Below are positions 1 through 64,000 of a stretch of DNA of 64,000 bases, piece after piece (the first letter of the stretch is position 1; each line of letters begins with the position of its first letter). Source of the stretch: Adhaeribacter aquaticus DSM 16391 (lineage in GTDB: Bacteria > Bacteroidota > Bacteroidia > Cytophagales > Hymenobacteraceae). The notes under the pieces are model-generated. The model was not told the DNA's origin and did not search any database. It saw only the letters and a list, made by a program, of their open reading frames with translations. The stretch covers positions 2,381,504 to 2,445,503 of the forward strand of contig NZ_KI421517.1 in assembly GCF_000473365.1 (NCBI RefSeq). Direction: 5' to 3'. Made by a program: the position numbers and the translations under genes.

Positions 1-118
1 AAAAATAAACCTTAAACCTAAACACCCGGTATAAAAAGGCACTTATGTCAGTAAAAAAACAGCCCGCTAAAATATTTTAGAATATTCGGCAGAAACTAAA
101 ATAGAGGCAGAAATAAAA

Positions 119-131
119 TGACAAACTGTCA
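119..131. promoter_or_regulatory. Short inverted repeat upstream of dnaK
   Basis: TGACA-AAC-TGTCA is a perfect 5-3-5 inverted repeat. It begins 35 bp upstream of the start of the sigma-54-like promoter of dnaK. It could be a regulator site, but an enhancer-binding protein for sigma-54 normally binds further upstream. A chance occurrence cannot be excluded. Confidence 0.3.
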
Positions 132-153
132 CAGAAAACAATATTTTTTGAGA

Positions 154-169
154 TGGCACGCTGCTTGTT
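154..169 (+). promoter_or_regulatory. Sigma-54-like -24/-12 promoter of dnaK
   Basis: TGGCACGCTGCTTGTT matches the sigma-54 consensus TGGCACGRNNNTTGCW at all seven -24 bases and at TTG of the -12 box. The usual GC of the -12 box is GT here. The ATG of dnaK lies 70 bp downstream of the first T. A near-identical box (12 of the first 14 bases) precedes lon in this window, which makes chance less likely. No TAnnTTTG housekeeping promoter was seen in the same leader. Confidence 0.5.
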
Positions 170-223
170 AAGTACCTCTTAGCAATTAAAACTGTGGAAT
201 AAGAATTTAAAACTATATAGATA

Positions 224-2173
224 ATGGGAAAAATAATAGGAATTGACTTAGGTACTACCAACAGCTGCGTGGCCGTAATGGAAGGGAACGAGCCAGTGGT
301 AATACCAAACAGCGAAGGCCGTAGAACAACACCTTCTATCGTAGCTTTCCTGGACAATGGTAACGGAGAACGCAAGGTAGGTGATCCGGCTAAGCGTCAG
401 GCTATCACCAACCCACAAAATACAATCGCTTCTATTAAGCGTTTTATGGGTCGTGGTTATTCTGAAGTAACCGGCGAAACATCGCACGTGTCATACAATG
501 TAGAAAGTGGTAGCAACAATACCGTACGCGTACGGATTGGCGACCGTCAGTATACACCACAAGAAATTTCGGCAATGGTTCTGCAAAAAATGAAGCAAAC
601 TGCCGAAGATTATTTAGGTACAACGGTAACTGAAGCGGTTATTACTGTACCTGCTTACTTCAACGATGCCCAGCGTCAGGCTACCAAAGAAGCCGGTGCT
701 ATTGCAGGTTTAGAAGTAAAACGGATTATAAACGAACCAACTGCTGCGGCATTAGCCTACGGCTTAGATAAAAAACATAGCGACCAGAAAATTGCCGTTT
801 ATGACTTAGGTGGTGGTACATTCGATATCTCTATCCTGGAATTAGGTGACGGTGTATTTGAAGTACTTTCTACTAACGGTGATACGCACTTAGGTGGTGA
901 TGACTTTGACCAGGTGATTATAGCTTGGTTAGCCGATGAGTTTAAAGCCGAAGAAAACATGGACCTGCGCCAGGATCCAATGGCTTTACAGCGTTTAAAA
1001 GAAGCGGCAGAAAAAGCAAAGGTTGAATTATCCAGCTCTAACGAGACCGAGATCAACTTACCTTATATTACCGCTACGCAAACCGGCCCGAAACACTTAG
1101 TACGTAAATTATCGCGTGCTAAATTCGAGCAATTAGCCGATGATTTAGTTCGTCGTTCGATGGAGCCTTGCCGCAAAGCCTTACAGGACGCTGGTTTATC
1201 GGCTTCCGATATCGACGAAGTAATCCTGGTAGGTGGTTCTACCCGTATTCCACGAATTCAGGAAGAAGTAGAGAAATTCTTTGGTAAAAAACCATCTAAA
1301 GGTGTTAACCCGGATGAAGTAGTAGCAATTGGTGCTGCTATCCAAGGTGGTGTATTAACCGGTGAAGTAAAAGACGTTCTTTTATTAGATGTAACGCCAC
1401 TTTCTTTAGGTATTGAAACCATGGGTGGTGTAATGACTAAATTAATTGAGTCTAACACAACCATTCCGAGCAAGAAATCAGAGACGTTCTCAACGGCTTC
1501 TGACAACCAGCCAAGCGTGGAAATTCACGTATTACAAGGTGAGCGCCCAATGGCCCGCGATAACCGCACCATCGGTCGTTTCCACTTATCTGATATTCCA
1601 CCAGCGCCACGTGGTGTTCCGCAAATCGAAGTAACCTTCGATATCGACGCCAACGGTATTCTGCACGTATCGGCTAAAGATAAAGGCACTGGTAAAGAGC
1701 AGAAAATCCGGATCGAAGCTTCTTCTGGTTTATCCGAAGCAGAAATCGAGCGGATGCGTAACGAGGCGAAAGCCAACGAAGAAGCGGATAAACGTGCGAA
1801 AGAAGAAATTGAAAAGCTGAACAGCGCTGACTCGATGATCTTCCAGACCGAGAAACAGCTGAAAGAATACGGTGATAAACTTTCTGCCGGTAATAAATCA
1901 GCTATTGAAGGTGCCTTAGCTCAGTTAAAAACGGCACATGGCTCTAAAGACTTAGCTGGTATTGATGCCGCTTTAGAAAGCCTGAACAACGCGTGGCAAG
2001 CTGCTTCGCAGGAAATGTACGCTGCTACCGGTGGTGCTGGTCAACCAGGTCCTGACGCCGGTTTCGGTGGTCAGCCAGGTGGTAATGGACAACCTAATGC
2101 CAACGGTAACGGCCAAGGCAACGCCGACCACGTAACTGATGTTGACTACGAAGAAGTAGATAGTAACAAGTAA
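224..2173 (+). CDS. dnaK: Molecular chaperone DnaK (Hsp70)
   Basis: DnaK is the ATP-dependent cytosolic chaperone that works with DnaJ and GrpE to fold new and stress-damaged proteins. The 649-residue length is normal. The N-terminal ATPase domain starts with the phosphate-1 loop [10 protein letters not shown] (residues 5-14), and the phosphate-2 loop DLGGGTFD is near residue 195. The linker [13 protein letters not shown] precedes the substrate-binding domain, followed by a helical lid and a Gly/Gln/Asn-rich tail ending in an acidic DVDYEEVD-type motif. The ATG follows an AT-rich leader with a sigma-54-like promoter. No dnaJ or grpE lies downstream; a strong terminator follows within 20 bp, so the gene looks monocistronic. 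Codon choice looks like that of a highly expressed gene. Confidence 0.98.
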
Positions 2174-2192
2174 TTTGTAGATTTGTTTATGG

Positions 2193-2228
2193 TAAAAAGC
2201 CTTTCTGGGAAACTAGAAAGGCTTTTTA
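2193..2228 (+). terminator. Intrinsic terminator of dnaK
   Basis: A perfect 14-bp stem (TAAAAAGCCTTTCT paired with AGAAAGGCTTTTTA) with an 8-base loop, followed by T-rich sequence, lies 20 bp after the dnaK stop codon. Confidence 0.85.
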
Positions 2229-2500
2229 CTTTTATTGTGAATATGATATGGATGCAGATATACCAATCTTTTATTAGCTTTAAAATCCACATAATACAAC
2301 AATAAATAATTTTGTTAAAATCAGGCTCCTTTATAGCAAATGAGCCGTTAACCTACCTGCCTTCTCCTTTATCTAATAACAAACATTTTAATATTCATGT
2401 ATCACTCGTGGCTTTTATATAAGCCAAGGTTTAAATTAAATATCAGAAGGATTTGTCCGTTCCTGATTATGTTCTCAACTTATTATTATAACCTGATAAT
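2229..2500. other. AT-rich intergenic stretch, no gene seen
   Basis: Between the dnaK terminator and the 3' end of the hydrolase pseudogene no open frame with coding character, RNA gene or clear repeat was seen on either strand. Confidence 0.6.
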
Positions 2501-3956
2501 TTAGAATTGATGGAAGGTTGTTTCTTCGGGTGCAAGTTTCGGTGTAGATTGGATAGTCCCTTCTGCTTTTGGAATCTCAACTTTAACAACCTTTGAAGCC
2601 AAGTGTAATTTTTGAATCTTAGGCGCCAGAAAATAGTCAATTATTTCTGCAAACATGTTGGTGCAGGTCCAGTACCGGCTGTGGGTGAAACTATGGAACT
2701 TAGATGGAAAGCTACAGTTTACATTAGTTACTCCATCGTAATAATCCAAGGAACCACTTACATAATCCCGAATATCAAAATAGTTTCGCCAAGTCACTTT
2801 TTCGAATAACCTTTCTTCGCAGGGTTTTACTTTGGGGTAAGTACCATTGGCTATATTAGAAAGATCGGCCCAATTGCGTTGTTTAAACCCGTGGAAATGG
2901 TTGATAATTTGGAAACGCAAATACTCGGTTTCCGGCACCTGCTCCCGGAAAAAAAGGCAATCTTATCCAGGGGGCTGCCAAATGTGACCAACCCAATTAA
3001 ACGTCCTGCTACACCTAGTCCTTTTGGGATTGGAGTAGTATTCAGGCTTTCCCCCTTCTTATTGTATCCTTTTAGCTCGCCCTGGTTTACTAAATGGTTA
3101 ATGCGGTTTACAGCATCAAAAGCCACCTAACTGCCCAAGGAATGGCCAGCTAATAACACCTGGTCGTATTGAAATTCCAATTTCCCGGTTTGCGGATCAG
3201 GGGTGGCTTCCAATAAATACCGCAAGGCATTTACAGCACCATCCAAAATGCAATTCCGAATACGAAAAATTTAGATTTAGCATCCGTAGTGTTATAAATA
3301 GAAATATCATTCAGGATATTGGATAATTTATCCAGTGTTCCGTTTAGCTTTCCCTGAAAAAAGAGTGACACAAACGGACCAATTACTGGAATAGCCGAGA
3401 AAAGTTTAACCAAAGCATCGATGGCCCAATTAAGAAAAAGAAAAAGTTGCGGAATAAAGCTTACACAAAACCAATAAGTAACAGGGTTGAATTTGCCATC
3501 TTTAATAAAGATACTTTGATCTTCGTTAGCATTAGCAAAAACTACATTGTTCTTATAAAATTTCCGGGCTCCCCGGGTTACGTTATTCAACCATGTATTT
3601 AAATCTTTCAAGGTAGCCTGCCCTTCGGTTTCATGCGCCCAATAGTATTCATAAATATCCAGGTGAGGCCCTTGGGTTCCTTCTTCCCGAAGCCGCAGAA
3701 AATTATCGAACCAGGGTGTAGAACTATCAGAAGCACTTTTCCGAGCCAGATGGTGTTCAATTGCCAAATTGTAACCTGCAGCTTTGTAGGTTTCGGCTAA
3801 GCCTCGGGTAAATCCATCCAAGGTTTCCAAGGGGTTTTGGTTCCCGATACCATGCACTACTAAAATAGCCGTATTTTCTGCTATCCACCGGTTGCCGATG
3901 GCCTCTTCCAAATTAGTATAGTTGGTTAGAAGAACACTATTATTCATGATTTTCAT
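2501..3956 (-). pseudogene. Broken alpha/beta-hydrolase (lipase-like) gene
   Basis: Three consecutive reading frames on the minus strand join into one protein of about 480 residues. The N-terminal piece (3956-3231) contains ILVVHGIGNQNP, a strand followed by the oxyanion HG motif, plus a hydrophobic stretch. After a frame change near 3231-3280, the next frame reads a GHSLGS nucleophile elbow that is followed at once by an in-frame TAG (3127-3129), where related proteins continue. The frame runs on to a homopolymer of seven T (about 2947-2953), where a one-base change is needed to continue as REQVPETEY and on to the stop at 2501. Two frameshifts plus a stop right after the catalytic serine argue for a real pseudogene rather than one read error. 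The intact ancestor would be a serine hydrolase of unknown substrate. Confidence 0.8.
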
Positions 3957-4035
3957 AATAGTAGCTTTAGAGATGTAATTAACTAAATTTAACTATATCT
4001 TCCCTCTAAAGAAATACTGAAAATTCAGTATTCTT

Positions 4036-4857
4036 TTAGATAAGCCCTTGATTAATGGCAAATTGCACAACCCCGCCAGCTGTTTTGGCCTGGGTTTTCT
4101 CTATGATTTTTTGTCGGTGGGTGTTAACGGTATGAAAGCTAATACACAGCTTGTCGGCAATATATTTACTACCATAACCAGCTGCAATTAGCTTTACAAT
4201 TTCTAACTCCCGCTTGCTTAAAATGGGCTTACCAATGTCCGAGTCAACTGTAGGAGCAGGAAAATAACCTGTATCTGAAACGGGAGCAGCAATAGGAACT
4301 GCAAAATTTCCACCTTGTTTTATTTGGGTAACATCTGAACACACTCCCAATAAATGGGTAATATTCCCTAAGCTATCCAACTGAAGAACCGAGTTCTGCT
4401 CCAGAATTTCAACCGCCTCGCCAGTAGGTTTTAGAACGCGGTAACTATTGGTAAACCTAAATTGTTTGCGTTGATTTGGGGTTTGAGAAAGTAAAAACTC
4501 CCAGGTTTGACGGGCAGAAATCCAGGTTTTGGAAAGATCGTCAGGGTGGGCAATTTGGTTAAAGAAGTTCAAACCCTTGTTTAAGAACTGCTCCGACTCG
4601 TAGCCAACTAATTCGCCCACATTTTGGCTAATGTACTCAAATTGCTGGTGCCGGATATCCAAAATCCAGGTAACACAAGGACCATGATTGAAAATAAAAT
4701 TTAAAGCTGGGTTGGCTTTAAAATATAGATCAAAATCTGATTTTGCTGAACTATAATTCTGGGTTTGCCACAGTTCACAAAGCTCCTGGTATATTTCCAG
4801 CCCGGAAATTGGGGCTATTGCAGCAGCCCCCATAGTTGATCCCTTTCCCTCTCTCAT
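4036..4857 (-). CDS. PAS-domain LuxR-type transcriptional regulator
   Basis: A 273-residue one-component regulator. The middle part (about residues 50-190) has PAS character, with an HQQFEYISQNVGELVGY-like sensing strand and a PAC-like end. The C terminus (about residues 212-273) is a GerE/LuxR helix-turn-helix beginning LSKRELEIVKLIAAG, with recognition helix SFHTVNTHRQKI. There is no receiver domain or membrane segment, so the signal is probably cytosolic. An internal ATG nine codons in is an alternative start. It stands alone between the hydrolase pseudogene and a long empty stretch, so no target is suggested by context. The ligand is unknown. Confidence 0.85.
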   Translation of the reverse strand: MREGKGSTMGAAAIAPISGLEIYQELCELWQTQNYSSAKSDFDLYFKANPALNFIFNHGPCVTWILDIRHQQFEYISQNVGELVGYESEQFLNKGLNFFNQIAHPDDLSKTWISARQTWEFLLSQTPNQRKQFRFTNSYRVLKPTGEAVEILEQNSVLQLDSLGNITHLLGVCSDVTQIKQGGNFAVPIAAPVSDTGYFPAPTVDSDIGKPILSKRELEIVKLIAAGYGSKYIADKLCISFHTVNTHRQKIIEKTQAKTAGGVVQFAINQGLI

Positions 4858-5277
4858 ATCAATTTACTTATGGTTTAAAAGCAACTTTGGGATTTGTATT
4901 CCTATTAATGTTTTTGACCTCACTTAACTATAAGAAGTTTATAGAAATATACTTACTTTAAAAAGGACTTTTTACATATAATAATAACATCAGCTTTTTA
5001 TAAGCTTTTATACAAAACCTCTTGCTACAACGTTGCTTTACAGCATATTAACCCTTTAAAACCACTGATAAACAGCTTAATAGTAACATTACTTACTGCA
5101 GCGGGACGGCTATTTCAGAGGTAAAAGGAGGCAATAAGCTAAAACTGAATCCACCATAAATTAAAAAAGGTAGTAAGCCAAAGGATTTGGAATGGAAAAG
5201 GAACAAAAAAATCATTAAGTATAACTAGAACTGTATTGTTAGGTAGGGTTCTATATTCTTTATAATCCAAAAGGATT
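4858..5277. other. About 420 bp without a recognisable gene
   Basis: This AT-rich stretch lies between the start of the LuxR-type regulator and the terminator of the barrel protein gene. No coding frame, RNA gene or strong repeat was seen. It must hold the regulator's promoter, but no clear TAnnTTTG box was identified. Confidence 0.5.
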
Positions 5278-5287
5278 AAAACAAAAA

Positions 5288-5309
5288 TACCCGGCTACTG
5301 CACCGGGTA
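5288..5309 (-). terminator. Terminator of the outer-membrane barrel gene
   Basis: On the minus strand TACCCGG pairs with CCGGGTA around an 8-base loop, followed by TTTTTGTTTT. It lies 27 bp past the stop codon of the barrel protein gene. Confidence 0.7.
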
Positions 5310-5336
5310 CTTCTGATAAATTAAGATAAGATCTAA

Positions 5337-7778
5337 TTAATTTCCGCCAGCCCGGTTTAATTCTTCCAGGCTGTTGTTCCGCTTTTTAGCTTCGAACTTG
5401 GCTCCTTTATTGAATTTGTAACGTAAGTTTAAGCGTACACTTTGTTGACCAAAATATTGGTTAAACTCGTTGATGTTACCGTTGTAATTAGCTTTCCCGA
5501 TTACCCGCCGGGTTCTGAAAACATCGGTTACATTTAAGCTTAAATCTAACTGATCATTCAGGAAAGTTCGTTTTACTCCCAGGTCCACGCCCCAATTAGC
5601 ACCTATTTTATATAAACCATACGCATTTGGTCCCTGATATCCAACATTCAGCTCCATGCGTACTTTGTTGGGGAGCATAATATTATTGGTAGCCTGGGCG
5701 TAGAAAAACAATTGTTCGTTGCGCATCGCCTGATCATTCATTTTTATGGTATAGTTCTGGTGCGCAATGGTTACGTTATTATTGATATCCCACTTGGGAG
5801 AAACCTTAATGGGGGCCACCAGCGTAGCACTTACATTTTTAAATTTATCTACATTCCGCTGCATAAATATAGTAGTGTTGGTTTCTACAAACTGTTCCGG
5901 AATTTCAGCAATAAAGTTTGTAGTATGGTTGTAGCTTAAAGATAAATTATATACCCCTTTAATGGTTTGAGTTACTTGGAAGGCATCGGTATACTGCGGC
6001 TTCAGGTTCGGGTTTCCCTGCGCATACGTGTACTTGTCCAGGAAAAAGATAAATGGATTTAAGGCCTCGTACCGGGGGCGGCTAATCCGACGGCTGTAGT
6101 TATAAGTAAGCTGGTAATCTTTATTTACTTTCTGCGACACAAACACACTGGGGAACAAATTCAGGTAGTTGAAAGGATTAGTTGTATTTTTAGTTACCGA
6201 ACGACCTTCCGCATTGGTTTGCTCGGCCCGTAAACCAGCCTGTACACTCCACTTATCGCCGAAGCTGGTATTAAAATTAGAATAAGCGGCAAATACATTT
6301 TCAGTGTAAATAAAATGGTTGGTTCTTCTGTTGTCTACTACCTCGGTATTATTTTCGGTAAGGTTATAAAATCGCAAATCGTTATCAGAAACTACGTGAC
6401 TGGCTTTTAAACCAGCTTCTAATTTGGTGGTTTTACTGAATGGTTTGGCAAAATCTACTTTAGCCGAATAAATATGGTAGTTAGGTATATTTTTGCTCGT
6501 AGAAACATCCAGGTTGCCTTCGCCGGCTTCGTTTATCTGCTTGCTTAAATTCATAAACCTGGTGTTCCGGTTATCAGCCATTATTACATAATCTAAATCA
6601 GCGGAAATAGTGGTGCCGGCAGAATCTAATTTACCCAGGTAATGTGCATTAAACGTACCGTTGTTAAAGGAACCGTTTATCAGGTTAGTAGACCGGATAA
6701 GAGAATCCTGAGCAGCAATGCCATTGCTTAAATAAGTAGAGGTTACAAATTTATTATCGGCCTGGAAGTGCATCAGGTTAGCCATTACGCCAATGCTGTG
6801 CTTTTTATTAATATCGAAATCGGTGCCCAGGCGTAGGGTGGGCAAAAAGCGGATGCCTTCTTCCCGGCCGCTTTGGTCGAAACTGACACTGCTGGTTTCA
6901 GAATTGAATTCCCGGGTCATGGTATTAATGCGCAGGTTCGTCCGGCGGGCTATATCCAGGTTAGCAAAAGAATTCCACTTGCCTTTTTTGTAGTTAATGT
7001 TTCCGCCGTTGGAAAAGCCATACATACCATTAAATTGTCCGCCCCCATATATGCTGCCATTCATGCCGCTTATGGTATTCTTTTTCAGGTTCAGGTTAAT
7101 AATACCAGAGGTACCTTCTGCATCGTATTTAGCCGACGGGTTGGTAATTATTTCCAGATCCTTTAAATTTTCAGCTGTCATGCCTTGCAGCAAACTTTGC
7201 AAGTCTTTACCGGATAAGTATGTAAGTTTGCCATCAATCATAATACGTACGCCGGCTTTACCATTTAATTGAATATTACCATCCTGATCGATGAATACTC
7301 CCGGAGATTTTGCTAGCACTTCATAAATAGTACTACCGGCAGCCAGAGCTGTATTTTCTACACTCACTACCATTTTATCCGCGTGGTTAGTGACAGTTGG
7401 CCGCATAGCCTGTACCACCACTTCTTTCAGCATTTTAGTATCTTCTTTCAGCAATAAATTACCAAAGTCTTTGCTAAAGGTAGCTGAGGTAACCTCGAAA
7501 GGAGCGGTATCGGTTTGGGTATAGCCAATAGCGCTTAACCGCAGGAAGTATCTACCCGCTGCCGGCGTTTTTATGCTAAACCGGCCGTCGCCGTCGGTAA
7601 TACCCCCGGTAACCACTGCCGCATTACTCCCTTGTAAAATGGCAACTGTACTGTAACCTACCGCATTACCTTTTTCATCTTTAAGAGTACCCGTTAATAA
7701 TCCGGAGGTTTGAGCGAAGCTCATGTTTACCAGGAGCGTCAACAAAAAAATCAGGGGAAGGATGTAATCTTTTTTCAT
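5337..7778 (-). CDS. Outer-membrane beta-barrel family TonB-receptor-like protein
   Basis: An 813-residue outer-membrane protein with a cleavable signal peptide (residues 1-22, ending SFAQ). A carboxypeptidase-regulatory-like beta-sandwich follows (about 25-110), then a TonB plug domain (about 120-230, with IMIDGKLTYLSG and a SAKYDAEGTSGIINL motif), and a large barrel ending in RYKFNKGAKFEAKKR. The plug-barrel order fits the Bacteroidota 'outer membrane beta-barrel family' rather than classical siderophore receptors. These proteins transport or bind unknown ligands with TonB-ExbBD energy, or act as OM scaffolds. It is monocistronic. A TGGCACC box lies 69 bp upstream of its ATG, resembling the sigma-54-like sites of dnaK and lon. 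Confidence 0.85.
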   Translation of the reverse strand: MKKDYILPLIFLLTLLVNMSFAQTSGLLTGTLKDEKGNAVGYSTVAILQGSNAAVVTGGITDGDGRFSIKTPAAGRYFLRLSAIGYTQTDTAPFEVTSATFSKDFGNLLLKEDTKMLKEVVVQAMRPTVTNHADKMVVSVENTALAAGSTIYEVLAKSPGVFIDQDGNIQLNGKAGVRIMIDGKLTYLSGKDLQSLLQGMTAENLKDLEIITNPSAKYDAEGTSGIINLNLKKNTISGMNGSIYGGGQFNGMYGFSNGGNINYKKGKWNSFANLDIARRTNLRINTMTREFNSETSSVSFDQSGREEGIRFLPTLRLGTDFDINKKHSIGVMANLMHFQADNKFVTSTYLSNGIAAQDSLIRSTNLINGSFNNGTFNAHYLGKLDSAGTTISADLDYVIMADNRNTRFMNLSKQINEAGEGNLDVSTSKNIPNYHIYSAKVDFAKPFSKTTKLEAGLKASHVVSDNDLRFYNLTENNTEVVDNRRTNHFIYTENVFAAYSNFNTSFGDKWSVQAGLRAEQTNAEGRSVTKNTTNPFNYLNLFPSVFVSQKVNKDYQLTYNYSRRISRPRYEALNPFIFFLDKYTYAQGNPNLKPQYTDAFQVTQTIKGVYNLSLSYNHTTNFIAEIPEQFVETNTTIFMQRNVDKFKNVSATLVAPIKVSPKWDINNNVTIAHQNYTIKMNDQAMRNEQLFFYAQATNNIMLPNKVRMELNVGYQGPNAYGLYKIGANWGVDLGVKRTFLNDQLDLSLNVTDVFRTRRVIGKANYNGNINEFNQYFGQQSVRLNLRYKFNKGAKFEAKKRNNSLEELNRAGGN

Positions 7779-7832
7779 GGTTTTAATAATAAGCTGGTAT
7801 GTGTGTGCTGTTTTACACTGATAATTTAAGAA

Positions 7833-7848
7833 GTAAGAACGGTGCCAA
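7833..7848 (-). promoter_or_regulatory. Weak sigma-54-like box upstream of barrel protein gene
   Basis: On the minus strand TTGGCACCGTTCTTAC has a good -24 element (TGGCAC) but a poor -12 element (TTAC instead of TTGC). The distance to the ATG (69 bp) is nearly the same as for the dnaK box (70 bp). Confidence 0.25.
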
Positions 7849-8027
7849 AATTCTATATATTGATTTTCAGACCTTTACAATTTTTACAACTTAAAAAAGT
7901 GTTCGTATTTGGTACAGGAGTGTCCGGTTTACTACTAAAGTTTTTATTAGTTTGCTTAGGTTCACCAGGCTAAAGCCTAATAGTTTCAGATTTAGAGTTA
8001 ATTTATTTTATCCGGTTCAGGTGATAC

Positions 8028-8333
8028 CTAAGGCAATATGTCGGCTCCAGGGTTTAAGATTAAAACAGCCCCTCTTAATGTGCCAGCAGGTTTGTCTGGG
8101 TCTGGCGGTAAAGGTTTCTTCTTTTTTGTTTTGAGTTGGCTTTCCGGCGTGTCAGGAAGAAACTCGGCATCTTGTATTTGTTGTTTTTTAGAAAGTGTGC
8201 CCGGAGAAGGCGTTGCCTCTTCTTTTTTTTCTGAAGTAGGTACAGGTGATTTTCCTGCATATACCACCGTGTTGGTCCATAGGGTTAAAAAAATCCCGAT
8301 CAGATTTAGCATGTAGAAAGCTTTTGTTTTCAT
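8028..8333 (-). CDS. Small secreted protein, unknown function
   Basis: A 101-residue product not recognised as any family. Residues 1-26 form a plausible signal peptide ending VVYAG. The mature part is Pro/Lys/Glu-rich with an acidic-proline segment and a run of lysines, likely disordered. An overlapping open frame on the plus strand (8038-8316) lacks such organisation and is taken as a shadow. A 10-bp inverted repeat lies upstream at 8446-8495. Confidence 0.5.
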   Translation of the reverse strand: MKTKAFYMLNLIGIFLTLWTNTVVYAGKSPVPTSEKKEEATPSPGTLSKKQQIQDAEFLPDTPESQLKTKKKKPLPPDPDKPAGTLRGAVLILNPGADILP

Positions 8334-8445
8334 AAGACCGCACCTTTTGTCGTTCTAATTTTAATTTACTGCCTTACCTAACCCTTTACCGCTTCTCTTT
8401 CTTCCCTGCACCGTTGGCTAGGTTTTTATTTCGCAACAAAGATAT

Positions 8446-8495
8446 TATACAGTACTATGCAAAGCAAGGTAGTGTTTTAACTAAGGTACTGTATA
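8446..8495. promoter_or_regulatory. 10-bp inverted repeat, possible operator
   Basis: TATACAGTAC and GTACTGTATA are perfect inverted copies separated by 30 bp in an otherwise gene-free stretch (8334-8775). The spacer holds partly related sequence (GTACTATG, GGTAGTG). This looks like a regulator binding region whose downstream gene may have been lost; it could also serve the divergent small secreted protein. Confidence 0.35.
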
Positions 8496-8775
8496 GATAT
8501 AAAAAGTGCCTTTATGGTTGCCTGAGGGCAGAAAAAAAATTTAAAATATTTTTCAAGAAGCTTAAAAATAGAATGAACACCATCATAGTACCGGAAGCAG
8601 AAAGGGATAAGGAGAGATGTTTAAGCAATACTTCGGGCAATGAAAGCCTGGAAATTTAGTTCTGAAACTGGTTTAATTGTTTCGGAGCTTCTGTTCTAAA
8701 ATAACGGCCACCTATCATCATGTCCAATTACTCTATTTTGGCTGGTAAACCTCTATGAACAGAAACTATTTCACC

Positions 8776-9145
8776 ATGAGAAAGCTAACACTACTAGCAG
8801 CACTTTTATTGGGAGAAACAGGAATATTAATGACAGCTCTTAAAAGTCTCCTACCATAAGGACTGTCGGGCACTCCTGCGGAAAGAGCAGAATGACAAAC
8901 AGCTTTGATGACGGAGCAATCAGGACTCTCAGCTGATCAGTCGAAAAAATTAAAGAAATAAATCTGGTGCGGGTTACGGAGATGCAAACCATCTAGGATA
9001 AGGCCATTGCCGATCGCGAAGACATGAGGTAAGGGTCTCAGACATTACGCGAAAATATAATACGCCGTAAACTATTTTAACAGCCGATCAATACGCTAAA
9101 TAAAAAGCTAACCAGGCACAAATGAGAAGTAATAGGAGGAGGTAA
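8776..9145 (+). pseudogene. Degraded paralogue of the downstream LTxxQ secreted protein
   Basis: From ATG 8776 a signal-peptide-like start (MRKLTLLAALLLG) can be read, followed by several stops and frame changes. Through them runs recognisable sequence: LSADQSKKLK, then VTEMQTI-stop-DKAIADREDMR-stop-GSQTLREN, then LTADQYAK-stop-KANQAQMRSNRRR-stop. These line up in order with LTADQTTRIK, LNEMKSLRSKAGDDREAMIQGSQAIREK and LTPDQFAKFQ...AQAKNKRG of the intact gene 200 bp downstream. At least four stops and one frameshift show long decay after a tandem duplication. Confidence 0.8.
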
Positions 9146-9332
9146 TTCGCACTGTTAGTAATAATTTACCGGTACATCAAAACCAAAATAGCTGTGGGTT
9201 TTTCTTACGCGGCTTTTTTTGATATTTACTTTTTAATTCCTAAGTTTCGGAAATATTTCAGCCGGAATCATTTATACTATATATCGGTTATTACCTGAAA
9301 CAGGAATTAACCGAATCCAATTTAAAATTACC

Positions 9333-9728
9333 ATGAATAAATTATTAGTTTTATTAGCAGTAGTTCTTTTAGGAGCCGGAGCGGTTTCTGCTCAGAACAA
9401 ACCGGCTAAACAAGCAGGTGCCCCTACCGGTATGCCATCTTTAGCAGAGAGTGCCGATCAGCAAACTAAAGCTATGGCCAAACAACTTAACCTTACTGCA
9501 GATCAAACTACCCGCATTAAAGCTTTGCAATTGCAACAATTAAATGAAATGAAATCGCTGCGGAGCAAAGCCGGCGACGACCGCGAAGCCATGATTCAGG
9601 GTTCGCAGGCGATACGGGAAAAGTATAATGCGGAGTATAAAACGGTTCTTACTCCGGATCAGTTCGCTAAATTTCAGGGAGGAACTGCCCAGGCAAAAAA
9701 TAAGCGCGGATTAGAAAGAGCTAATTAA
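9333..9728 (+). CDS. Small periplasmic protein with LTxxQ-type repeats
   Basis: A 131-residue secreted protein. Residues 1-20 are a signal peptide (ending VSAQ). The mature part is helical, with two LT-x-DQ motifs (LTADQ near residue 52, LTPDQ near residue 106), like the CpxP/Spy-type and DUF4890-like small envelope proteins, which in other bacteria act as periplasmic chaperones or stress sensors. The role here is inferred from motif likeness only. It stands alone, with a decayed paralogue upstream and a strong shared terminator downstream. Confidence 0.75.
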   Translation: MNKLLVLLAVVLLGAGAVSAQNKPAKQAGAPTGMPSLAESADQQTKAMAKQLNLTADQTTRIKALQLQQLNEMKSLRSKAGDDREAMIQGSQAIREKYNAEYKTVLTPDQFAKFQGGTAQAKNKRGLERAN

Positions 9729-9745
9729 TTTTGCCAAACCGCTTT

Positions 9746-9787
9746 AAAGCAAAAAGCCTATCAGATTACTGATAGGCTTTTTGCTTT
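9746..9787. terminator. Bidirectional terminator between LTxxQ gene and purE
   Basis: A perfect 19-bp stem (AAAGCAAAAAGCCTATCAG and its complement) with the loop ATTA. It has A-rich and T-rich flanks, so it can end transcription from the plus-strand gene (stop at 9728) and from purE (stop at 9809). Confidence 0.9.
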
Positions 9788-9808
9788 AATATGGAAAGAT
9801 TTTTTTTC

Positions 9809-10321
9809 TTAACGTTTTTCTAACTCCTCTACTGAGCGCATTACTTTTTCTGTTTGCGCTTCGCGGAACTTCTCCAGGTTAGCGGTTATTTCGGGGCTGG
9901 AGGTGCTTAAAATCTGAGCAGCCAGTAAGCCCGCATTAGCAGCACCATTTAAGGCTACAGTAGCTACCGGAATACCAGACGGCATTTGCAGGATAGACAA
10001 AACCGAATCCCAGCCATCAATAGAGTTACTTGATTTTATCGGCACGCCAATTACCGGCAAAGTCGTTAAGGCTGCTACCATGCCTGGTAAATGAGCCGCT
10101 CCGCCCGCTCCGGCAATAATTACTTTCAACCCTTTATCGCGTGCTGTCTGGGCGTATTCAAACATCCGGTGCGGGGTACGGTGGGCCGAAACTACTGTCA
10201 GCTCATAAGGAATATTAAATTGCTTTAGTGCATCGGCGGCGGCTTCCATAATTTTTAAATCGGATTGGCTACCCATTATTATGCCTACTACTGGGGTATT
10301 ATTTAAATTGTCAGTGCTCAT
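9809..10321 (-). CDS. purE: N5-carboxyaminoimidazole ribonucleotide mutase PurE
   Basis: Class I PurE converts N5-CAIR to CAIR in de novo purine synthesis. The 170-residue length is normal for the small class I enzyme. The N-terminal [13 protein letters not shown] motif and the SAHRTPHRM and [12 protein letters not shown] substrate-binding loops are all present. Its ATG overlaps the stop of purK by 4 bp (purK stop at 10318, purE start at 10321), so the two are translationally coupled in one operon, purK first. Confidence 0.97.
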
Positions 10322-11451
10322 GCTTTTACTTTAACTAAATTCTTTACTTTCTCAGCCTTTTGCCGGGCCTCGGTTACGGTTGAAGCGGTAATGGTTAAGT
10401 GGCCCATTTTCCGGAAGGGGCGCGTAAACTTTTTACCGTATAAATGGATGGTAACACCCGGAATTGCCAGCGCCTCATCAGCTCCTTCGTATTTAGCCTC
10501 GCCAGAGAAACCATCTTCTCCTAATAAGTTAATCATAACGGCCGCACTATGTAAATTTGAGTCTCCTAACGGTAAGTTTAAAATAGCCCGCAGGTGTTGT
10601 TCAAATTGAGAAGTTAAATTGGCTTTAAAGGTATGGTGCCCGCTGTTATGCGGACGGGGAGCTACTTCATTCACCAATAATTGGCCATCTTTGGTCAGGA
10701 ACATTTCCACGGCCAGCAAACCTACCATGTTAAATGCTTCTATTACTTGGGTGGCCAAAGCCTGGGCCTTACTTTCTGTTTCCGGTGAAATATTGGCCGG
10801 CGAAAATAAATAATCTACCAGGTTGTGCTCCGGATGAAAATCCAGTTCTACGGCCGGGAAGCAGCTTACTTCGCCCCGGGCGTTGCGGGCTACAATTACG
10901 GCTATTTCTTTTTCAAAGTCTACCAGTTTTTCCAGCACCGATGGCTCTTCAAAAGCTTTTTCCAGACTTTCGGCAGAGGTTAATCTGACTACGCCCCGGC
11001 CATCGTAGCCAAAGCGGCGTAGTTTTTGGAAAACGGGTAGAAAATCAAGATGCTGCTCTAATTCCGTTTTTTGCTCAACTATCCTAAAATCAGCCGTTGG
11101 AATAGCATGCTTTTGATAAAATTGCTTTTGTAAGCCCTTATCCTGAATAATTTGGATAGCTTCGGGATTTGGGTAAACCTTAACGCCTTCTTCCTGTAAC
11201 TTAAATAATGCTTCTACATTAATATGCTCTATCTCTATAGTCAGCACATCGCATTTCTTTCCAAAATTATACACGGTATCAAAGTCGGCAAAACTGCCGT
11301 TATAAAACTCGTTACATAATTTCTTACAAGGGGCATCCGGATCCGGATCTAAAATTAAGGTGTAAAGGTTCAGGTCGATGCCGGCCTGCAGGAGCATTCT
11401 TCCTAACTGACCACCACCCAATATACCTAACCTGGTTTCTCCGTGTATCAT
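10318..11451 (-). CDS. purK: N5-carboxyaminoimidazole ribonucleotide synthase PurK
   Basis: PurK makes N5-CAIR from AIR, bicarbonate and ATP, the step before PurE. The 377-residue protein is an ATP-grasp enzyme. The N-terminal fold starts with [13 protein letters not shown] (residues 8-20). The ATP-grasp core includes [13 protein letters not shown] near residue 145, and [14 protein letters not shown] near residue 265 is the hallmark metal/substrate loop. The ATG at 11451 lies 19 bp downstream of a TACTTTTG -7-type promoter box. It forms a two-gene operon with purE. Confidence 0.97.
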
Positions 11452-11470
11452 ACTAGTTAAAAAATTTTAA

Positions 11471-11478
11471 CAAAAGTA
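11471..11478 (-). promoter_or_regulatory. TAnnTTTG -7 element for purKE
   Basis: On the minus strand TACTTTTG fits the Bacteroidota -7 consensus TAnnTTTG, 19 bp upstream of the purK ATG. A T-rich stretch lies about where the -33 element is expected, but it is not a clear TTTG. Confidence 0.45.
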
Positions 11479-11715
11479 AGACCTTAGACGTGGTAAAAAA
11501 GAATTTTAACCCAAAAGAGTACGTTAAATTAGCTATAGGCTATTTCAGCTAATCATAATGCCTTACTTCCTGAATGTTCCTACGTGATCACCCTGGTATA
11601 GGTAATAATTTAATAGCGCCACAGTTAGTTTATCTGACAAAACTTTCAGACACATAAAGTAAAATTCAGCAGGTAAATACTGCCTGTTCAGTAATCCGGA
11701 TTTATTCCGGTAGCC

Positions 11716-12357
11716 TTACAATTGCTTTAGCAGTTTAGCAAAATCTTCCTCGTTCTGAAAATCTATTTTCTGGGATTTAGAAAGGTTTTTAAGCTGTTCT
11801 TTTTTCTCCGGCATAAGCGCAATTAAATCTTTCCAGTTAGCTACTTCCGCATACTTGTTTTTTGTTTTCAACCTTAAAACGTTAGCGGGCCATAGCTTAT
11901 AATCTCCGGTTGCTTGTAAATTATATATCTGACCACCCTCCGTTAAATGCGACATACTCTGGGTTGCCGAAGTTTCGGACCTGCCTCCGTACCCTACTTT
12001 TTTAGCAGGAGGAATAAAAGCAAACCGATGCTGAATAAAAAATGGGGTAGCCGCTTCGGTATTTACTTCAAAAAAGTACCTGCCTTCGGGGATAAACTTT
12101 TTCTGATTCAGGTAAACGGTATCAATTTGAGGATCATCGATAAGGGCTAACAATACGCCATTATTATCAAACACCATTTCTTCCGTTAGTTTATTATAAT
12201 TAAGTTTTGCCTGCTTCCGTTGTCCGGCTTTATATTTTATTACGCCGGTTTTAAATTCCGGGAAAAGAAACTGATCGGTCTTATTTTGGGCCTTTGTATT
12301 AAAAGGTAAAAATGTAGCAAAACAAAATAAACTTAAATAAACTAAACGCATAGCCAT
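11716..12357 (-). CDS. Secreted protein of unknown function
   Basis: A 213-residue protein with a signal peptide (about residues 1-23, ending TKAQ). The mature part has a GVIKYKAGQRKQAKLNYN motif seen in small Bacteroidota secreted proteins of unknown role, and a Lys-rich, probably helical C terminus (LPEKKEQLKNLSKS-like). ATG 12357 and the ATG two codons later are both possible starts. It stands alone between purK and hemE, and context gives no hint of function. Confidence 0.7.
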   Translation of the reverse strand: MAMRLVYLSLFCFATFLPFNTKAQNKTDQFLFPEFKTGVIKYKAGQRKQAKLNYNKLTEEMVFDNNGVLLALIDDPQIDTVYLNQKKFIPEGRYFFEVNTEAATPFFIQHRFAFIPPAKKVGYGGRSETSATQSMSHLTEGGQIYNLQATGDYKLWPANVLRLKTKNKYAEVANWKDLIALMPEKKEQLKNLSKSQKIDFQNEEDFAKLLKQL

Positions 12358-12486
12358 ATTAGAATTTCAGTACTTAAAGATAAACTGTATCTGTCGGTTT
12401 TACAATTTTAAGCGCCTTTCACCATTCTTTAACTATAAAAGGAACAAATAATTTACCAGAGTTTTACCCATTAAGTATCCATCCTG

Positions 12487-12494
12487 TATCTTTG
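12487..12494 (+). promoter_or_regulatory. TAnnTTTG element directly before hemE
   Basis: TATCTTTG fits the Bacteroidota -7 consensus and ends only 4 bp before the hemE ATG (12499). If used, transcription would start at or just inside the start codon, giving a leaderless or nearly leaderless mRNA. Confidence 0.45.
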
Positions 12495-12498
12495 TGCC

Positions 12499-13530
12499 AT
12501 GCAGTTAAAAAACGATTTGCTTTTACGTGCCGCTCGCGGCGAAAAAACAGAACGCACGCCGGTTTGGTTAATGCGCCAGGCGGGCCGTATATTACCCGAA
12601 TACCGGGCCGTACGCAACAGCGTAAGTGGTTTTAAAGAATTAGCTGAAACGCCCGAACTGGCCGCAGAGGTAACCATTCAGCCAGTAGATATCCTGGGCG
12701 TAGATGCCGCTATTATTTTCTCGGACATATTGGTAGTACCCGAAGCCATGGGGTTACCTTATGAAATGATAGAACAACGGGGTCCGCTTTTCCCGAAAAC
12801 TATCCAGTCGCAGGCAGATGTAGATGCGCTCCGCTCGGCAGATGCGCACCTGGAACTGGAGTATGTATACGAAGCCATCAGAATAACTAAAAAGAACCTG
12901 AATGGGCGCGTACCTTTATTAGGATTTGCCGGCGCTCCCTGGACCATTTTGGCTTACATGGTAGAGGGCCATGGTTCTAAAACTTTTTCTAAAGCTAAAA
13001 AAATGCTGTACGCTGAGCCGGAATTAGCGCACAGCCTACTCCAGAAAATTACCGATACAACCATAAAATACCTAAAAACTCAGATTGCTGCCGGTGCCAA
13101 CCTGGTTCAGCTATTTGATTCCTGGGCAGGCATTCTTTCTCCGGCCCAATACCAGGAATTTTCTGCCCGGTATATTGCCCAAATCTGTGATGCTATTACG
13201 GAAGCTCCGGTGACTATTTTTGCCAAAGGCGCTTTTTTTGCGCTGTCTGATTTTGCTAAATACAACTGTGATGTCATTGGTCTGGATTGGAACATGGATG
13301 CAACTACCTCCCGCCAGATAATTGGTTCGGGTAAAACCTTACAAGGCAACCTGGACCCTTGCGCCCTGTATGGCTCTTTTGATACTATCCGGACGGAAAC
13401 TAAAAAGATGCTGGATGCTTTTGGCCCTGAGCGCCACATTGCTAACCTGGGTCATGGAGTGTACCCTGATACTGATCCGGAAAAAGTGCGTTGCTTCATT
13501 GATGCCGTAAAAGAATTTAGCAGCCGGTAA
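12499..13530 (+). CDS. hemE: Uroporphyrinogen decarboxylase HemE
   Basis: HemE removes four carboxyl groups from uroporphyrinogen III to give coproporphyrinogen III in haem synthesis. The 343-residue length is normal. The signature [18 protein letters not shown] sits at about residues 19-36 and carries the substrate-binding arginines. [12 protein letters not shown] (near 74) holds the catalytic aspartate, and [16 protein letters not shown] is near 140. The C-terminal [15 protein letters not shown] motif is intact. The start is fixed by family length and the close TATCTTTG promoter box. It heads a series of same-strand genes reaching 19.8 kb. Confidence 0.98.
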
Positions 13531-13585
13531 TAAGCTGGAGACGCCATAATTTACCGGATTAAGTAACCCGGAGCTAAAATCCAAG

Positions 13586-13634
13586 TATCAGGAGCGGCAG
13601 ACAAGACCAAGTAATCTTGCTGCCGCTCCTGATA
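13586..13634 (+). terminator. Long hairpin between hemE and the NUDIX gene
   Basis: A perfect 15-bp stem (TATCAGGAGCGGCAG and its complement) encloses a 19-base loop that has its own CAAGA/TCTTG pairing. It lies 55 bp after the hemE stop and ends 27 bp before the NUDIX ATG. No long T tract follows, so it may be a weak terminator or an RNA-stability element. Confidence 0.5.
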
Positions 13635-13661
13635 AATTATTCCGCTAAAAAACTACAAACC

Positions 13662-14231
13662 ATGAAAGATGAACACATTAACCCCTGGAAAACCTTATCT
13701 TCTGAGCAAGTTTACAGCAACCCCTGGATCAGCGTACGGCACGAACAGGTTATTAATCCGGGTGGTGGCCAGGGCATATATGGTGTAGTTAGTTTTAAAA
13801 ATAAGGCTATTGGTATTATTCCCATCGATTCGGAAGGTAACACTTATCTTATTGGGCAATACCGGTACACCGTAAATGAATATTCCTGGGAAATACCCAT
13901 GGGCGGCGGCCCCGTTGAAATAGATATTCTGGAATCGGCAAAGCGGGAATTAAAAGAAGAAACAGGGTACACGGCCCAGCGCTGGACCAATATTGCCCGA
14001 TTGCATACCTCTAACTCTGTAACCGACGAAGAAGGTTTTGTATTTCTGGCCGAGGACCTGATTGCCGGCGAAACCGAGTTTGAAGAAACAGAAGATTTAA
14101 AAATTAAGAAAGTGAGTTTTGCCGAAGCCGTTAGAATGGTAATGGATAATGAAATAACCGACTGCATTAGCGTAGCCGGCATTTTAAAAGCTGATAAAAT
14201 ATTACGGGATCGCAAGCGTTCTACCTTATAA
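13662..14231 (+). CDS. NUDIX hydrolase (ADP-ribose pyrophosphatase-like)
   Basis: A 189-residue NUDIX enzyme hydrolysing a nucleoside-diphosphate-X compound, probably ADP-ribose or an ADP-sugar, judged from the WxxLSSEQVYSNPWISVR start and the overall layout typical of the ADPRase branch. The Nudix box reads GPVEIDILESAKRELKEETG; the REL-x-EE-x-G core is intact, but the first glutamate position is Ile with Glu just before it. ATG 13662 (MKDEHINPW) was chosen over an upstream TTG, because the upstream part would run into the hairpin at 13586-13634. Exact substrate unknown. Confidence 0.88.
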   Translation: MKDEHINPWKTLSSEQVYSNPWISVRHEQVINPGGGQGIYGVVSFKNKAIGIIPIDSEGNTYLIGQYRYTVNEYSWEIPMGGGPVEIDILESAKRELKEETGYTAQRWTNIARLHTSNSVTDEEGFVFLAEDLIAGETEFEETEDLKIKKVSFAEAVRMVMDNEITDCISVAGILKADKILRDRKRSTL

Positions 14232-14298
14232 TAACACCAAGCGGAATTTTAAAGCGGTTGCGGTGGTTTTAGCTTAGAAATTACTAAATTTGGTTTTA

Positions 14299-15102
14299 AT
14301 GAGCATAATAAAATCAATTTTAAATACGGTTTACAGAGCCTGGTGTGTTATTAGCTTTCTGGTTCCATTCCTTTTGTTTTACCCGTTTTTCCTGCTTTTT
14401 ACCTCTCGCCCCGCCTGGTACAAGCATGCACATACCTTAAATCGGATCTGGTCCTGGGTACAATTGCGGTTATACTTTTTACCGGTTACAGTAGAGCACC
14501 GTGGCCGGTTGCAGGAAAACCAGCGGTATATTTTTACACCTAACCACAGTTCTTTTATTGATATCCCGCTGTTGCTTCAAACTATTCCAGGATTTCTGAA
14601 TTTTGTAGGGAAGAGCTCTTTAGCTAAAGTGCCTTTGTGGGGTCCTATTTACAACAAATTATATATTACTGTAGATCGGAGAAACCCAGTAAGCAGTGCC
14701 CGCTCTTATATCAGATCTAAAAAAACAGTTACCGAAGAAAACCGAAATCTGGCTATTTTCCCGGAAGGCACCATTTCGGAGAAAGCCGGCGAAGAAATGT
14801 TACCGTTTAAAGACGGTCCTTTTAAGCTCGCTATTGAAACGCAAATTCCGGTTGTTCCGGTTTCCATGCCCTTCAATCATATATTCCTGCCCGATGTAGC
14901 AGGTAAATTTATTGTAAATTGGCATCCATTAAAATTGATAATTCATGAGCCAATCGAAACAAAAGGTTTAACTTTGCAAGATATCCCGTTCCTGAAGAAC
15001 AAAGTTTACGAAATAATTAACGCTGAATTTATAAAACATAAACATGATCACCGATATACAAACCATCCGGAAATTAGCCCACTTAGCCCGTCTGGAGTTT
15101 GA
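14299..15102 (+). CDS. plsC: 1-acyl-sn-glycerol-3-phosphate acyltransferase (PlsC-like)
   Basis: A membrane enzyme that acylates lysophosphatidic acid to phosphatidic acid in phospholipid synthesis. From ATG 14299 it has 267 residues. Residues 10-36 form a hydrophobic anchor, followed by the catalytic NHSSFID motif (residues 82-88; NHx4D), and FPEGT near residue 156 binds the glycerol phosphate. A TTG nine bases earlier would add three residues and is less likely. Its last 59 bases overlap gatC in another frame. The C-terminal tail past the core is short and varied, so the overlap costs no known domain. Confidence 0.92.
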   Translation: MSIIKSILNTVYRAWCVISFLVPFLLFYPFFLLFTSRPAWYKHAHTLNRIWSWVQLRLYFLPVTVEHRGRLQENQRYIFTPNHSSFIDIPLLLQTIPGFLNFVGKSSLAKVPLWGPIYNKLYITVDRRNPVSSARSYIRSKKTVTEENRNLAIFPEGTISEKAGEEMLPFKDGPFKLAIETQIPVVPVSMPFNHIFLPDVAGKFIVNWHPLKLIIHEPIETKGLTLQDIPFLKNKVYEIINAEFIKHKHDHRYTNHPEISPLSPSGV

Positions 15103-15331
15103 CGAGACGAAAGAAAAGGAAATGCTTCAGGATTTAAATAAAATTCTGGATTGGATGGAGAAGTTAAACGAATTAGACACTTCAGCCGTTGAACCATTAA
15201 CACATATGTCAGTAGAAGTAAATGTGTTGCGGGAAGATGTGGCTTTTAACGCGGTTAGCCACGAAGAAGGCTTAAAGAATGCTCCTAAAAAAGATTCTGA
15301 TTATTTTAGAGTACCTAAAGTATTGGATTAA
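15044..15331 (+). CDS. gatC: Asp/Glu-tRNA amidotransferase subunit GatC
   Basis: GatC is the small clamp subunit of GatCAB, which turns misacylated Glu-tRNA(Gln) and Asp-tRNA(Asn) into the amide forms. The 95-residue length is normal. It starts with IRKLAHLARLEFDE (the helical N-terminal clamp), has VEPLTHM in the middle (residues 49-55), and ends YFRVPKVLD, the conserved PKV end. It starts inside the 3' end of plsC (59-bp overlap), which suggests translational coupling. gatA and gatB are not in the window. Confidence 0.95.
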   Translation: MITDIQTIRKLAHLARLEFDETKEKEMLQDLNKILDWMEKLNELDTSAVEPLTHMSVEVNVLREDVAFNAVSHEEGLKNAPKKDSDYFRVPKVLD

Positions 15332-15339
15332 AACCTTAA

Positions 15340-18300
15340 ATGAAATTTACGAAGTTTATAAAGTTTGAAGAAAAGGATACCTGGTATCCTTTTCTTTTTT
15401 TATTACAGATAGCCATTGCGGCCTTAGCCGTTGCTGTCTATTATTATTTCACCGGCGAAAATTCAATTTCGCCTTGGCAAACAGTTCCGGAACTGCAGCA
15501 GGTAAGCATGCCAGCCGGCCAATTTAACCTGCTTTTAGAAAACTTTGATCTGCGGGTAAAAGGGTTTGTGCTTACAGAGCGCTTCGATGTGAATTTGCCC
15601 CAGTTAAACCTGACGGCGGCTTATTTTGCGTTGAGCTTTATCAGCATAAGCCTCGTTTACTATTTATCGGTTATAAGCCGGTTTAGGCAAATTGCCTTTT
15701 TTGCCGCTATCCTGCCGTTCATGCTCTTTCTTACTACTTTCAACTTTGATGTATTGGGCATTTTTCAGGAGCAGAAGCAATATATTTTAATTTCGGTAAT
15801 GACGCTTTTGGGCGGTGTAACTTTTCTGTTTCATGCATTCTTTACCCGCATTTCGTTCGGCATCCGAATAATAGTATTTACTTTTTTATGGGGTGGCCTA
15901 CTCTTATTTTTATTTAAAGCTTCGCCTTACTCTCCCGCTCAAACTACCCTGCACCTGACTAATTATAGTGCAGAAGGCTGTATTTTAGCAGCCGTTTTCT
16001 TTATTTTCTGGGTATCTTTTGAAAATATTCATGGCTTACTTTGGTTTAATACCCAGGCCAAACAACCCGAAAAACGATTTGGGCTATGGCAATTTATGCT
16101 GATCAGCAGCTTATATTTAATCAGTTTACTGCTTACTTATTTGCAAAACACCCGAATATTTTCCTTTGACTTACAACTAATTAATGTTTTCCTGATTTTA
16201 ATAGTATCCTCACTGATCGGGCTGTGGGGACTGAGGCAGCGGCAGCAACACTACAACAAGTTTTTTTCTTACGAAGGGGGTGCTGTTTTTCTGTACCTGG
16301 TTTTTGCCATTCTTACCTTTACTACCATTGGTTATGCTTTTGCCACTGCCAACGACCCCTTAATTCGGGCGGCATCTGATACAATTGTTTATACCCACCT
16401 TGCTTTTGGGGCCATATTCTTTGCCTACATTTTTATAAACTTTGGCCCTTTGCTTTCGCAAAAGCTACGGGTATACCGGGTGGTGTACGATCCTAAAACC
16501 ATTCCTTTTTATATGGTTTATGTTATGGGTGGCGTATTACTGCTAGCCTTATTATTACGCACCAACTATAGCCTGCCCCGCAAAGCGATGGCTGGTTACT
16601 ATAATTACCTGGGCGATTATTATAAAGCTACCCACGACACGTTACTGGCAGAACGGTTTTACAACGAAGGCAGTGTGTATGATAATAATAATGTAAAATC
16701 AGCTTTTGCTTTAGCGGGCATTTACCACGATAAAAATTACCGGCAGGCAGAAATTAATATGCTGAACGATGCTTTGGTGTTTTATCCATCAGCTAAGGTT
16801 TATGCCCATTTAGCTAATAAATACACCGATCGCCAGTACTTTTTTAACCAACGATCGGTGCTAAAAAACAGCCTTACCCAATTTCCAAAAAGCGGTCACT
16901 TATTAAATAACCAGGCTTTATTGTATGCCACTACGGCTATTATTGATTCTGCTGAATATTTTTTCCAGAAAGCTCAGAACTACCTGCCGCAAAAAGAAAT
17001 TGCTCAGAGCAACCGGCTAGCCTTTTACCTCACTTCCGGTTTGGGCCAACAGGCCTTGCAACTGGCCCAAAATCAGGAGAAAAATTCCTATTTACCTTTA
17101 CAAAGCAATTTGCTGTTGTTGCAATGTTTCACGGGGAAAAAGTTTGTAAATAACACATTTATCTTACCCGAAGGTCATAAATTAACTCCTGAAAACTTTG
17201 CCGGCTTTTACCATGCCGCTATGCTGGGCCAATCTGGTTCCGACCAGGCAACCTTAGGTAAAATAAATCAATACCTGAAGGAGGCAAACAATTATCCCTA
17301 CCATTTTGATTTAGCAGTGCTGAAGGCACACGTCCAGGCCCGGCGGGGCTATACGCTGGCAGCCCGTACTACGCTGGAAAACCTGGCCGGTACCAATGAA
17401 GAATACAGTGCCTACTTATTAGACCTTATTGGTTTACAGCTAATGGAAAAAAAGCTATATGCTGCCGCTGCCGAGCACTTTGCCAAAGCCCAGGCAAAAG
17501 ACTGGCCGGATGCCGGTGTACATTTACTATATGCCTTAGCTTTACAACACAATAAACAAGTAGATGCCTTGCTCCTGGCTGATCAGTTAACCGCTTCTGA
17601 AAGTCCCGGAATAGCCAGATTAGCAAACCGGGTTAAATACTTGATTCAGGCTCACACCAATCAAATACTGGCACAGCCCAACGATTCAGTTAAAGTACAA
17701 TATTTACAGCTAAACCAGGATACTGCTGCTATTTCGCCACAGGAATATATGGCCGTTGCCAGTACGGTTCGTAATCCTGACTTGAAAAAAATAGCGCAAA
17801 AAGAACTAACTAGATTTTTGGTTTTAAGTGCTAATTACGATGCTGCTACCCAGGTACTCCAGGGCTTATTGCCGCAGCTAAATGAGCAAGATGCTTTGCT
17901 GTCAGAGGTAAACCAATTACAAGCTCAGATATTATTAAAAACAAATAACTTACCGCAATTAGAAACAGCCTTGCCGCGTATGTACCTGGCAGGCCACGAT
18001 CAGAAGGTAAAGCACTATTATAACGCGGTACTGGCCGAGAAACAAAATAAAATTCAGGAGGCGAAAAAAAGATATAATGTGGCCGTACAGGTTTTGCCTT
18101 ACCACGAGCCTACCGTTCTGGCTGCTGCCAATTTTTATTCGGCACAAAAAGATAATAATCGGGCTTATGATATTTTATTAAATAGTATTACCTATAATCC
18201 GTATTCCGCCCGGGTTTACCAAGCTTACATATTAAAAAGTATAGAAATTGGTTATTCGGGGTTTGCCGAGAGTGCCTTAGAAGAATTAGCTAAATTGCTT

Positions 18301-18384
18301 CCGGCAGAAGCATTTGCAAACTTTCGAAAGCAATACGAGCAAAAACTGGCGCAACGCCAGGCTGCTTTGCAAAACTGGCGGTAG
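15340..18384 (+). CDS. Large polytopic membrane protein with TPR region
   Basis: A 1014-residue protein not assigned to a named family. The N-terminal 390 residues hold roughly ten hydrophobic segments separated by short loops, beginning at residues 17-38. The C-terminal 600 residues are a chain of helical tetratricopeptide-like repeats with typical small-residue spacing (for example ALAGIYHDKNYRQAE and AEYFFQKAQNYLP). The order fits an inner-membrane protein with a large soluble TPR platform, as in cell-envelope assembly or O-antigen-ligase-like proteins, but no catalytic motif was seen. It begins 8 bp after gatC and may be co-transcribed with plsC-gatC. Confidence 0.8.
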   Translation: MKFTKFIKFEEKDTWYPFLFLLQIAIAALAVAVYYYFTGENSISPWQTVPELQQVSMPAGQFNLLLENFDLRVKGFVLTERFDVNLPQLNLTAAYFALSFISISLVYYLSVISRFRQIAFFAAILPFMLFLTTFNFDVLGIFQEQKQYILISVMTLLGGVTFLFHAFFTRISFGIRIIVFTFLWGGLLLFLFKASPYSPAQTTLHLTNYSAEGCILAAVFFIFWVSFENIHGLLWFNTQAKQPEKRFGLWQFMLISSLYLISLLLTYLQNTRIFSFDLQLINVFLILIVSSLIGLWGLRQRQQHYNKFFSYEGGAVFLYLVFAILTFTTIGYAFATANDPLIRAASDTIVYTHLAFGAIFFAYIFINFGPLLSQKLRVYRVVYDPKTIPFYMVYVMGGVLLLALLLRTNYSLPRKAMAGYYNYLGDYYKATHDTLLAERFYNEGSVYDNNNVKSAFALAGIYHDKNYRQAEINMLNDALVFYPSAKVYAHLANKYTDRQYFFNQRSVLKNSLTQFPKSGHLLNNQALLYATTAIIDSAEYFFQKAQNYLPQKEIAQSNRLAFYLTSGLGQQALQLAQNQEKNSYLPLQSNLLLLQCFTGKKFVNNTFILPEGHKLTPENFAGFYHAAMLGQSGSDQATLGKINQYLKEANNYPYHFDLAVLKAHVQARRGYTLAARTTLENLAGTNEEYSAYLLDLIGLQLMEKKLYAAAAEHFAKAQAKDWPDAGVHLLYALALQHNKQVDALLLADQLTASESPGIARLANRVKYLIQAHTNQILAQPNDSVKVQYLQLNQDTAAISPQEYMAVASTVRNPDLKKIAQKELTRFLVLSANYDAATQVLQGLLPQLNEQDALLSEVNQLQAQILLKTNNLPQLETALPRMYLAGHDQKVKHYYNAVLAEKQNKIQEAKKRYNVAVQVLPYHEPTVLAAANFYSAQKDNNRAYDILLNSITYNPYSARVYQAYILKSIEIGYSGFAESALEELAKLLPAEAFANFRKQYEQKLAQRQAALQNWR

Positions 18385-18486
18385 ACTTTTTAAACAAATG
18401 TTAAATTTTGCCAATGTATAGAATGGGCGCCAGGAAGTATAAAAGATTTTATACCTTAAGCTTCGTTTTTACAGGTAATCGTAATC

Positions 18487-19203
18487 ATGAGCAATTCCAT
18501 TATTCAAACCATTGACTTGTCGCGGTTATACCACATGGGTACTGAGACCATTCATGCCCTTAAAAGTGTTTCTATCTCGGTAGCAAAAGGAGAATATGTA
18601 GCCTTTATGGGCCCTTCAGGTTCGGGCAAATCCACCCTCATGAATATTATTGGGTGTTTAGATACGCCCAGCGGTGGCCAATACATTCTCAATAACAAAG
18701 ACGTTAGCAACCTGACGGATAATGAACTGGCCGAAATCCGGAATAAAGAAATAGGTTTTGTTTTTCAGACCTTTAACCTCCTACCCCGTTCTTCGGCCCT
18801 GGAGAATGTAGCGCTGCCTTTGGTTTATGCCGGTTACAAAAAATCAGTACGGGAAGAAAAAGCCATGCAGGTTCTGGAAAGTGTGGGGTTAGGAGACCGG
18901 GCAAAACACAAGCCCAATGAATTATCCGGAGGACAGCGTCAGCGGGTGGCTATTGCCCGGGCTTTGGTGAACAACCCCAGCATAATTCTGGCGGATGAAC
19001 CAACCGGAAACCTGGATACCAAGACTTCTCACGAAATAATGGATTTGTTTGAGAACCTGTATACCGAAGGCAATACTATTATTATGGTTACCCACGAAGA
19101 AGATATTGCGAAATACGCCCACCGGATTGTTCGGCTCCGGGATGGGTTAATAGAATCTGATATTGTGAACACCGAAGTTACCACGCACCGGGCAATCATT
19201 TAA
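18487..19203 (+). CDS. ABC transporter ATP-binding protein (MacB/LolD type)
   Basis: A 238-residue ATPase of the MacB/LolD/FtsE-like class that drives lipoprotein release, macrolide export or similar mechanotransmission. It has Walker [10 protein letters not shown] (residues 42-50), Q-loop [16 protein letters not shown], signature [15 protein letters not shown] near 145, Walker [17 protein letters not shown] near 166 and switch His in VTHEEDIA. No permease gene is adjacent, so the partner must be encoded elsewhere. The start ATG is preceded by about 100 bp of non-coding sequence. Confidence 0.9.
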
Positions 19204-19243
19204 CTGCTGTATTTGCCGCTGTTGTATCTACGTTTATACTGCT

Positions 19244-19792
19244 ATGAAAATATATACCAAAACCGGTGATACCGGACTAACTTCTTTAATTGGTGGCACG
19301 CGGGTTAAAAAATCGCACCTCCGCATTGAATCTTACGGCACCGTAGACGAGCTGAATTCTTACATTGGGTTAGTAGCCGATCAACCGGTAAACGCTAAAC
19401 GTAAACGTATATTAAAAGAAATTCAGGACCGTCTTTTTACCATTGGTGCTACCCTGGCTTCTGATCCGGAAAAATCAAAGATGAAAATACCTGACTTACT
19501 TGAAACCGATGTAACGTTGTTGGAAAAAGCAATGGATGACATGGATCAGGAACTACCACCCCTTAAAGTATTTGTTTTACCAGGCGGTCACCAATCAGTT
19601 TCCTTCTGTCACGTTGCCCGCTGTGTTTGCCGCCGTACCGAACGCCTGGTAATAGCTTTACAGGAAGAATCTTTTGTGCCGGATTTAGTAATAAAATACC
19701 TAAACCGATTATCTGATTACTTGTTTGTATTAAGCCGCATAATGGCATCAGAACTTAACGCGGAAGAAACACCCTGGCAGCCCCGTATGTAG
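19244..19792 (+). CDS. Cob(I)alamin adenosyltransferase, PduO type
   Basis: Transfers the adenosyl group of ATP to cob(I)alamin to make adenosylcobalamin. The 182-residue protein has the N-terminal ATP-binding motif KIYTKTGDTGLTSL (residues 2-15), then ESYGTVDELNSYIGL, and the helical-bundle signature RCVCRRTERLV near 125 with LNRLSDYLFVLSR near 148. Adenosylcobalamin is the cofactor of methylmalonyl-CoA mutase, whose genes lie at 60-64 kb in this window. It follows the ABC ATPase by 40 bp on the same strand. Confidence 0.95.
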   Translation: MKIYTKTGDTGLTSLIGGTRVKKSHLRIESYGTVDELNSYIGLVADQPVNAKRKRILKEIQDRLFTIGATLASDPEKSKMKIPDLLETDVTLLEKAMDDMDQELPPLKVFVLPGGHQSVSFCHVARCVCRRTERLVIALQEESFVPDLVIKYLNRLSDYLFVLSRIMASELNAEETPWQPRM

Positions 19793-19841
19793 CTGAAACA
19801 GAATTTAGAAGTAAAATTAGGTAATACGATATCGTTTTTCT

Positions 19842-19849
19842 TACTTTTG
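19842..19849 (+). promoter_or_regulatory. TAnnTTTG element upstream of ilvE
   Basis: TACTTTTG matches the Bacteroidota -7 consensus and lies 94 bp before the ilvE ATG, after the adenosyltransferase stop. No convincing -33 TTTG was seen at the expected distance. Confidence 0.35.
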
Positions 19850-19943
19850 CGCCCTGATTAACGTAAACCTGAATAATAATTTTCCTACTACACGGGTTAC
19901 TTTTCGTTAATCAAAGAAATAAAAGAAATAATATTTAATTGCC

Positions 19944-21008
19944 ATGGTGGATACCCAGCAAATTCAGATACAAAAAACAGCAAAGTCACGCTTGCCAGAA
20001 GTAGATTTTGCTTCCTTGGAATTTGGTCAGACTTTCTCTGATCATATGCTTGTTGCCGATTATGTAAACGGAGAGTGGCAAGCTCCCAGCATTATTCCTT
20101 TCGGAGATTTTTCTTTGAGTCCGGCAAACCCGGCTTTACATTATGGCCAGGCAATTTTTGAAGGTTTAAAAGCCTACAAAAACGAAAGCGGCGAAATTTC
20201 AGTTTTCCGTCCGCAAGCTAACTTGCGCCGCATGAACTTATCAGCAGACCGCTTGTGTATGCCTGCTTATCCGGAAGAAACTTTTCTGGAAGGACTGAAG
20301 GAATTGTTACGCCTGGATGCCGCTTGGATTCCAACCACATCAGGTAGCTCTTTGTATATCCGGCCATACATGTTTGCCACTGGCGCTTATCTGGGTGTTA
20401 AGCCAGCCGATAGTTATAGATTTGCCATTATTACCTGTCCGGTAAACGCATATTACTCTACTCCGCTTCGGGTTAAAGTAGAAGAAACTTTTGCCCGCTC
20501 CGTAGAAGGTGGTTTTGGCTTTGCCAAAGCAGCCGGTAATTATGCAGGCTCTTTGTATCCGGCTAAAAAAGCCCTGGAAGAAGGTTACCACCAATTATTA
20601 TGGACTGATGGTAAAACGCATGAGTATTTCGAGGAGTCTGGCACGATGAACTTAATGTTTGTAATTAACGACACCCTGATTACGCCAGCTTTAAGTACTT
20701 CTATTCTGTCTGGCGTTACCCGCGATACCATTATTCAGTTAGCTAAAGATCGGGGCATAAAGGTAGAAGAGCGTAAAGTATCGGTGGCCGAGGTGATGGA
20801 AGCCGCTCAAAACGGTACTTTGCAGGAAGCTTTTGGTTGTGGTACGGCTGCGTTTATTTCGCACATTGTTACCATTGGTTTCCGGGGCACTGATTTTCAG
20901 CTACCTTCTATTGAATCGCGCCAGTATTCGCCACAACTTGCCAAAGATTTAGATGCTATTCGTTCCGGCGCCGTGGCAGATACGCATGGCTGGATTGTAA
21001 AAATATAG
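19944..21008 (+). CDS. ilvE: Branched-chain amino acid aminotransferase
   Basis: A fold-type IV PLP enzyme that interconverts Leu, Ile and Val with their 2-oxo acids. The 354-residue length fits the long BCAT (BCAT-II) group. Substrate motif SPANPALHYGQAIFEGLKAYK is near residues 59-79 (start SPANPALHYG). The PLP lysine is K195 in GGFGFAKAAGNY, and EESGTMNLMFV and SILSGVTRD follow as cofactor loops. It stands alone, with its own promoter box upstream and a terminator behind. No leader peptide rich in branched-chain codons was found. Confidence 0.97.
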   Translation: MVDTQQIQIQKTAKSRLPEVDFASLEFGQTFSDHMLVADYVNGEWQAPSIIPFGDFSLSPANPALHYGQAIFEGLKAYKNESGEISVFRPQANLRRMNLSADRLCMPAYPEETFLEGLKELLRLDAAWIPTTSGSSLYIRPYMFATGAYLGVKPADSYRFAIITCPVNAYYSTPLRVKVEETFARSVEGGFGFAKAAGNYAGSLYPAKKALEEGYHQLLWTDGKTHEYFEESGTMNLMFVINDTLITPALSTSILSGVTRDTIIQLAKDRGIKVEERKVSVAEVMEAAQNGTLQEAFGCGTAAFISHIVTIGFRGTDFQLPSIESRQYSPQLAKDLDAIRSGAVADTHGWIVKI

Positions 21009-21025
21009 CTGCTTATACTCCCTTA

Positions 21026-21088
21026 AAAAAGTTGTAAGTAGTAAGGTTTAGGCAACTAAAGAGCCGACCTTATTATTTACAACTTTTT
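21026..21088 (+). terminator. Terminator of ilvE
   Basis: A 22-bp stem with two G-U pairs joins AAAAAGTTGTAAGTAGTAAG (continuing to 21047) with ACCTTATTATTTACAACTTT (from 21067), around a 19-base loop and followed by T-rich sequence. Confidence 0.65.
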
Positions 21089-21164
21089 ATTTTAATTTAA
21101 ATTCGAACCTTTCCGGGTAAGATCGGAATAAGACTACATTATTCATCTACAATTTATATATACC

Positions 21165-22242
21165 ATGACAGCAGAACAATTAAGAGATTTAAAGGCCCGC
21201 ACTGAGGCTTTGAGGAGGTATCTTTGACTACGATGCCAAGAAAGAAGAAGTAACCCAAAAAGAAGAAGTAACCACCTCCCCTGGCTTTTGGGACGATTCT
21301 AAAAAAGCCGAAATCCTGCTTAAAGAAATTAAATCTGTTAAAGTCTGGACTGACCAGTTTGAAGAACTGGAAAATGCGGTCTCAGAATTTGAAGTACTTT
21401 TTGATTTCTATAAAGAAGGTGACGTTTCAGAAGCCGATATCCAGGCAGAGTTCGGTAAAGCAGAAAAAGCTATTGAGCAACTCGAATTTAAACGAATGCT
21501 CAGCAACGAAGAAGATCAGCTAAGCGCCGTATTGGAAATAAATCCCGGAGCTGGCGGTACCGAAAGTCAGGATTGGGCAGAAATGCTCATGCGCATGTAC
21601 ATCATGTGGGCCGAAAAACAAAATTACCAGGTTCGGCAACTTAGTTATCAGGCTGGCGATGGCGCCGGCATTAAATCTGCCACTTTAGAAATTACCGGCG
21701 ATTTTGCCTACGGCTATTTGAAATCGGAAATCGGCGTACACCGGCTGGTTCGTATTTCGCCTTTCGACTCAGGCGGACGCCGGCACACCTCATTTGCCTC
21801 CGTATTTGCTTATCCGTTAGTAGACGACACAATTAATATAGAGATCAATATGGCAGATATTGAATGGGATACCTTCCGTTCGGGTGGTGCCGGAGGGCAA
21901 AACGTAAATAAAGTAGAAACAGCGGTTCGGTTAAAACACAAACCTTCCGGCATTGTGATAGAATGCCAGATAGAGCGTTCGCAATTAATGAATAAGGAGC
22001 ACGCTGTTAACATGTTACGGTCCAGGCTCTACCAGATAGAGATAGATAAAAGAAATGAAGAGCGGGACAAACTAGAAAGCACTAAAAAACGTATAGATTT
22101 CGGCTCTCAAATACGGAATTATGTTCTGCACCCGTACAAGTTGGTAAAAGACCTGAGAACAGGATTAGAACGTTCTGATGTACAGAACGTTTTAGATGGA
22201 GATATAGATGATTATATTAAAGCCTTCCTAATGCAAAGCTAA
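21165..22242 (+). CDS. prfB: Peptide chain release factor 2, +1 programmed frameshift
   Basis: RF2 ends translation at UGA and UAA. The gene is in two frames. ATG 21165 opens a 20-codon frame ending CTT at 21222-21224, followed by in-frame TGA (21225-21227). Reading then continues +1 from GAC at 21226 to the stop at 22242, giving 358 residues in total, normal for RF2. The join has the classical signals: AGGAGG just upstream and CTTTGAC at the slip. The rest has the GGQ motif ([17 protein letters not shown]) for peptide release and an RF2-type [13 protein letters not shown] segment. The frame change is regulation, not damage: low RF2 favours the shift. Confidence 0.97.
21213..21228 (+). promoter_or_regulatory. 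prfB programmed frameshift site
   Basis: AGGAGGTATCTTTGAC: an internal Shine-Dalgarno-like AGGAGG three bases upstream of CTT-TGA-C. This is the known RF2 autoregulatory +1 slip signal, with the ribosome moving from CTT to the overlapping TTT and then reading GAC. Confidence 0.95.
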
Positions 22243-22310
22243 ATAGTGCTATAATGTATAGATTTTAAATTTTATAAATTTTTAAAATCTTGCCATTTTA
22301 CGATTTTACC

Positions 22311-22363
22311 AAATTTATGGTTTCATATTTTGTATTTATTAAAAAATATGAAACCATAAATTT
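22311..22363 (+). terminator. Hairpin/terminator downstream of prfB
   Basis: A 21-bp perfect stem (AAATTTATGGTTTCATATTTT and its complement) with an 11-base loop, followed by CTTTTTCT. A second, weaker A/T hairpin (AGATTTTAAA with its complement) lies at 22260-22290, so prfB is followed by tandem hairpins before the susC leader. Confidence 0.7.
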
Positions 22364-22532
22364 CTTTTTCTAGCAAATCTGCGATTTTTCCCCATAAACT
22401 TTAATTATTTAATAATTTAATAATCCTAAACTTTTGTAAAAAGACAGGATTTTTATTAAAAAAAATTTTTTTTTCTCCTGCATAATATTTAAAATTGTTA
22501 AAACGAAAATTTTTAACTTAACAAAAACAAAC

Positions 22533-25500
22533 ATGAGAAAATTTTTATTCCTGAGTCTTCTCTTTTTGTCTGCTCTCTTACAGGAGGTTATGGCACAAAG
22601 TAGGACAATTACCGGAAGAGTTACCGATGCCGGTAACAATGAAGGTCTTCCCGGTGTTACCGTGTTGGTAAAAGGTACCCAGTCAGGTACTGCTACTGAT
22701 GTTAATGGTGCTTACTCAATTAATGTGCCGCAAGGAGGTACAACATTGGTATTTAGCTTTATAGGTTATACTACTACCGAAAGAGCAATTGGCAATGCCA
22801 GCACTATTAATATTGCCCTGGCAGCCGATGCCCGGAGATTAGGCGAAGTAGTAGTAACAGCTCTTGGTATCGAAAGAACCAAGAACGAACTTCCTTACGC
22901 TGCTCAGTCAGTAGGCGGTGAGGAAGTAGCTCAGACGCGTCAGCAGAACTTCACCAACGCACTTTCTGGTAGAGTAGCTGGTGTGCAGGTTCAGCAGAAC
23001 AACAACCTGGGTGGTTCTACCAATGTGGTTATTCGTGGTAATAAGTCTATTGGTGGTAACAACCAGGCATTATTCGTAATTGATGGTGTTCCAATTGATA
23101 ACTCTACCAACAACACTACCAACCAAGCAACAGGACGTGGTGGATATGACTACGGTAATGCTGCTGCCGACATCAACCCGGATGATATCGAGTCAATGAC
23201 CGTTCTGAAAGGTGCCGCTGCAACAGCGCTTTATGGCTCTCGTGCCGCTAACGGCGTTGTAATGATTACTACTAAAAAAGGATCTAAAAGACAAGGTATT
23301 GGTGTAACTGTTAATACTGGTGCTAACTGGGGCTACCTGGATAAGAGTACTTATACCCGCTTCCAGAAGGAGTATGGTAGAGGTTACCCATTTGCTGAAT
23401 ATAGTAAAACATATCCTGGTTTCTATGACAATGATGTTAATGGAGACGGGACTCCTGATCGAGTTGTTGTTCTGAACGAAGACGGTTCTGCCGGTCCGCG
23501 TTTTGACCCGAACCTGATGGTGTACAACTGGGATTCATTCGACAGAAACTCTCCGAACTTTGGTAAACCTACCCCATGGGTAGCAGGTAAGAATGATCCA
23601 ACTTCCTTCTTCACAAATACTTCTGGTACATCGCATAGCCTTGCTATTGATGGAGCCAGCGATAAAGGCTACTTTAAAGTAAACTATGGCCGCAACAGCA
23701 ACAATGGTATGCTGCCAAACTCTAACGTAACTAAGAACTTTGTAAACTTTGCAGCCTCTTATAAGCTTGTTGAAAAGTTAACTGCCACTACTTCTTTGAA
23801 CTACACTGAAACAGATGGACTTGGCCGTTATGGTACAGGTTACAGCGGCTTGAACCCTAACCAAGGATTCAGACAGTGGTGGGGTACTGACGTAGACGTG
23901 AAAGACCAAGAAAGAGCTTACTTAGCTAACCGTGAAAACGTAACCTGGAACCCAAGAGCTTTCAACGATCTTCGCCCAATGTTCTTCGACAACCCTTACT
24001 TTGTTCGTCACGAGAGCTATAACACTGACAACAGACGTCGTGCGTTAGGTTACCTTAGATTAGACTACAAATTAACAGATTGGTTAAATATCATGGGACG
24101 TGCTTCCCTGGATACATATGACGAAATCCGTGAAGAGCGCTTTGCAGTAGGCTCTATTGGTGTGCCTAGCTACACCAGACACAACGGTCGTTACAGCGAA
24201 ACTAACTACGACTTGATGGCAAATGTAGACAGAGACTTCTCTGAAGACTTTAACTTCAAAGCCACAATAGGTACTAACATCCGCGATACAAGAACATCCA
24301 TGATTCGTTCTACTACAAACGGTGGTTTAGTAGTACCTCGTCTTTACTCTTTGTCTAACTCTCGCAACCCATTAAGCCCTCCAGTTGAGGAAGATACTCG
24401 TCTGCGTGTGAATGGTTACTTTGCCAGTGCAACGCTTGGCTTCAGAAACCTTGCTTTCTTAGACGTAGCTTCTCGTATTGACCAGTCTTCATCACTACCT
24501 GCAGCTAACAGAACTTACTACTACCCATCCATTTCAGGTAGCTTTGTTTTCAGTGAGCTAATGCCAAAAAACTACCTGTTTTCTTATGGTAAAATCAGAG
24601 CTAACTACGCTGAAGTAGGTAACATGGCGCGTCCACTTAGTGTGTACAATACTTATGACCTGCTAGCTCCTTTTGGTTCTACATCTATTGCTTCGGTAAA
24701 TGGTACCCGCAGAAATCCTAATCTGAAGCCTGAGCGCACCAAGAGCTATGAAGTTGGTGTAGAAATGTCTTTCTTAGATGCTCGCGCTGGTTTTGACGTA
24801 ACTTATTACAATGCAAACTCTGTAGATCAGATCCTGAACGTGCCAATCTCAAGAGCTACTGGTTTTAATGCCATGTGGATTAACGCTGGTAAGGTAGTGA
24901 ACAAGGGCTTTGAAGTGAGTGCATTCGGTTCTCCAATTAAAACAGATGCTTTCTCTTGGACAATTAATGCTAACTGGACCAGAAACAGAAGTAAAGTTCT
25001 TGACCTTGGCCCAATCCAAAACTATCAGATTGCTGCCTTCCAGGGTGGTGTTTCTTTGAACGCAGCTGTAGGTGAACCATTTGGTGTTATCAAAGGTGCA
25101 GGTTTTGCTAAACATGAGAACGGTCAACGTTTAGTAGGAGCTAACGGTTTATATGTATCTAACAGAGATGCTAACACCAACATTGGTGATATCAACCCTG
25201 ACTGGATCGGTGGTGTGTCTAACACATTTAAGTACAAAGGCGTATCATTAGGCTTCCTGATTGATATGAAAAAAGGTGGCAGCGTATTCTCTCTTGACCA
25301 AGCTTATGGCCAGTACACAGGTATTCCGGATAACACTGTATTTAATAACGATCTTGGGAACCCAGTACGTGACCCAATTGTTAGAAATGCCGACGGAACC
25401 TACGCTTCTAACAGTGGTGGTACAATTGTACCAGGTGTGCTTGCAAACGGAACTCCTAATACAACACGTGTAGAAGTATACTCTGCCATGGGCTATACCA

Positions 25501-25775
25501 ATCCTCCAGAAATGTTCGTTTACGATGCCAGCTATGTAAAACTAAGAGAAGCAACTTTAGGCTACTCCCTGCCACAGTCTTTGGTATCTAGAATGAAAGT
25601 ATTTCAAGGTGTTGACCTGTCAATCTATGGTAGAAACCTGTATATCTTCCACAAGAACACACCATACTCTGATCCAGAAGAAGGTATGAGTGCTGGTACT
25701 ATGTCTTTAGGTTACCAAAGTGGAGCATATCCTACTATGAGAAATGTAGGCTTTAACGTAAGATTAAGATTTTAA
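22533..25775 (+). CDS. SusC/RagA-family TonB-linked outer-membrane transporter
   Basis: A 1080-residue TonB-dependent transporter that imports a nutrient (often an oligosaccharide or peptide) held under the lid of its SusD partner. A signal peptide (1-21, ending VMAQ) is followed by a carboxypeptidase-regulatory-like domain (about 25-110, ITGRVTDAGNNEGLPGVTV). The plug follows (about 115-245), with SusC hallmarks LFVIDGVPIDN and ALYGSRAANGVVMITTKKG, and then the long barrel ending GFNVRLRF. susD starts 2 bp after its stop. No glycosidase, peptidase or regulator is adjacent, so the substrate cannot be inferred. Codon choice (many AAC, GGT, CGT/AGA) looks like a highly expressed gene. Confidence 0.97.
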   Translation: MRKFLFLSLLFLSALLQEVMAQSRTITGRVTDAGNNEGLPGVTVLVKGTQSGTATDVNGAYSINVPQGGTTLVFSFIGYTTTERAIGNASTINIALAADARRLGEVVVTALGIERTKNELPYAAQSVGGEEVAQTRQQNFTNALSGRVAGVQVQQNNNLGGSTNVVIRGNKSIGGNNQALFVIDGVPIDNSTNNTTNQATGRGGYDYGNAAADINPDDIESMTVLKGAAATALYGSRAANGVVMITTKKGSKRQGIGVTVNTGANWGYLDKSTYTRFQKEYGRGYPFAEYSKTYPGFYDNDVNGDGTPDRVVVLNEDGSAGPRFDPNLMVYNWDSFDRNSPNFGKPTPWVAGKNDPTSFFTNTSGTSHSLAIDGASDKGYFKVNYGRNSNNGMLPNSNVTKNFVNFAASYKLVEKLTATTSLNYTETDGLGRYGTGYSGLNPNQGFRQWWGTDVDVKDQERAYLANRENVTWNPRAFNDLRPMFFDNPYFVRHESYNTDNRRRALGYLRLDYKLTDWLNIMGRASLDTYDEIREERFAVGSIGVPSYTRHNGRYSETNYDLMANVDRDFSEDFNFKATIGTNIRDTRTSMIRSTTNGGLVVPRLYSLSNSRNPLSPPVEEDTRLRVNGYFASATLGFRNLAFLDVASRIDQSSSLPAANRTYYYPSISGSFVFSELMPKNYLFSYGKIRANYAEVGNMARPLSVYNTYDLLAPFGSTSIASVNGTRRNPNLKPERTKSYEVGVEMSFLDARAGFDVTYYNANSVDQILNVPISRATGFNAMWINAGKVVNKGFEVSAFGSPIKTDAFSWTINANWTRNRSKVLDLGPIQNYQIAAFQGGVSLNAAVGEPFGVIKGAGFAKHENGQRLVGANGLYVSNRDANTNIGDINPDWIGGVSNTFKYKGVSLGFLIDMKKGGSVFSLDQAYGQYTGIPDNTVFNNDLGNPVRDPIVRNADGTYASNSGGTIVPGVLANGTPNTTRVEVYSAMGYTNPPEMFVYDASYVKLREATLGYSLPQSLVSRMKVFQGVDLSIYGRNLYIFHKNTPYSDPEEGMSAGTMSLGYQSGAYPTMRNVGFNVRLRF

Positions 25776-25777
25776 TA

Positions 25778-27250
25778 ATGAATAAAATGAAAAAAATATT
25801 TGCATTCTTGATGCTCGCCTTAACCTTTGTAGGGTGTACAAAAGATTGGGATGAGGATCTGGTAGATCCGAAGAACCCTACCGCGGTTCCAGCCCCAATG
25901 CTTTTTGCTAACGCGCAGCGTAACCTGGTAGACAATATAGTTACCCCTAACGTAAACTCTGGTATATTCAGGTTGCTAACCCAGCACTGGGCCAACACTA
26001 CTTACCCGGAAGAAAGCCGGTATGACCTGGTTGCCCGGAACATTCCGCAGAACTTCTGGTTCGCGATGTATCGTGACGTGCTGATGGACTTCAGAGAAAC
26101 TTCCAAAATCATAACTGCTGACCAGTCTCTTACTGCTGCTGTTAAGGAAAACCAATTGGCCATTACTGAAGTGATGGAGATTTATTCATGGTCTGTATTG
26201 GTAAATACATTCGGTGATATTCCTTACAAAGAGGCTTTAGACCGGGAAGTTATTTATCCTAAGTATGACGATGATGCCGCTATCTACGAAGACTTGTTAA
26301 CCAGATTAGATGCTGCTATTGCTACTTTGAATAAGAACTCCAGCGCGGCAAGCTTTGGTGCTTCTGACCTGATTTATGGTGGAAATGTAGGACGTTGGAT
26401 TAAATATGCTAACTCTTTAAAGTTAATGTTAGGTATGACCATGGCGGATGCAAATCCAGGAAGAGCTCAAAAGGCTGTTACCGAAGCTGCTCCAAATGTG
26501 TTCACGTCAAATGCTGACCAAGCTGTATTTAAATATACAGCAACTACTCCAAACGTAAACCCTGTATGGACTAACTTAGTACAGAGCGGTCGTAATGACT
26601 TTGTACCTTCTGCTACATTGGTAAACGTTATGAATGACCTGAATGACCCACGTCGTTCTTCTTACTTCACTTTGCACAATGGTGCTTATGTGGGAGGTAT
26701 CTATGGTAATAATAACACTTATGCTAACTTCTCTAAAGTAAGTACTACAATTACTGCTCCTGATGCGCCGGCTGTAGTGCTGGGTTACGATGAGGTAGAG
26801 TTTTACTTAGCGGAAGCTGCTGCACGTGGTTGGGTTGCTACTTCAGGTCCAGAACATTTCAGAAAAGCTATTACAGCTTCCATGACATTCTGGAATGTTC
26901 CAGCAGCTCAGATCACAGCTTATTTGGCTCAACCACAAGTGGTGACTCAAATGGCAACTCTTGCTACTCCTAATGCTGCCCTAACAGAGGCTCAGCGTCA
27001 GGCTTTAGGTACTCAGAAATGGATCGCGCTTTATGAGCGGGCATTCCATGCGTGGACAGAATTCCGCAGATTGGATTATCCTCAACTGAAGGCTCCTGAT
27101 GCACAATACAAACCAGCTTACAACGTGGTACCAGTACGTTATCCATTCCCGCCAACTGAGCGTACGCTTAACACTCAAAACGTAAATGCGGCAGGAACTG
27201 CTATTGGTGGTGACGATGCTACAACTAAAATTTTCTGGGATAAACGTTAA
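25778..27250 (+). CDS. SusD/RagB-family nutrient-binding lipoprotein
   Basis: The 490-residue surface lipoprotein partner of the SusC-type transporter just upstream. The lipobox is LTFVGC (Cys about residue 21) after a short hydrophobic signal. The sequence has the SusD-like/SusD-2 layout: an N-terminal DPKNPTAVPAPMLFANAQRN segment, helical TPR-like pairs (EVMEIYSWSVLVNTFGDIPY), LAEAAARGW, and a C-terminal IALYERAFHAWTEFRRLDYP. ATG 25778 follows the susC stop by 2 bp; a second ATG four codons later is possible. Followed by a 50-bp palindromic terminator. Confidence 0.95.
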   Translation: MNKMKKIFAFLMLALTFVGCTKDWDEDLVDPKNPTAVPAPMLFANAQRNLVDNIVTPNVNSGIFRLLTQHWANTTYPEESRYDLVARNIPQNFWFAMYRDVLMDFRETSKIITADQSLTAAVKENQLAITEVMEIYSWSVLVNTFGDIPYKEALDREVIYPKYDDDAAIYEDLLTRLDAAIATLNKNSSAASFGASDLIYGGNVGRWIKYANSLKLMLGMTMADANPGRAQKAVTEAAPNVFTSNADQAVFKYTATTPNVNPVWTNLVQSGRNDFVPSATLVNVMNDLNDPRRSSYFTLHNGAYVGGIYGNNNTYANFSKVSTTITAPDAPAVVLGYDEVEFYLAEAAARGWVATSGPEHFRKAITASMTFWNVPAAQITAYLAQPQVVTQMATLATPNAALTEAQRQALGTQKWIALYERAFHAWTEFRRLDYPQLKAPDAQYKPAYNVVPVRYPFPPTERTLNTQNVNAAGTAIGGDDATTKIFWDKR

Positions 27251-27266
27251 TTATAAATTCCTACAG

Positions 27267-27316
27267 GATATAAAACAAGAAAGGCTGCCATATGGCAGCC
27301 TTTCTTGTTTTATATC
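27267..27316. terminator. 50-bp perfect palindrome downstream of susD
   Basis: 25 bases from GATATAAAACAAGAAAGG onward are followed directly by their exact complement, centred on CATATG, 16 bp after the susD stop. The right half contains TTTCTTGTTTT. It is probably the terminator of susCD, but the lack of any mismatch or unpaired spacer over 50 bp is uncommon. Confidence 0.8.
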
Positions 27317-27685
27317 TTATAACTATCTGTTAAAGGTAAAACCAACAAAGTTTTATATGGGTAATGCAGGATTTTACCACCTTAAAAAAGAATTGTTTTT
27401 CTAATCAAACGGCTAGAACAGGTAAAAAAATTAGATTTTATAATACCCTATTCTATTTTCTTACCAGAAGATGAGTAAGGTGTACCCAACATTACTCAAA
27501 ATAGAATCATTGCCTGATACACTTCTTACAGCAAATTCATTCCAATACCAACACCTGCCATATTCAGGACAATTGAAAAATACCGGCAGGTTCTGATAAC
27601 TAACGGACCAAATTAATTCTGATAAGTTTACCTCCTTTACAATTAAGCTACAAGTACCATTTTAGTTTTATACCTGATAATGCGG
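27317..27685. other. Gene-free stretch between susD and the MG2/plug protein gene
   Basis: About 370 bp of AT-rich sequence between convergent genes. No frame with coding character, RNA gene or repeat beyond the palindrome was seen. Confidence 0.55.
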
Positions 27686-30106
27686 CTATTTATTCAATTT
27701 TACCACTTCATACTGACCTTCTCCCACTCCCGGCAAACCATCTTGCGTAATAGCTTCTACTGTAATTTTATACCGGGTAATATCTGCAACATTTTTAAAG
27801 TTAACCTTCACTTTTCCATTCCCATCTGTTTTTAAATCTGCCTGCCAATAAAGCATCGGTCTAAAAGCAGGAACTTCTTTTGCTTTGGGTATTTTAAAGG
27901 CTGGTTGAGAAAATTGCCGGTTTGTAAAAAGTCCTTCAAAGGGCACTACTGTATCCGATAAATTTTGTAAATCCAGTTTATTAGATTTGGTATAAATAGC
28001 AATTACTCCATCTCGGCCCATTAATCCAAATTTCCGGAGAGGCTCGGCATCATTGAAAACTTCCACCCTTGCTATTTGTTCAATGGGCAAACTTAAAACC
28101 ACCTGATTATCAAAAGTAGGTTTACCATCTATCAGGTATAGCGGGGAATTAGCAAAATACTTTGTTGCCTGACCCGAGTATAACCTACTTTCAAGCCCTG
28201 ATTTTGTCTTTTTCAGCGTTACAGATGCAATGACCTCCGTAAACAATTCTTCCATGTTGTTAAACTGCTCGTACTTGGCCATATTATAGCTCCTGTTACC
28301 GGATCTGCCTAATTTATATAAGGCATTTTGGTTTTTAAGATTACTATTTGTTTTACCTACCCCCAATAAACCGTAGGCATTTTGAATGCGGTACAGGTTG
28401 TAGGCATTTTGCTGATAAACAGCATGGTTTACCAATAATGGACTTGATGCAGCTTTAGGCAACCAATTCACCACCGATTCCAAGGCTGGAGTAACTTTAA
28501 TTCCTTGCAAGGCCTCTTCGCCTTTATAAAATCTTAGAATGGCGTCGCCTGTGGTTTCATAATCTGGTAAGATAACACTAAAATCACCGTTGGGATCAGT
28601 AAATGCAGCATACGTATTACCAGTACCCATTAATAAAATGTTTAGAAGAGTTGCGGCAACTGGTTTGCCTTCGGCGGTGGTAGCCCGGGCTTTAAATATA
28701 AAATCTTTTTCGGGTAAATATTGTTTGGGAGTACTTACTCCTCTTAATATTTCGGGCCATGAAAACCGCCGCCAGCCCTCGGTCAGAAGTAAAAGATCAA
28801 GGGCATGTTTTGTTTCTGGGGAGATATTCTTAAAAAACTGCATTGGGTTCTGGATAGGATCAGTTACCTGCCAACTCAGCTGTAAGTAAGACAAATAAGT
28901 TTCTTCGGGAGCCAGGGCTGCATACACATCGGTAACTGAGACAGAAATATTGGCTGGAACACCCATTCCATTACTATCTTTCACTTCTACCTCCAGGTCT
29001 ACCTTTTCACCGGGATTGTAACTATTTTTAGATGGCTTTACAACAACTGCTAAGGGAGATTGCTTATGAACATATATCAAACGTTCAGCATAAGGCTTTC
29101 CATCCTGCGCAAAAAGCGTTAATTGTACTACTCCCTCCGGCAAGTTGCTTTTGGATACCTGCCAGGTTATAGTAGTGGCATCACCACTAAAAGATTGGGC
29201 ATCGGCAAAAACCACTTTATTCTGGGACCTGGCTACCAGGAAAACTTTATCGGGTAAGGAACCACCACTTTTCTGGACCTGTACTATACACGTAGTACTA
29301 TTGCTATTATTTGCTGTAAGTACATAACCAGACGCTAAAGCTGGAGGCAAGACTACAGGCAATATATTTTTTGATTTACTTGTGGCCGTGTACGATTTAC
29401 CAGCCTCCGGCTTAAATAAAAAACTACCAAAGCCATTTTCCGTGCTATTAAAATTTAAAATAGTGTTGCCCGCGTTATCCTGAAGTGTCCCGGTTATTGC
29501 CATTAGGTTACCCAATGAATCTACTGCTTTTAAGACAATTTTACTTTCCAGGCCGTTTACCAAATTGCCACCTTCCGGGAAAAAATATAGTTGGTTAATA
29601 GGTTTTGAGGCTGCAACCTTACCAGGGTTATCCGAAGCAAAATTATAAATGGGTATTGGTTTTATGAAACTGTAGCTGGCCGGATAATTTCGCATCCAAC
29701 GCGTGAATGCTACTAAAGTGTAATTTCCGGCTTGAGCATTTTCAGGCAATGCAATAAATCCCGATGTTAATCCATTAGTAATTTCTAAGCGCAGTTTCTG
29801 TATTTCCTGCTTATTTTCCTGCAACAGGCTAAGGTGTAAAATAGAGCTTAATTGGGTAGGGCCATTGGAATCAGCTGCTCTCACATAACCTTTAAACCAG
29901 ATGGTATCACCGGCGGAATAGTAAGTTTTATCTGTTTGAATAAATATTTGCTCCTGCTGATTTTCTTTCGTAAAGCTTTCTATTTTACTTATGATCCCTG
30001 TTAAAACAGGATCGTCAGTAGTTGTTTGTAGGGCTTTGAAAGCCATTGTGACTAGCACCAGGCACAACGTACTGATATAAATAAAATAGGAACGGAAAAA
30101 GATCAT
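27686..30106 (-). CDS. MG2-domain protein with TonB plug-like domain, no barrel
   Basis: An 806-residue exported protein. The N-terminal hydrophobic segment (about 5-24) is a signal or anchor. Next comes a macroglobulin MG2-like domain (about 50-150, IFIQTDKTYYSAGDTIWFKGYV), further beta-sandwich domains, and a carboxypeptidase-regulatory-like part (about 465-530). A plug-like segment lies at about 610-710 (LYLIDGKPT... and GLMGRDGVIAIYTK). The end (DLKTDGNGKVKVNFKNVAD...) is another beta domain, and no transmembrane barrel follows. This build is common in Bacteroidota, and its function is not established; it may pair with an outer-membrane receptor. It is the last gene of a likely operon with the DUF4249 protein (52 bp gap) and the STN receptor upstream. 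Confidence 0.85.
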   Translation of the reverse strand: MIFFRSYFIYISTLCLVLVTMAFKALQTTTDDPVLTGIISKIESFTKENQQEQIFIQTDKTYYSAGDTIWFKGYVRAADSNGPTQLSSILHLSLLQENKQEIQKLRLEITNGLTSGFIALPENAQAGNYTLVAFTRWMRNYPASYSFIKPIPIYNFASDNPGKVAASKPINQLYFFPEGGNLVNGLESKIVLKAVDSLGNLMAITGTLQDNAGNTILNFNSTENGFGSFLFKPEAGKSYTATSKSKNILPVVLPPALASGYVLTANNSNSTTCIVQVQKSGGSLPDKVFLVARSQNKVVFADAQSFSGDATTITWQVSKSNLPEGVVQLTLFAQDGKPYAERLIYVHKQSPLAVVVKPSKNSYNPGEKVDLEVEVKDSNGMGVPANISVSVTDVYAALAPEETYLSYLQLSWQVTDPIQNPMQFFKNISPETKHALDLLLLTEGWRRFSWPEILRGVSTPKQYLPEKDFIFKARATTAEGKPVAATLLNILLMGTGNTYAAFTDPNGDFSVILPDYETTGDAILRFYKGEEALQGIKVTPALESVVNWLPKAASSPLLVNHAVYQQNAYNLYRIQNAYGLLGVGKTNSNLKNQNALYKLGRSGNRSYNMAKYEQFNNMEELFTEVIASVTLKKTKSGLESRLYSGQATKYFANSPLYLIDGKPTFDNQVVLSLPIEQIARVEVFNDAEPLRKFGLMGRDGVIAIYTKSNKLDLQNLSDTVVPFEGLFTNRQFSQPAFKIPKAKEVPAFRPMLYWQADLKTDGNGKVKVNFKNVADITRYKITVEAITQDGLPGVGEGQYEVVKLNK

Positions 30107-30158
30107 CTAAAATGCTTTAACTTAATATAAAATACTCTATCCTGCCTGCTCAAATAAT

Positions 30159-31214
30159 TTACCAATACGAAGGTTTTGTGCTGGAACTACCAGCTAATTC
30201 CCGGCAATCATCGGGATACTCAAAGTATCTAAGATGAAGACCCAACGTCTGGGGATCGATAAAAATACTTTTTCGTTTAACTGCAGAAGCACTAAAGAAG
30301 CCTAACGGTTTGGCTGATCCAGCTGAAAGGTTGGTCATATTACCTTCCACTGCTGCTGGTGGCGGGCTTTGAATGCTACTCACACTATTTAACTGGGTTT
30401 TAAGAATGTTCAGAAAGTCGTAGGCCTTTTCGGAAACCGAATATTGCTTTATCTCTAAATAAACACGTGTGCCAAATGTTTGACTATTAATAGGGATTTT
30501 AGTTACCAGCTGTTTTTTTAGTTCTTTACCATCTACCAGTCGGTCGTTCTGAATACTGATAACATCGTTTAACATCGTAACCCAGCACGTCTGGCAACAT
30601 CTTTTAGGCCGCGGAGTACAGGAAATCTGTAATGGTGCCGGTTCACAATAATCCCAAGGTTGAGTTTCTACCTGGTATACCACTTCGTATTCCCATTTAT
30701 AATAATTTTTCTCTGCAGCCCGATCTTTGGTATTAATGTAGGCATTGAGCCAAAATACTTCCTGCGGTTGTTTATTTTTGTCCAGGGCAATACGTTTTTC
30801 TACTTCGTAGCTAATATTTTCTATCTCGGGTACCGCTTGTAAAGTTTCCGGTTCTGATGCAAATCTTTCTCCGGTAGCAGTAATAATATTTAGGGTATAG
30901 GTACGGCCAACTTGCCCTCTGAACCCAGTTGGCGTCTGGTAAGTACCCGGCCCGGTTTGCTGCAGGTTATAAACTCTTCCTAAATCATCAGTAACCGAAA
31001 CCTGGGCTTTATCTTCCGTCGGAATTTTTTGAGGTGTATAAGGAACCTGTTGCGTTTTGGTTAAGGTAATGGTGTAAGGCCCTGGCTCATCATTAATGGT
31101 GCCATCTACCACTAATCTTTCATCTTTTTGATCAATCTTTACCTCCAAAGGCTCTATACATCCTGCTATTAAAAACAAAAACAAAAGGTTTATTCTGCTG
31201 TATAGTTTTTTCAT
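30159..31214 (-). CDS. DUF4249-family lipoprotein
   Basis: A 351-residue lipoprotein. The lipobox is LFLIAGC (Cys about residue 19), followed by IEPLEVKIDQKDERLVVDGTIND, the typical DUF4249 start. The middle has a Cys-rich stretch (CEPAPLQISCTPRPKRCCQTC), with spacing that could form disulfides or bind metal. DUF4249 proteins are nearly always encoded next to a TonB-dependent receptor and probably play a SusD-like partner role at the surface (inference from gene neighbourhood). The stop of the receptor gene lies 13 bp upstream of this ATG. Confidence 0.9.
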   Translation of the reverse strand: MKKLYSRINLLFLFLIAGCIEPLEVKIDQKDERLVVDGTINDEPGPYTITLTKTQQVPYTPQKIPTEDKAQVSVTDDLGRVYNLQQTGPGTYQTPTGFRGQVGRTYTLNIITATGERFASEPETLQAVPEIENISYEVEKRIALDKNKQPQEVFWLNAYINTKDRAAEKNYYKWEYEVVYQVETQPWDYCEPAPLQISCTPRPKRCCQTCWVTMLNDVISIQNDRLVDGKELKKQLVTKIPINSQTFGTRVYLEIKQYSVSEKAYDFLNILKTQLNSVSSIQSPPPAAVEGNMTNLSAGSAKPLGFFSASAVKRKSIFIDPQTLGLHLRYFEYPDDCRELAGSSSTKPSYW

Positions 31215-31227
31215 GACAGAATGAATT

Positions 31228-33906
31228 TTAAAATTTGAACTCGTAGCTAACAGAAGGTAGCGGAACGCCTACCACGGCCAATTGATAAGTTTGCGGGGGC
31301 GCACCCGGTATGTGCTTGAAAAATACTGAATACGGATTTTTACGGCCATACACATTATATACCGACACATTCCAGCTTCCTTCCCACTTTTTATCTTTTT
31401 TATGATTGGTTAAAACCGAAACGGCTAAGTCTAACCGGTGATAGGCTGGTAAACGGTAATTATTCCGGTCACCGAAATTAGGCACTTTAAACGGTCCCAC
31501 AATGTAATACGATAACGGAATTGACACCGGCCGCCCGGTACTATAGGTAAAATTGGTGGAGAAAGTAACTCTTTTTTTTACCTTATAACTGCTTACCATA
31601 TTAAAAACATGCGGTTTGTCGTAATTGGCCCGATACCATTCGCCCCGGTTTATTTTCTCTTCTTCGGTGGGTCCGTTTATTTTTAGTAATGTCCGGGAAT
31701 AGGCATAACTAACCAGACCTGTTAACCGGCCGGCATTCTTATTTAAGATCATTTCTACCCCGTAGGCTTTACCTATTCCTGGCAGCAAATCAGCTTCAAT
31801 GGCCTCATTCAAAAATAACGTAGCTCCATTTTTATAATCCAGAATATTACTAATTTGCTTGTAATACCCTTCAATGGAGGCTTCGTACTTATTTTGGGAG
31901 AAGTTGCGGAAATATCCTAAACTTACCTGATCACCTATTTGGGGTTTAATATAAGTGTTACTGGTTTTCCAAATATCAATTGGCGAAGCCGCTGCGGTAT
32001 TGGAAATTAAATGAATGTATTGCCGCATCCGGTTAAACCCAAACTTAACTGAACTTAGATCGGATAAACTATATTTAATTGAGATACGGGGTTCGGGTCC
32101 ATGGTAGGTTTTTATTACATTTAAGCCGGTGTAACTAAGGGTGTCGGTAATGGTTCTTAGTTTTTTAGGAACTCCTGGTTCGTACACAAAAACAGCAGTA
32201 TTACCATAATTGTTAAACATAGAGTACCGCAAACCATAGATTACCGTCAGGCGGGGAGTAAATTCATATTCGTGGTTAAAATAGATGCTCGACTCCAGGG
32301 ACTGTTCGCGTTGGATTTGGGTAGAGGTAATTTGCGAAAATTCAGAGATTGGCTCTACTTGCCCAGGTTGAAACCCATAGTTAATAATAGAAGCACCAAA
32401 ATTAAATTCTTGCCGGGGGAAAGAATAAATAAAATTTGCTTTTACATTTTTAGAAGCAATTCCATTAGAATAATCTAAGGCACTATTCTCTTCCTTATTC
32501 AGTAAACTAAACTTGTAATTGCTGTAATTAACCCCAACATCTACTAAAAAATTATTGGTGAAAAAATGGGTATATTTTAAACTTGCCGTTCTACTGGTCC
32601 ATTTATAAAGCGTATCTACCGCAAACCCAAAATTGTCGGAGCTCTGGTAAGCTGATAAAGTTATTTTGTTCTGAGCATTTATAGCATGAGAAATTTTACC
32701 CGATAAATCGTAAAAGGAAGCCTGACTTTCCCGCAAACTGGCATTGGGGAGGCGGTGCATTAACCAGTTGGAATAGGAGCTCCTGCCCGCTACAATAAAA
32801 GAAGTTTTTTCTTTTACAATTGGTCCTTCTACCGATAACCGGCCCGTGATTAAGCCAATACCACCATTACCCGAAATCTTTTGCAGATTACCTTCTTTTT
32901 GAGTTACATCCAGAACCGACGAAACCCGGCTCCCAAACTGGGCCGGAATTCCACCCCTATAAAGGGTCGCATCTTTAATGGCATTGGGATTGAAAACAGA
33001 AAAGAACCCGAATAAATGAGAAGAGTTATAAATGGGCGCATCATCCAATAAAATCAGGTTTTGGTCAATATTACCTCCACGAACATTGAAACCTGTAGCC
33101 GCCTCACCTACCGATGTTACTCCTGGCAGCAACTTAATGTTATTGATCACATCGGCTTCGCCTAAAAAAGTTGGCAGTTTTTTTAATGCAACCATTTCTA
33201 ATTTATTCACCCCGGTTTGTACACCAGAAACATTGCTATCAGCTTTACGGCCCGCAGTTACCTGCACTTCGGCCAATTGTGCCGATGTTTTAAACAAACC
33301 TATATCCAGAGTAGTGTTCTGTACCAGGTTTAATTCCTTTTTCTCTTTCTCATAACCCAGGTAGGTAACAACCAAATTGGTTTGTCCGGCTTGTAAGGTA
33401 ATAACATAGAAACCATTTTTATCTGAGATGGTGCCGGCCTTTGATGCTTCTGAAAAAATGCTGGCGCCGCTTATTGGTTCGTCAGTCCTGGCATCTTTAA
33501 TTATCCCTTTTACCACCACCCGCTTGTTTGCCCCTAAAGCAAGCTTGTTTTGATTTGGTTTTTCTGGACTTTCCTGTTGTTTATCAGTAGAGTCGGCAGG
33601 CACTATAACAACTGTAACCGGATTATAGAGAATATAGGTGAGGGTGGTTTTACGCAGCAATGTTTGCATAACAGCTGATAACTCCGCCTGCTGAAAGTTG
33701 GCTGTTACAAAAACGGTATCAATCCATTCTTTTTTATAATATACCTGCAGGTTATGGTTGTTCTGCAATTCCTCAAAAACCTGTGTAAGCGGAATATTCC
33801 TATAGTTACCACTAACCTTAACTGTAGTTATATTTTGAGAATATAAGGATAAAGAACAAAGGCAAAAAAGCAATGTAATACAGTACCCGGTAAATTTAAA
33901 TTGCAT
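31228..33906 (-). CDS. TonB-dependent receptor with STN domain
   Basis: An 892-residue outer-membrane receptor. A signal peptide (about 1-23, ending SLYSQ) is followed by an STN (secretin/TonB N-terminal) domain (about 30-105), as in FecA-type transducing receptors. A carboxypeptidase-regulatory-like domain (about 130-215), a plug (about 225-345, LGEADVINNIKLLPGV and GNIDQNLILLDDAPIYN) and a barrel ending in Phe (VSYEFKF) complete it. An STN domain usually contacts an anti-sigma factor, but no FecR/sigma pair is present here. In Bacteroidota the STN plus DUF4249 pairing is common without such a pair. First gene of the operon that continues into the DUF4249 and MG2/plug genes. Ligand unknown. 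Confidence 0.93.
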   Translation of the reverse strand: MQFKFTGYCITLLFCLCSLSLYSQNITTVKVSGNYRNIPLTQVFEELQNNHNLQVYYKKEWIDTVFVTANFQQAELSAVMQTLLRKTTLTYILYNPVTVVIVPADSTDKQQESPEKPNQNKLALGANKRVVVKGIIKDARTDEPISGASIFSEASKAGTISDKNGFYVITLQAGQTNLVVTYLGYEKEKKELNLVQNTTLDIGLFKTSAQLAEVQVTAGRKADSNVSGVQTGVNKLEMVALKKLPTFLGEADVINNIKLLPGVTSVGEAATGFNVRGGNIDQNLILLDDAPIYNSSHLFGFFSVFNPNAIKDATLYRGGIPAQFGSRVSSVLDVTQKEGNLQKISGNGGIGLITGRLSVEGPIVKEKTSFIVAGRSSYSNWLMHRLPNASLRESQASFYDLSGKISHAINAQNKITLSAYQSSDNFGFAVDTLYKWTSRTASLKYTHFFTNNFLVDVGVNYSNYKFSLLNKEENSALDYSNGIASKNVKANFIYSFPRQEFNFGASIINYGFQPGQVEPISEFSQITSTQIQREQSLESSIYFNHEYEFTPRLTVIYGLRYSMFNNYGNTAVFVYEPGVPKKLRTITDTLSYTGLNVIKTYHGPEPRISIKYSLSDLSSVKFGFNRMRQYIHLISNTAAASPIDIWKTSNTYIKPQIGDQVSLGYFRNFSQNKYEASIEGYYKQISNILDYKNGATLFLNEAIEADLLPGIGKAYGVEMILNKNAGRLTGLVSYAYSRTLLKINGPTEEEKINRGEWYRANYDKPHVFNMVSSYKVKKRVTFSTNFTYSTGRPVSIPLSYYIVGPFKVPNFGDRNNYRLPAYHRLDLAVSVLTNHKKDKKWEGSWNVSVYNVYGRKNPYSVFFKHIPGAPPQTYQLAVVGVPLPSVSYEFKF

Positions 33907-34275
33907 TCACTTATTTAAACTGGAAAAAACTTTTGCCCTGAATATAGTTTTAAGTTAGGAAAATATTGGTTAAATAAAAATAAATATGGTTATGTTTCTA
34001 ATAAAATAGAAATTACCAGCTTCTTATAATCCTTTTTCTAAAGATTTTAAATAAATAGGATTGGTTGCATCAACTCTACTCCAAATGCAGAACTAACTAT
34101 AGGCGCTTGATTGTGATTAGGATTGTTTAAGGTTTCTTTACAAGCTAAACCGGCAATTATTATTATAAAATTAAATAGTTAAGCCATAAGCCTTAGCCTA
34201 ACTTATCCGCGCTCCTTCAAAATTTGGAAAAATTGGTAAGCAGCATTTAAAGCATTATTAGCAAAAAATCATTTC
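33907..34275. other. Gene-free stretch, promoter region of the STN receptor operon
   Basis: About 370 bp of AT-rich DNA between the receptor start and the SDR gene end. No coding frame, RNA gene or clear hairpin was seen; the operon promoter should be here, but no convincing TAnnTTTG was identified. Confidence 0.5.
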
Positions 34276-35004
34276 TTATTTAATCAGGTCTATTCTAAAA
34301 ACTACTTCATTAAAGGAATCAGCCTCATTCACTAAAGTCATTATTTTGGCAGCAACTTTATCAGGCTGCTCTAGCGCGTTCTCTTCTTTTAACTTTTGAA
34401 ACTTCTCAATTTCACTAAACTGATCCGCTTCAGCTTCCCGGATGTGTGTTTGCATAGCCGTATCTACTACTCCCGGAGATAAGGCAAAGACTTTTACATT
34501 GGTTTTCTGCAAATCCTGTTCTTTCTGGCAGGTAAGCGACAACATATCCAAAGCCGCTTTAGATGCACAATAGGCCGCCCATCCATCAACAGGGCGTTTA
34601 CCCGCTCCCGAGCTCATATTAATAATAATTTTAGGACAATTATGATGATGATACGCACTCAGAAACGTATCCATAAACATAGCCGGAGCCACTACATTCA
34701 CATCAAAAACAAACTCTACATTATCAGTGGATTGGCTCCCAATATAACTAACTTCGCCTACTACCCCGGCATTATTAATGAGCACAATTTTGTCTGGCTC
34801 GCGCAACTCCGGATACACCTTATGAATATTGTTTCGCAAAGCGGTTATATCCGACAAATCCAGGTGCAGATGGTGGTATCGCTCATGGGTAATGGACACA
34901 TTCCGGGAGATACCGGTAACAATTGTGTTCTGATCTTCTAAAGCAGCTTCTGCCAAAGCTTTGCCAATACCTTTGCTGGTGCCGGTAATAAAATAGTAAT
35001 TCAT
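34276..35004 (-). CDS. SDR-family NAD(P)-dependent oxidoreductase
   Basis: A 242-residue classical short-chain dehydrogenase/reductase. The Rossmann motif TGTSKGIG is at residues 8-15, NNAG near residue 77, catalytic Ser in INMSSGAG near 131, and the YCASK active-site pair near 145. The DLSDI loop and the overall shape resemble the sepiapterin reductase/benzil reductase branch, but the substrate cannot be told. Its ATG lies downstream of hslU, with the hslU terminator between them, so it is probably transcribed on its own. Confidence 0.9.
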   Translation of the reverse strand: MNYYFITGTSKGIGKALAEAALEDQNTIVTGISRNVSITHERYHHLHLDLSDITALRNNIHKVYPELREPDKIVLINNAGVVGEVSYIGSQSTDNVEFVFDVNVVAPAMFMDTFLSAYHHHNCPKIIINMSSGAGKRPVDGWAAYCASKAALDMLSLTCQKEQDLQKTNVKVFALSPGVVDTAMQTHIREAEADQFSEIEKFQKLKEENALEQPDKVAAKIMTLVNEADSFNEVVFRIDLIK

Positions 35005-35069
35005 AGTTGTTGTTTATAATAATTAATACGCGCAGCCGAAATATCAGTTTTTAAATACTGATACGGAAC

Positions 35070-35107
35070 AAAAAAGCCTGAACGTTTAATCTCGTTCAGG
35101 CTTTTTT
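35070..35107 (-). terminator. Terminator of hslU
   Basis: A 15-bp perfect stem (AAAAAAGCCTGAACG with its complement) and an 8-base loop, 16 bp after the hslU stop, with a T tract in the minus-strand direction. Confidence 0.85.
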
Positions 35108-35122
35108 ATCGGCATAAAAGCT

Positions 35123-36517
35123 TTATAAAATATATTGACTTAGATCCCGGTTTTTCACCATTGGCGATAAACGTTCCTCTACCAACTCTTTGGTAATCTG
35201 GATGTGAGCATTAGCCCCAATCTTATCCGGAACATCAAATAAAATATCATTTAATAAGCGGCTTACTACTGTATGCAAACGCCGTGCTCCAATATTTTCT
35301 ACTTCATTATTTACTTCAAAAGCAATTTCCGCAAGTTTTTCCAGGGCCTCATCATCAAAAGTAAGTTCCACGTCTTCGGCACTTAAGAGAGCCTCGTATT
35401 GCTTGGTTAAAGCATTTTTCGGAAATTTTAAAATCCGGTAAAAATCTTCTTTGGTTAAACTGCTTAATTCAACCCGAATCGGGAATCGACCCTGTAATTC
35501 AGGAATTAAATCAGAAGGTTTGGCCACGTGAAAAGCACCAGCAGCAATAAATAAAATATGGTCGGTATTAATCACCCCATATTTAGTACTTACAGTGCTG
35601 CCTTCCACAATAGGCAATAAGTCGCGCTGCACCCCTTCCCGGCTTACATCCGGCCCGCCGGCTTTATTGCTGGAACTGGCTACTTTATCTATTTCATCAA
35701 TAAAAATTACCCCCGCATTTTCAGCTTTCTGAATTGCCTCTTCTTTTACCTCATCCATATCAATGAGTTTTACGGCTTCTTCTTCCAATAAAATTTTGCG
35801 AGCCTCAGCAATGGTTACTTTCCGTTTCTTGGTTTTTTTAGGCATCAACCCATTCAGCATCTCCTGGATATTCATCATGGAAGCCTCATCAATACCAGGC
35901 CCCATAACTCCCACGCCCGGAGAACCTGTTTGCTGCACTTTTATATCTATCTTTCGGTCGTCCAGCTCCCCACTTCTAATTTTAAGCCTAAACTTTTCCC
36001 GGGTCCGTTCATTCAGCTCCTGATCAGAATCCGGAATACGGTTATCATCTAAAGAATAATCAGCCACTGGCTTTGAACCTGCCGTACTAACAGGCGGTAT
36101 CAAGGCATCCAGAATAATATCTTCTACTACCTGCACGGCCTGGGCTTTTACCTCTTCCTTCTTCCGCATTTTAACCATGTTCACGGATTGCTCTACCAAA
36201 TCCCGCACCATGCTTTCTACATCGCGGCCCACATATCCTACTTCGGTAAATTTAGAGGCTTCTACTTTTGTAAAAGGCGCATCGGCAATACTGGCCAAAC
36301 GGCGGGCTATTTCGGTTTTACCTACCCCGGTAGCCCCAATCATTAAAATATTATTTGGTACAATTTCCTTTTGCATATCGGGTGCGGCATGCATCCGACG
36401 CCAGCGGTTACGAAGCGCAATAGCCACATTTCGTTTTGCATCATGCTGGCCAATGATATATTTATCGAGTTCAGCTACTATCTGAGCCGGAGTTAAGTAT
36501 TGTGTAGGTTCTAACAT
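35123..36517 (-). CDS. hslU: ATP-dependent protease ATPase subunit HslU (ClpY)
   Basis: HslU is the AAA+ unfoldase that feeds substrates into the HslV peptidase in the cytosol. It has 464 residues, with N-terminal LTPAQIVAELDKYIIGQHDAK, Walker A GATGVGKT (residues 61-68), a family-specific I domain (about 110-245), Walker B VIFIDEIDKVA near 272, and sensor/arginine-finger motifs in GRFPIRVEL. The C terminus MVKNRDLSQYIL matches the conserved tail that docks into HslV. No hslV is adjacent; porQ and an SDR gene flank it. Lon, another ATP-dependent protease, is encoded 1.2 kb away. Confidence 0.97.
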   Translation of the reverse strand: MLEPTQYLTPAQIVAELDKYIIGQHDAKRNVAIALRNRWRRMHAAPDMQKEIVPNNILMIGATGVGKTEIARRLASIADAPFTKVEASKFTEVGYVGRDVESMVRDLVEQSVNMVKMRKKEEVKAQAVQVVEDIILDALIPPVSTAGSKPVADYSLDDNRIPDSDQELNERTREKFRLKIRSGELDDRKIDIKVQQTGSPGVGVMGPGIDEASMMNIQEMLNGLMPKKTKKRKVTIAEARKILLEEEAVKLIDMDEVKEEAIQKAENAGVIFIDEIDKVASSSNKAGGPDVSREGVQRDLLPIVEGSTVSTKYGVINTDHILFIAAGAFHVAKPSDLIPELQGRFPIRVELSSLTKEDFYRILKFPKNALTKQYEALLSAEDVELTFDDEALEKLAEIAFEVNNEVENIGARRLHTVVSRLLNDILFDVPDKIGANAHIQITKELVEERLSPMVKNRDLSQYIL

Positions 36518-36649
36518 ATTCTAAAATGTATTCAGCCCAGGCTGAAAATATCAATTTTGAAATAATATCTTAAAAAGCGTAAATGGCAAAGTCTTTTAGG
36601 AGCATACAATATGCCAAAGGTAATGAAACTGACAAGTTGCTAATAATCT

Positions 36650-37708
36650 TTACGATTTGTCAGTACTGGTATTGCGTGATTTTGTTTTAAATAAGCGTTG
36701 CAAATTACTGGTGAGGGTAAAATAGTTACTGTTTCCGGCTAAATGATAAAAGCCTCTGGCATAATCCAGTTGAAATCCTTTTACCTTTATCATAGTACCT
36801 AAAGAAAATCCGGCTGCTCCGCCGGCATTCTCCAGAACCAGCTCTTTTCTGCGTAAATGATTATACCCCACCCGCACGTTAAAGTTCTTGGTTAGTAAGA
36901 CCTCCCCACCCACTACAAAATGCCGGGCAATTTTATCTCCTATACTTTTTTTAGTTGGAGAGCTATTTCTTATTTGTTTTAAAGCAGCAGTCCCTGTTGT
37001 ATCCAGGTACACGATATCAAACTTCTGTAAATGATGGGCTGAAAAAAAAAACCGGAGGGGCATATGTTCCGGCTTGTAGGTCAAACCTACTTGTACATCC
37101 AATGGCACTACTTCCTTCTTGTTTGTATAGGCTTTTACCTGATAACCTATATTTTTAATAGCTAACCCAAGGGTAAAATCCTGATCCGGATGTTTAAATA
37201 TACCACCAACATCGGTGAGAAGGGCGATAGCTTTGTATTCTGCTATACCACTTACCGCTATTTTCGCGGTAGCTCCTAAGGTAAAAGGACCTAAGCTGGA
37301 GGCATGACCCAGGCTAAGCGCATAATCATTAATAGAAAACTTTCCCTCTTCCTGCCCGGTGGCATCACGTTGCACAAACTGCCCGTAGCTAAAGTAGTTT
37401 AAGCCCAATGCCCATAACCCCGCCTTCTTAAAACGAGCAGCATAAGCAAAAGAAGATTGAGAGATATCTGAAACAAAATCAGTGTAACTAACAGCAGCCT
37501 GGCCCTCCATATCCGGATGAAGTAAGCCCGGATTTGCCTGCCACATACCTACCTCAGAACCAGTAGCAGAAATATTTACGCCACCTAAAGCGGCTATTTT
37601 AGCATTGGGCGGTAAGTGTAAAGCCTGAAATGTTCTTTTGCCTCCTACCTGGGCCATAACTGGCCACGCAAGAAGGAAACAAAAGAACAATATCCAGTAT
37701 TTTGGCAT
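36650..37708 (-). CDS. porQ: Type IX secretion system outer-membrane protein PorQ
   Basis: PorQ is part of the outer-membrane attachment complex of the type IX secretion system, which moves and anchors C-terminal-domain proteins on the cell surface. The 352-residue protein has a signal peptide (1-19, ending VMAQ). The hallmark start of the mature protein is FQALHLPPNAKIAALGGVNI, followed by WQANPGLLHP and a beta-barrel of the PorP/PorV-like fold with alternating strands (GLWALGLNYFSYGQF). It lies between hslU and lon; transcription with lon is possible (27-bp gap after the lon stop). Confidence 0.88.
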   Translation of the reverse strand: MPKYWILFFCFLLAWPVMAQVGGKRTFQALHLPPNAKIAALGGVNISATGSEVGMWQANPGLLHPDMEGQAAVSYTDFVSDISQSSFAYAARFKKAGLWALGLNYFSYGQFVQRDATGQEEGKFSINDYALSLGHASSLGPFTLGATAKIAVSGIAEYKAIALLTDVGGIFKHPDQDFTLGLAIKNIGYQVKAYTNKKEVVPLDVQVGLTYKPEHMPLRFFFSAHHLQKFDIVYLDTTGTAALKQIRNSSPTKKSIGDKIARHFVVGGEVLLTKNFNVRVGYNHLRRKELVLENAGGAAGFSLGTMIKVKGFQLDYARGFYHLAGNSNYFTLTSNLQRLFKTKSRNTSTDKS

Positions 37709-37735
37709 ATTTCACTTAACGCCAGCAGTAATTTA

Positions 37736-40243
37736 TTACAAACTTATTACATTAGGATTGGCAGGCGCCGGTTGTTGATCCAGAATTGTTAGCTGTAACG
37801 GCTTGTTAACTTTTTCCGGTAATAAAGCTATTTGCAATACTTCTTCCACCCGATCTACATAATGAATAGTTAAACCTTTTAAATATTCAGCTGCTATTTC
37901 ACTAATGTCTTTTTTATTTTTAACACAAAGAATTACATCTTTTATACCTGCCCGTTTTGCGGCCAAGATTTTTTCCTTAATACCTCCAACCGGTAAAACT
38001 TTACCTCTTAAAGTTATTTCACCCGTCATAGCCAAATGCGAACGTACTTTGCGTTGCGTAAACACTGAGGCTATAGAGGTAAATATGGCTATACCCGCCG
38101 AAGGCCCATCTTTAGGCACGGCTCCTTCCGGGAAGTGAATGTGTAAATCGTACTGATCGAAAAGACGGTAGTCGATGTGTAAATCTTCAGCGTGGGCCTT
38201 TAAGTAAGAAACTGCGGTAACAGCCGATTCTTTCATAACATCACCTAACTGCCCCGATAAAGTTAGTTTGCCTTTGCCCCGACTTACCAGCGATTCAATG
38301 AATAATATATCACCACCCACCGAGGTCCAGGCTAAACCAGTAACCACACCTGCGGTTTCGTTATCCTGGTAAAACTCTTTATCAAAGATTTCCGGGCCTA
38401 ATATTTTAACTACATCAGCCGGTTCCAGTGTCTTTTTATATTCTTCCTCCAGAGCTTTGGATTTGGCAATATTCCGCACTAAAGCTCCCAATTTACGCTC
38501 CAGATTCCGCACACCTGATTCCCGAGTGTAATCTTCTATTACTTTCTGAATAGCTGGCGTAGATACATTTACATCCTTTACATCCAATCCATGCTCTGCT
38601 TTTTGCTTAGGCACCAGGTGCTTCTTCGCAATCTCTACCTTTTCTTCAATGGTGTACCCGGTAATATCTATAATCTCCATCCGGTCGCGGAGGGCGGGCT
38701 GAATGGTATCCAGGGCATTTGCCGTAGCAATAAATAACACCTTAGACAGATCATATTCTACTTCCAGATAATTATCGACAAAGGTGCTGTTTTGCTCCGG
38801 ATCCAATACTTCTAATAAGGCGGATGAAGGATCGCCTCTAAAATCAGAGCTGATTTTATCTATTTCGTCCAGCACCACAACAGGGTTGGATGAGCCTATT
38901 TTTTTAATATTATTAATAATCCGGCCTGGCATGGCTCCTACATAGGTTTTGCGGTGCCCCCGTATTTCTGCTTCGTCGCGGACCCCACCTAAGGACATAC
39001 GTATATATTTACGGCCTAACGATTTAGCAATAGAACGGCCTAAGGAAGTTTTACCTACACCCGGAGGCCCAAATAAACACAAGATAGGTGCTTTCATATC
39101 GTTCTTTAGCTTTAATACTGCTAAATATTCAATAATCCGCTCTTTTACCTTTTCCAGCCCATAATGGTCGGCATCTAATATTTTCTTGGTACGCTTCAGG
39201 TTAAAGTTATCTTTGGTGTACTCGCCCCACGGCAACTCCAGCATAAACTCGGCGTAATTCAGCGCCACCGGGTATTCGGCCGCTGCCGGATTAATACGCG
39301 AAAGTTTATCCAGTTCTTTATTAAAATGTTTTGCTACCACTTCCGGCCATTTCTTTTTAGCTGCGGTCTGCCGCAACTTTTCAAGTTCCTGATCGGGCCC
39401 GTCAAAACCTAATTCATCCTGGAGCACTTTAATTTGTTGCCGCAGAAAATAATCACGCTGTTGCTGATCAATATCTGTATGAACCTTTGTCTGAATTTCC
39501 TGCTTAATTTCCAGCAGTTGAATTTCCTTCATCATAAGCTCCAGCAAAGTAGTACCCCGCTCAACCCCATCATTAATTTCGAGTAGCTTTTGCTTAAGCT
39601 GTACTTCCACATTAATGTTGGAAGACAAGAAATGGGTTAAAAAGCTTGGGCTATCTATATTATCTAAAGCAATCTGGGCTTCCTGTGGAATTTCAGGATT
39701 CAATTTCAGCATTTTGGCCGCCGCATCTTTCAGCGACTGCACCAAGGCCTTTACTTCCCGGCTTTTCTTGTTAGGAAAAGTCTCCGTACAATATTTTACT
39801 TTAGCCGATAAAAAAGGAATATCCTGCACAACCTCTTCTATCTCGAAACGGCTCTGCCCCTGAATAATAATGGTAGTATTTCCGTCCGGCAATACCAGCA
39901 TTTTTAATATTTTGGCCATGGTGCCTATCTTATACAAATCTTCCACGGCAGGATCATCGCTGGTAATATTTTTTTGCGCAACTACTCCTATAATTTTATT
40001 ACCCCGATAGGCTTTTCTAACCAGGCGGATGGATTTTTTCCGGGTAACAGTTACCGGCAATACTACGCCCGGGAAAAGTACTGTATTGCGAACCGGCAAT
40101 ATGGGTAAAGTAGTAGGCTCTTCTTTTTCCTCATTATCGTCATTCGGATCAGTGGTAATGATTGAAATAAGGTCTTCCGTATCCTCCCCCGCTAAATCAG
40201 TTAACAAAAGATTATGAAGAAAATTGTTTAGAGTATAATTCAT
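37736..40243 (-). CDS. lon: ATP-dependent protease Lon
   Basis: Lon is a cytosolic AAA+ serine protease that removes damaged and short-lived proteins. From ATG 40243 it has 835 residues, in the normal range; a TTG 30 bases further up gives a less likely longer form. The N-terminal LON substrate-binding domain starts LPILPVRNTVLFPGVVLPVTV. The AAA+ module has Walker A GPPGVGKTSL and Walker B VVLDEIDKIS. The protease domain has the Ser-Lys dyad: DGPSAGIAIF and PVGGIKEKILAAKRAG. A sigma-54-like promoter box lies about 87 bp upstream, resembling that of dnaK, so the two may share heat- or stress-linked control. Confidence 0.97.
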   Translation of the reverse strand: MNYTLNNFLHNLLLTDLAGEDTEDLISIITTDPNDDNEEKEEPTTLPILPVRNTVLFPGVVLPVTVTRKKSIRLVRKAYRGNKIIGVVAQKNITSDDPAVEDLYKIGTMAKILKMLVLPDGNTTIIIQGQSRFEIEEVVQDIPFLSAKVKYCTETFPNKKSREVKALVQSLKDAAAKMLKLNPEIPQEAQIALDNIDSPSFLTHFLSSNINVEVQLKQKLLEINDGVERGTTLLELMMKEIQLLEIKQEIQTKVHTDIDQQQRDYFLRQQIKVLQDELGFDGPDQELEKLRQTAAKKKWPEVVAKHFNKELDKLSRINPAAAEYPVALNYAEFMLELPWGEYTKDNFNLKRTKKILDADHYGLEKVKERIIEYLAVLKLKNDMKAPILCLFGPPGVGKTSLGRSIAKSLGRKYIRMSLGGVRDEAEIRGHRKTYVGAMPGRIINNIKKIGSSNPVVVLDEIDKISSDFRGDPSSALLEVLDPEQNSTFVDNYLEVEYDLSKVLFIATANALDTIQPALRDRMEIIDITGYTIEEKVEIAKKHLVPKQKAEHGLDVKDVNVSTPAIQKVIEDYTRESGVRNLERKLGALVRNIAKSKALEEEYKKTLEPADVVKILGPEIFDKEFYQDNETAGVVTGLAWTSVGGDILFIESLVSRGKGKLTLSGQLGDVMKESAVTAVSYLKAHAEDLHIDYRLFDQYDLHIHFPEGAVPKDGPSAGIAIFTSIASVFTQRKVRSHLAMTGEITLRGKVLPVGGIKEKILAAKRAGIKDVILCVKNKKDISEIAAEYLKGLTIHYVDRVEEVLQIALLPEKVNKPLQLTILDQQPAPANPNVISL

Positions 40244-40314
40244 ATAATATGATAGGTGCCAAAATGGCAGCAATAAATCAAAGTCACGCCTAATTCAGGT
40301 GAACCAAATAATAT

Positions 40315-40330
40315 TTCAAGCCCCGTGCCA
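40315..40330 (-). promoter_or_regulatory. Sigma-54-like -24/-12 promoter of lon
   Basis: On the minus strand TGGCACGGGGCTTGAA matches consensus TGGCACGRNNNTTGCW at every defined base except the C of the -12 GC. The lon ATG is 87 bp downstream of the first T. It shares 12 of 14 bases with the box upstream of dnaK. Confidence 0.5.
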
Positions 40331-40500
40331 ATAATAAATTTACTGTCAAAGGGATAAAGTTAACTAAAATATAAAATTTAAAAAATTTAGCTTTATTCTT
40401 TCAAAAATCAAATAGATTATAAAACGAGATACGATAAAAAAGGATAAATTTGAATTTGGGTTAGGAATGGTGACTATAAATTTAATACAATAAATCGGTA

Positions 40501-42513
40501 ATGAAGAATAATCTGCTACTTGGTTTACTCTTCTGGCTATGGATGCCTTCTGTTTCATTTGCCCAGGCACCCAAAGAACCGCAAATAATTTTAAGTAAAA
40601 GAATACAAACAGACACCGCCGCCCACAGAACTGCCCCTAAACCGGAAGTTGCCATTGATTTCCCGAATGTAAACAAAATTCCTTTTTATGAAGACCGGAA
40701 AAAGCTCCGGGCCATTGAAAAACTAGAGCGCCGGCATAACTGGCAAAAAGCACTACCCCTTTTAGCAGAATATGTCAAAAATTTTGGCGTTGAAAATTTT
40801 TATAAAACCACGCCTTTACTTTGGCGGTTAGCCCAATTGTACGAACGTGTAGGCGACGAAGACCGAGCCAAAGCTTATTACCGGTTAGTTTTAAAACACC
40901 ACCGGCAGGACATCCGGAAAATACAGCTGTATTACGACTCGCTGGAGGCAAAAAACAAAACCTTATATGTGCCGCTAAAACATTATTACGAACTGGTTGA
41001 ATATCGAAAATCAATCAACACTTTTCATCCGCCAAGAGGTATTTACCTGAATATGGGGCAGGAAGTAAATTCCAAATACGAAGATTATGCGCCCATTCTT
41101 TCGCCTAATAATGATCGGCTGATTTTCTCTTCTAAGCGGGTACGCCGTAAGGGCATGAATAGTACCGCTAATGAGGATCTCTTTTATTCGGAGTACAATG
41201 GCATTTCCTGGGAAGAAGCCAAACCATTTGCAAAACCAATCAATAGTGTGTACAACGAAGGTTCGGCCTGCATGAGCAAAGACGGACAAACCTTATATTT
41301 TACCCGTTGCGAATGCCCGGATTGCCATGGCAATTGCGACTTATTTATGGCTAAAAAATTGAAGGATGGCTCCTGGGGTAATATTCGGAATTTGGGTCCT
41401 AATGTAAACAGCAAAGCCTGGGACTCTCATCCCAGTTTGTCAAAAAACGAAGACACCCTATATTTTGCTTCTGATCGGTTAGGCGGCTTTGGCATGTCAG
41501 ATATCTATTTTACCTATAAACTAAAGAATGGTCAATGGGCACCGGCTCAAAACATGGGACCGATTATTAATACCCGCGACAGCGAAGTTAGCCCGTTTTT
41601 TCACCCGCTGTACCAGGTATTGTACTTTAGCTCCAGAGGGCAATTATTAAATAACGGTGATTTTGACATTTATAAAACGTACCGTGTTAATGGTCGTTGG
41701 CAGGAACCCCGTAATATAGGCCCTTTGGTAAATGGCAAGGGCAGCGAATATTATTTTACCATTGACAGCAATTCCAGGAACCTCTACTACGCCCGCTCCG
41801 AAGAAAATGATCTTAAAAACCTGGATCTATTTTCTTTTCCTCTCCCTATGGAAGCACATCCGCTGGCTGTTACCAAAGTAGAAGGCACCCTGGTTGATTC
41901 TGCCTCTCACAAACCCCTATCCGGCATTATTTCTATTATTGATTTAGATCATGGCGTTGAAGTTGCCTCTAAATACCTCCGGGAGGATGGCTCGTTTGAT
42001 TTTGATTTAATTGACAATAACCGGTACATGATGATTATTCAAAGCCCGGACTTCTTTAGTATTGAAAAAGAGTTCGACTTGAAACAGGATACAATCTTCA
42101 AAATCATGACGTCAGTTATAGATTATAGCATTCCGCTTATATTTAAAAATATTGAATTTGATGAAGGGAAAGCCAGGATTAAGTCCAACATGGAAGGTAT
42201 CCTGGACAGAATTATCTATTTTCTGGTAGATCATCCAACGTTTGGATTAAAAATAGAGGGCCACACCGATAACACTGGGGATCCAAACCTTAATTTGGAT
42301 TTATCACAAAAGCGGGCTGATGCAATAAAAAAATATATAATGGATAAAGGCAAAATACCTGAAGACCGCATAGAGGCCTGGGGCTATGGCAGTTCTATGC
42401 CTTTAAAAGAAGAGAAAACAAAAGAAGATCAACAGATAAACCGACGAGTGGAATTCAAGATAATTCAGCCAAAGACTCCGCCCGGTCAGGTTCCAAATCA
42501 AGGTGGTAACTAA
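40501..42513 (+). CDS. PorE-like OmpA-family protein (TPR, beta-propeller, CRD, OmpA)
   Basis: A 670-residue envelope protein. A signal peptide (1-22, ending SFAQ) leads into a TPR-like helical part (about 70-170), then a PD40/WD40-like propeller (about 190-440; repeats such as DRLIFSSKR, TLYFTRCE, TLYFASDR, LYFSSRG). A carboxypeptidase-regulatory-like domain (about 455-540) and a C-terminal OmpA domain follow (about 555-660; IEGHTDNTGDPNLNLDLSQ and RADAIKKYIMDKG), which binds peptidoglycan. The domain order equals that of PorE, the peptidoglycan-bound T9SS protein, and porQ lies 2.8 kb away. The family assignment is an inference from domain order. Two cysteine-rich spots (CECPDCHGNC) may form disulfides. 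Confidence 0.85.
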   Translation: MKNNLLLGLLFWLWMPSVSFAQAPKEPQIILSKRIQTDTAAHRTAPKPEVAIDFPNVNKIPFYEDRKKLRAIEKLERRHNWQKALPLLAEYVKNFGVENFYKTTPLLWRLAQLYERVGDEDRAKAYYRLVLKHHRQDIRKIQLYYDSLEAKNKTLYVPLKHYYELVEYRKSINTFHPPRGIYLNMGQEVNSKYEDYAPILSPNNDRLIFSSKRVRRKGMNSTANEDLFYSEYNGISWEEAKPFAKPINSVYNEGSACMSKDGQTLYFTRCECPDCHGNCDLFMAKKLKDGSWGNIRNLGPNVNSKAWDSHPSLSKNEDTLYFASDRLGGFGMSDIYFTYKLKNGQWAPAQNMGPIINTRDSEVSPFFHPLYQVLYFSSRGQLLNNGDFDIYKTYRVNGRWQEPRNIGPLVNGKGSEYYFTIDSNSRNLYYARSEENDLKNLDLFSFPLPMEAHPLAVTKVEGTLVDSASHKPLSGIISIIDLDHGVEVASKYLREDGSFDFDLIDNNRYMMIIQSPDFFSIEKEFDLKQDTIFKIMTSVIDYSIPLIFKNIEFDEGKARIKSNMEGILDRIIYFLVDHPTFGLKIEGHTDNTGDPNLNLDLSQKRADAIKKYIMDKGKIPEDRIEAWGYGSSMPLKEEKTKEDQQINRRVEFKIIQPKTPPGQVPNQGGN

Positions 42514-42543
42514 AGGACGTAAAACTGATAAAGGAGTGAAAAG

Positions 42544-42602
42544 ATACTAGATAACAAGAAAGGGCCGGTAAAATGTACCGGCCCTTTCTTGTTATCTAGT
42601 AT
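42544..42602. terminator. Bidirectional terminator between OmpA gene and rseP
   Basis: A perfect 27-bp stem starting ATACTAGATAACAAGAAAGG with a 5-base loop AAATG, between converging genes (OmpA stop at 42513, rseP stop at 42615). The stem shares AACAAGAAAGG with the susD palindrome. Confidence 0.9.
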
Positions 42603-42614
42603 TATCAATTTCTA

Positions 42615-43928
42615 TTAGAATATCAGTTTAAATACATCGTTACCGATAGCAAATGCCATTAAACCCAGCAATAAAACCATACCCACCTTTTGGGCATTCT
42701 CCAGGAATTTGTCAGAAGGCTTTTGCCCCGTAACAATTTCATACGTCAGGAACAAAACGTGCCCGCCATCTAAAGCCGGAATAGGTAAGAAGTTCATAAA
42801 GGCCAATACCATAGAAAGCATACCTACTATAAACCAGAAGTTTTGCCAACTAAAGGTGCTACCAAATACCTGCGCAATGCCAATAGGGCCGCTTAAAGAC
42901 TTAGAAGCAGAAGCCTCGCCCCGGAAAATTTTCCCAAACCCTTTAATATTAGCCGTAATAACGCCAAATGCTTTTTGCGTACCCACCGGAATTGATTCTG
43001 CCAAGGTATAATCCCGCATAGAATACTGTAGCAATGGGGCACGTTCAAACCCTAATTTACCGTCTTCATCAATATTTGCGGTTAAGTTTATAATTTGTCC
43101 GGCCCGATCGACACTTAGGTTAACCTGCTTGCCTTTATTAGCCAGTAACGCTAACTGCAGGTTATGGAAATAAGGCGTTTCAAGCGTATTTACTTTTACA
43201 ATTTTATCACCTGGTTTTAAACCTGCTTTATCGGCAGGTTTGCCAGCCAGAACCCTTCCTACTTCAAAAGGCAGAATAATTTCTACAAAGCGCATCTGAT
43301 CTTTGTTGTCTGCCATTTTATCCATCAAATCGTTTGGAATAGGAATATTTACCTCCTGCCCATTCCGATTTACGGTATAATAACCATTCTTAGAAAGCAA
43401 TACATCCGGTTCATAAATGTCATCAAAGTTTTCAAACGGTTTCCCGTTGATCTTTACAATTTTATCTCCGGTCTGGAAACCCATTTGCTTGCCCAACTCA
43501 TTAGGTACAACGCCATATTTTACCTCCTTAGCTGGCAAGTAAGGCTCGCCATACATATTGGTAAGGATAATAAAAATGATTACACCCGTGATAACATTTA
43601 CAATAATGCCGCCCATCATTACAATCAGGCGCTGCCAGGCTGGTTTAGCCCGGAATTCATATGGCTGCGGTTCCTGACCCATAGCAGCCGTATCTAAGGA
43701 TTCATCAATCATTCCGGAAATTTTCACAAATCCCCCTAACGGAATGGCACCGATCATGTATTCTGTTTCGCCGATTTGTTTACTAATTACTTTAGGCGGA
43801 AACCCAATAGCATATTTTTCAACCCGCATCCCAAACCACTTGGCCGTTAGCATATGACCGAGTTCATGTAATCCAACTAATATTGTTAGGCCCAGAATTA
43901 ACTGGCCAACCATTACTAAAATATCCAT
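42615..43928 (-). CDS. rseP: Site-2 intramembrane metalloprotease RseP
   Basis: RseP cuts membrane-spanning anti-sigma factors and signal peptides within the inner membrane, as part of the sigma-E-like envelope-stress cascade. From ATG 43928 it has 437 residues (a TTG one codon earlier is a less likely start). The zinc motif HELGH is at residues 21-25 in the first transmembrane helix. Two PDZ-like regions (about 110-290) and a third zinc ligand motif PIPALDGGHVLF near 383 follow, with the C-terminal helix near the end. It follows dxr on the same strand with an 84-bp gap, a pairing frequent in Bacteroidota. Confidence 0.95.
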   Translation of the reverse strand: MDILVMVGQLILGLTILVGLHELGHMLTAKWFGMRVEKYAIGFPPKVISKQIGETEYMIGAIPLGGFVKISGMIDESLDTAAMGQEPQPYEFRAKPAWQRLIVMMGGIIVNVITGVIIFIILTNMYGEPYLPAKEVKYGVVPNELGKQMGFQTGDKIVKINGKPFENFDDIYEPDVLLSKNGYYTVNRNGQEVNIPIPNDLMDKMADNKDQMRFVEIILPFEVGRVLAGKPADKAGLKPGDKIVKVNTLETPYFHNLQLALLANKGKQVNLSVDRAGQIINLTANIDEDGKLGFERAPLLQYSMRDYTLAESIPVGTQKAFGVITANIKGFGKIFRGEASASKSLSGPIGIAQVFGSTFSWQNFWFIVGMLSMVLAFMNFLPIPALDGGHVLFLTYEIVTGQKPSDKFLENAQKVGMVLLLGLMAFAIGNDVFKLIF

Positions 43929-44012
43929 CAAAAATTATTAAGCGCTTATTGTATGTAGGTGCAATTAAATCAATTTATAGAACAATCTCACCTAGCTTTG
44001 GTTTAAAACAAT

Positions 44013-45173
44013 TTATTTTATATATTCTTTTGCCATCTTACGCGTTTCTGCATCGGTTAAGGCATAATCTTCTAAGGCGGGCTGCGTTAAAAAAGAAGCT
44101 TTAGCCATGCAATCTTCAATTAAATCAGACATGGCCAAAAAGCCTATTTTATCCTGTAAAAAAGCTTGAACGGCTATTTCATTTGCTGCATTTAAGATGC
44201 AAGGCATATTACCACCCTGCTCCATTGCTTTATAAGCCAACTCTAAATTCCGGAATGTAGCAATATCTGGCTCTTCAAACGTAAGTTGGGAGAAATTAGT
44301 AAAACTAAAACGCGGAAAATCAGACTTTAGTCTGTCTGGGTAACTTAAGGCGTACTGGATGGGCAGTTTCATATCTGGTAAGCCCAGCTGTGCTTTAATG
44401 GAACCATCCTCAAACTGCACCAGCGAATGCACAATAGATTGCGGATGCACCACTACCTCAATTTGCTTATCCTGAAGCCCGAAAAGCCATTTTGCTTCTA
44501 TTACTTCTAAGCCTTTGTTCATTAAAGAAGCTGAATCAATGGTTATTTTGGCTCCCATATCCCAATTAGGATGTTTAAGGGCATGCTCTTTGGTTACACT
44601 TTGCAAAAAGGCAAGATCTTTACCCCGGAAAGGCCCACCAGAAGCAGTAAGAATTATTTTTTCAATAGGATTATGGAATTCACCGGCCAAACACTGAAAA
44701 ATAGCACTGTGCTCCGAATCAACCGGATAAATATTAACTCCTTTTTGCCGCGCCAGCCGGGTAATAAGTTCCCCAGCTACTACCAGGGTTTCTTTATTTG
44801 CTAATGCAATACTTTTCCCAAATTCAATTGCCCGGACAGTTGGTTTTAAACCAGCGTAACCTACCATAGCAGTTAAAACCACATCTACCGTTTCCATCTC
44901 TACTACCGAACAGAGTGCATTTTCTCCGGCATATACTTTTATATCGTGGACATCTAAAGCATTAAAAACCTCCTCGTATAAAGCTTCATTGCCTATTACT
45001 ACTACATTTGGCTTAAAGGTAATGGCCTGTTGTATCAATAACCGCGCATTATTATTGGCAGTTAATGCTTCTAGTTCAAAAGCCTCCGGATGCGCCTCTA
45101 TAACTTCCAACGCTTGCGTTCCAATTGAGCCGGTGGAACCCAGAATGGCAATTCTTTTTTTCTTATTATTCAA
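44013..45173 (-). CDS. dxr: 1-deoxy-D-xylulose-5-phosphate reductoisomerase
   Basis: Dxr makes 2-C-methyl-D-erythritol 4-phosphate, the first committed step of the non-mevalonate isoprenoid pathway, using NADPH and Mn or Mg. The 386-residue length is normal. The NADPH motif is GSTGSIG (residues 12-18), PVDSEHSAIFQ and SGGPFRG bind substrate and metal, and MNKGLEVIEA follows near 213. The frame has only TTG at 45171-45173 as a start codon before the Rossmann motif, with an in-frame TAG 18 bp further upstream, so translation begins at an unusual TTG. Likely operon: dxr then rseP. Confidence 0.96.
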   Translation of the reverse strand: MNNKKKRIAILGSTGSIGTQALEVIEAHPEAFELEALTANNNARLLIQQAITFKPNVVVIGNEALYEEVFNALDVHDIKVYAGENALCSVVEMETVDVVLTAMVGYAGLKPTVRAIEFGKSIALANKETLVVAGELITRLARQKGVNIYPVDSEHSAIFQCLAGEFHNPIEKIILTASGGPFRGKDLAFLQSVTKEHALKHPNWDMGAKITIDSASLMNKGLEVIEAKWLFGLQDKQIEVVVHPQSIVHSLVQFEDGSIKAQLGLPDMKLPIQYALSYPDRLKSDFPRFSFTNFSQLTFEEPDIATFRNLELAYKAMEQGGNMPCILNAANEIAVQAFLQDKIGFLAMSDLIEDCMAKASFLTQPALEDYALTDAETRKMAKEYIK

Positions 45174-45228
45174 AACGCTAGTTCTTACCTACTGAAAAGA
45201 ATATGTGGTTGTTTAAATTTTTGTAAAG

Positions 45229-46719
45229 CTAAATAGCACTAAGTTTATCAGCAATATTCCGGTCATTACTTAAACGCGGAACTTTATTCTGCCCGCCCAA
45301 TTTGCCAATGCTTTTCATATAATCCTGGAAAGCATGCGGCCGCAGCGCATTAATTTTAAGCGTTTGCAAAATATTACCTGAAATTAAATCATCGTAATAG
45401 GTATTAAACTTACGCAACTGCAAATCTAACTCCTTTTCAAATGCTTTCAAATCCTGGGGTTGGCGGGCAAACTCAATTAGCCACTCATGATGCGATTGCC
45501 CCTGACCTGCACTTACGAAAGGGGCCACGGTAAATTCGGTTACTTCTGCTTCCGGAAATTGGACCATCGTAAGTCGCAAAGCTTTTTCTACTTCTTCTCC
45601 AATAACATGTTCACCAAAAGCAGAAATAAAATGTTTTATTCGGCCTGATACTACTAACTTATAAGGTTTAACAGAAGTAAACTTTACGGTATCGCCAACC
45701 GAGTAACTCCATAAGCCGGCGTTACTGCTTACTACTAAAGCATAATTAACGCCAACTTCTACTTCACCAATAGTCAGGCGGGTTGGGTTGGGGTTAAAGT
45801 ATTCTTCGGCAGGTATAAATTCATAGAAAATCCCGCTATTTAAAAGAAGTAACAACCCTGGGTCGGACTGGGAATTTTGGTAAGCAAAAAAACCTTCTGA
45901 GGCAGGGAATAATTCAATAGAATCAATGGGCCTGCCGATGGTTTGCATTAATTTAGCGCGGTAAGGCTCAAAATTTACGCCGCCATACACAAACAACGAA
46001 AAATTTGGAAAAACATCTTTAATGGGCTTGCCGGTCCGTTGTACAATCCGATCAAAATACATTTGTACCCACGGTGGTATACCCGAAATCAGGGTCATAG
46101 GCTGATTAATTGTTTCACCTATGATAGCATCTAACTTAGTTTCCCAATCCTCAATACAATTAGTTTTATAATTTGGTAATTGATTAGTGCGCAAATAACC
46201 CGGCACATGATGATTGGAAATACCAGATAAGCGTCCTGTTTTTATACCTCCTACCTCTTCCAGTTCCGGGCTACCCGACAAAAATATTAGTTTGCCATCC
46301 AAAAAAGCACTCTTACCTGTTTCGTAAATATAATCTAATAAAGCTTCTTTGGCGCCGTCTATATGATTGGAAATTGAATCTCGGGTAATAGGAATATATT
46401 TGGTTCCGGAAGTAGTCCCGGAGGTTTTAGCTAAATAAAGCGGCTTACCCGGCCATAGCACATTACTTTCACCTTGTTTTACCCGGTTAAAATATTGGGC
46501 AAGCCCCTCATAATCCCGCACGGGTACGGCCTTCGTATAGTCTGCATGCGTTTTAATATTTTTAAATCCATGTTCCTGACCAAAAGCTGTCTTAGCTCCT
46601 TGTATAACAAGTTCATTAAAAATAGCATGTTGTGCTGCTACCGGATTATTAATCCAGCTTTGGTTGCGGCGGTGCGTATAAGCAGCGAGAGGTTTACTTA
46701 ATAAAGCTTTTATCCCCAT
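45229..46719 (-). CDS. GH3-family acyl-adenylate/amino acid conjugase-like protein
   Basis: A 496-residue bacterial GH3-type protein. In plants GH3 enzymes join amino acids to acyl acids such as auxin via adenylate intermediates (ANL superfamily). AKTSGTTSGTKYIPIT near residue 93 is the phosphate-binding loop, FVYGGVNFEPYRAKL near 233 and PASEGFFAYQ near 258 are AMP-binding motifs, and GRIKHFISAFGEHVIGEEVE near 365 starts the C-terminal lid domain. ATG MGIKALLSK is the start. It is alone, upstream of dxr on the same strand with a 56-bp gap. The acyl substrate in bacteria is unknown. Confidence 0.88.
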   Translation of the reverse strand: MGIKALLSKPLAAYTHRRNQSWINNPVAAQHAIFNELVIQGAKTAFGQEHGFKNIKTHADYTKAVPVRDYEGLAQYFNRVKQGESNVLWPGKPLYLAKTSGTTSGTKYIPITRDSISNHIDGAKEALLDYIYETGKSAFLDGKLIFLSGSPELEEVGGIKTGRLSGISNHHVPGYLRTNQLPNYKTNCIEDWETKLDAIIGETINQPMTLISGIPPWVQMYFDRIVQRTGKPIKDVFPNFSLFVYGGVNFEPYRAKLMQTIGRPIDSIELFPASEGFFAYQNSQSDPGLLLLLNSGIFYEFIPAEEYFNPNPTRLTIGEVEVGVNYALVVSSNAGLWSYSVGDTVKFTSVKPYKLVVSGRIKHFISAFGEHVIGEEVEKALRLTMVQFPEAEVTEFTVAPFVSAGQGQSHHEWLIEFARQPQDLKAFEKELDLQLRKFNTYYDDLISGNILQTLKINALRPHAFQDYMKSIGKLGGQNKVPRLSNDRNIADKLSAI

Positions 46720-46891
46720 AAAGGATGGTAATTTTAATTTACTATCCGGCTAAATTACTAGGATATATGCGAAATAACTAACACAGCCAGTTTGGAAAGT
46801 ATACGCTTAAATAAGAAGCCTATTATATTAACCATTATTAATATTTTTAAGTAATTTACATAACGCTTACTTAACCCTAAACAAAATAACT

Positions 46892-47323
46892 ATGACAAAA
46901 CACAGCGCAAGCGCTATCTGGAACGGTGGCCTTAAAGATGGCAAAGGAAATGTATCTACCGGAAGCGGTGCCTTAAACAGCCCATTTTCTTTTAAAACCC
47001 GTTTTGAAGGAGATAAAAACGGAACTACGCCCGAAGAATTGATCGGGGCCGCTCATGCCGGATGCTTTTCAATGTTCCTGAGCAGCTTATTAGAAGGAGC
47101 TGGCCATCCGGCTAAACACATTAATACCGATGCGTCTGTAAACCTGGCCCAAACAGCAGATGGTCCGTTAATTGATAAAATAGAATTAACTACTGAAGTA
47201 GAAGCTCCCGGTTTAGACGATGCGCAGTTTCAGGAATTGGTCAAGAAAGCAAAAGAAGGCTGCCCGATTTCCAAAGCGCTTAAGTCGGTGCCCGATGTGA
47301 AAGTTAATGCGACTTTAAAATAA
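46892..47323 (+). CDS. OsmC-family peroxiredoxin-like protein
   Basis: A 143-residue OsmC-type thiol peroxidase, which reduces organic hydroperoxides with two cysteines in the cytosol. The first catalytic Cys lies in AAHAGCFSMFLSSLLE (about residue 55) and the second in KEGCPISKALKS (about residue 127), as in OsmC (the Arg in the N-terminal half may be in FKTRFEGD). Gene starts MTKHSASAIWNGG. It is monocistronic, with a terminator directly behind. A 1-Cys peroxiredoxin lies 0.7 kb away on the other strand. Confidence 0.93.
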   Translation: MTKHSASAIWNGGLKDGKGNVSTGSGALNSPFSFKTRFEGDKNGTTPEELIGAAHAGCFSMFLSSLLEGAGHPAKHINTDASVNLAQTADGPLIDKIELTTEVEAPGLDDAQFQELVKKAKEGCPISKALKSVPDVKVNATLK

Positions 47324-47337
47324 ATCAAAAACGAGTT

Positions 47338-47372
47338 AATCGGCTGTTTTAGCAAAAGCAGCCGATTTTTTT
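47338..47372 (+). terminator. Terminator of the osmC-like gene
   Basis: AATCGGCTG pairs with CAGCCGATT, with a partly paired TTTT/AAAA inner stem, followed by seven T, 15 bp after the stop codon. Confidence 0.85.
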
Positions 47373-47410
47373 ATATATTCACGGTTTCAAATTTTTATTA
47401 AGCTTAATTT

Positions 47411-47914
47411 ATGAGATCATTGGTACGTGTGGGATTACGCCCATCCCGGAATGGACGCTTATCTTTTGGTGTACAACTTGCACTGGTCTTTTTCTGGATT
47501 TTGTACGCAGCTTTCCTTATTTTTTCTGATAACCCAACTAATGATCGCAATTTTTTGGCTTATACTTTTCTGACTTTAGCCGTTGGGTACCTCCTTTATA
47601 TTTTAGCTCAAAACACCTCCATTTTTGGTTCGCAAGCTTATTTTGAAATAACGCCATATTATATTGTTCAGAAGCAAGGACACTTCCGAAAGAAGATTGT
47701 TATTCCGTTTCAGGAGGTTGCTACCATGCATATTTCCGGGTTTGCCTTGCGTTTTGTAATGAAAGATGGTCATAAACAAATGCTGGATCTAAAACTAATC
47801 CGGAAGCGGAAAAACCTGGACCAAATAATAGAGCACCTCCGGAATATGGCGCTTAAATTTGATCTGGAATTTACCGAAGGACAAACCGACAGCACCAAAT
47901 TAACAGAATTCTGA
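47411..47914 (+). CDS. Membrane protein with PH-like domain, unknown function
   Basis: A 167-residue protein. Two hydrophobic segments (about residues 22-40 and 50-66) are followed by a soluble part (about 75-150) with alternating beta pattern (YFEITPYYIVQKQG, VIPFQEVATMHISG, LRFVMKDGHKQMLDLKL) and a final helix, consistent with a bacterial PH (bPH)-like fold on a two-helix anchor. No enzymatic motif. The family is not firmly recognised. It lies between osmC and a bidirectional terminator. Confidence 0.7.
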   Translation: MRSLVRVGLRPSRNGRLSFGVQLALVFFWILYAAFLIFSDNPTNDRNFLAYTFLTLAVGYLLYILAQNTSIFGSQAYFEITPYYIVQKQGHFRKKIVIPFQEVATMHISGFALRFVMKDGHKQMLDLKLIRKRKNLDQIIEHLRNMALKFDLEFTEGQTDSTKLTEF

Positions 47915-47937
47915 TTCCGTAGCATTTTATACTAATC

Positions 47938-47976
47938 AAAGAGAAAGGCTGCTAATGTTTAGCAGCCTTTCTCTTT
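47938..47976. terminator. Bidirectional terminator between membrane protein and peroxiredoxin genes
   Basis: A perfect 18-bp stem (AAAGAGAAAGGCTGCTAA with its complement) and a TGT loop, between converging genes (stops at 47914 and 47999). It shares GAAAGGCTGC with the palindrome after susD. Confidence 0.9.
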
Positions 47977-47998
47977 AGGTATACTTAAGAAATAGGTA

Positions 47999-48634
47999 TT
48001 AAATATTTGGCTGCGGAGTAGTACGCAAGTACGGTTTAATTACGGTATGCCCTTTCGGGAATTTAGCCGGAATGTCTTCGTCCTTTACCGCCGGTACAAT
48101 CACACAATCCTGGCCATGTTCCCAATTAGCAGGAGTAGCTACACTGTAATTGGCTGTTAACTGTAATGAATCAATTACCCGTAAAATCTCAGCGAAATTA
48201 CGGCCGGTAGACGCCGGGTAGGTAAAGGTTAACTTAATTTTTTTATCCGGTCCAATAACAAATACTGAACGCACCGTGGCAGTATCGCTCGCATTTGGAT
48301 GGATCATGTCGTACAGATTAGCAACTGTTTTATCCGGATCAGCAATAATTGGGAAGTTAACGTTTGTATTCTGGGTTTCATTAATATCCTTAATCCAGCC
48401 AGCATGCGAATCAAGTGGGTCTACACTTATTGCTATTACCTTGGTATTGCGTTTATCAAACTCGTCTTTAATGCGGGCTACTGCTCCAAGTTCAGTAGTA
48501 CAAACCGGTGTATAATCGCGTGGATGAGAAAAGAATACTGCCCAGCTATCACCAATCCATTCGTGAAAGCTAATTGTACCTTGAGATGTCTCTGCGGTAA
48601 AATCGGGTGCAATATCGCCTAATCTTAATGCCAT
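47999..48634 (-). CDS. 1-Cys peroxiredoxin (Prx6 type)
   Basis: A thiol peroxidase that reduces hydrogen peroxide and organic peroxides. 211 residues, with the peroxidatic Cys45 in DYTPVCTTELG. The long C-terminal domain typical of Prx6 is present (DCVIVPAVKDEDIPAKFPKG, then a YLRTTPQP-like end). No resolving cysteine in a 2-Cys position was seen. It stands alone. A box close to TAnnTTTG (AACTTTTG) lies upstream, but is not exact. Confidence 0.95.
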   Translation of the reverse strand: MALRLGDIAPDFTAETSQGTISFHEWIGDSWAVFFSHPRDYTPVCTTELGAVARIKDEFDKRNTKVIAISVDPLDSHAGWIKDINETQNTNVNFPIIADPDKTVANLYDMIHPNASDTATVRSVFVIGPDKKIKLTFTYPASTGRNFAEILRVIDSLQLTANYSVATPANWEHGQDCVIVPAVKDEDIPAKFPKGHTVIKPYLRTTPQPNI

Positions 48635-48970
48635 AGTTTTATCTGTTTAGGGTTAAACAAAAGTTTAATTCTATAAACCTAATAGAAATTATATAAATTA
48701 GAAACAAATAAGTTTAAAATTTCTAAAAACTCCATTTCCGCGGTTTAAAAAGCTAAAGTTAGCTTATGGTTTGGTTATGGCGTAAAGTACAAAAAAGCAT
48801 TAGGACTTTAAAGCCTTTCAGCAATTCAATCAGCATGTATTTTCCGATGTTAAATTTAAAACAACTACCTCCTGCTTTTTCTCCCAAGTGGCTGGTGTGG
48901 CTACCTTGCAATTGCCTGTTATTTGCCCTAATATTATTCAGGAATTTCAGGAAAAATAACATTAGTTTAG
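48635..48970. other. Gene-free stretch between peroxiredoxin and tRNA-like gene
   Basis: About 335 bp of AT-rich sequence. A 70-codon plus-strand frame (48766-48978) runs into the tRNA-like gene and has no coding character, so it is not called. The peroxiredoxin promoter should be at the left end. Confidence 0.5.
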
Positions 48971-49040
48971 AGTCGTGAGCGGAATCGAACCGCTGTAGAA
49001 GGTTTTGCGAACCTACGCCTATCCACTCAGCCACAACGAC
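48971..49040 (-). tRNA. tRNA-Cys(GCA)-like gene, structurally aberrant
   Basis: On the minus strand the order is tRNA-like: acceptor GTCGTTG, D arm GCT-GAGTGGATA-GGC, anticodon arm TAGGT-TCGCAAA-ACCTT, variable CTAC, T arm AGCGG-TTCGATT-CCGCT, and 3' CACGAC then T. The anticodon read in frame is GCA (Cys), and U73 fits Cys identity. Anomalies: position 33 is C instead of the nearly invariant U, the top pair of the anticodon stem (27-43) is U-U, and the acceptor stem is one base short on the 3' side, leaving a bulge. It may be a diverged second copy, a pseudo-tRNA or an unusual working gene. No CCA is encoded, usual for the phylum. Confidence 0.65.
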
Positions 49041-49058
49041 CGAAACAACGTAAAGGCT

Positions 49059-50246
49059 TTAGCTGGCCTTTCGTTTAAATAATTTTAACTTCTCGTGGTT
49101 AAATAAAAGAGCATCAAGATAAACCGAAGGGGTTATGTTTTCGAATAAAATACTTAGCTCCTGCTCCCACTCTACCAATTGATCTATCGCAATATTTATT
49201 TTCAGAACCTGGTTTTCCAGATCGGCCTGAGCATGTTGGTGCAACAAATAGCTTTTGCGTAATAACATATCCGTAAAAAGCTTAAAAGCCTCCGGAGATG
49301 AGACAAACCGGAAAGTTAATATTTGGGTGTTAGCAGGCAGGAGATAGTTGGCTGCTTCGTTTTGTATAGTACGCTTAGTTCGGCTGAGCCAGTTGGTTAC
49401 AGCAATAGCATTTCTTACCTGATCTTTTAAAGTACCCGCCAATGTATGGAGATCGGCTAATAATTTACGGGTTAATACCGGTTGAATTAATAGTCGCTCT
49501 TGCCCCTGTAAATATTCTAATAACGAAAAAGCACCAAAGTTTTCTTTCTCATTTTCTTTGCTACTGCGCCGAAAAGCTGCCACCTGAAAAAGTCGTTCAA
49601 ACTTGCCATTTTGCCAGTTATAGTTACCAGCTTCCCATATAACCCATTTAACCGGTAAGCTGACTTCCGGTAAGGTGGGAGCAATAACTAAACTTACCCC
49701 TTTCGCTAATAAAACCTGGATTTGATGCTCTGATTCCTCCAGAATTAATGGAATTTTTTCCTGTCTGGTAAAAGCGACTATCTTTTTAAGAGCATTCAAA
49801 GGCAGCTCCTGCCGGGTTGTTTTTCTTATAAAAATCAACCGGGTACGGCTATCAGTTAACTTCTGCAGCGATACTAAATCCTTTTCGGCTGCCAAACGGA
49901 TGTGAATACCTAACTGATGGAAGGCAGCAAAATTGGAAGCTTCATCGTGCACCGGCTCAGCAATAACTACATTTTGACCGGGCGCAACTAAACTGGCAAT
50001 TAATTGAAAGCGGGCTTCGGCTAAAGAAGCCACCTGCCAGGTCGGGTAATTTACTTCTGGTTCATATTCCAGTGGAGAGATAAAATTTTTATCTTGAAAA
50101 GTACTTGCTTTTAAAATTGAGTTAAAAGCAGAAGAATTATGAATAGATAAACCTTGGCTGTATTGGCGGTAATCTTTTTGAGTTGTGGCTAAATCATTTT
50201 GTTGAAATGCCCACAGGGCAAAGTATCTTGAATGAACTAGTTTCAT
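49059..50246 (-). CDS. Divergent PLP-dependent aminotransferase-fold protein
   Basis: A 395-residue protein with the outline of a fold-type I class I/II aminotransferase. YPTWQVASLAEARFQLIASL is the N-terminal helix region; GQNVVIAEPVHDEASNFAAF and LIFIRKTTRQELPLNALKKI are the substrate/PLP strands; PLILEESEHQIQ stands where the conserved Asp/Tyr pair normally lies. The usual lysine motif (S-x-x-K with G-x-R-x-G) is not visible; WVIWEAGNYNWQNGKFERLF sits in its place. The catalytic role is therefore doubtful. It starts just after the tRNA-like gene, with the cysteine-leader TonB receptor gene upstream. Function unknown. Confidence 0.6.
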   Translation of the reverse strand: MKLVHSRYFALWAFQQNDLATTQKDYRQYSQGLSIHNSSAFNSILKASTFQDKNFISPLEYEPEVNYPTWQVASLAEARFQLIASLVAPGQNVVIAEPVHDEASNFAAFHQLGIHIRLAAEKDLVSLQKLTDSRTRLIFIRKTTRQELPLNALKKIVAFTRQEKIPLILEESEHQIQVLLAKGVSLVIAPTLPEVSLPVKWVIWEAGNYNWQNGKFERLFQVAAFRRSSKENEKENFGAFSLLEYLQGQERLLIQPVLTRKLLADLHTLAGTLKDQVRNAIAVTNWLSRTKRTIQNEAANYLLPANTQILTFRFVSSPEAFKLFTDMLLRKSYLLHQHAQADLENQVLKINIAIDQLVEWEQELSILFENITPSVYLDALLFNHEKLKLFKRKAS

Positions 50247-50282
50247 TTCCTGAATTATTAAGTAGAAATAGTTAAGTTAAAA

Positions 50283-50309
50283 ACCGGCATTTTCCTACTT
50301 AATGCCGGT
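50283..50309 (-). terminator. Terminator of the TonB receptor gene
   Basis: On the minus strand ACCGGCATT pairs with AATGCCGGT around a 9-base loop, followed by TTTTTAACTT. A second hairpin (AGGCTGC with GCAGCCT, 50404-50424) lies nearer to the stop at 50475 and may act first. Confidence 0.7.
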
Positions 50310-50474
50310 AAATCAGCAATTACAGACCTGCATACAACAGCAGCAGGTAAGGTCTTTCAGGGGTAAAATCATTTTTATATAAATAAATACTTTGAATTTT
50401 GGAAGGCTGCTCTAACCGCAGCCTGACCAGATTAAATTGTTTTTTAGCTAATCTCTAAGCTTTCCTGAGCTTAA

Positions 50475-53345
50475 TTATTTGTTTAATAAACCATCAAGTG
50501 TAACGGCTACGTAGTAAAGACCGCCAATAGTAGGGCCGGCGGCAAACTGGTGGTAACGGTTATTAAAGATATTAGTCCCACCAATTTTTACAGTAGATTT
50601 TAACGCTGGTGCTTTTACCGTTACCTGCGCATCAATGGTTGAGTAGGCTGGCACTTCGCCGTTTGCTAATGTACTTTCCCAATAAACCTTATCCTGACGA
50701 CGCCATACCACATTAAATCCAATATTTTTTACTACTTCTCTATTACCAAAACTAATATTAGTTACCCACTTTGGTGTATTAAATCCAGTTAAGAAAATAT
50801 CCGGGTTTGGATTTTTAGAAAGTGTATTATAATTAGCATTTCCGGAAATAGTATATCTTTTATAAAAGTTATAAGTAAGGCCCAACGATCCACCATAACT
50901 TTTGTAGATATTTTTAGCATTGGTATATACCCGGTAGCGATTTTGTCTCGATCTGGTTAACATATCAATTACTGCCGCATCAGAACCTACTTTACCTGAT
51001 GTTGGCACCGCCACTTCTACCTGCCCTAAGAAACCGGTGTAACGGTTCTGGTAAGCATCCACATCAACAATTAAGGAATTATTTAGCAAAACGCTTTTGT
51101 AACCAATTTCAAAAGAATTCACTTTTTCTGGCTGCATGGTTGGCAGGTTTGCCACCTGAAGCACATCCCGGTTCTTCAACGCAGCTTCATTTCTGTTCAT
51201 TCCACTAGCCACATCAGCATTTACAGCCGCCGTAAATCTATCAAAAGATGCCAGGGTGTAAGAGTTTTCCAGGAAGCCAATTCCTTCATTTACCCGGGCT
51301 AAACCGCCTACCCGACGAACACTGGCATTATTCAGGAAAGATAACGCTTCGAAAAGAGCTGGGTACCGGTAACCATCCTGGTAAGAACCCCGGAAGTTAT
51401 GATTTTCTGCTAAGGTATATACTGCTGCTAATCTTGGATTGAATTTAGGTGAAAACTCTGGATTATGATCTAATCGGCCCGACGCAGATAATTTTAACCG
51501 ATCAGCAAAGAATGTTTTAGTAACCTGGGCAAATCCGCCATACTTACTGTAATATTGGCTTTTCCCAAACGACCCGTTGGCATCAGCTACTGTTCTTTGA
51601 TCCAATGGTCGGGAGAAATCAACAAAGGTATTCCCATCTGGCTGAACTTCATAAACCCGGTAATCGCCGCCTACTAATACTCTGGCCCATTTAATCTGGC
51701 TTATCGAATATTGAAAATCGCCATGATAGGTGTTGCTGTACTGCCAAACTGCTGCACCTCCATTAGGGGCGCCATTTGGCAAGGCGGCAGATTTTACGTC
51801 CCAATTATTTGAGTTAATAACAGTTTGTTTTAGCTGATTAAACTCTGGTGTACCTGGTTCTACCCGACCTTTATCGGCTATTACTCTGGCCTGTTTCATT
51901 GCTGTTGCTAAATCTGCCCCATTGTTTACCTGTGCTTGTAGTTCTGACCGGAACAAAGCAGCCCAGTCAGCATTGCTCTTATGGCTTAAGTCCAGGCTGT
52001 AAGCAAGTGGGTTCAGGTTATACGAATTACCGGTATTCTCTTTAATATAATAAGCATGAACCGTTAAATTAGGACTGTGTAATTCAAACTTATGGTTTTG
52101 TACCGATACATCTTTTAACTGGATGCGGTTACCACGCTGAAAAACGCCATCCATAACCCCATACCGATAACCGTAACCTACCTCCACTTTATCATTTAAT
52201 TTGTAATACAATCCTCCGTCAAGTTTCAGGTTTTTTACATTTGGGTAAATTAAATCCCTTTCCAGATAACCTGTTCGTGCTACGTTAAATGTTTGGTTTA
52301 CCCCTCTGTTATTTATAGTTATGGCCTGACGGGCTTGTCTGTCATCACCATATCGGCTCCATTGGTCCTGGGCGGGATTATTATCGCCGGCTAATTCCGG
52401 AAACCTTGGATTAGCCGAGGCCAGATTTTGCGGGTTCTGATCAACTAAACCATTAGCTACCCAATCAGTACCTTTCAGGTAACTAATGTTTGCCTTAAAA
52501 GCAAAACGATTGTTATAAGCCTTGGCATACCGAACGGCTGTTTCCGTTAACAGGCTCGGGTTACGGTCAATTCCGTCTACATGGTTTATACCAGCTTTCT
52601 GATAAACACTTAATCCCTGGTATAGAAATGGATTTTTGGTAGTTAAGTTAGCCATTCCGTTTATAGCATTCATGCCATACAAGGCAGATGCGGCACCCGG
52701 CGTAATTTCTACACTTTCAATATCTAATTCGGTTGGGCCGATGGCATTGCCAAGTGGCACCCCTAACGTGGCAGCCTGCATATCCACGCCATCCACTAAC
52801 TGCATAAACCGGAAGTTATTAGGCACATTAAATCCGCGGGTATTAGGCACTTTAAAAGTTATACTGGAGGTTAAAACCTGAACGCCTTTTACATTTTCCA
52901 GGGCATCATAAAAACTGGGAGCCGGAGTTTCTTTAATAGCCCGAATATCCAGCTTTTCAATGGCAACTGGCGATTTTAAAATACTTTCCTCCATGCGGGA
53001 AGCAGTTACAACCACTTCTTTACCTAAAAACGTCTGGGTTACCAGGGCAATATTTAAATTAGATCCGGGGCCTATAACCTCAAATTCCTGAGACTGAAAA
53101 CCTACTGAAGAGAAAATAAGCGTAAATGGAAACTTTAACCGGGTTCTTAAGCTAAATTCTCCATCTACATTGGTGGTAGTTCCGGTTACTGTACCTTTTA
53201 CCTGAATAGTTACACCCGGTAAAGATTCTTTGGTGTCCTGATCCGTTACTTTTCCTTTCACCTCAACCAAGGTGGTTTCCTGCGCCTGCAATGCCAGTAA
53301 AGGAATAAAAAAGGCTAAGTTTATTATTAGTAATATTTTTTTCAT
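50475..53345 (-). CDS. TonB-dependent receptor preceded by poly-Cys leader ORF
   Basis: A 956-residue outer-membrane receptor. A signal peptide (1-21, ending LQAQ) leads into a carboxypeptidase-regulatory-like domain (about 25-105, GKVTDQDTKESLPGVTI) and a plug (about 115-235, VVVTASRMEES..., LMQLVDGVDM-like segment, ALYGMNAINGMANL). A long barrel ends near GGLYYVAVTLDGLL. It lacks the STN and SusC-specific signatures, so it is a stand-alone transporter. A 15-codon ORF ending in four Cys codons lies 55 bp upstream and may tie expression to cysteine supply, which would suggest a sulfur-containing ligand (inference). Transcribed alone, followed by its terminator. Confidence 0.93.
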   Translation of the reverse strand: MKKILLIINLAFFIPLLALQAQETTLVEVKGKVTDQDTKESLPGVTIQVKGTVTGTTTNVDGEFSLRTRLKFPFTLIFSSVGFQSQEFEVIGPGSNLNIALVTQTFLGKEVVVTASRMEESILKSPVAIEKLDIRAIKETPAPSFYDALENVKGVQVLTSSITFKVPNTRGFNVPNNFRFMQLVDGVDMQAATLGVPLGNAIGPTELDIESVEITPGAASALYGMNAINGMANLTTKNPFLYQGLSVYQKAGINHVDGIDRNPSLLTETAVRYAKAYNNRFAFKANISYLKGTDWVANGLVDQNPQNLASANPRFPELAGDNNPAQDQWSRYGDDRQARQAITINNRGVNQTFNVARTGYLERDLIYPNVKNLKLDGGLYYKLNDKVEVGYGYRYGVMDGVFQRGNRIQLKDVSVQNHKFELHSPNLTVHAYYIKENTGNSYNLNPLAYSLDLSHKSNADWAALFRSELQAQVNNGADLATAMKQARVIADKGRVEPGTPEFNQLKQTVINSNNWDVKSAALPNGAPNGGAAVWQYSNTYHGDFQYSISQIKWARVLVGGDYRVYEVQPDGNTFVDFSRPLDQRTVADANGSFGKSQYYSKYGGFAQVTKTFFADRLKLSASGRLDHNPEFSPKFNPRLAAVYTLAENHNFRGSYQDGYRYPALFEALSFLNNASVRRVGGLARVNEGIGFLENSYTLASFDRFTAAVNADVASGMNRNEAALKNRDVLQVANLPTMQPEKVNSFEIGYKSVLLNNSLIVDVDAYQNRYTGFLGQVEVAVPTSGKVGSDAAVIDMLTRSRQNRYRVYTNAKNIYKSYGGSLGLTYNFYKRYTISGNANYNTLSKNPNPDIFLTGFNTPKWVTNISFGNREVVKNIGFNVVWRRQDKVYWESTLANGEVPAYSTIDAQVTVKAPALKSTVKIGGTNIFNNRYHQFAAGPTIGGLYYVAVTLDGLLNK

Positions 53346-53399
53346 GATTAAGAATTATTTAAAACTGGTAAAATTTAAAGTGCTTTCTCTAGTGGTAGG

Positions 53400-53447
53400 T
53401 CAGCAGCAACAACACCCGCCTGCCGCATAAAAAAATTTTGCACCCAT
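53400..53447 (-). CDS. 15-residue leader ORF ending in four Cys codons
   Basis: Minus-strand ORF ATG-GGT-GCA ... GGG-TGT-TGT-TGC-TGC-TGA encodes MGAKFFYAAGGCCCC. AGGAAG precedes the ATG directly. It ends 54 bp before the TonB receptor ATG. Four consecutive cysteine codons at the very end of a tiny ORF match the layout of cysteine-responsive attenuator uORFs known from mycobacteria; the same role here is an inference. The 54-bp spacer has an imperfect AAATTTTACCAGTTTTAAAT dyad, but no clear terminator. Confidence 0.65.
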   Translation of the reverse strand: MGAKFFYAAGGCCCC

Positions 53448-53799
53448 CTTCCTGTTTTTTAAATAAATCTTTTCCATTAGCTCTTTTAAAAATTTATAAT
53501 CTCTATAGGTTTTATAGATATTATAGACAAATATATAACCTCACCTGGTTACCAGCCAAATATTTTCTATAAATTTTATGAAAAATATTTTTTTAACATA
53601 TATAATATATTAAACAACAGGTATTTCCCCTTATTACTAACAAGTGTATGATTAGATAAAGAACATAGCTTTACAGGTAGAGAAGTGAAATTTACCATTT
53701 AGCCCTCTCCCATATTTTATGACAATTCTTTAGGAGGAGTATCAAACTATAACTATATTATATAGCCATTTTAAATTGATAGCTAATCCAACAGAACCA
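53448..53799. other. Divergent promoter region, no further gene
   Basis: About 350 bp of very AT-rich DNA between the leader ORF and the plus-strand secreted protein gene. It should hold promoters for both directions. TAGGAGGAG (53733-53741) resembles a ribosome site, but no ORF follows it. Confidence 0.5.
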
Positions 53800-54501
53800 A
53801 TGAGAAAAATCTTACTGCTATTTTTTTTTATATTCTTTTCTTATGCGGCAAATGCTCAAGACATAATTATAAAAAAGAATGGAGATGAAATACAGGCTAA
53901 AGTTTTAGAGATAGAAGTAAACGTAGTTAAATACAAACGCTTTGATAACCTGACCGGGCCTACTATTTCTGTTTTGAAAAATGAATTGTTTATGATCAAA
54001 TATGAAAATGGCACCAAAGAAACATTCTCCAAAACACAGCCTCCTGTTGGTATTACAGAACAGCCTGCCGTACAGGAAACCATTAAATTGAATGGTCCTC
54101 GGGTCGGATTTACTATAATTGGCGGTGACCTTGCTACCCGATTAAAAGACGAATTCAATGTAAATCCTTTCATTACCCAATTCGGCTGGCAATTTGAAAC
54201 CCGTTTATTTACAACAAGTAATGGCACTTCCGGTCTTTTTGAGTTTGTGCCTTTAATTGGAGGACTAGAACAAGGTAAATTTTTACCTAGCCTGAATGGC
54301 TTAATTGGCTTGCGCGGACCGAAAGGGTTTGAAGCAGGCCTGGGACCTAATATTTCCTTGGCGGGAGTAGGATTTGCATTTGCGGTGGGCGCTACCTTTC
54401 AATCAAGCAATATCAATTTTCCTGTTAATTTAGCATTTGTTCCTGCTCGCGACGGCACGCGCGTTGGATTAACCTTTGGCTTTAATTCCCGACGCAATTA
54501 A
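53800..54501 (+). CDS. Secreted protein, tandem paralogue 1 (barrel-like C terminus)
   Basis: From ATG 53800 it has 233 residues, with signal peptide 1-20 (ending AANAQ). The mature N-terminal domain (about 21-80) reads DIIIKKNGDEIQAKVLEIEV and FMIKYENGTKE, and is shared with the next gene. The C-terminal half (about 95-233) has alternating hydrophobic strands (GPRVGFTIIGGD, LRGPKGFEAGLGPN, GTRVGLTFGFNSRRN) like a small outer-membrane barrel. A TTG eight codons earlier is a less likely start. The family is not recognised by name. The next gene starts 10 bp after this stop. Confidence 0.75.
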   Translation: MRKILLLFFFIFFSYAANAQDIIIKKNGDEIQAKVLEIEVNVVKYKRFDNLTGPTISVLKNELFMIKYENGTKETFSKTQPPVGITEQPAVQETIKLNGPRVGFTIIGGDLATRLKDEFNVNPFITQFGWQFETRLFTTSNGTSGLFEFVPLIGGLEQGKFLPSLNGLIGLRGPKGFEAGLGPNISLAGVGFAFAVGATFQSSNINFPVNLAFVPARDGTRVGLTFGFNSRRN

Positions 54502-54511
54502 ATTTCTCCTT

Positions 54512-55111
54512 ATGAAAAATAAACTCTTAATATTCGTAACATTTTTCTTTGCTTTTACCGGGTTGAAAGCTCAGGATATAATCTTAAAAACAGATGGCGA
54601 AGAAATAAACGCAACGGTTACCGAAATAACTTTAACGGATGTTGTTTATAAACACCCGGATTCCCTACAGAGCCTGCCGCAAACATTACCTAAACATGCA
54701 GTATTCATGATCAAATATGCCAACGGTACGAAAGAAATTATTTCCCAGACGAGTTCAGGTTTGCCTCGAGGTATGGAGCCTACGCCGGAAAATATGTATG
54801 AACTGGGCCGATCAGATGCTCGGAAATATTATAAAGGCAATGCTGTCATGTGGGGATCAGCGGCTGCGTCTGTCCTGGTTCCTTATGGTTATATTGTACC
54901 AATAGTTATCGCCTTAAACAAACCTAAAATAGGCTTAAATGATATTCCAGATGCCAATTTACTGCAGAACCAGGACTACATGCGTGGCTACCAAAAACAA
55001 GCCCACAACCGCAAGATAGGAAAAGCTGCCACCGGAATGGGCATCGGTACCGGGGCTGCATTAGTAGTTTCAGCAATCATGATCTTCGTGATCTTTTCAA
55101 CCTGGAACTAG
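54512..55111 (+). CDS. Secreted protein, tandem paralogue 2 (membrane-helix C terminus)
   Basis: From ATG 54512 it has 199 residues, with signal peptide 1-20 (ending GLKAQ). The N-terminal domain (DIILKTDGEEINATVTEITL, FMIKYANGTKE) is clearly paralogous to the upstream gene. The C-terminal half differs: two hydrophobic helices (WGSAAASVLVPYGYIVPIVIAL and a Gly-rich GMGIGTGAALVVSAIMI segment), flanking a polar part with KYYKGN and YMRGYQKQAHNRK. Same N-terminal sensor or binding domain on a different anchor. It forms a two-gene operon with the upstream gene (10 bp gap). Function unknown. Confidence 0.75.
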   Translation: MKNKLLIFVTFFFAFTGLKAQDIILKTDGEEINATVTEITLTDVVYKHPDSLQSLPQTLPKHAVFMIKYANGTKEIISQTSSGLPRGMEPTPENMYELGRSDARKYYKGNAVMWGSAAASVLVPYGYIVPIVIALNKPKIGLNDIPDANLLQNQDYMRGYQKQAHNRKIGKAATGMGIGTGAALVVSAIMIFVIFSTWN

Positions 55112-55198
55112 TTAAAAACCTATTCCACTACATATATAGTTCTGAATAGGTAGGTTCAGGATTGGCCTCTTGGAATCCGATCACGTAATCTTAAGAAG

Positions 55199-55639
55199 TT
55201 AGTTTGAATTATCTTCTAACAGTACATTTACCTTCTGCATATCTGACAGGTAAGTCGTATCCAGAATGGAAGCAGTTGCATCCCGTACCTTTTTCATTAC
55301 TAACCGGATTTCACACGTTTCCTCATCCACACACTCATCGCACTTACGGTAATATAAGTGGCTAACACAAGGTATTGGAGCCAACGGTCCGTCAATCATC
55401 CGGATAATATTACCTACCGAAACTTGAGAAGGATCTTTAGCCAGCGTATAGCCACCATTTTTACCACGGGTACTTTGCAATACCTGCTGGGTTTTCAGAT
55501 CAACCAGAATAGCTTCTAAAAATTTACGGGGAATGCGTTCTTCATTCGCAATATCCGAAATTAAGATAAGGCCTTTATCTCTGTTTTTAGTTAGATAAAG
55601 AAGGGCTTTAAGGGCGTATTTCGCTTTTTTAGAAAGCAT
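55199..55639 (-). CDS. Rrf2-family transcriptional regulator
   Basis: A 146-residue Rrf2-type winged-helix regulator starting MLSKKAKYALKALLYL with the recognition part IANEERIPRKFLEAILVDL. The C-terminal half has a cysteine cluster (C at about 93, 102, 105 and 110: CVSHLYYRKCDECVDEETC), where IscR, NsrR and RsrR of this family bind an Fe-S cluster or where CymR-like members do not. The spacing differs from the IscR C-x5-C-x5-C, so cluster binding is possible but not shown. Target genes unknown. It lies downstream of dnaA on the same strand (130-bp gap). Confidence 0.9.
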   Translation of the reverse strand: MLSKKAKYALKALLYLTKNRDKGLILISDIANEERIPRKFLEAILVDLKTQQVLQSTRGKNGGYTLAKDPSQVSVGNIIRMIDGPLAPIPCVSHLYYRKCDECVDEETCEIRLVMKKVRDATASILDTTYLSDMQKVNVLLEDNSN

Positions 55640-55768
55640 CTATTTACTTATATCAATTGAAAATGAATTCTGTTTATTTCTTATATAAACGAAAAACAGA
55701 ACACGATCATTCAAAACCTGATCTAATTCACACTTTAAATTATCAAATTCCCAAAATGATTTCCAAGG

Positions 55769-57202
55769 CTAGCCCGCCTTTACTTTAAATTTCTTTTGCA
55801 GTTCCTGAATAGAGGCCTTAAATTTTTTATCGGTATCTATCAAGTCTGAAACTGTTTGTACCGAATGAATAACTGTACTATGGTCGCGGCCACCAAAGTG
55901 GTACCCAATGGATTTTAAGGAGTGGCTCGTGAACTCTTTGGCAAAGTACATAGCTACCTGCCGGGCCGTTACTATTTCCTTTTTGCGGGTTTTAGCTTTA
56001 AGTGATTCTACAGTTACCTCAAAATATTCAGCTACTGTTTTCTGAATAAAATCAAGGTTTACTTCGGTCTCTACGTCCTCAATAATATGCTTTAGCGCCT
56101 GCTTGGCCAACTCCAGGTCTATTTCTTTGCGGTTTAACAGCGATTGGGCCATCAAGGAAGTTAATACTCCTTCTAGTTCCCGCATATTGGTATCCACGGA
56201 GTAAGCTAAATATTCTACTACATTATCCGGAATATCAAGTCCATCAGACTGCATTTTCTTTTGGATAATAGCCATCCGGGTTTCAAAATCCGGGCTTTGT
56301 AAATCAGCCGTTAAGCCCCACTTAAAGCGCGATAATAAACGCTCTTCCAACCCTTTTAAGCTACGCGGCGGCAAATCCGAAGTCATGACAATTTGCTTAC
56401 CTGATTGGTGCAGATGGTTAAAGATATGAAAGAACATTTCCTGGGTCTTTTCTTTCCCACTCAGAAACTGCACATCATCAATAATCAGAATATCTACGAG
56501 CAGGTAAAAATTAGCAAAATCCTGAACCGTATTGGTTTTTAAAGACTCAATAAACTGGTTCACAAATTTCTCCGAGGATACATATAAAACAAACTTCTCC
56601 GGATTATTGCTCTTAATATGGTTTCCAATAGCCTGCACCAGGTGGGTTTTACCTAAACCTACGCCACCATAAACCATTAAAGGGTTAAAAGAAGTAGTAC
56701 CGGGTTTATTGGCCACAGCATAACCAGCCGAACGTGCTAAACGATTACAGTCGCCTTCAATATAATTATCAAAGTTGTAAGATGGGTTTAACTGCGAGTT
56801 CAGGAAGTTCCGATCAATACTTTTCGATTCGAAAGGATTTTTCAGGAAGCTGTTTTCCGGCTGATAGGAGTTGGAAATAGCTTGCGGCACTTTCTTGGTC
56901 GGAATATTTACCGTTTGGGGTTTATTGAAATTATCACCACGGTCTACTATAATTGAATATTCCAGACGGCCTTCGCTACCTAACTCCTGGTAAATAACCT
57001 TTTTTAATAAGCCAACATAATGTTCTTCCAACCATTCATAAAAAAATTGGCTGGGCACTTGTATAGTTAATATGTTATCACGTAGCATTAAAGGTACAAT
57101 GGGCTCAAACCACGTTTTGTAGCTTTGCTCACCAATGTTGTCCTTTATTACATACAGACAATTATTCCATACTGTCGCACAGTCTTTTACCGTCACATTC
57201 AC
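55769..57202 (-). CDS. dnaA: Chromosomal replication initiator DnaA
   Basis: DnaA binds oriC and melts it to start replication. The 477-residue length is normal. Domain I (about 8-75, WNNCLYVIKDNIGEQSYKTWF), the AAA+ domain with Walker A GGVGLGKT (179-186) and Walker B LIIDDVQFLSGKEKTQE, and the C-terminal DNA-binding helices with the signature GGRDHSTVIHSV are present. Upstream (57203-57300), two CTATAG hexamers lie 23 bp apart, but no TTATCCACA DnaA boxes were found, so the origin is not evident beside the gene. The upstream gene codes for a metallophosphatase on the same strand; dnaN is not next to it. Confidence 0.98.
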   Translation of the reverse strand: MNVTVKDCATVWNNCLYVIKDNIGEQSYKTWFEPIVPLMLRDNILTIQVPSQFFYEWLEEHYVGLLKKVIYQELGSEGRLEYSIIVDRGDNFNKPQTVNIPTKKVPQAISNSYQPENSFLKNPFESKSIDRNFLNSQLNPSYNFDNYIEGDCNRLARSAGYAVANKPGTTSFNPLMVYGGVGLGKTHLVQAIGNHIKSNNPEKFVLYVSSEKFVNQFIESLKTNTVQDFANFYLLVDILIIDDVQFLSGKEKTQEMFFHIFNHLHQSGKQIVMTSDLPPRSLKGLEERLLSRFKWGLTADLQSPDFETRMAIIQKKMQSDGLDIPDNVVEYLAYSVDTNMRELEGVLTSLMAQSLLNRKEIDLELAKQALKHIIEDVETEVNLDFIQKTVAEYFEVTVESLKAKTRKKEIVTARQVAMYFAKEFTSHSLKSIGYHFGGRDHSTVIHSVQTVSDLIDTDKKFKASIQELQKKFKVKAG

Positions 57203-57300
57203 CAGATTCTGCCAATTAATTTTACTATAGAGGAATACCTACATAACCTATAGGGGGGTACAAAAATGGAAAAAAAATTGGTAACAAAAAACTATTTAAT

Positions 57301-58242
57301 TCACGAAGTTTTGATAGAGGAATCAATTGGCAACACGGCCGATGCCACTCTTTTCTTTTCTTTACTCCTGTTGTTGAAGATATAATCAATACGTCCCAAA
57401 TTAACACCTGACCACCCTACCTGGTTTATCAGCGTTTCAGGACCTGTGGCATGGGTTATTTTTTCGGGAGCCTCCAAAAAGGTATGTGTATGCCCGCCTA
57501 ATATTAAATCTATACCACTTACCTGCGTGGCCAATTTGCGGTCATTTATTTTCTTTGAGTTGTCCGGGAAATCATATCCTAGGTGAGATAGACATACAAC
57601 CAAATGACACTGCTCTACCTCCCGTAGTTGCTTTACCATATCGGCTGCCCGCTGAAGTGGATCCAGGTAAACCGTGTTTCCATAATTTCGGGTATCCACT
57701 AATCCTGCCAATTCAATACCCAGTCCGAATACACCAACTCTTACGCCTCCTTTATTAAACAACTTATAGGGTTTAAACTGATCTTTTAATATGGTTTTAC
57801 TAAAATCGTAGTTGGCATTAAGGAATGAGAAGCCGGCATGGGGTAGTTGGCGCTGTAATCCAACCAAACCATTGTCAAAATCGTGATTACCCAAAGTAGC
57901 AGCATCGTATTGCATCTGCGTCATGAGCTTATATTCTAACTCCCCACCAAAAAAATTAAAATAAGGCGTTCCCTGCCAAATATCTCCGCAATCTAGTAAT
58001 AATACATTAGGCTCCTGGCTCCGAATTTGATTAACCAAAGTAGCAAGCCTGGCCATTCCTCCTTTTCCACCAAAATTTTTGGTTTCTGCCGGAAAAGGAT
58101 CAATGCGGGAGTGCATATCGTTGGTATGTAAAATGGTTAATTTCAATTCATTGGCGGCCCACAGTTCAGTTGGCAACCCAACTAGGCTTAAACCGGCTGC
58201 TCCGGCTACCGAAGTGCGAATAAAATTTCTCCTGTTCATCAT
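57301..58242 (-). CDS. Metallophosphatase domain of a split 5'-nucleotidase (Tat signal)
   Basis: A 313-residue calcineurin-like phosphoesterase. A twin-arginine signal MMNRRNFIRTSVAGAAGL is followed by the first metal motif ILHTNDMHSRIDP (about 36-48), LLDCGDIWQGT near 98, LGNHDFDNG near 135, and GGHTHTFLE near 246. These are the UshA/5'-nucleotidase metal ligands. The usual C-terminal substrate-binding domain is missing and is encoded separately by the gene just upstream (16-bp gap), so the enzyme is split. It likely releases phosphate from extracellular nucleotides. The start could be the second Met. Confidence 0.92.
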   Translation of the reverse strand: MMNRRNFIRTSVAGAAGLSLVGLPTELWAANELKLTILHTNDMHSRIDPFPAETKNFGGKGGMARLATLVNQIRSQEPNVLLLDCGDIWQGTPYFNFFGGELEYKLMTQMQYDAATLGNHDFDNGLVGLQRQLPHAGFSFLNANYDFSKTILKDQFKPYKLFNKGGVRVGVFGLGIELAGLVDTRNYGNTVYLDPLQRAADMVKQLREVEQCHLVVCLSHLGYDFPDNSKKINDRKLATQVSGIDLILGGHTHTFLEAPEKITHATGPETLINQVGWSGVNLGRIDYIFNNRSKEKKRVASAVLPIDSSIKTS

Positions 58243-58258
58243 ACGTACTTGAGCCGGT

Positions 58259-59011
58259 TTAAATTTTCTTTACCCTACCTTCCAGCTTTGCCTCAACCGG
58301 TTTCTGCTGGGCGGTTAAATCTTTAATTTTCTTAAGGATTGCCTCCCGAAGCAGAATACCTGTTTCGGTTACTTTTGTAGCGTCTCTTAACATAATCAGG
58401 TTATCGCCTCCATTAGCCAAATAGTCCGAAACAGCCATGGTATATGTTCTTTGCATATCCAGTGGTTTGCCTCCAATTAAGATATTAACCGGCTTTTTAT
58501 TTTTTATACTAAACGTAGCGTTAGAAACTGACAAAACCCGACGTTGTGCACCAAACTCAAATAATTTCTGGACAGAGGTTCCGGGTAAAGTTAGTACCAG
58601 AACTTTGTTCTCGAATGGCATTACTTCAAAAACATTCCCTACTTTAATATTTCCTTTCGGCAAACTATTGCGCAAGCCGCCTTGTGTCATTAAACCCAAA
58701 TCTACTGGTTGCCCAATAGCAGCACTTGCTTGCTCCCGTTGCAGATCGGCTACAAAATTACCTAATGTAGATTCAACTGTATCACTGGATAACTCCATTG
58801 GTGCTATTCCAATCACCTCATTCATCCGCTCTTCTACTTGTTGGCGGTAAGGTGCTATCACATTCTCAGCTTTAGCGTCAGGAGCTACTTTGGCATCTAC
58901 CAGAACAGCTGTTTCCGTAGCTAAAGTAGCCTCCGGATACAATCCCTTTTGACAGGAAAATAATAAAAAGAAAAGGCTACAAGCAACCTGTCCAAGGTTT
59001 AATCTTTTCAT
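58259..59011 (-). CDS. 5'-nucleotidase C-terminal domain lipoprotein
   Basis: A 250-residue protein from ATG 59011, with signal and lipobox LFLLFSC (Cys about residue 20). The body (from about 65) is the 5'-nucleotidase C-terminal domain: ELSSDTVESTLGNFVADLQR, MTQGGLRNSLPKGNIKVGNV and the adenine-stacking MAVSDYLANGGDNL, usually fused behind the metallophosphatase domain. It is encoded directly upstream of that domain's gene, with a 16-bp gap. ATG 59026 gives a slightly longer form. The pair probably acts as a complex anchored in an envelope membrane (inference). Confidence 0.9.
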   Translation of the reverse strand: MKRLNLGQVACSLFFLLFSCQKGLYPEATLATETAVLVDAKVAPDAKAENVIAPYRQQVEERMNEVIGIAPMELSSDTVESTLGNFVADLQREQASAAIGQPVDLGLMTQGGLRNSLPKGNIKVGNVFEVMPFENKVLVLTLPGTSVQKLFEFGAQRRVLSVSNATFSIKNKKPVNILIGGKPLDMQRTYTMAVSDYLANGGDNLIMLRDATKVTETGILLREAILKKIKDLTAQQKPVEAKLEGRVKKI

Positions 59012-59220
59012 TCTTTCAATTAACATTTTATTAAAACACCCAATCACAAATAAACTTTAAACCAAACCTGGTTCCATTTTATTTTTTATAAATCAAGATA
59101 AATAATACAACTTTTTAAACTACTCAAGAAACAGGCTTCACAAAAAAGGTACCACACCAGGCCTAAGTAGTAAGCAGCCCCTTCATCTATACTTAGTGAT
59201 TATTTTCTGCTTTTTATTAT

Positions 59221-59961
59221 TTAAAGGTTATTAACGAACTGCTGCAGCGTTTTTGCATTTTGCACAGCACTGCCAAACATAGTATTGTTAAAGTAAACCC
59301 AAACTTCTTTACCATCCAACAGCCAGTCGTTTACCATAAAGGCATAACGTTCCAAGGCTTCGTCGGAATATGGTCCTGAATATAGACGTTCTTCGCCGTG
59401 CAGCCGCAGGTATACTTTCTCAGTGGTGGTAATGTCTAGCTTAGGCCAGCGGGGAGAATCGGCTATTACAAATGTTATCTCATATTCCCGCATTAAATCA
59501 AGTGGTTCTTCTTCGAGCCAACTTTTATGCCGTACTTCCATAGCAAAAAACTGTTCAGGGTACTTTTGGCGCAAAACGCGGAAGAAGCTTTCTGCTAATA
59601 ATCGGTCGTATCGCAAACTAGCCGGAATTTGCACCAATACCGGCCCCAACCGCTCTTCCATTAATTGGTACCGGCTCATCCATTTTTCCAAAGGCGCTTC
59701 AATATTTTCTAAACGCTGAACATGGGTGATATCTTTATGAAGTTTGGCTCCAAATCGGAAAGAAGTTGGCGTAATAGCGAGCCAATTCTGAATGGTTTTA
59801 ACCATGGTATAATGGTAGTGGCTGCTATTTATTTCTGTAGTATTAAACTGATTTGCATAAAAAGGTAGATAATCTGCTGAAGGCATATCTTCAGGATAAA
59901 AGATGCCTTTCCACCGGTAGCTCCAGCCACTGGTGCCAATGTATAAGTTTTCGGGTAACAT
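59221..59961 (-). CDS. DUF72-family protein (YecE-like)
   Basis: A 246-residue protein with a TIM-barrel-like DUF72 fold. The start LYIGTSGWSYRWKGIFYPED is the hallmark, followed by FNTTEINSSHYHYT, FRFGAKLHKDITH, FAMEVRHKSW and the ending VYFNNTMFGSAVQNAKTLQQF. Members are widespread and their biochemical role is not known. It is transcribed away from the mutase genes, with 133 bp between the two start codons. Confidence 0.93.
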   Translation of the reverse strand: MLPENLYIGTSGWSYRWKGIFYPEDMPSADYLPFYANQFNTTEINSSHYHYTMVKTIQNWLAITPTSFRFGAKLHKDITHVQRLENIEAPLEKWMSRYQLMEERLGPVLVQIPASLRYDRLLAESFFRVLRQKYPEQFFAMEVRHKSWLEEEPLDLMREYEITFVIADSPRWPKLDITTTEKVYLRLHGEERLYSGPYSDEALERYAFMVNDWLLDGKEVWVYFNNTMFGSAVQNAKTLQQFVNNL

Positions 59962-60094
59962 GCTCCCTGATACGGATAAGCCTGCTGATAGGGATTCTCT
60001 TTTTTAATTCACTATTGGTTTACTACCACGAAAGGCATTCAACTTAAAGCTGGCAGCCACGTTTATCATTAATCTAAATACTGTATATTTCTGC

Positions 60095-61933
60095 ATGTCC
60101 AAAGATTATGAACACACCTCCCTTTTTCCCGAATTTAAGCCGGTTTCTGGCCAGGAATGGGAAGAAAGGATACAGAAAGATTTAAAGGCTGAAAACCCGG
60201 ATAGCCTTTTTACCCAAACTCCTGAAGGCATAACCATAAAACCATTTTATTGTGCCAAAGATGTAACGGATACGGCACAACAGGAGGCCTTGCCCGGTAA
60301 ATTCCCGTATGTACGCGGGCACAAGAGTACTACCAACAACTGGAAGAATATACAAAATATCTGGGTTATCAATAATAGTCAGGAGGCCATTAACAAAGCC
60401 AAACAGGCCTTGGCCAACGGAGCAGATGGAATTCTTTTCATAATAGAAAACGAGGAAGCCTTTGATCTTGATTATTTGATTGACCAATTAGATCTGGCTC
60501 ATACTACCGTTTGTTATTCGGTAAAACACCACGCTGATGCTTTTTTTACCAGGCTCTGTAACGGATTAAAACAAAAACAAATTTCTCCTTTTGGATTGAA
60601 AGGCTTTCTGCTTATAAACCAGCCTATATCTTCCCGAACTGCCGCCTTGCCAATTAAAAAGGTAGAGCATATAATTGAACTATCTAAAAATGCTGTAGAC
60701 TTTTATGGAATAGCCATAAACGGTGCCCAGTTTGGGAACAATGGAGCAACCGCGGTACAAGAAATAGCCTTAACTTTAGGTGCAGCTGTAAGTTATTTGC
60801 GGGAATTAGGTGATAAAGGCATTCCACCTAGTACCATTTTCCGGAACATGCAATTTTTAATTAGTGCCGGCACCCACTACTTTATGGAAATTGCCAAAGT
60901 ACGGGCCATTCGCTGGCTTTGGTCTGGCCTGGTAAAAGCAACCGAAGAAGAACCTGAACTGGCCGCGCACCTGCGCATCCATGCCACAACCTCGTCCTGG
61001 ACCATGACGGCCTTTGATGTCCATACCAATATTTTGCGGGCTACTACCGAAACTATGGGAGCCATTATCAGTGGCTGCGATTCTATTTCGGTTCTGCCAT
61101 TTGATCAGGTAATTCAAAAAGAGAATGCCTTTTCGGAAAGAATAGCCCGTAATATTCCGCTAATTTTAAAACATGAAAATTTTTTCGATCAGGCCATTGA
61201 TCCGGCCGCTGGTTCTTATTATATCGAGAGCTTAACCCAGGAACTGGCTCAGAAAGCCTGGGCTTTATTTCAGGAAATTGAGGCCCAAGGAGGCTTTACT
61301 AAAGCAGTAACCAGTGGATTTATTAATAAAATTCTGACAGCTACCGCTTCCGAAAAAATTAAAAAAGTTACCGCCGGAAAAGAAGTTTTAGTAGGCACCA
61401 ACCATTTTGTTAATAAACAGGAAAAAATCGATTATAATATTGAGGAATTAATTCAAAGCCAGCATTTTGATCAAACCAGGGCGAGCTACCAGTTTGAAGT
61501 AATGCGGTTTGCGGCTTTGCTGCATTATCAAAAGCAAAACCAAAGACCTAAGGCTGTTATTGCCATTATTGGTCCCGATATTCAAGAGCATATACACGCT
61601 GCTTTTGCAAAAGAATTCTTTGATTGCTCTAATTTCGATACTCAAATTTTACATTTTGATTCGGTCAAGTCTTCCCTGGAAAAACTATTATTTGTTCCGT
61701 GTAAAGTGATTGTGCTTTCCAGTACAGAAAGCCAATTTTCGCGGTTTTACCAACATTTTACCGAAGCCCTGAAAAAGCATAAAAACCGGCCATTATTAAT
61801 TATAGCGGCTTCTCCGGAAGAGATGAAAGAGGAACTATTAGACTCTGGTTTTGACGGCCATATATTCCAGAACTGCGACGCGACCTCCATTATAGGTCGC
61901 ATTCAGGAGCGGTTACTTAATGGCGAGTTGTAA
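60095..61933 (+). CDS. mutA: Methylmalonyl-CoA mutase small subunit
   Basis: The non-catalytic beta subunit of adenosylcobalamin-dependent methylmalonyl-CoA mutase, which interconverts succinyl-CoA and (R)-methylmalonyl-CoA. 612 residues. The TIM-barrel N-terminal domain is present (FPYVRGHKSTTNN, FYGIAINGAQFGNNGATAVQEIA, ISGCDSISVLPFDQV, DPAAGSYYIESLT). The C-terminal Rossmann domain lacks the DxHxxG cobalamin motif (it reads IIGPDIQEHIHAAF), as expected for this subunit. The large-subunit ATG follows 35 bp after its stop. The start ATG 60095 has no cobalamin riboswitch upstream. Confidence 0.95.
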   Translation: MSKDYEHTSLFPEFKPVSGQEWEERIQKDLKAENPDSLFTQTPEGITIKPFYCAKDVTDTAQQEALPGKFPYVRGHKSTTNNWKNIQNIWVINNSQEAINKAKQALANGADGILFIIENEEAFDLDYLIDQLDLAHTTVCYSVKHHADAFFTRLCNGLKQKQISPFGLKGFLLINQPISSRTAALPIKKVEHIIELSKNAVDFYGIAINGAQFGNNGATAVQEIALTLGAAVSYLRELGDKGIPPSTIFRNMQFLISAGTHYFMEIAKVRAIRWLWSGLVKATEEEPELAAHLRIHATTSSWTMTAFDVHTNILRATTETMGAIISGCDSISVLPFDQVIQKENAFSERIARNIPLILKHENFFDQAIDPAAGSYYIESLTQELAQKAWALFQEIEAQGGFTKAVTSGFINKILTATASEKIKKVTAGKEVLVGTNHFVNKQEKIDYNIEELIQSQHFDQTRASYQFEVMRFAALLHYQKQNQRPKAVIAIIGPDIQEHIHAAFAKEFFDCSNFDTQILHFDSVKSSLEKLLFVPCKVIVLSSTESQFSRFYQHFTEALKKHKNRPLLIIAASPEEMKEELLDSGFDGHIFQNCDATSIIGRIQERLLNGEL

Positions 61934-61968
61934 GGCCTTTTCACGATTTAAAATTCCTGCTTTAACAA

Positions 61969-64000
61969 ATGATATTAGATTTCACCAAAACAGATTTTAA
62001 AACCTTAACCTCGGGTGTCAATCCGCCTGGAGCTGCTGTTAAGCCCCAAAACTGGCAAAGCCATGAACAAATTCCCTTACAAAACTTCTATACGAAAGAA
62101 GACACGGCTCCATTTGAACATGTAAATTTTGCCGCCGGGATACCACCATACTTACGTGGCCCCTACAGCAGTATGTACGTACGCACCCCCTGGACCATCC
62201 GACAATATGCCGGATTTAGTACAGCAGAAGAAAGCAATGCTTTTTACCGGCGCAATCTGGCTGGCGGCCAAAAAGGATTATCCGTAGCGTTTGATTTAGC
62301 CACCCACCGGGGTTACGATTCTGACCACCCCCGGGTAGAGGGAGATGTGGGCAAGGCCGGTGTTGCCATTGATTCTATTTTGGACATGAAAATACTTTTT
62401 GACCAGATTCCGCTGGACCAGATGAGTGTTTCTATGACCATGAACGGTGCGGTGCTGCCCATTCTGGCTTTTTACATTGTAGCGGCCGAGGAACAAGGTG
62501 TACCACAGGAAAAACTAAGTGGCACCATTCAGAATGACATTCTAAAAGAGTTCATGGTGCGCAACACGTACATTTATCCACCGGAGCCCAGCATGCGCAT
62601 TATCGCCGATATTTTTGCTTACACCTCGCAGCACATGCCTAAATTTAATTCCATTAGCATAAGCGGGTACCATATGCAAGAGGCCGGCGCCACCGCCGAC
62701 CAGGAGCTGGCTTACACCTTAGCCGATGGATTAGAATATGTGCGTACCGGATTAAAAGCAGGTCTGGATATTGATTCTTTTGCGCCGCGCCTTTCTTTTT
62801 TTTGGGGCATTGGCATGAACCATTTTATGGAAATAGCCAAGCTCCGGGCGGCCCGCATGCTGTGGGCGAAGCTTATGAAACAATTTAATCCAGCAAATGA
62901 AAAGTCGCTGGCCTTACGTACCCACTGCCAGACTTCCGGCTGGAGTTTAACAGAGCAAGACCCATTTAATAATGTTGCCCGCACTACCGTGGAAGCCATG
63001 GCCGCTGCTTTGGGTGGCACCCAAAGTTTACACACCAATGCCCTCGACGAAGCTATTGCCCTGCCCACCGATTTCTCGGCCCGCATTGCCCGCAACACCC
63101 AACTATACCTGCAACACGAAACGCTACTTACTAAAACAGTAGATCCCTGGGGCGGTTCTTATTACGTGGAAGCCCTTACCCACAATTTAGCCTACAAAGC
63201 TTGGGAACTGATTCAGGAGGTAGAAGATTTGGGAGGGATGGCTAAGGCTATTGAAACCGGTTTGCCTAAAATGCGCATAGAGGAAGCTGCTGCCCGTCGT
63301 CAGGCCCGCATCGATTCGGGTAAAGACGTAATTGTGGGCGTAAATAAATATCGTTCTGATGCTCCGGATGATTTCCCGATTGAAATTCTGGATATAGACA
63401 ATACTGCCGTGCGGGAGGCCCAACTGAGACGCCTGCAACACCTAAAAGAAACCCGAAATCAAAATGAGGTTGATGCTGCCCTGACAGCTTTAACCGAGGC
63501 CGCCCGTACGGGCACCGGCAACTTACTTGCATTAAGTATTGATGCTGCGCGTAAACGGGCTACTTTAGGAGAAATATCAACCGCTTTAGAAAAAATATAC
63601 AGCAGACACCGAGCCGTGACCAGAACCATTTCCGGCATTTATTCCGCCGAACTATCCGATGACGAAAATTTTAAAAAAGCACAGGAACTAGCTAATAAAT
63701 TTGCCCAACTGGAAGGCCGGCGTCCGCGCATTATGGTAGCAAAAATGGGCCAGGACGGCCATGACCGGGGCGCTAAAATAATTGCGACTTCTTTTGCTGA
63801 CCTTGGCTTTGATGTAGATATAGGTCCTCTTTTTCAGACCCCAAAGGAAGTAGCCTTGCAAGCGGCTGAAAATGATGTGCACGTGGTAGGCATTAGTAGT
63901 TTAGCAGCCGGCCATAAAACCTTGGTTCCGCAACTAATAGATGAGCTTAAGAAACTGGAGCGCGATGATATTTTAGTAATAGTAGGAGGTGTTATTCCAG
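61969..64000 (+). CDS. mutB: Methylmalonyl-CoA mutase large subunit (3' end beyond window)
   Basis: The catalytic alpha subunit, with 677 of about 715 codons in the window. The frame is open from ATG 61969 to the end. The N-terminal barrel has [43 protein letters not shown] and [19 protein letters not shown], with catalytic Tyr/His/Arg in these loops. The C-terminal B12 domain has [11 protein letters not shown] with D596-x-H598-xx-G601, the lower-ligand motif. The reading frame ends at the window edge in LVIVGGVIP. Together with the small subunit it forms the standard heterodimer, used in propionate metabolism. The cobalamin adenosyltransferase at 19.2 kb fits its cofactor need. Confidence 0.97.

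Follow-up and report, generated by a model that had tools for sequence, protein, structure and literature searches.

A leader ORF ending in four cysteine codons before a TonB-dependent receptor gene of Adhaeribacter aquaticus, a probable cysteine-responsive attenuator with counterparts before other sulfur genes

Introduction

What does a short ORF that ends in four consecutive cysteine codons do in front of the gene for a TonB-dependent receptor? This arrangement occurs in a stretch of 64,000 nucleotides from Adhaeribacter aquaticus DSM 16391, which we call the window. A preliminary description of the locus had proposed that ribosomes stall on these codons when cysteine is short and thereby tune the expression of the receptor. 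Bacteroidota have many TonB receptors whose substrates are unknown, and a codon-level signature of the sensed nutrient would allow some of them to be assigned to sulfur from sequence. Leaderless short ORFs with poly-Cys runs were reportedly found in mycobacteria by Canestrari et al. in 2020, and stalling on such ORFs reportedly frees the sequestered start site of the next gene.

Our statements on the articles cited refer to excerpts of them. For mycobacteria, cysteine-dependent ribosome speed is presented as the sensor (PMC9031893), and six poly-Cys ORFs are predicted in M. tuberculosis (PMC9094748). Candidate Cys leader peptides were predicted in 2005 for cys operons of Actinobacteria, namely in Mycobacterium, Propionibacterium acnes and Bifidobacterium longum (PMC1262725). 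Leader-peptide-like short ORFs are described for amino-acid biosynthesis operons of Flavobacterium psychrophilum (PMC9723704) and for Bacteroides thetaiotaomicron (PMC7366714), with no mention of cysteine in the excerpts of either article. Among the matches listed for the openly licensed literature, likewise represented by excerpts, we found no description of poly-Cys leaders in Bacteroidota.

A leader ORF with four terminal Cys codons

The receptor gene and the elements directly in front of it are the following.

50475 to 53345, minus strand: TonB-dependent receptor of 956 aa (CarboxypepD_reg-like, Plug, beta-barrel)
53346 to 53399, minus strand: spacer from the leader stop to the receptor ATG, exactly 54 nt, read from the window
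53400 to 53477, minus strand: leader ORF in its probable full form, 25 codons, MEKIYLKNRKMGAKFFYAAGGCCCC-stop, with an N-terminus like those of three genus relatives
53400 to 53447, minus strand: 15-codon form of the preliminary description, MGAKFFYAAGGCCCC-stop, read from the window
53403 to 53414, minus strand: four Cys codons TGT TGT TGC TGC, abutting the stop, read from the window

The letters of the window confirm that a 15-codon ORF with TGT TGT TGC TGC before its stop ends 54 nt from the receptor ATG, as had been described. The inner ATG that was taken as its start is probably wrong. An in-frame ATG at 53475-53477, ten codons 5' of the inner one, yields the longer peptide, and three genus relatives have leader starts at a comparable distance, the first residues being MKTIVLNT (L015/L179), MKKIVLNT (L014/L183) and MKKIALNI (L019/L188). 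Because both the start distance and the residues are similar in these relatives, the leader ORF is probably the 25-codon form at 53400-53477 on the minus strand. The AGGAAG noted before the inner ATG is present, but it touches this ATG directly, with zero spacing, and is therefore unusable as a Shine-Dalgarno site; reliance on such sites is rare in Bacteroidota. In a search of NCBIfam, the leader peptide matched no family.

Recurrence of poly-Cys leaders before receptor orthologs

As receptor orthologs we took the best 80 of at least 448 relatives, and we scored their upstream regions with a run test, which asks for a uORF with an ATG start and at most 60 codons that starts no more than 300 nt upstream and contains CCC or CC(0-2)CC. 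A poly-Cys uORF of this kind lies upstream of 28 of the 80 orthologs. Dinucleotide shuffles for the same 80 orthologs (n=200) averaged 0.145 such cases and never exceeded 2, and the control genes, that is, 370 other genes in the receptor loci with at least 100 nt of upstream space of their own, had a poly-Cys uORF in four cases, one of which is cysH. The runner-up amino acid in the run test was Leu, with 8/80. A looser test, which accepts any uORF with a pair of identical residues no more than four codons from its end, found Cys before 41 of the 80 orthologs and Leu, again the runner-up, before 16. The Cys codons are of mixed usage (TGT 90, TGC 26), the frame from start to stop is preserved despite this codon variation, and the last counted CC lies 0-3 codons before the stop in 24 of the 28 leaders.

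The 28 cases come from Hymenobacter (10), Rufibacter/Sabulibacter (8), Adhaeribacter (3) and Pedobacter (2), with one each from Pontibacter, Mucilaginibacter, Segetibacter, a Sphingobacteriales assembly and a Cytophagales assembly; since many of the loci belong to close relatives, the 28 are not independent events. Judged from the shuffled and control sequences, the Cys run before the receptor is not a product of chance.

The run test was failed by 52 of the 80 receptor orthologs. Two of the eight genus members, L007 and L009, have no uORF with at least two Cys before the receptor, and the genus member L010 has one CC together with single Cys. In G027 the receptor is without a poly-Cys uORF of its own, but one stands before the cysH gene on that strand, some 6 kb upstream (L140, L141). 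The preliminary description had looked to Cys codons recurring at this place in orthologs, and had held that orthologs without a Cys ORF would speak against its reading. The recurrence is borne out by the comparison with shuffles and control genes; orthologs without the ORF exist to the extent just given, and they speak against the reading in part.

Poly-Cys leaders before other sulfur genes

The window's own genome contains 41 distinct sites (48 pattern hits) that can be read as four Cys codons in a row. We sorted these sites by ATG ORFs of at most 60 codons, counting ATG as the sole start codon. No such ORF was found at 34 of the sites, and seven lie in one, three of them inside other long ORFs and four in intergenic space. 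The four intergenic leaders precede metY (98 nt), a MoeB/MoeZ-type gene, moeZ (107 nt), which stands before cysH, a PLP gene (66 nt) and the receptor (54 nt). The leader of the PLP gene lies just behind the receptor.

50313 to 50372, minus strand: second poly-Cys leader ORF, MILPLKDLTCCCCMQVCNC-stop
50279 to 50309, minus strand: terminator-like hairpin with an 11-nt loop, ACCGGCAT...ATGCCGGT, and TTTT behind it, immediately 3' of the second leader, found by eye
49059 to 50246, minus strand: PLP gene behind the second leader, Cys/Met-metabolism-like, of a degenerate O-acetylhomoserine sulfhydrylase type

All matches of the PLP gene to Cys/Met-metabolism families are below the curated cut-offs and its shorter counterparts in three relatives gave no Pfam match, which makes its sulfur role weaker. 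A Cys-containing uORF stands at the place of the second leader in all seven genus relatives compared, with CC or CCC runs in L153, L154, L158 and L159 and with only two separated Cys in L155-L157.

A Rufibacter genome (G029) has 65 four-Cys sites and five intergenic uORFs. Four of these stand ahead of the receptor, a cysH homolog, metY and a NifS/IscS-type desulfurase (family matches below equivalog cut-offs). As far as the sequences of these genomes go, several sulfur loci of one genome share poly-Cys leaders. We also observed that the fifth uORF of G029 (L298, about 1500-1841) stands some 320 nt ahead of a further TonB receptor gene, which differs from the receptor ortholog of this genome (L008, L280).

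For metY and cysH, the counts cover the loci that the searches returned. Within the own order, a poly-Cys uORF lies no more than 450 nt upstream of metY in 25 of 32 loci (shuffles: mean 0.07, maximum 1); outside the order such leaders are rare (2/25 loci). For cysH, a poly-Cys uORF is found directly upstream in 8 of 30 loci (shuffles: mean 0.12, maximum 2), and three more loci have one before genes ahead of cysH, counted within a flank of 1500 nt that places operon heads farther off out of range.

A candidate cysteine-responsive attenuator

Leaving the downstream step aside, we estimate at roughly 0.8 the probability that the receptor leader is a cysteine-responsive attenuator in which the ribosome reads the Cys codons. 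The reading proposed in the preliminary description gains support from the comparative tests, both through the recurrence of the run in orthologs and through the leaders before metY and cysH. From these patterns we infer translation of the leader, stalling and the direction of the response. When Cys-tRNA is ample, a ribosome would complete the 25-codon leader and leave, and the receptor message would be held low. When cysteine is scarce, the ribosome would stall at the four Cys codons that precede the stop, and the stalled ribosome would bring about a change just downstream that allows the receptor to be made. Because the same sensor stands before metY, cysH and other sulfur genes, these genes could respond jointly with no dedicated regulator protein.

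On our best reading, the leader would belong to a set that functions in the manner of the poly-Cys leaders of mycobacteria, here in Bacteroidota and on an outer-membrane importer. In both, a short ORF lies a little way upstream of the controlled gene and contains contiguous Cys codons, and such leaders are present at several sulfur loci per genome, as in the window's own genome and in G029. The present leaders differ in that they belong to another phylum and in that the targets here include an outer-membrane TonB receptor; the mycobacterial ORFs are leaderless. The Actinobacteria leaders have Cys runs near the stop in common with ours; they show no obvious intrinsic terminator, and Rho is suggested there; unlike here, no transport receptor is named in the excerpt (PMC1262725). 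The present case would be a variant of Cys-codon attenuation in another phylum. If this is true, the poly-Cys attenuation known from reports on mycobacteria also occurs in a distant phylum and can govern uptake across the outer membrane.

Gene company of the receptor

We inspected a flank of up to about 6 kb around each receptor. At least two of cysD, cysN, cysJ and cysI lie near the receptor and on its strand in 37 of the 80 loci, and the Hymenobacter-type gene order is cysH-cysD-cysN-cobA-cysJ-receptor-DUF2490 gene-cysI. By this gene context the receptor is a candidate sulfur-compound importer, which agrees with the role suggested for it in the preliminary description. At least two sulfate-assimilation genes accompany the receptor within the inspected flank in just 10 of the 28 poly-Cys loci. 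A comparison with solved structures gave only weak matches, confined to the plug domain, to the colicin I receptor, and the structures thus give no hint of the receptor substrate.

Genes for a ChrB-like regulator and a chromate transporter adjoin the sulfur receptor in Rufibacter and Sabulibacter (L162, L163, L174, L176-L178, L180, L182; also L148). Chromate is an analogue of sulfate.

The neighbouring chromate-transporter-type genes could also be read in favour of a different function of the leader, which we regard as unlikely, namely that the poly-Cys nascent peptide senses the metal or redox state and that the receptor takes up a metal complex. Metal binding by Cys runs is conceivable, and a precedent exists in CruR of Bordetella, a uORF with a conserved Cys motif that controls the TonB-dependent transporter gene bfrG after transcription start, via Rho, and that senses copper through the CXXC and the RAPP arrest motif of the nascent protein (excerpt of PMC9426467). 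The window leader has in common with CruR its place ahead of a TonB-dependent transporter gene, whereas the window peptide has no RAPP and its run of four Cys matches CXXC by spelling alone. The runs before the receptors are mostly contiguous, variable in length and placed at the stop. Moreover, the same runs precede metY and cysH, and the receptor is accompanied by the sulfate-assimilation genes counted above. These features argue against the sensing of metal by the peptide.

An inverted repeat and an Rrf2-family regulator

Two further elements of the window lie upstream of the leader.

53507 to 53531, minus strand: degenerate operator-like inverted repeat, with two mismatches to TTTGTCTA-N8-TAGACTTT, the form present ahead of some orthologs
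55199 to 55639, minus strand: Rrf2-family regulator gene, CymR/IscR-like

The degenerate site of the window lies about 30-54 nt upstream of the ATG of the longer leader. We found GTCTA-N8/9-TAGAC upstream of 13 of the 80 receptors (for example in L179, L184, L192 and L221) and of 5 of the 370 control genes; of these five, the ones in L192, L221 and L236 sit in the very intergenic region of the receptor, and the remaining two, both in L191, form a single divergent pair. With two scrambled versions of the repeat, neither the receptor set nor the control set gave any hit. An Rrf2 gene is present in 6 of the 80 receptor loci. It stands directly before the receptor in genus relatives, which makes the neighbouring Rrf2 protein a candidate for binding the repeat.

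These findings could be taken to mean that sulfur control lies with an Rrf2-type repressor at the inverted repeat, and that the leader merely boosts receptor translation by ribosome re-initiation, as was proposed earlier for leader genes (excerpt of PMC4833913). Both the excess of the repeat before receptors and the place of the Rrf2 gene would fit such a scheme, to which we give a small chance. Re-initiation has no need of Cys, yet Cys is enriched in the leaders; and the repeat in the window is degenerate, the one perfect palindromic copy in the own genome lying elsewhere than at the receptor. Control of the Rrf2 type and a Cys leader may coexist. Hardly credible is the idea that a (TGY)n stretch reads as an ORF by chance, or that it is an untranslated DNA or RNA element: 37 of the 41 own-genome sites do lie outside short intergenic ATG ORFs, but the shuffle and neighbour-gene controls, the preserved frame and the association of the leaders with sulfur genes all speak against it.

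Between the Rrf2 gene and the receptor, the window holds two small genes with signal-peptide-like starts (53776-55111, plus strand), unlike the genus relatives with sufficient flank, in which the Rrf2 gene comes directly before the receptor.

The step downstream of the leader

For the change that a stalled ribosome would cause in the attenuator, we considered the start site, an intrinsic terminator and the spacer. Start-site folding with a stalled ribosome on the leader was modelled for 30 leaders with 40 shuffles each. The set comprised 26 of the 28 poly-Cys receptor leaders, the window's two leaders and those of metY and moeZ; L191 and L239 were left out, their leaders being distant from the gene or overlapping it. 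In this model the accessibility of the start site stayed the same for the window leader (0.39 to 0.39), receptor leaders with short spacers mostly showed hardly any change, and start-site release was no general effect, the mean z over the 30 leaders being 0.33. In six leaders, which have longer spacers (L192, L199, L203, L207, L218 and moeZ), z was above 1.7. Start-site sequestration by base pairing was rejected as a general switch on the basis of the mean z and the unchanged window leader. Because this sequestration is absent in the folding model, which sets the window leader apart from the mycobacterial ones, we liken it to them as a sensor and do not file it under the mycobacterial mechanism.

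The fold of the window receptor leader is unremarkable (z -1.66, equalled or surpassed in stability by 11 of 200 shuffles). A terminator scan with loops of 3-8 nt found no intrinsic terminator in the receptor leader. The receptor spacers contain 12% G and 28% C, with C exceeding G in 24 of 27, an excess that surpasses that of 141 control upstreams (p 0.00016). Since such spacers fit a Rho-type step, we favour a putative termination step of this type at the spacer over start-site sequestration for the receptor leaders. Rho-like termination at the spacer would have a parallel in the CruR leader.

Behind the receptor, the hairpin and TTTT of the second leader (50279-50309) have an 11-nt loop, which exceeds the 3-8 nt range of the scan. 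The region of this leader has a folding z of -4.1, its minimum-energy fold being built on an alternative hairpin, and a consensus fold of the second leader in eight genus members contains one 5-pair stem with a covariation term near zero. By eye only, the loop of the hairpin in the genus relatives looks complementary to the segment just before the gene start, and the sequences of this apparent pairing differ between two clades.

SAM-I riboswitches ahead of metY leaders

Most metY leaders here come after a SAM riboswitch, a further difference from the mycobacterial leaders. In the 15 sources scanned with Rfam, the SAM-I riboswitch (RF00162) was found in 8/8 metY loci and in one of two cysH loci of relatives. 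The core motif of the riboswitch is present in 37 of 57 metY loci, and in 26 of the 27 that have a poly-Cys leader. The aptamer ends 7-9 nt 5' of the leader ATG in six loci, five of metY and one of cysH, as computed by hand.

L079, 4377 to 4479 and following: SAM-I riboswitch directly 5' of a poly-Cys leader; the same arrangement in L082, L090, L102, L109 and L133 (cysH locus)

The riboswitch and the Cys leader at metY are possibly a nested two-signal control, and SAM may decide there whether the cysteine sensor gets translated at all. Extending the attenuator to all these genes, we somewhat favour the view that they form a Bacteroidota regulon with no dedicated regulator protein, in which the speed of the ribosome on Cys codons would set the sulfur supply all the way from uptake at the outer membrane to sulfate reduction and methionine synthesis, the sensor of metY being nested behind the SAM-I riboswitch. 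The leaders on which this view is built cover at least the own order and occur in addition in Pedobacter, Mucilaginibacter, Segetibacter and a Saprospiraceae assembly.
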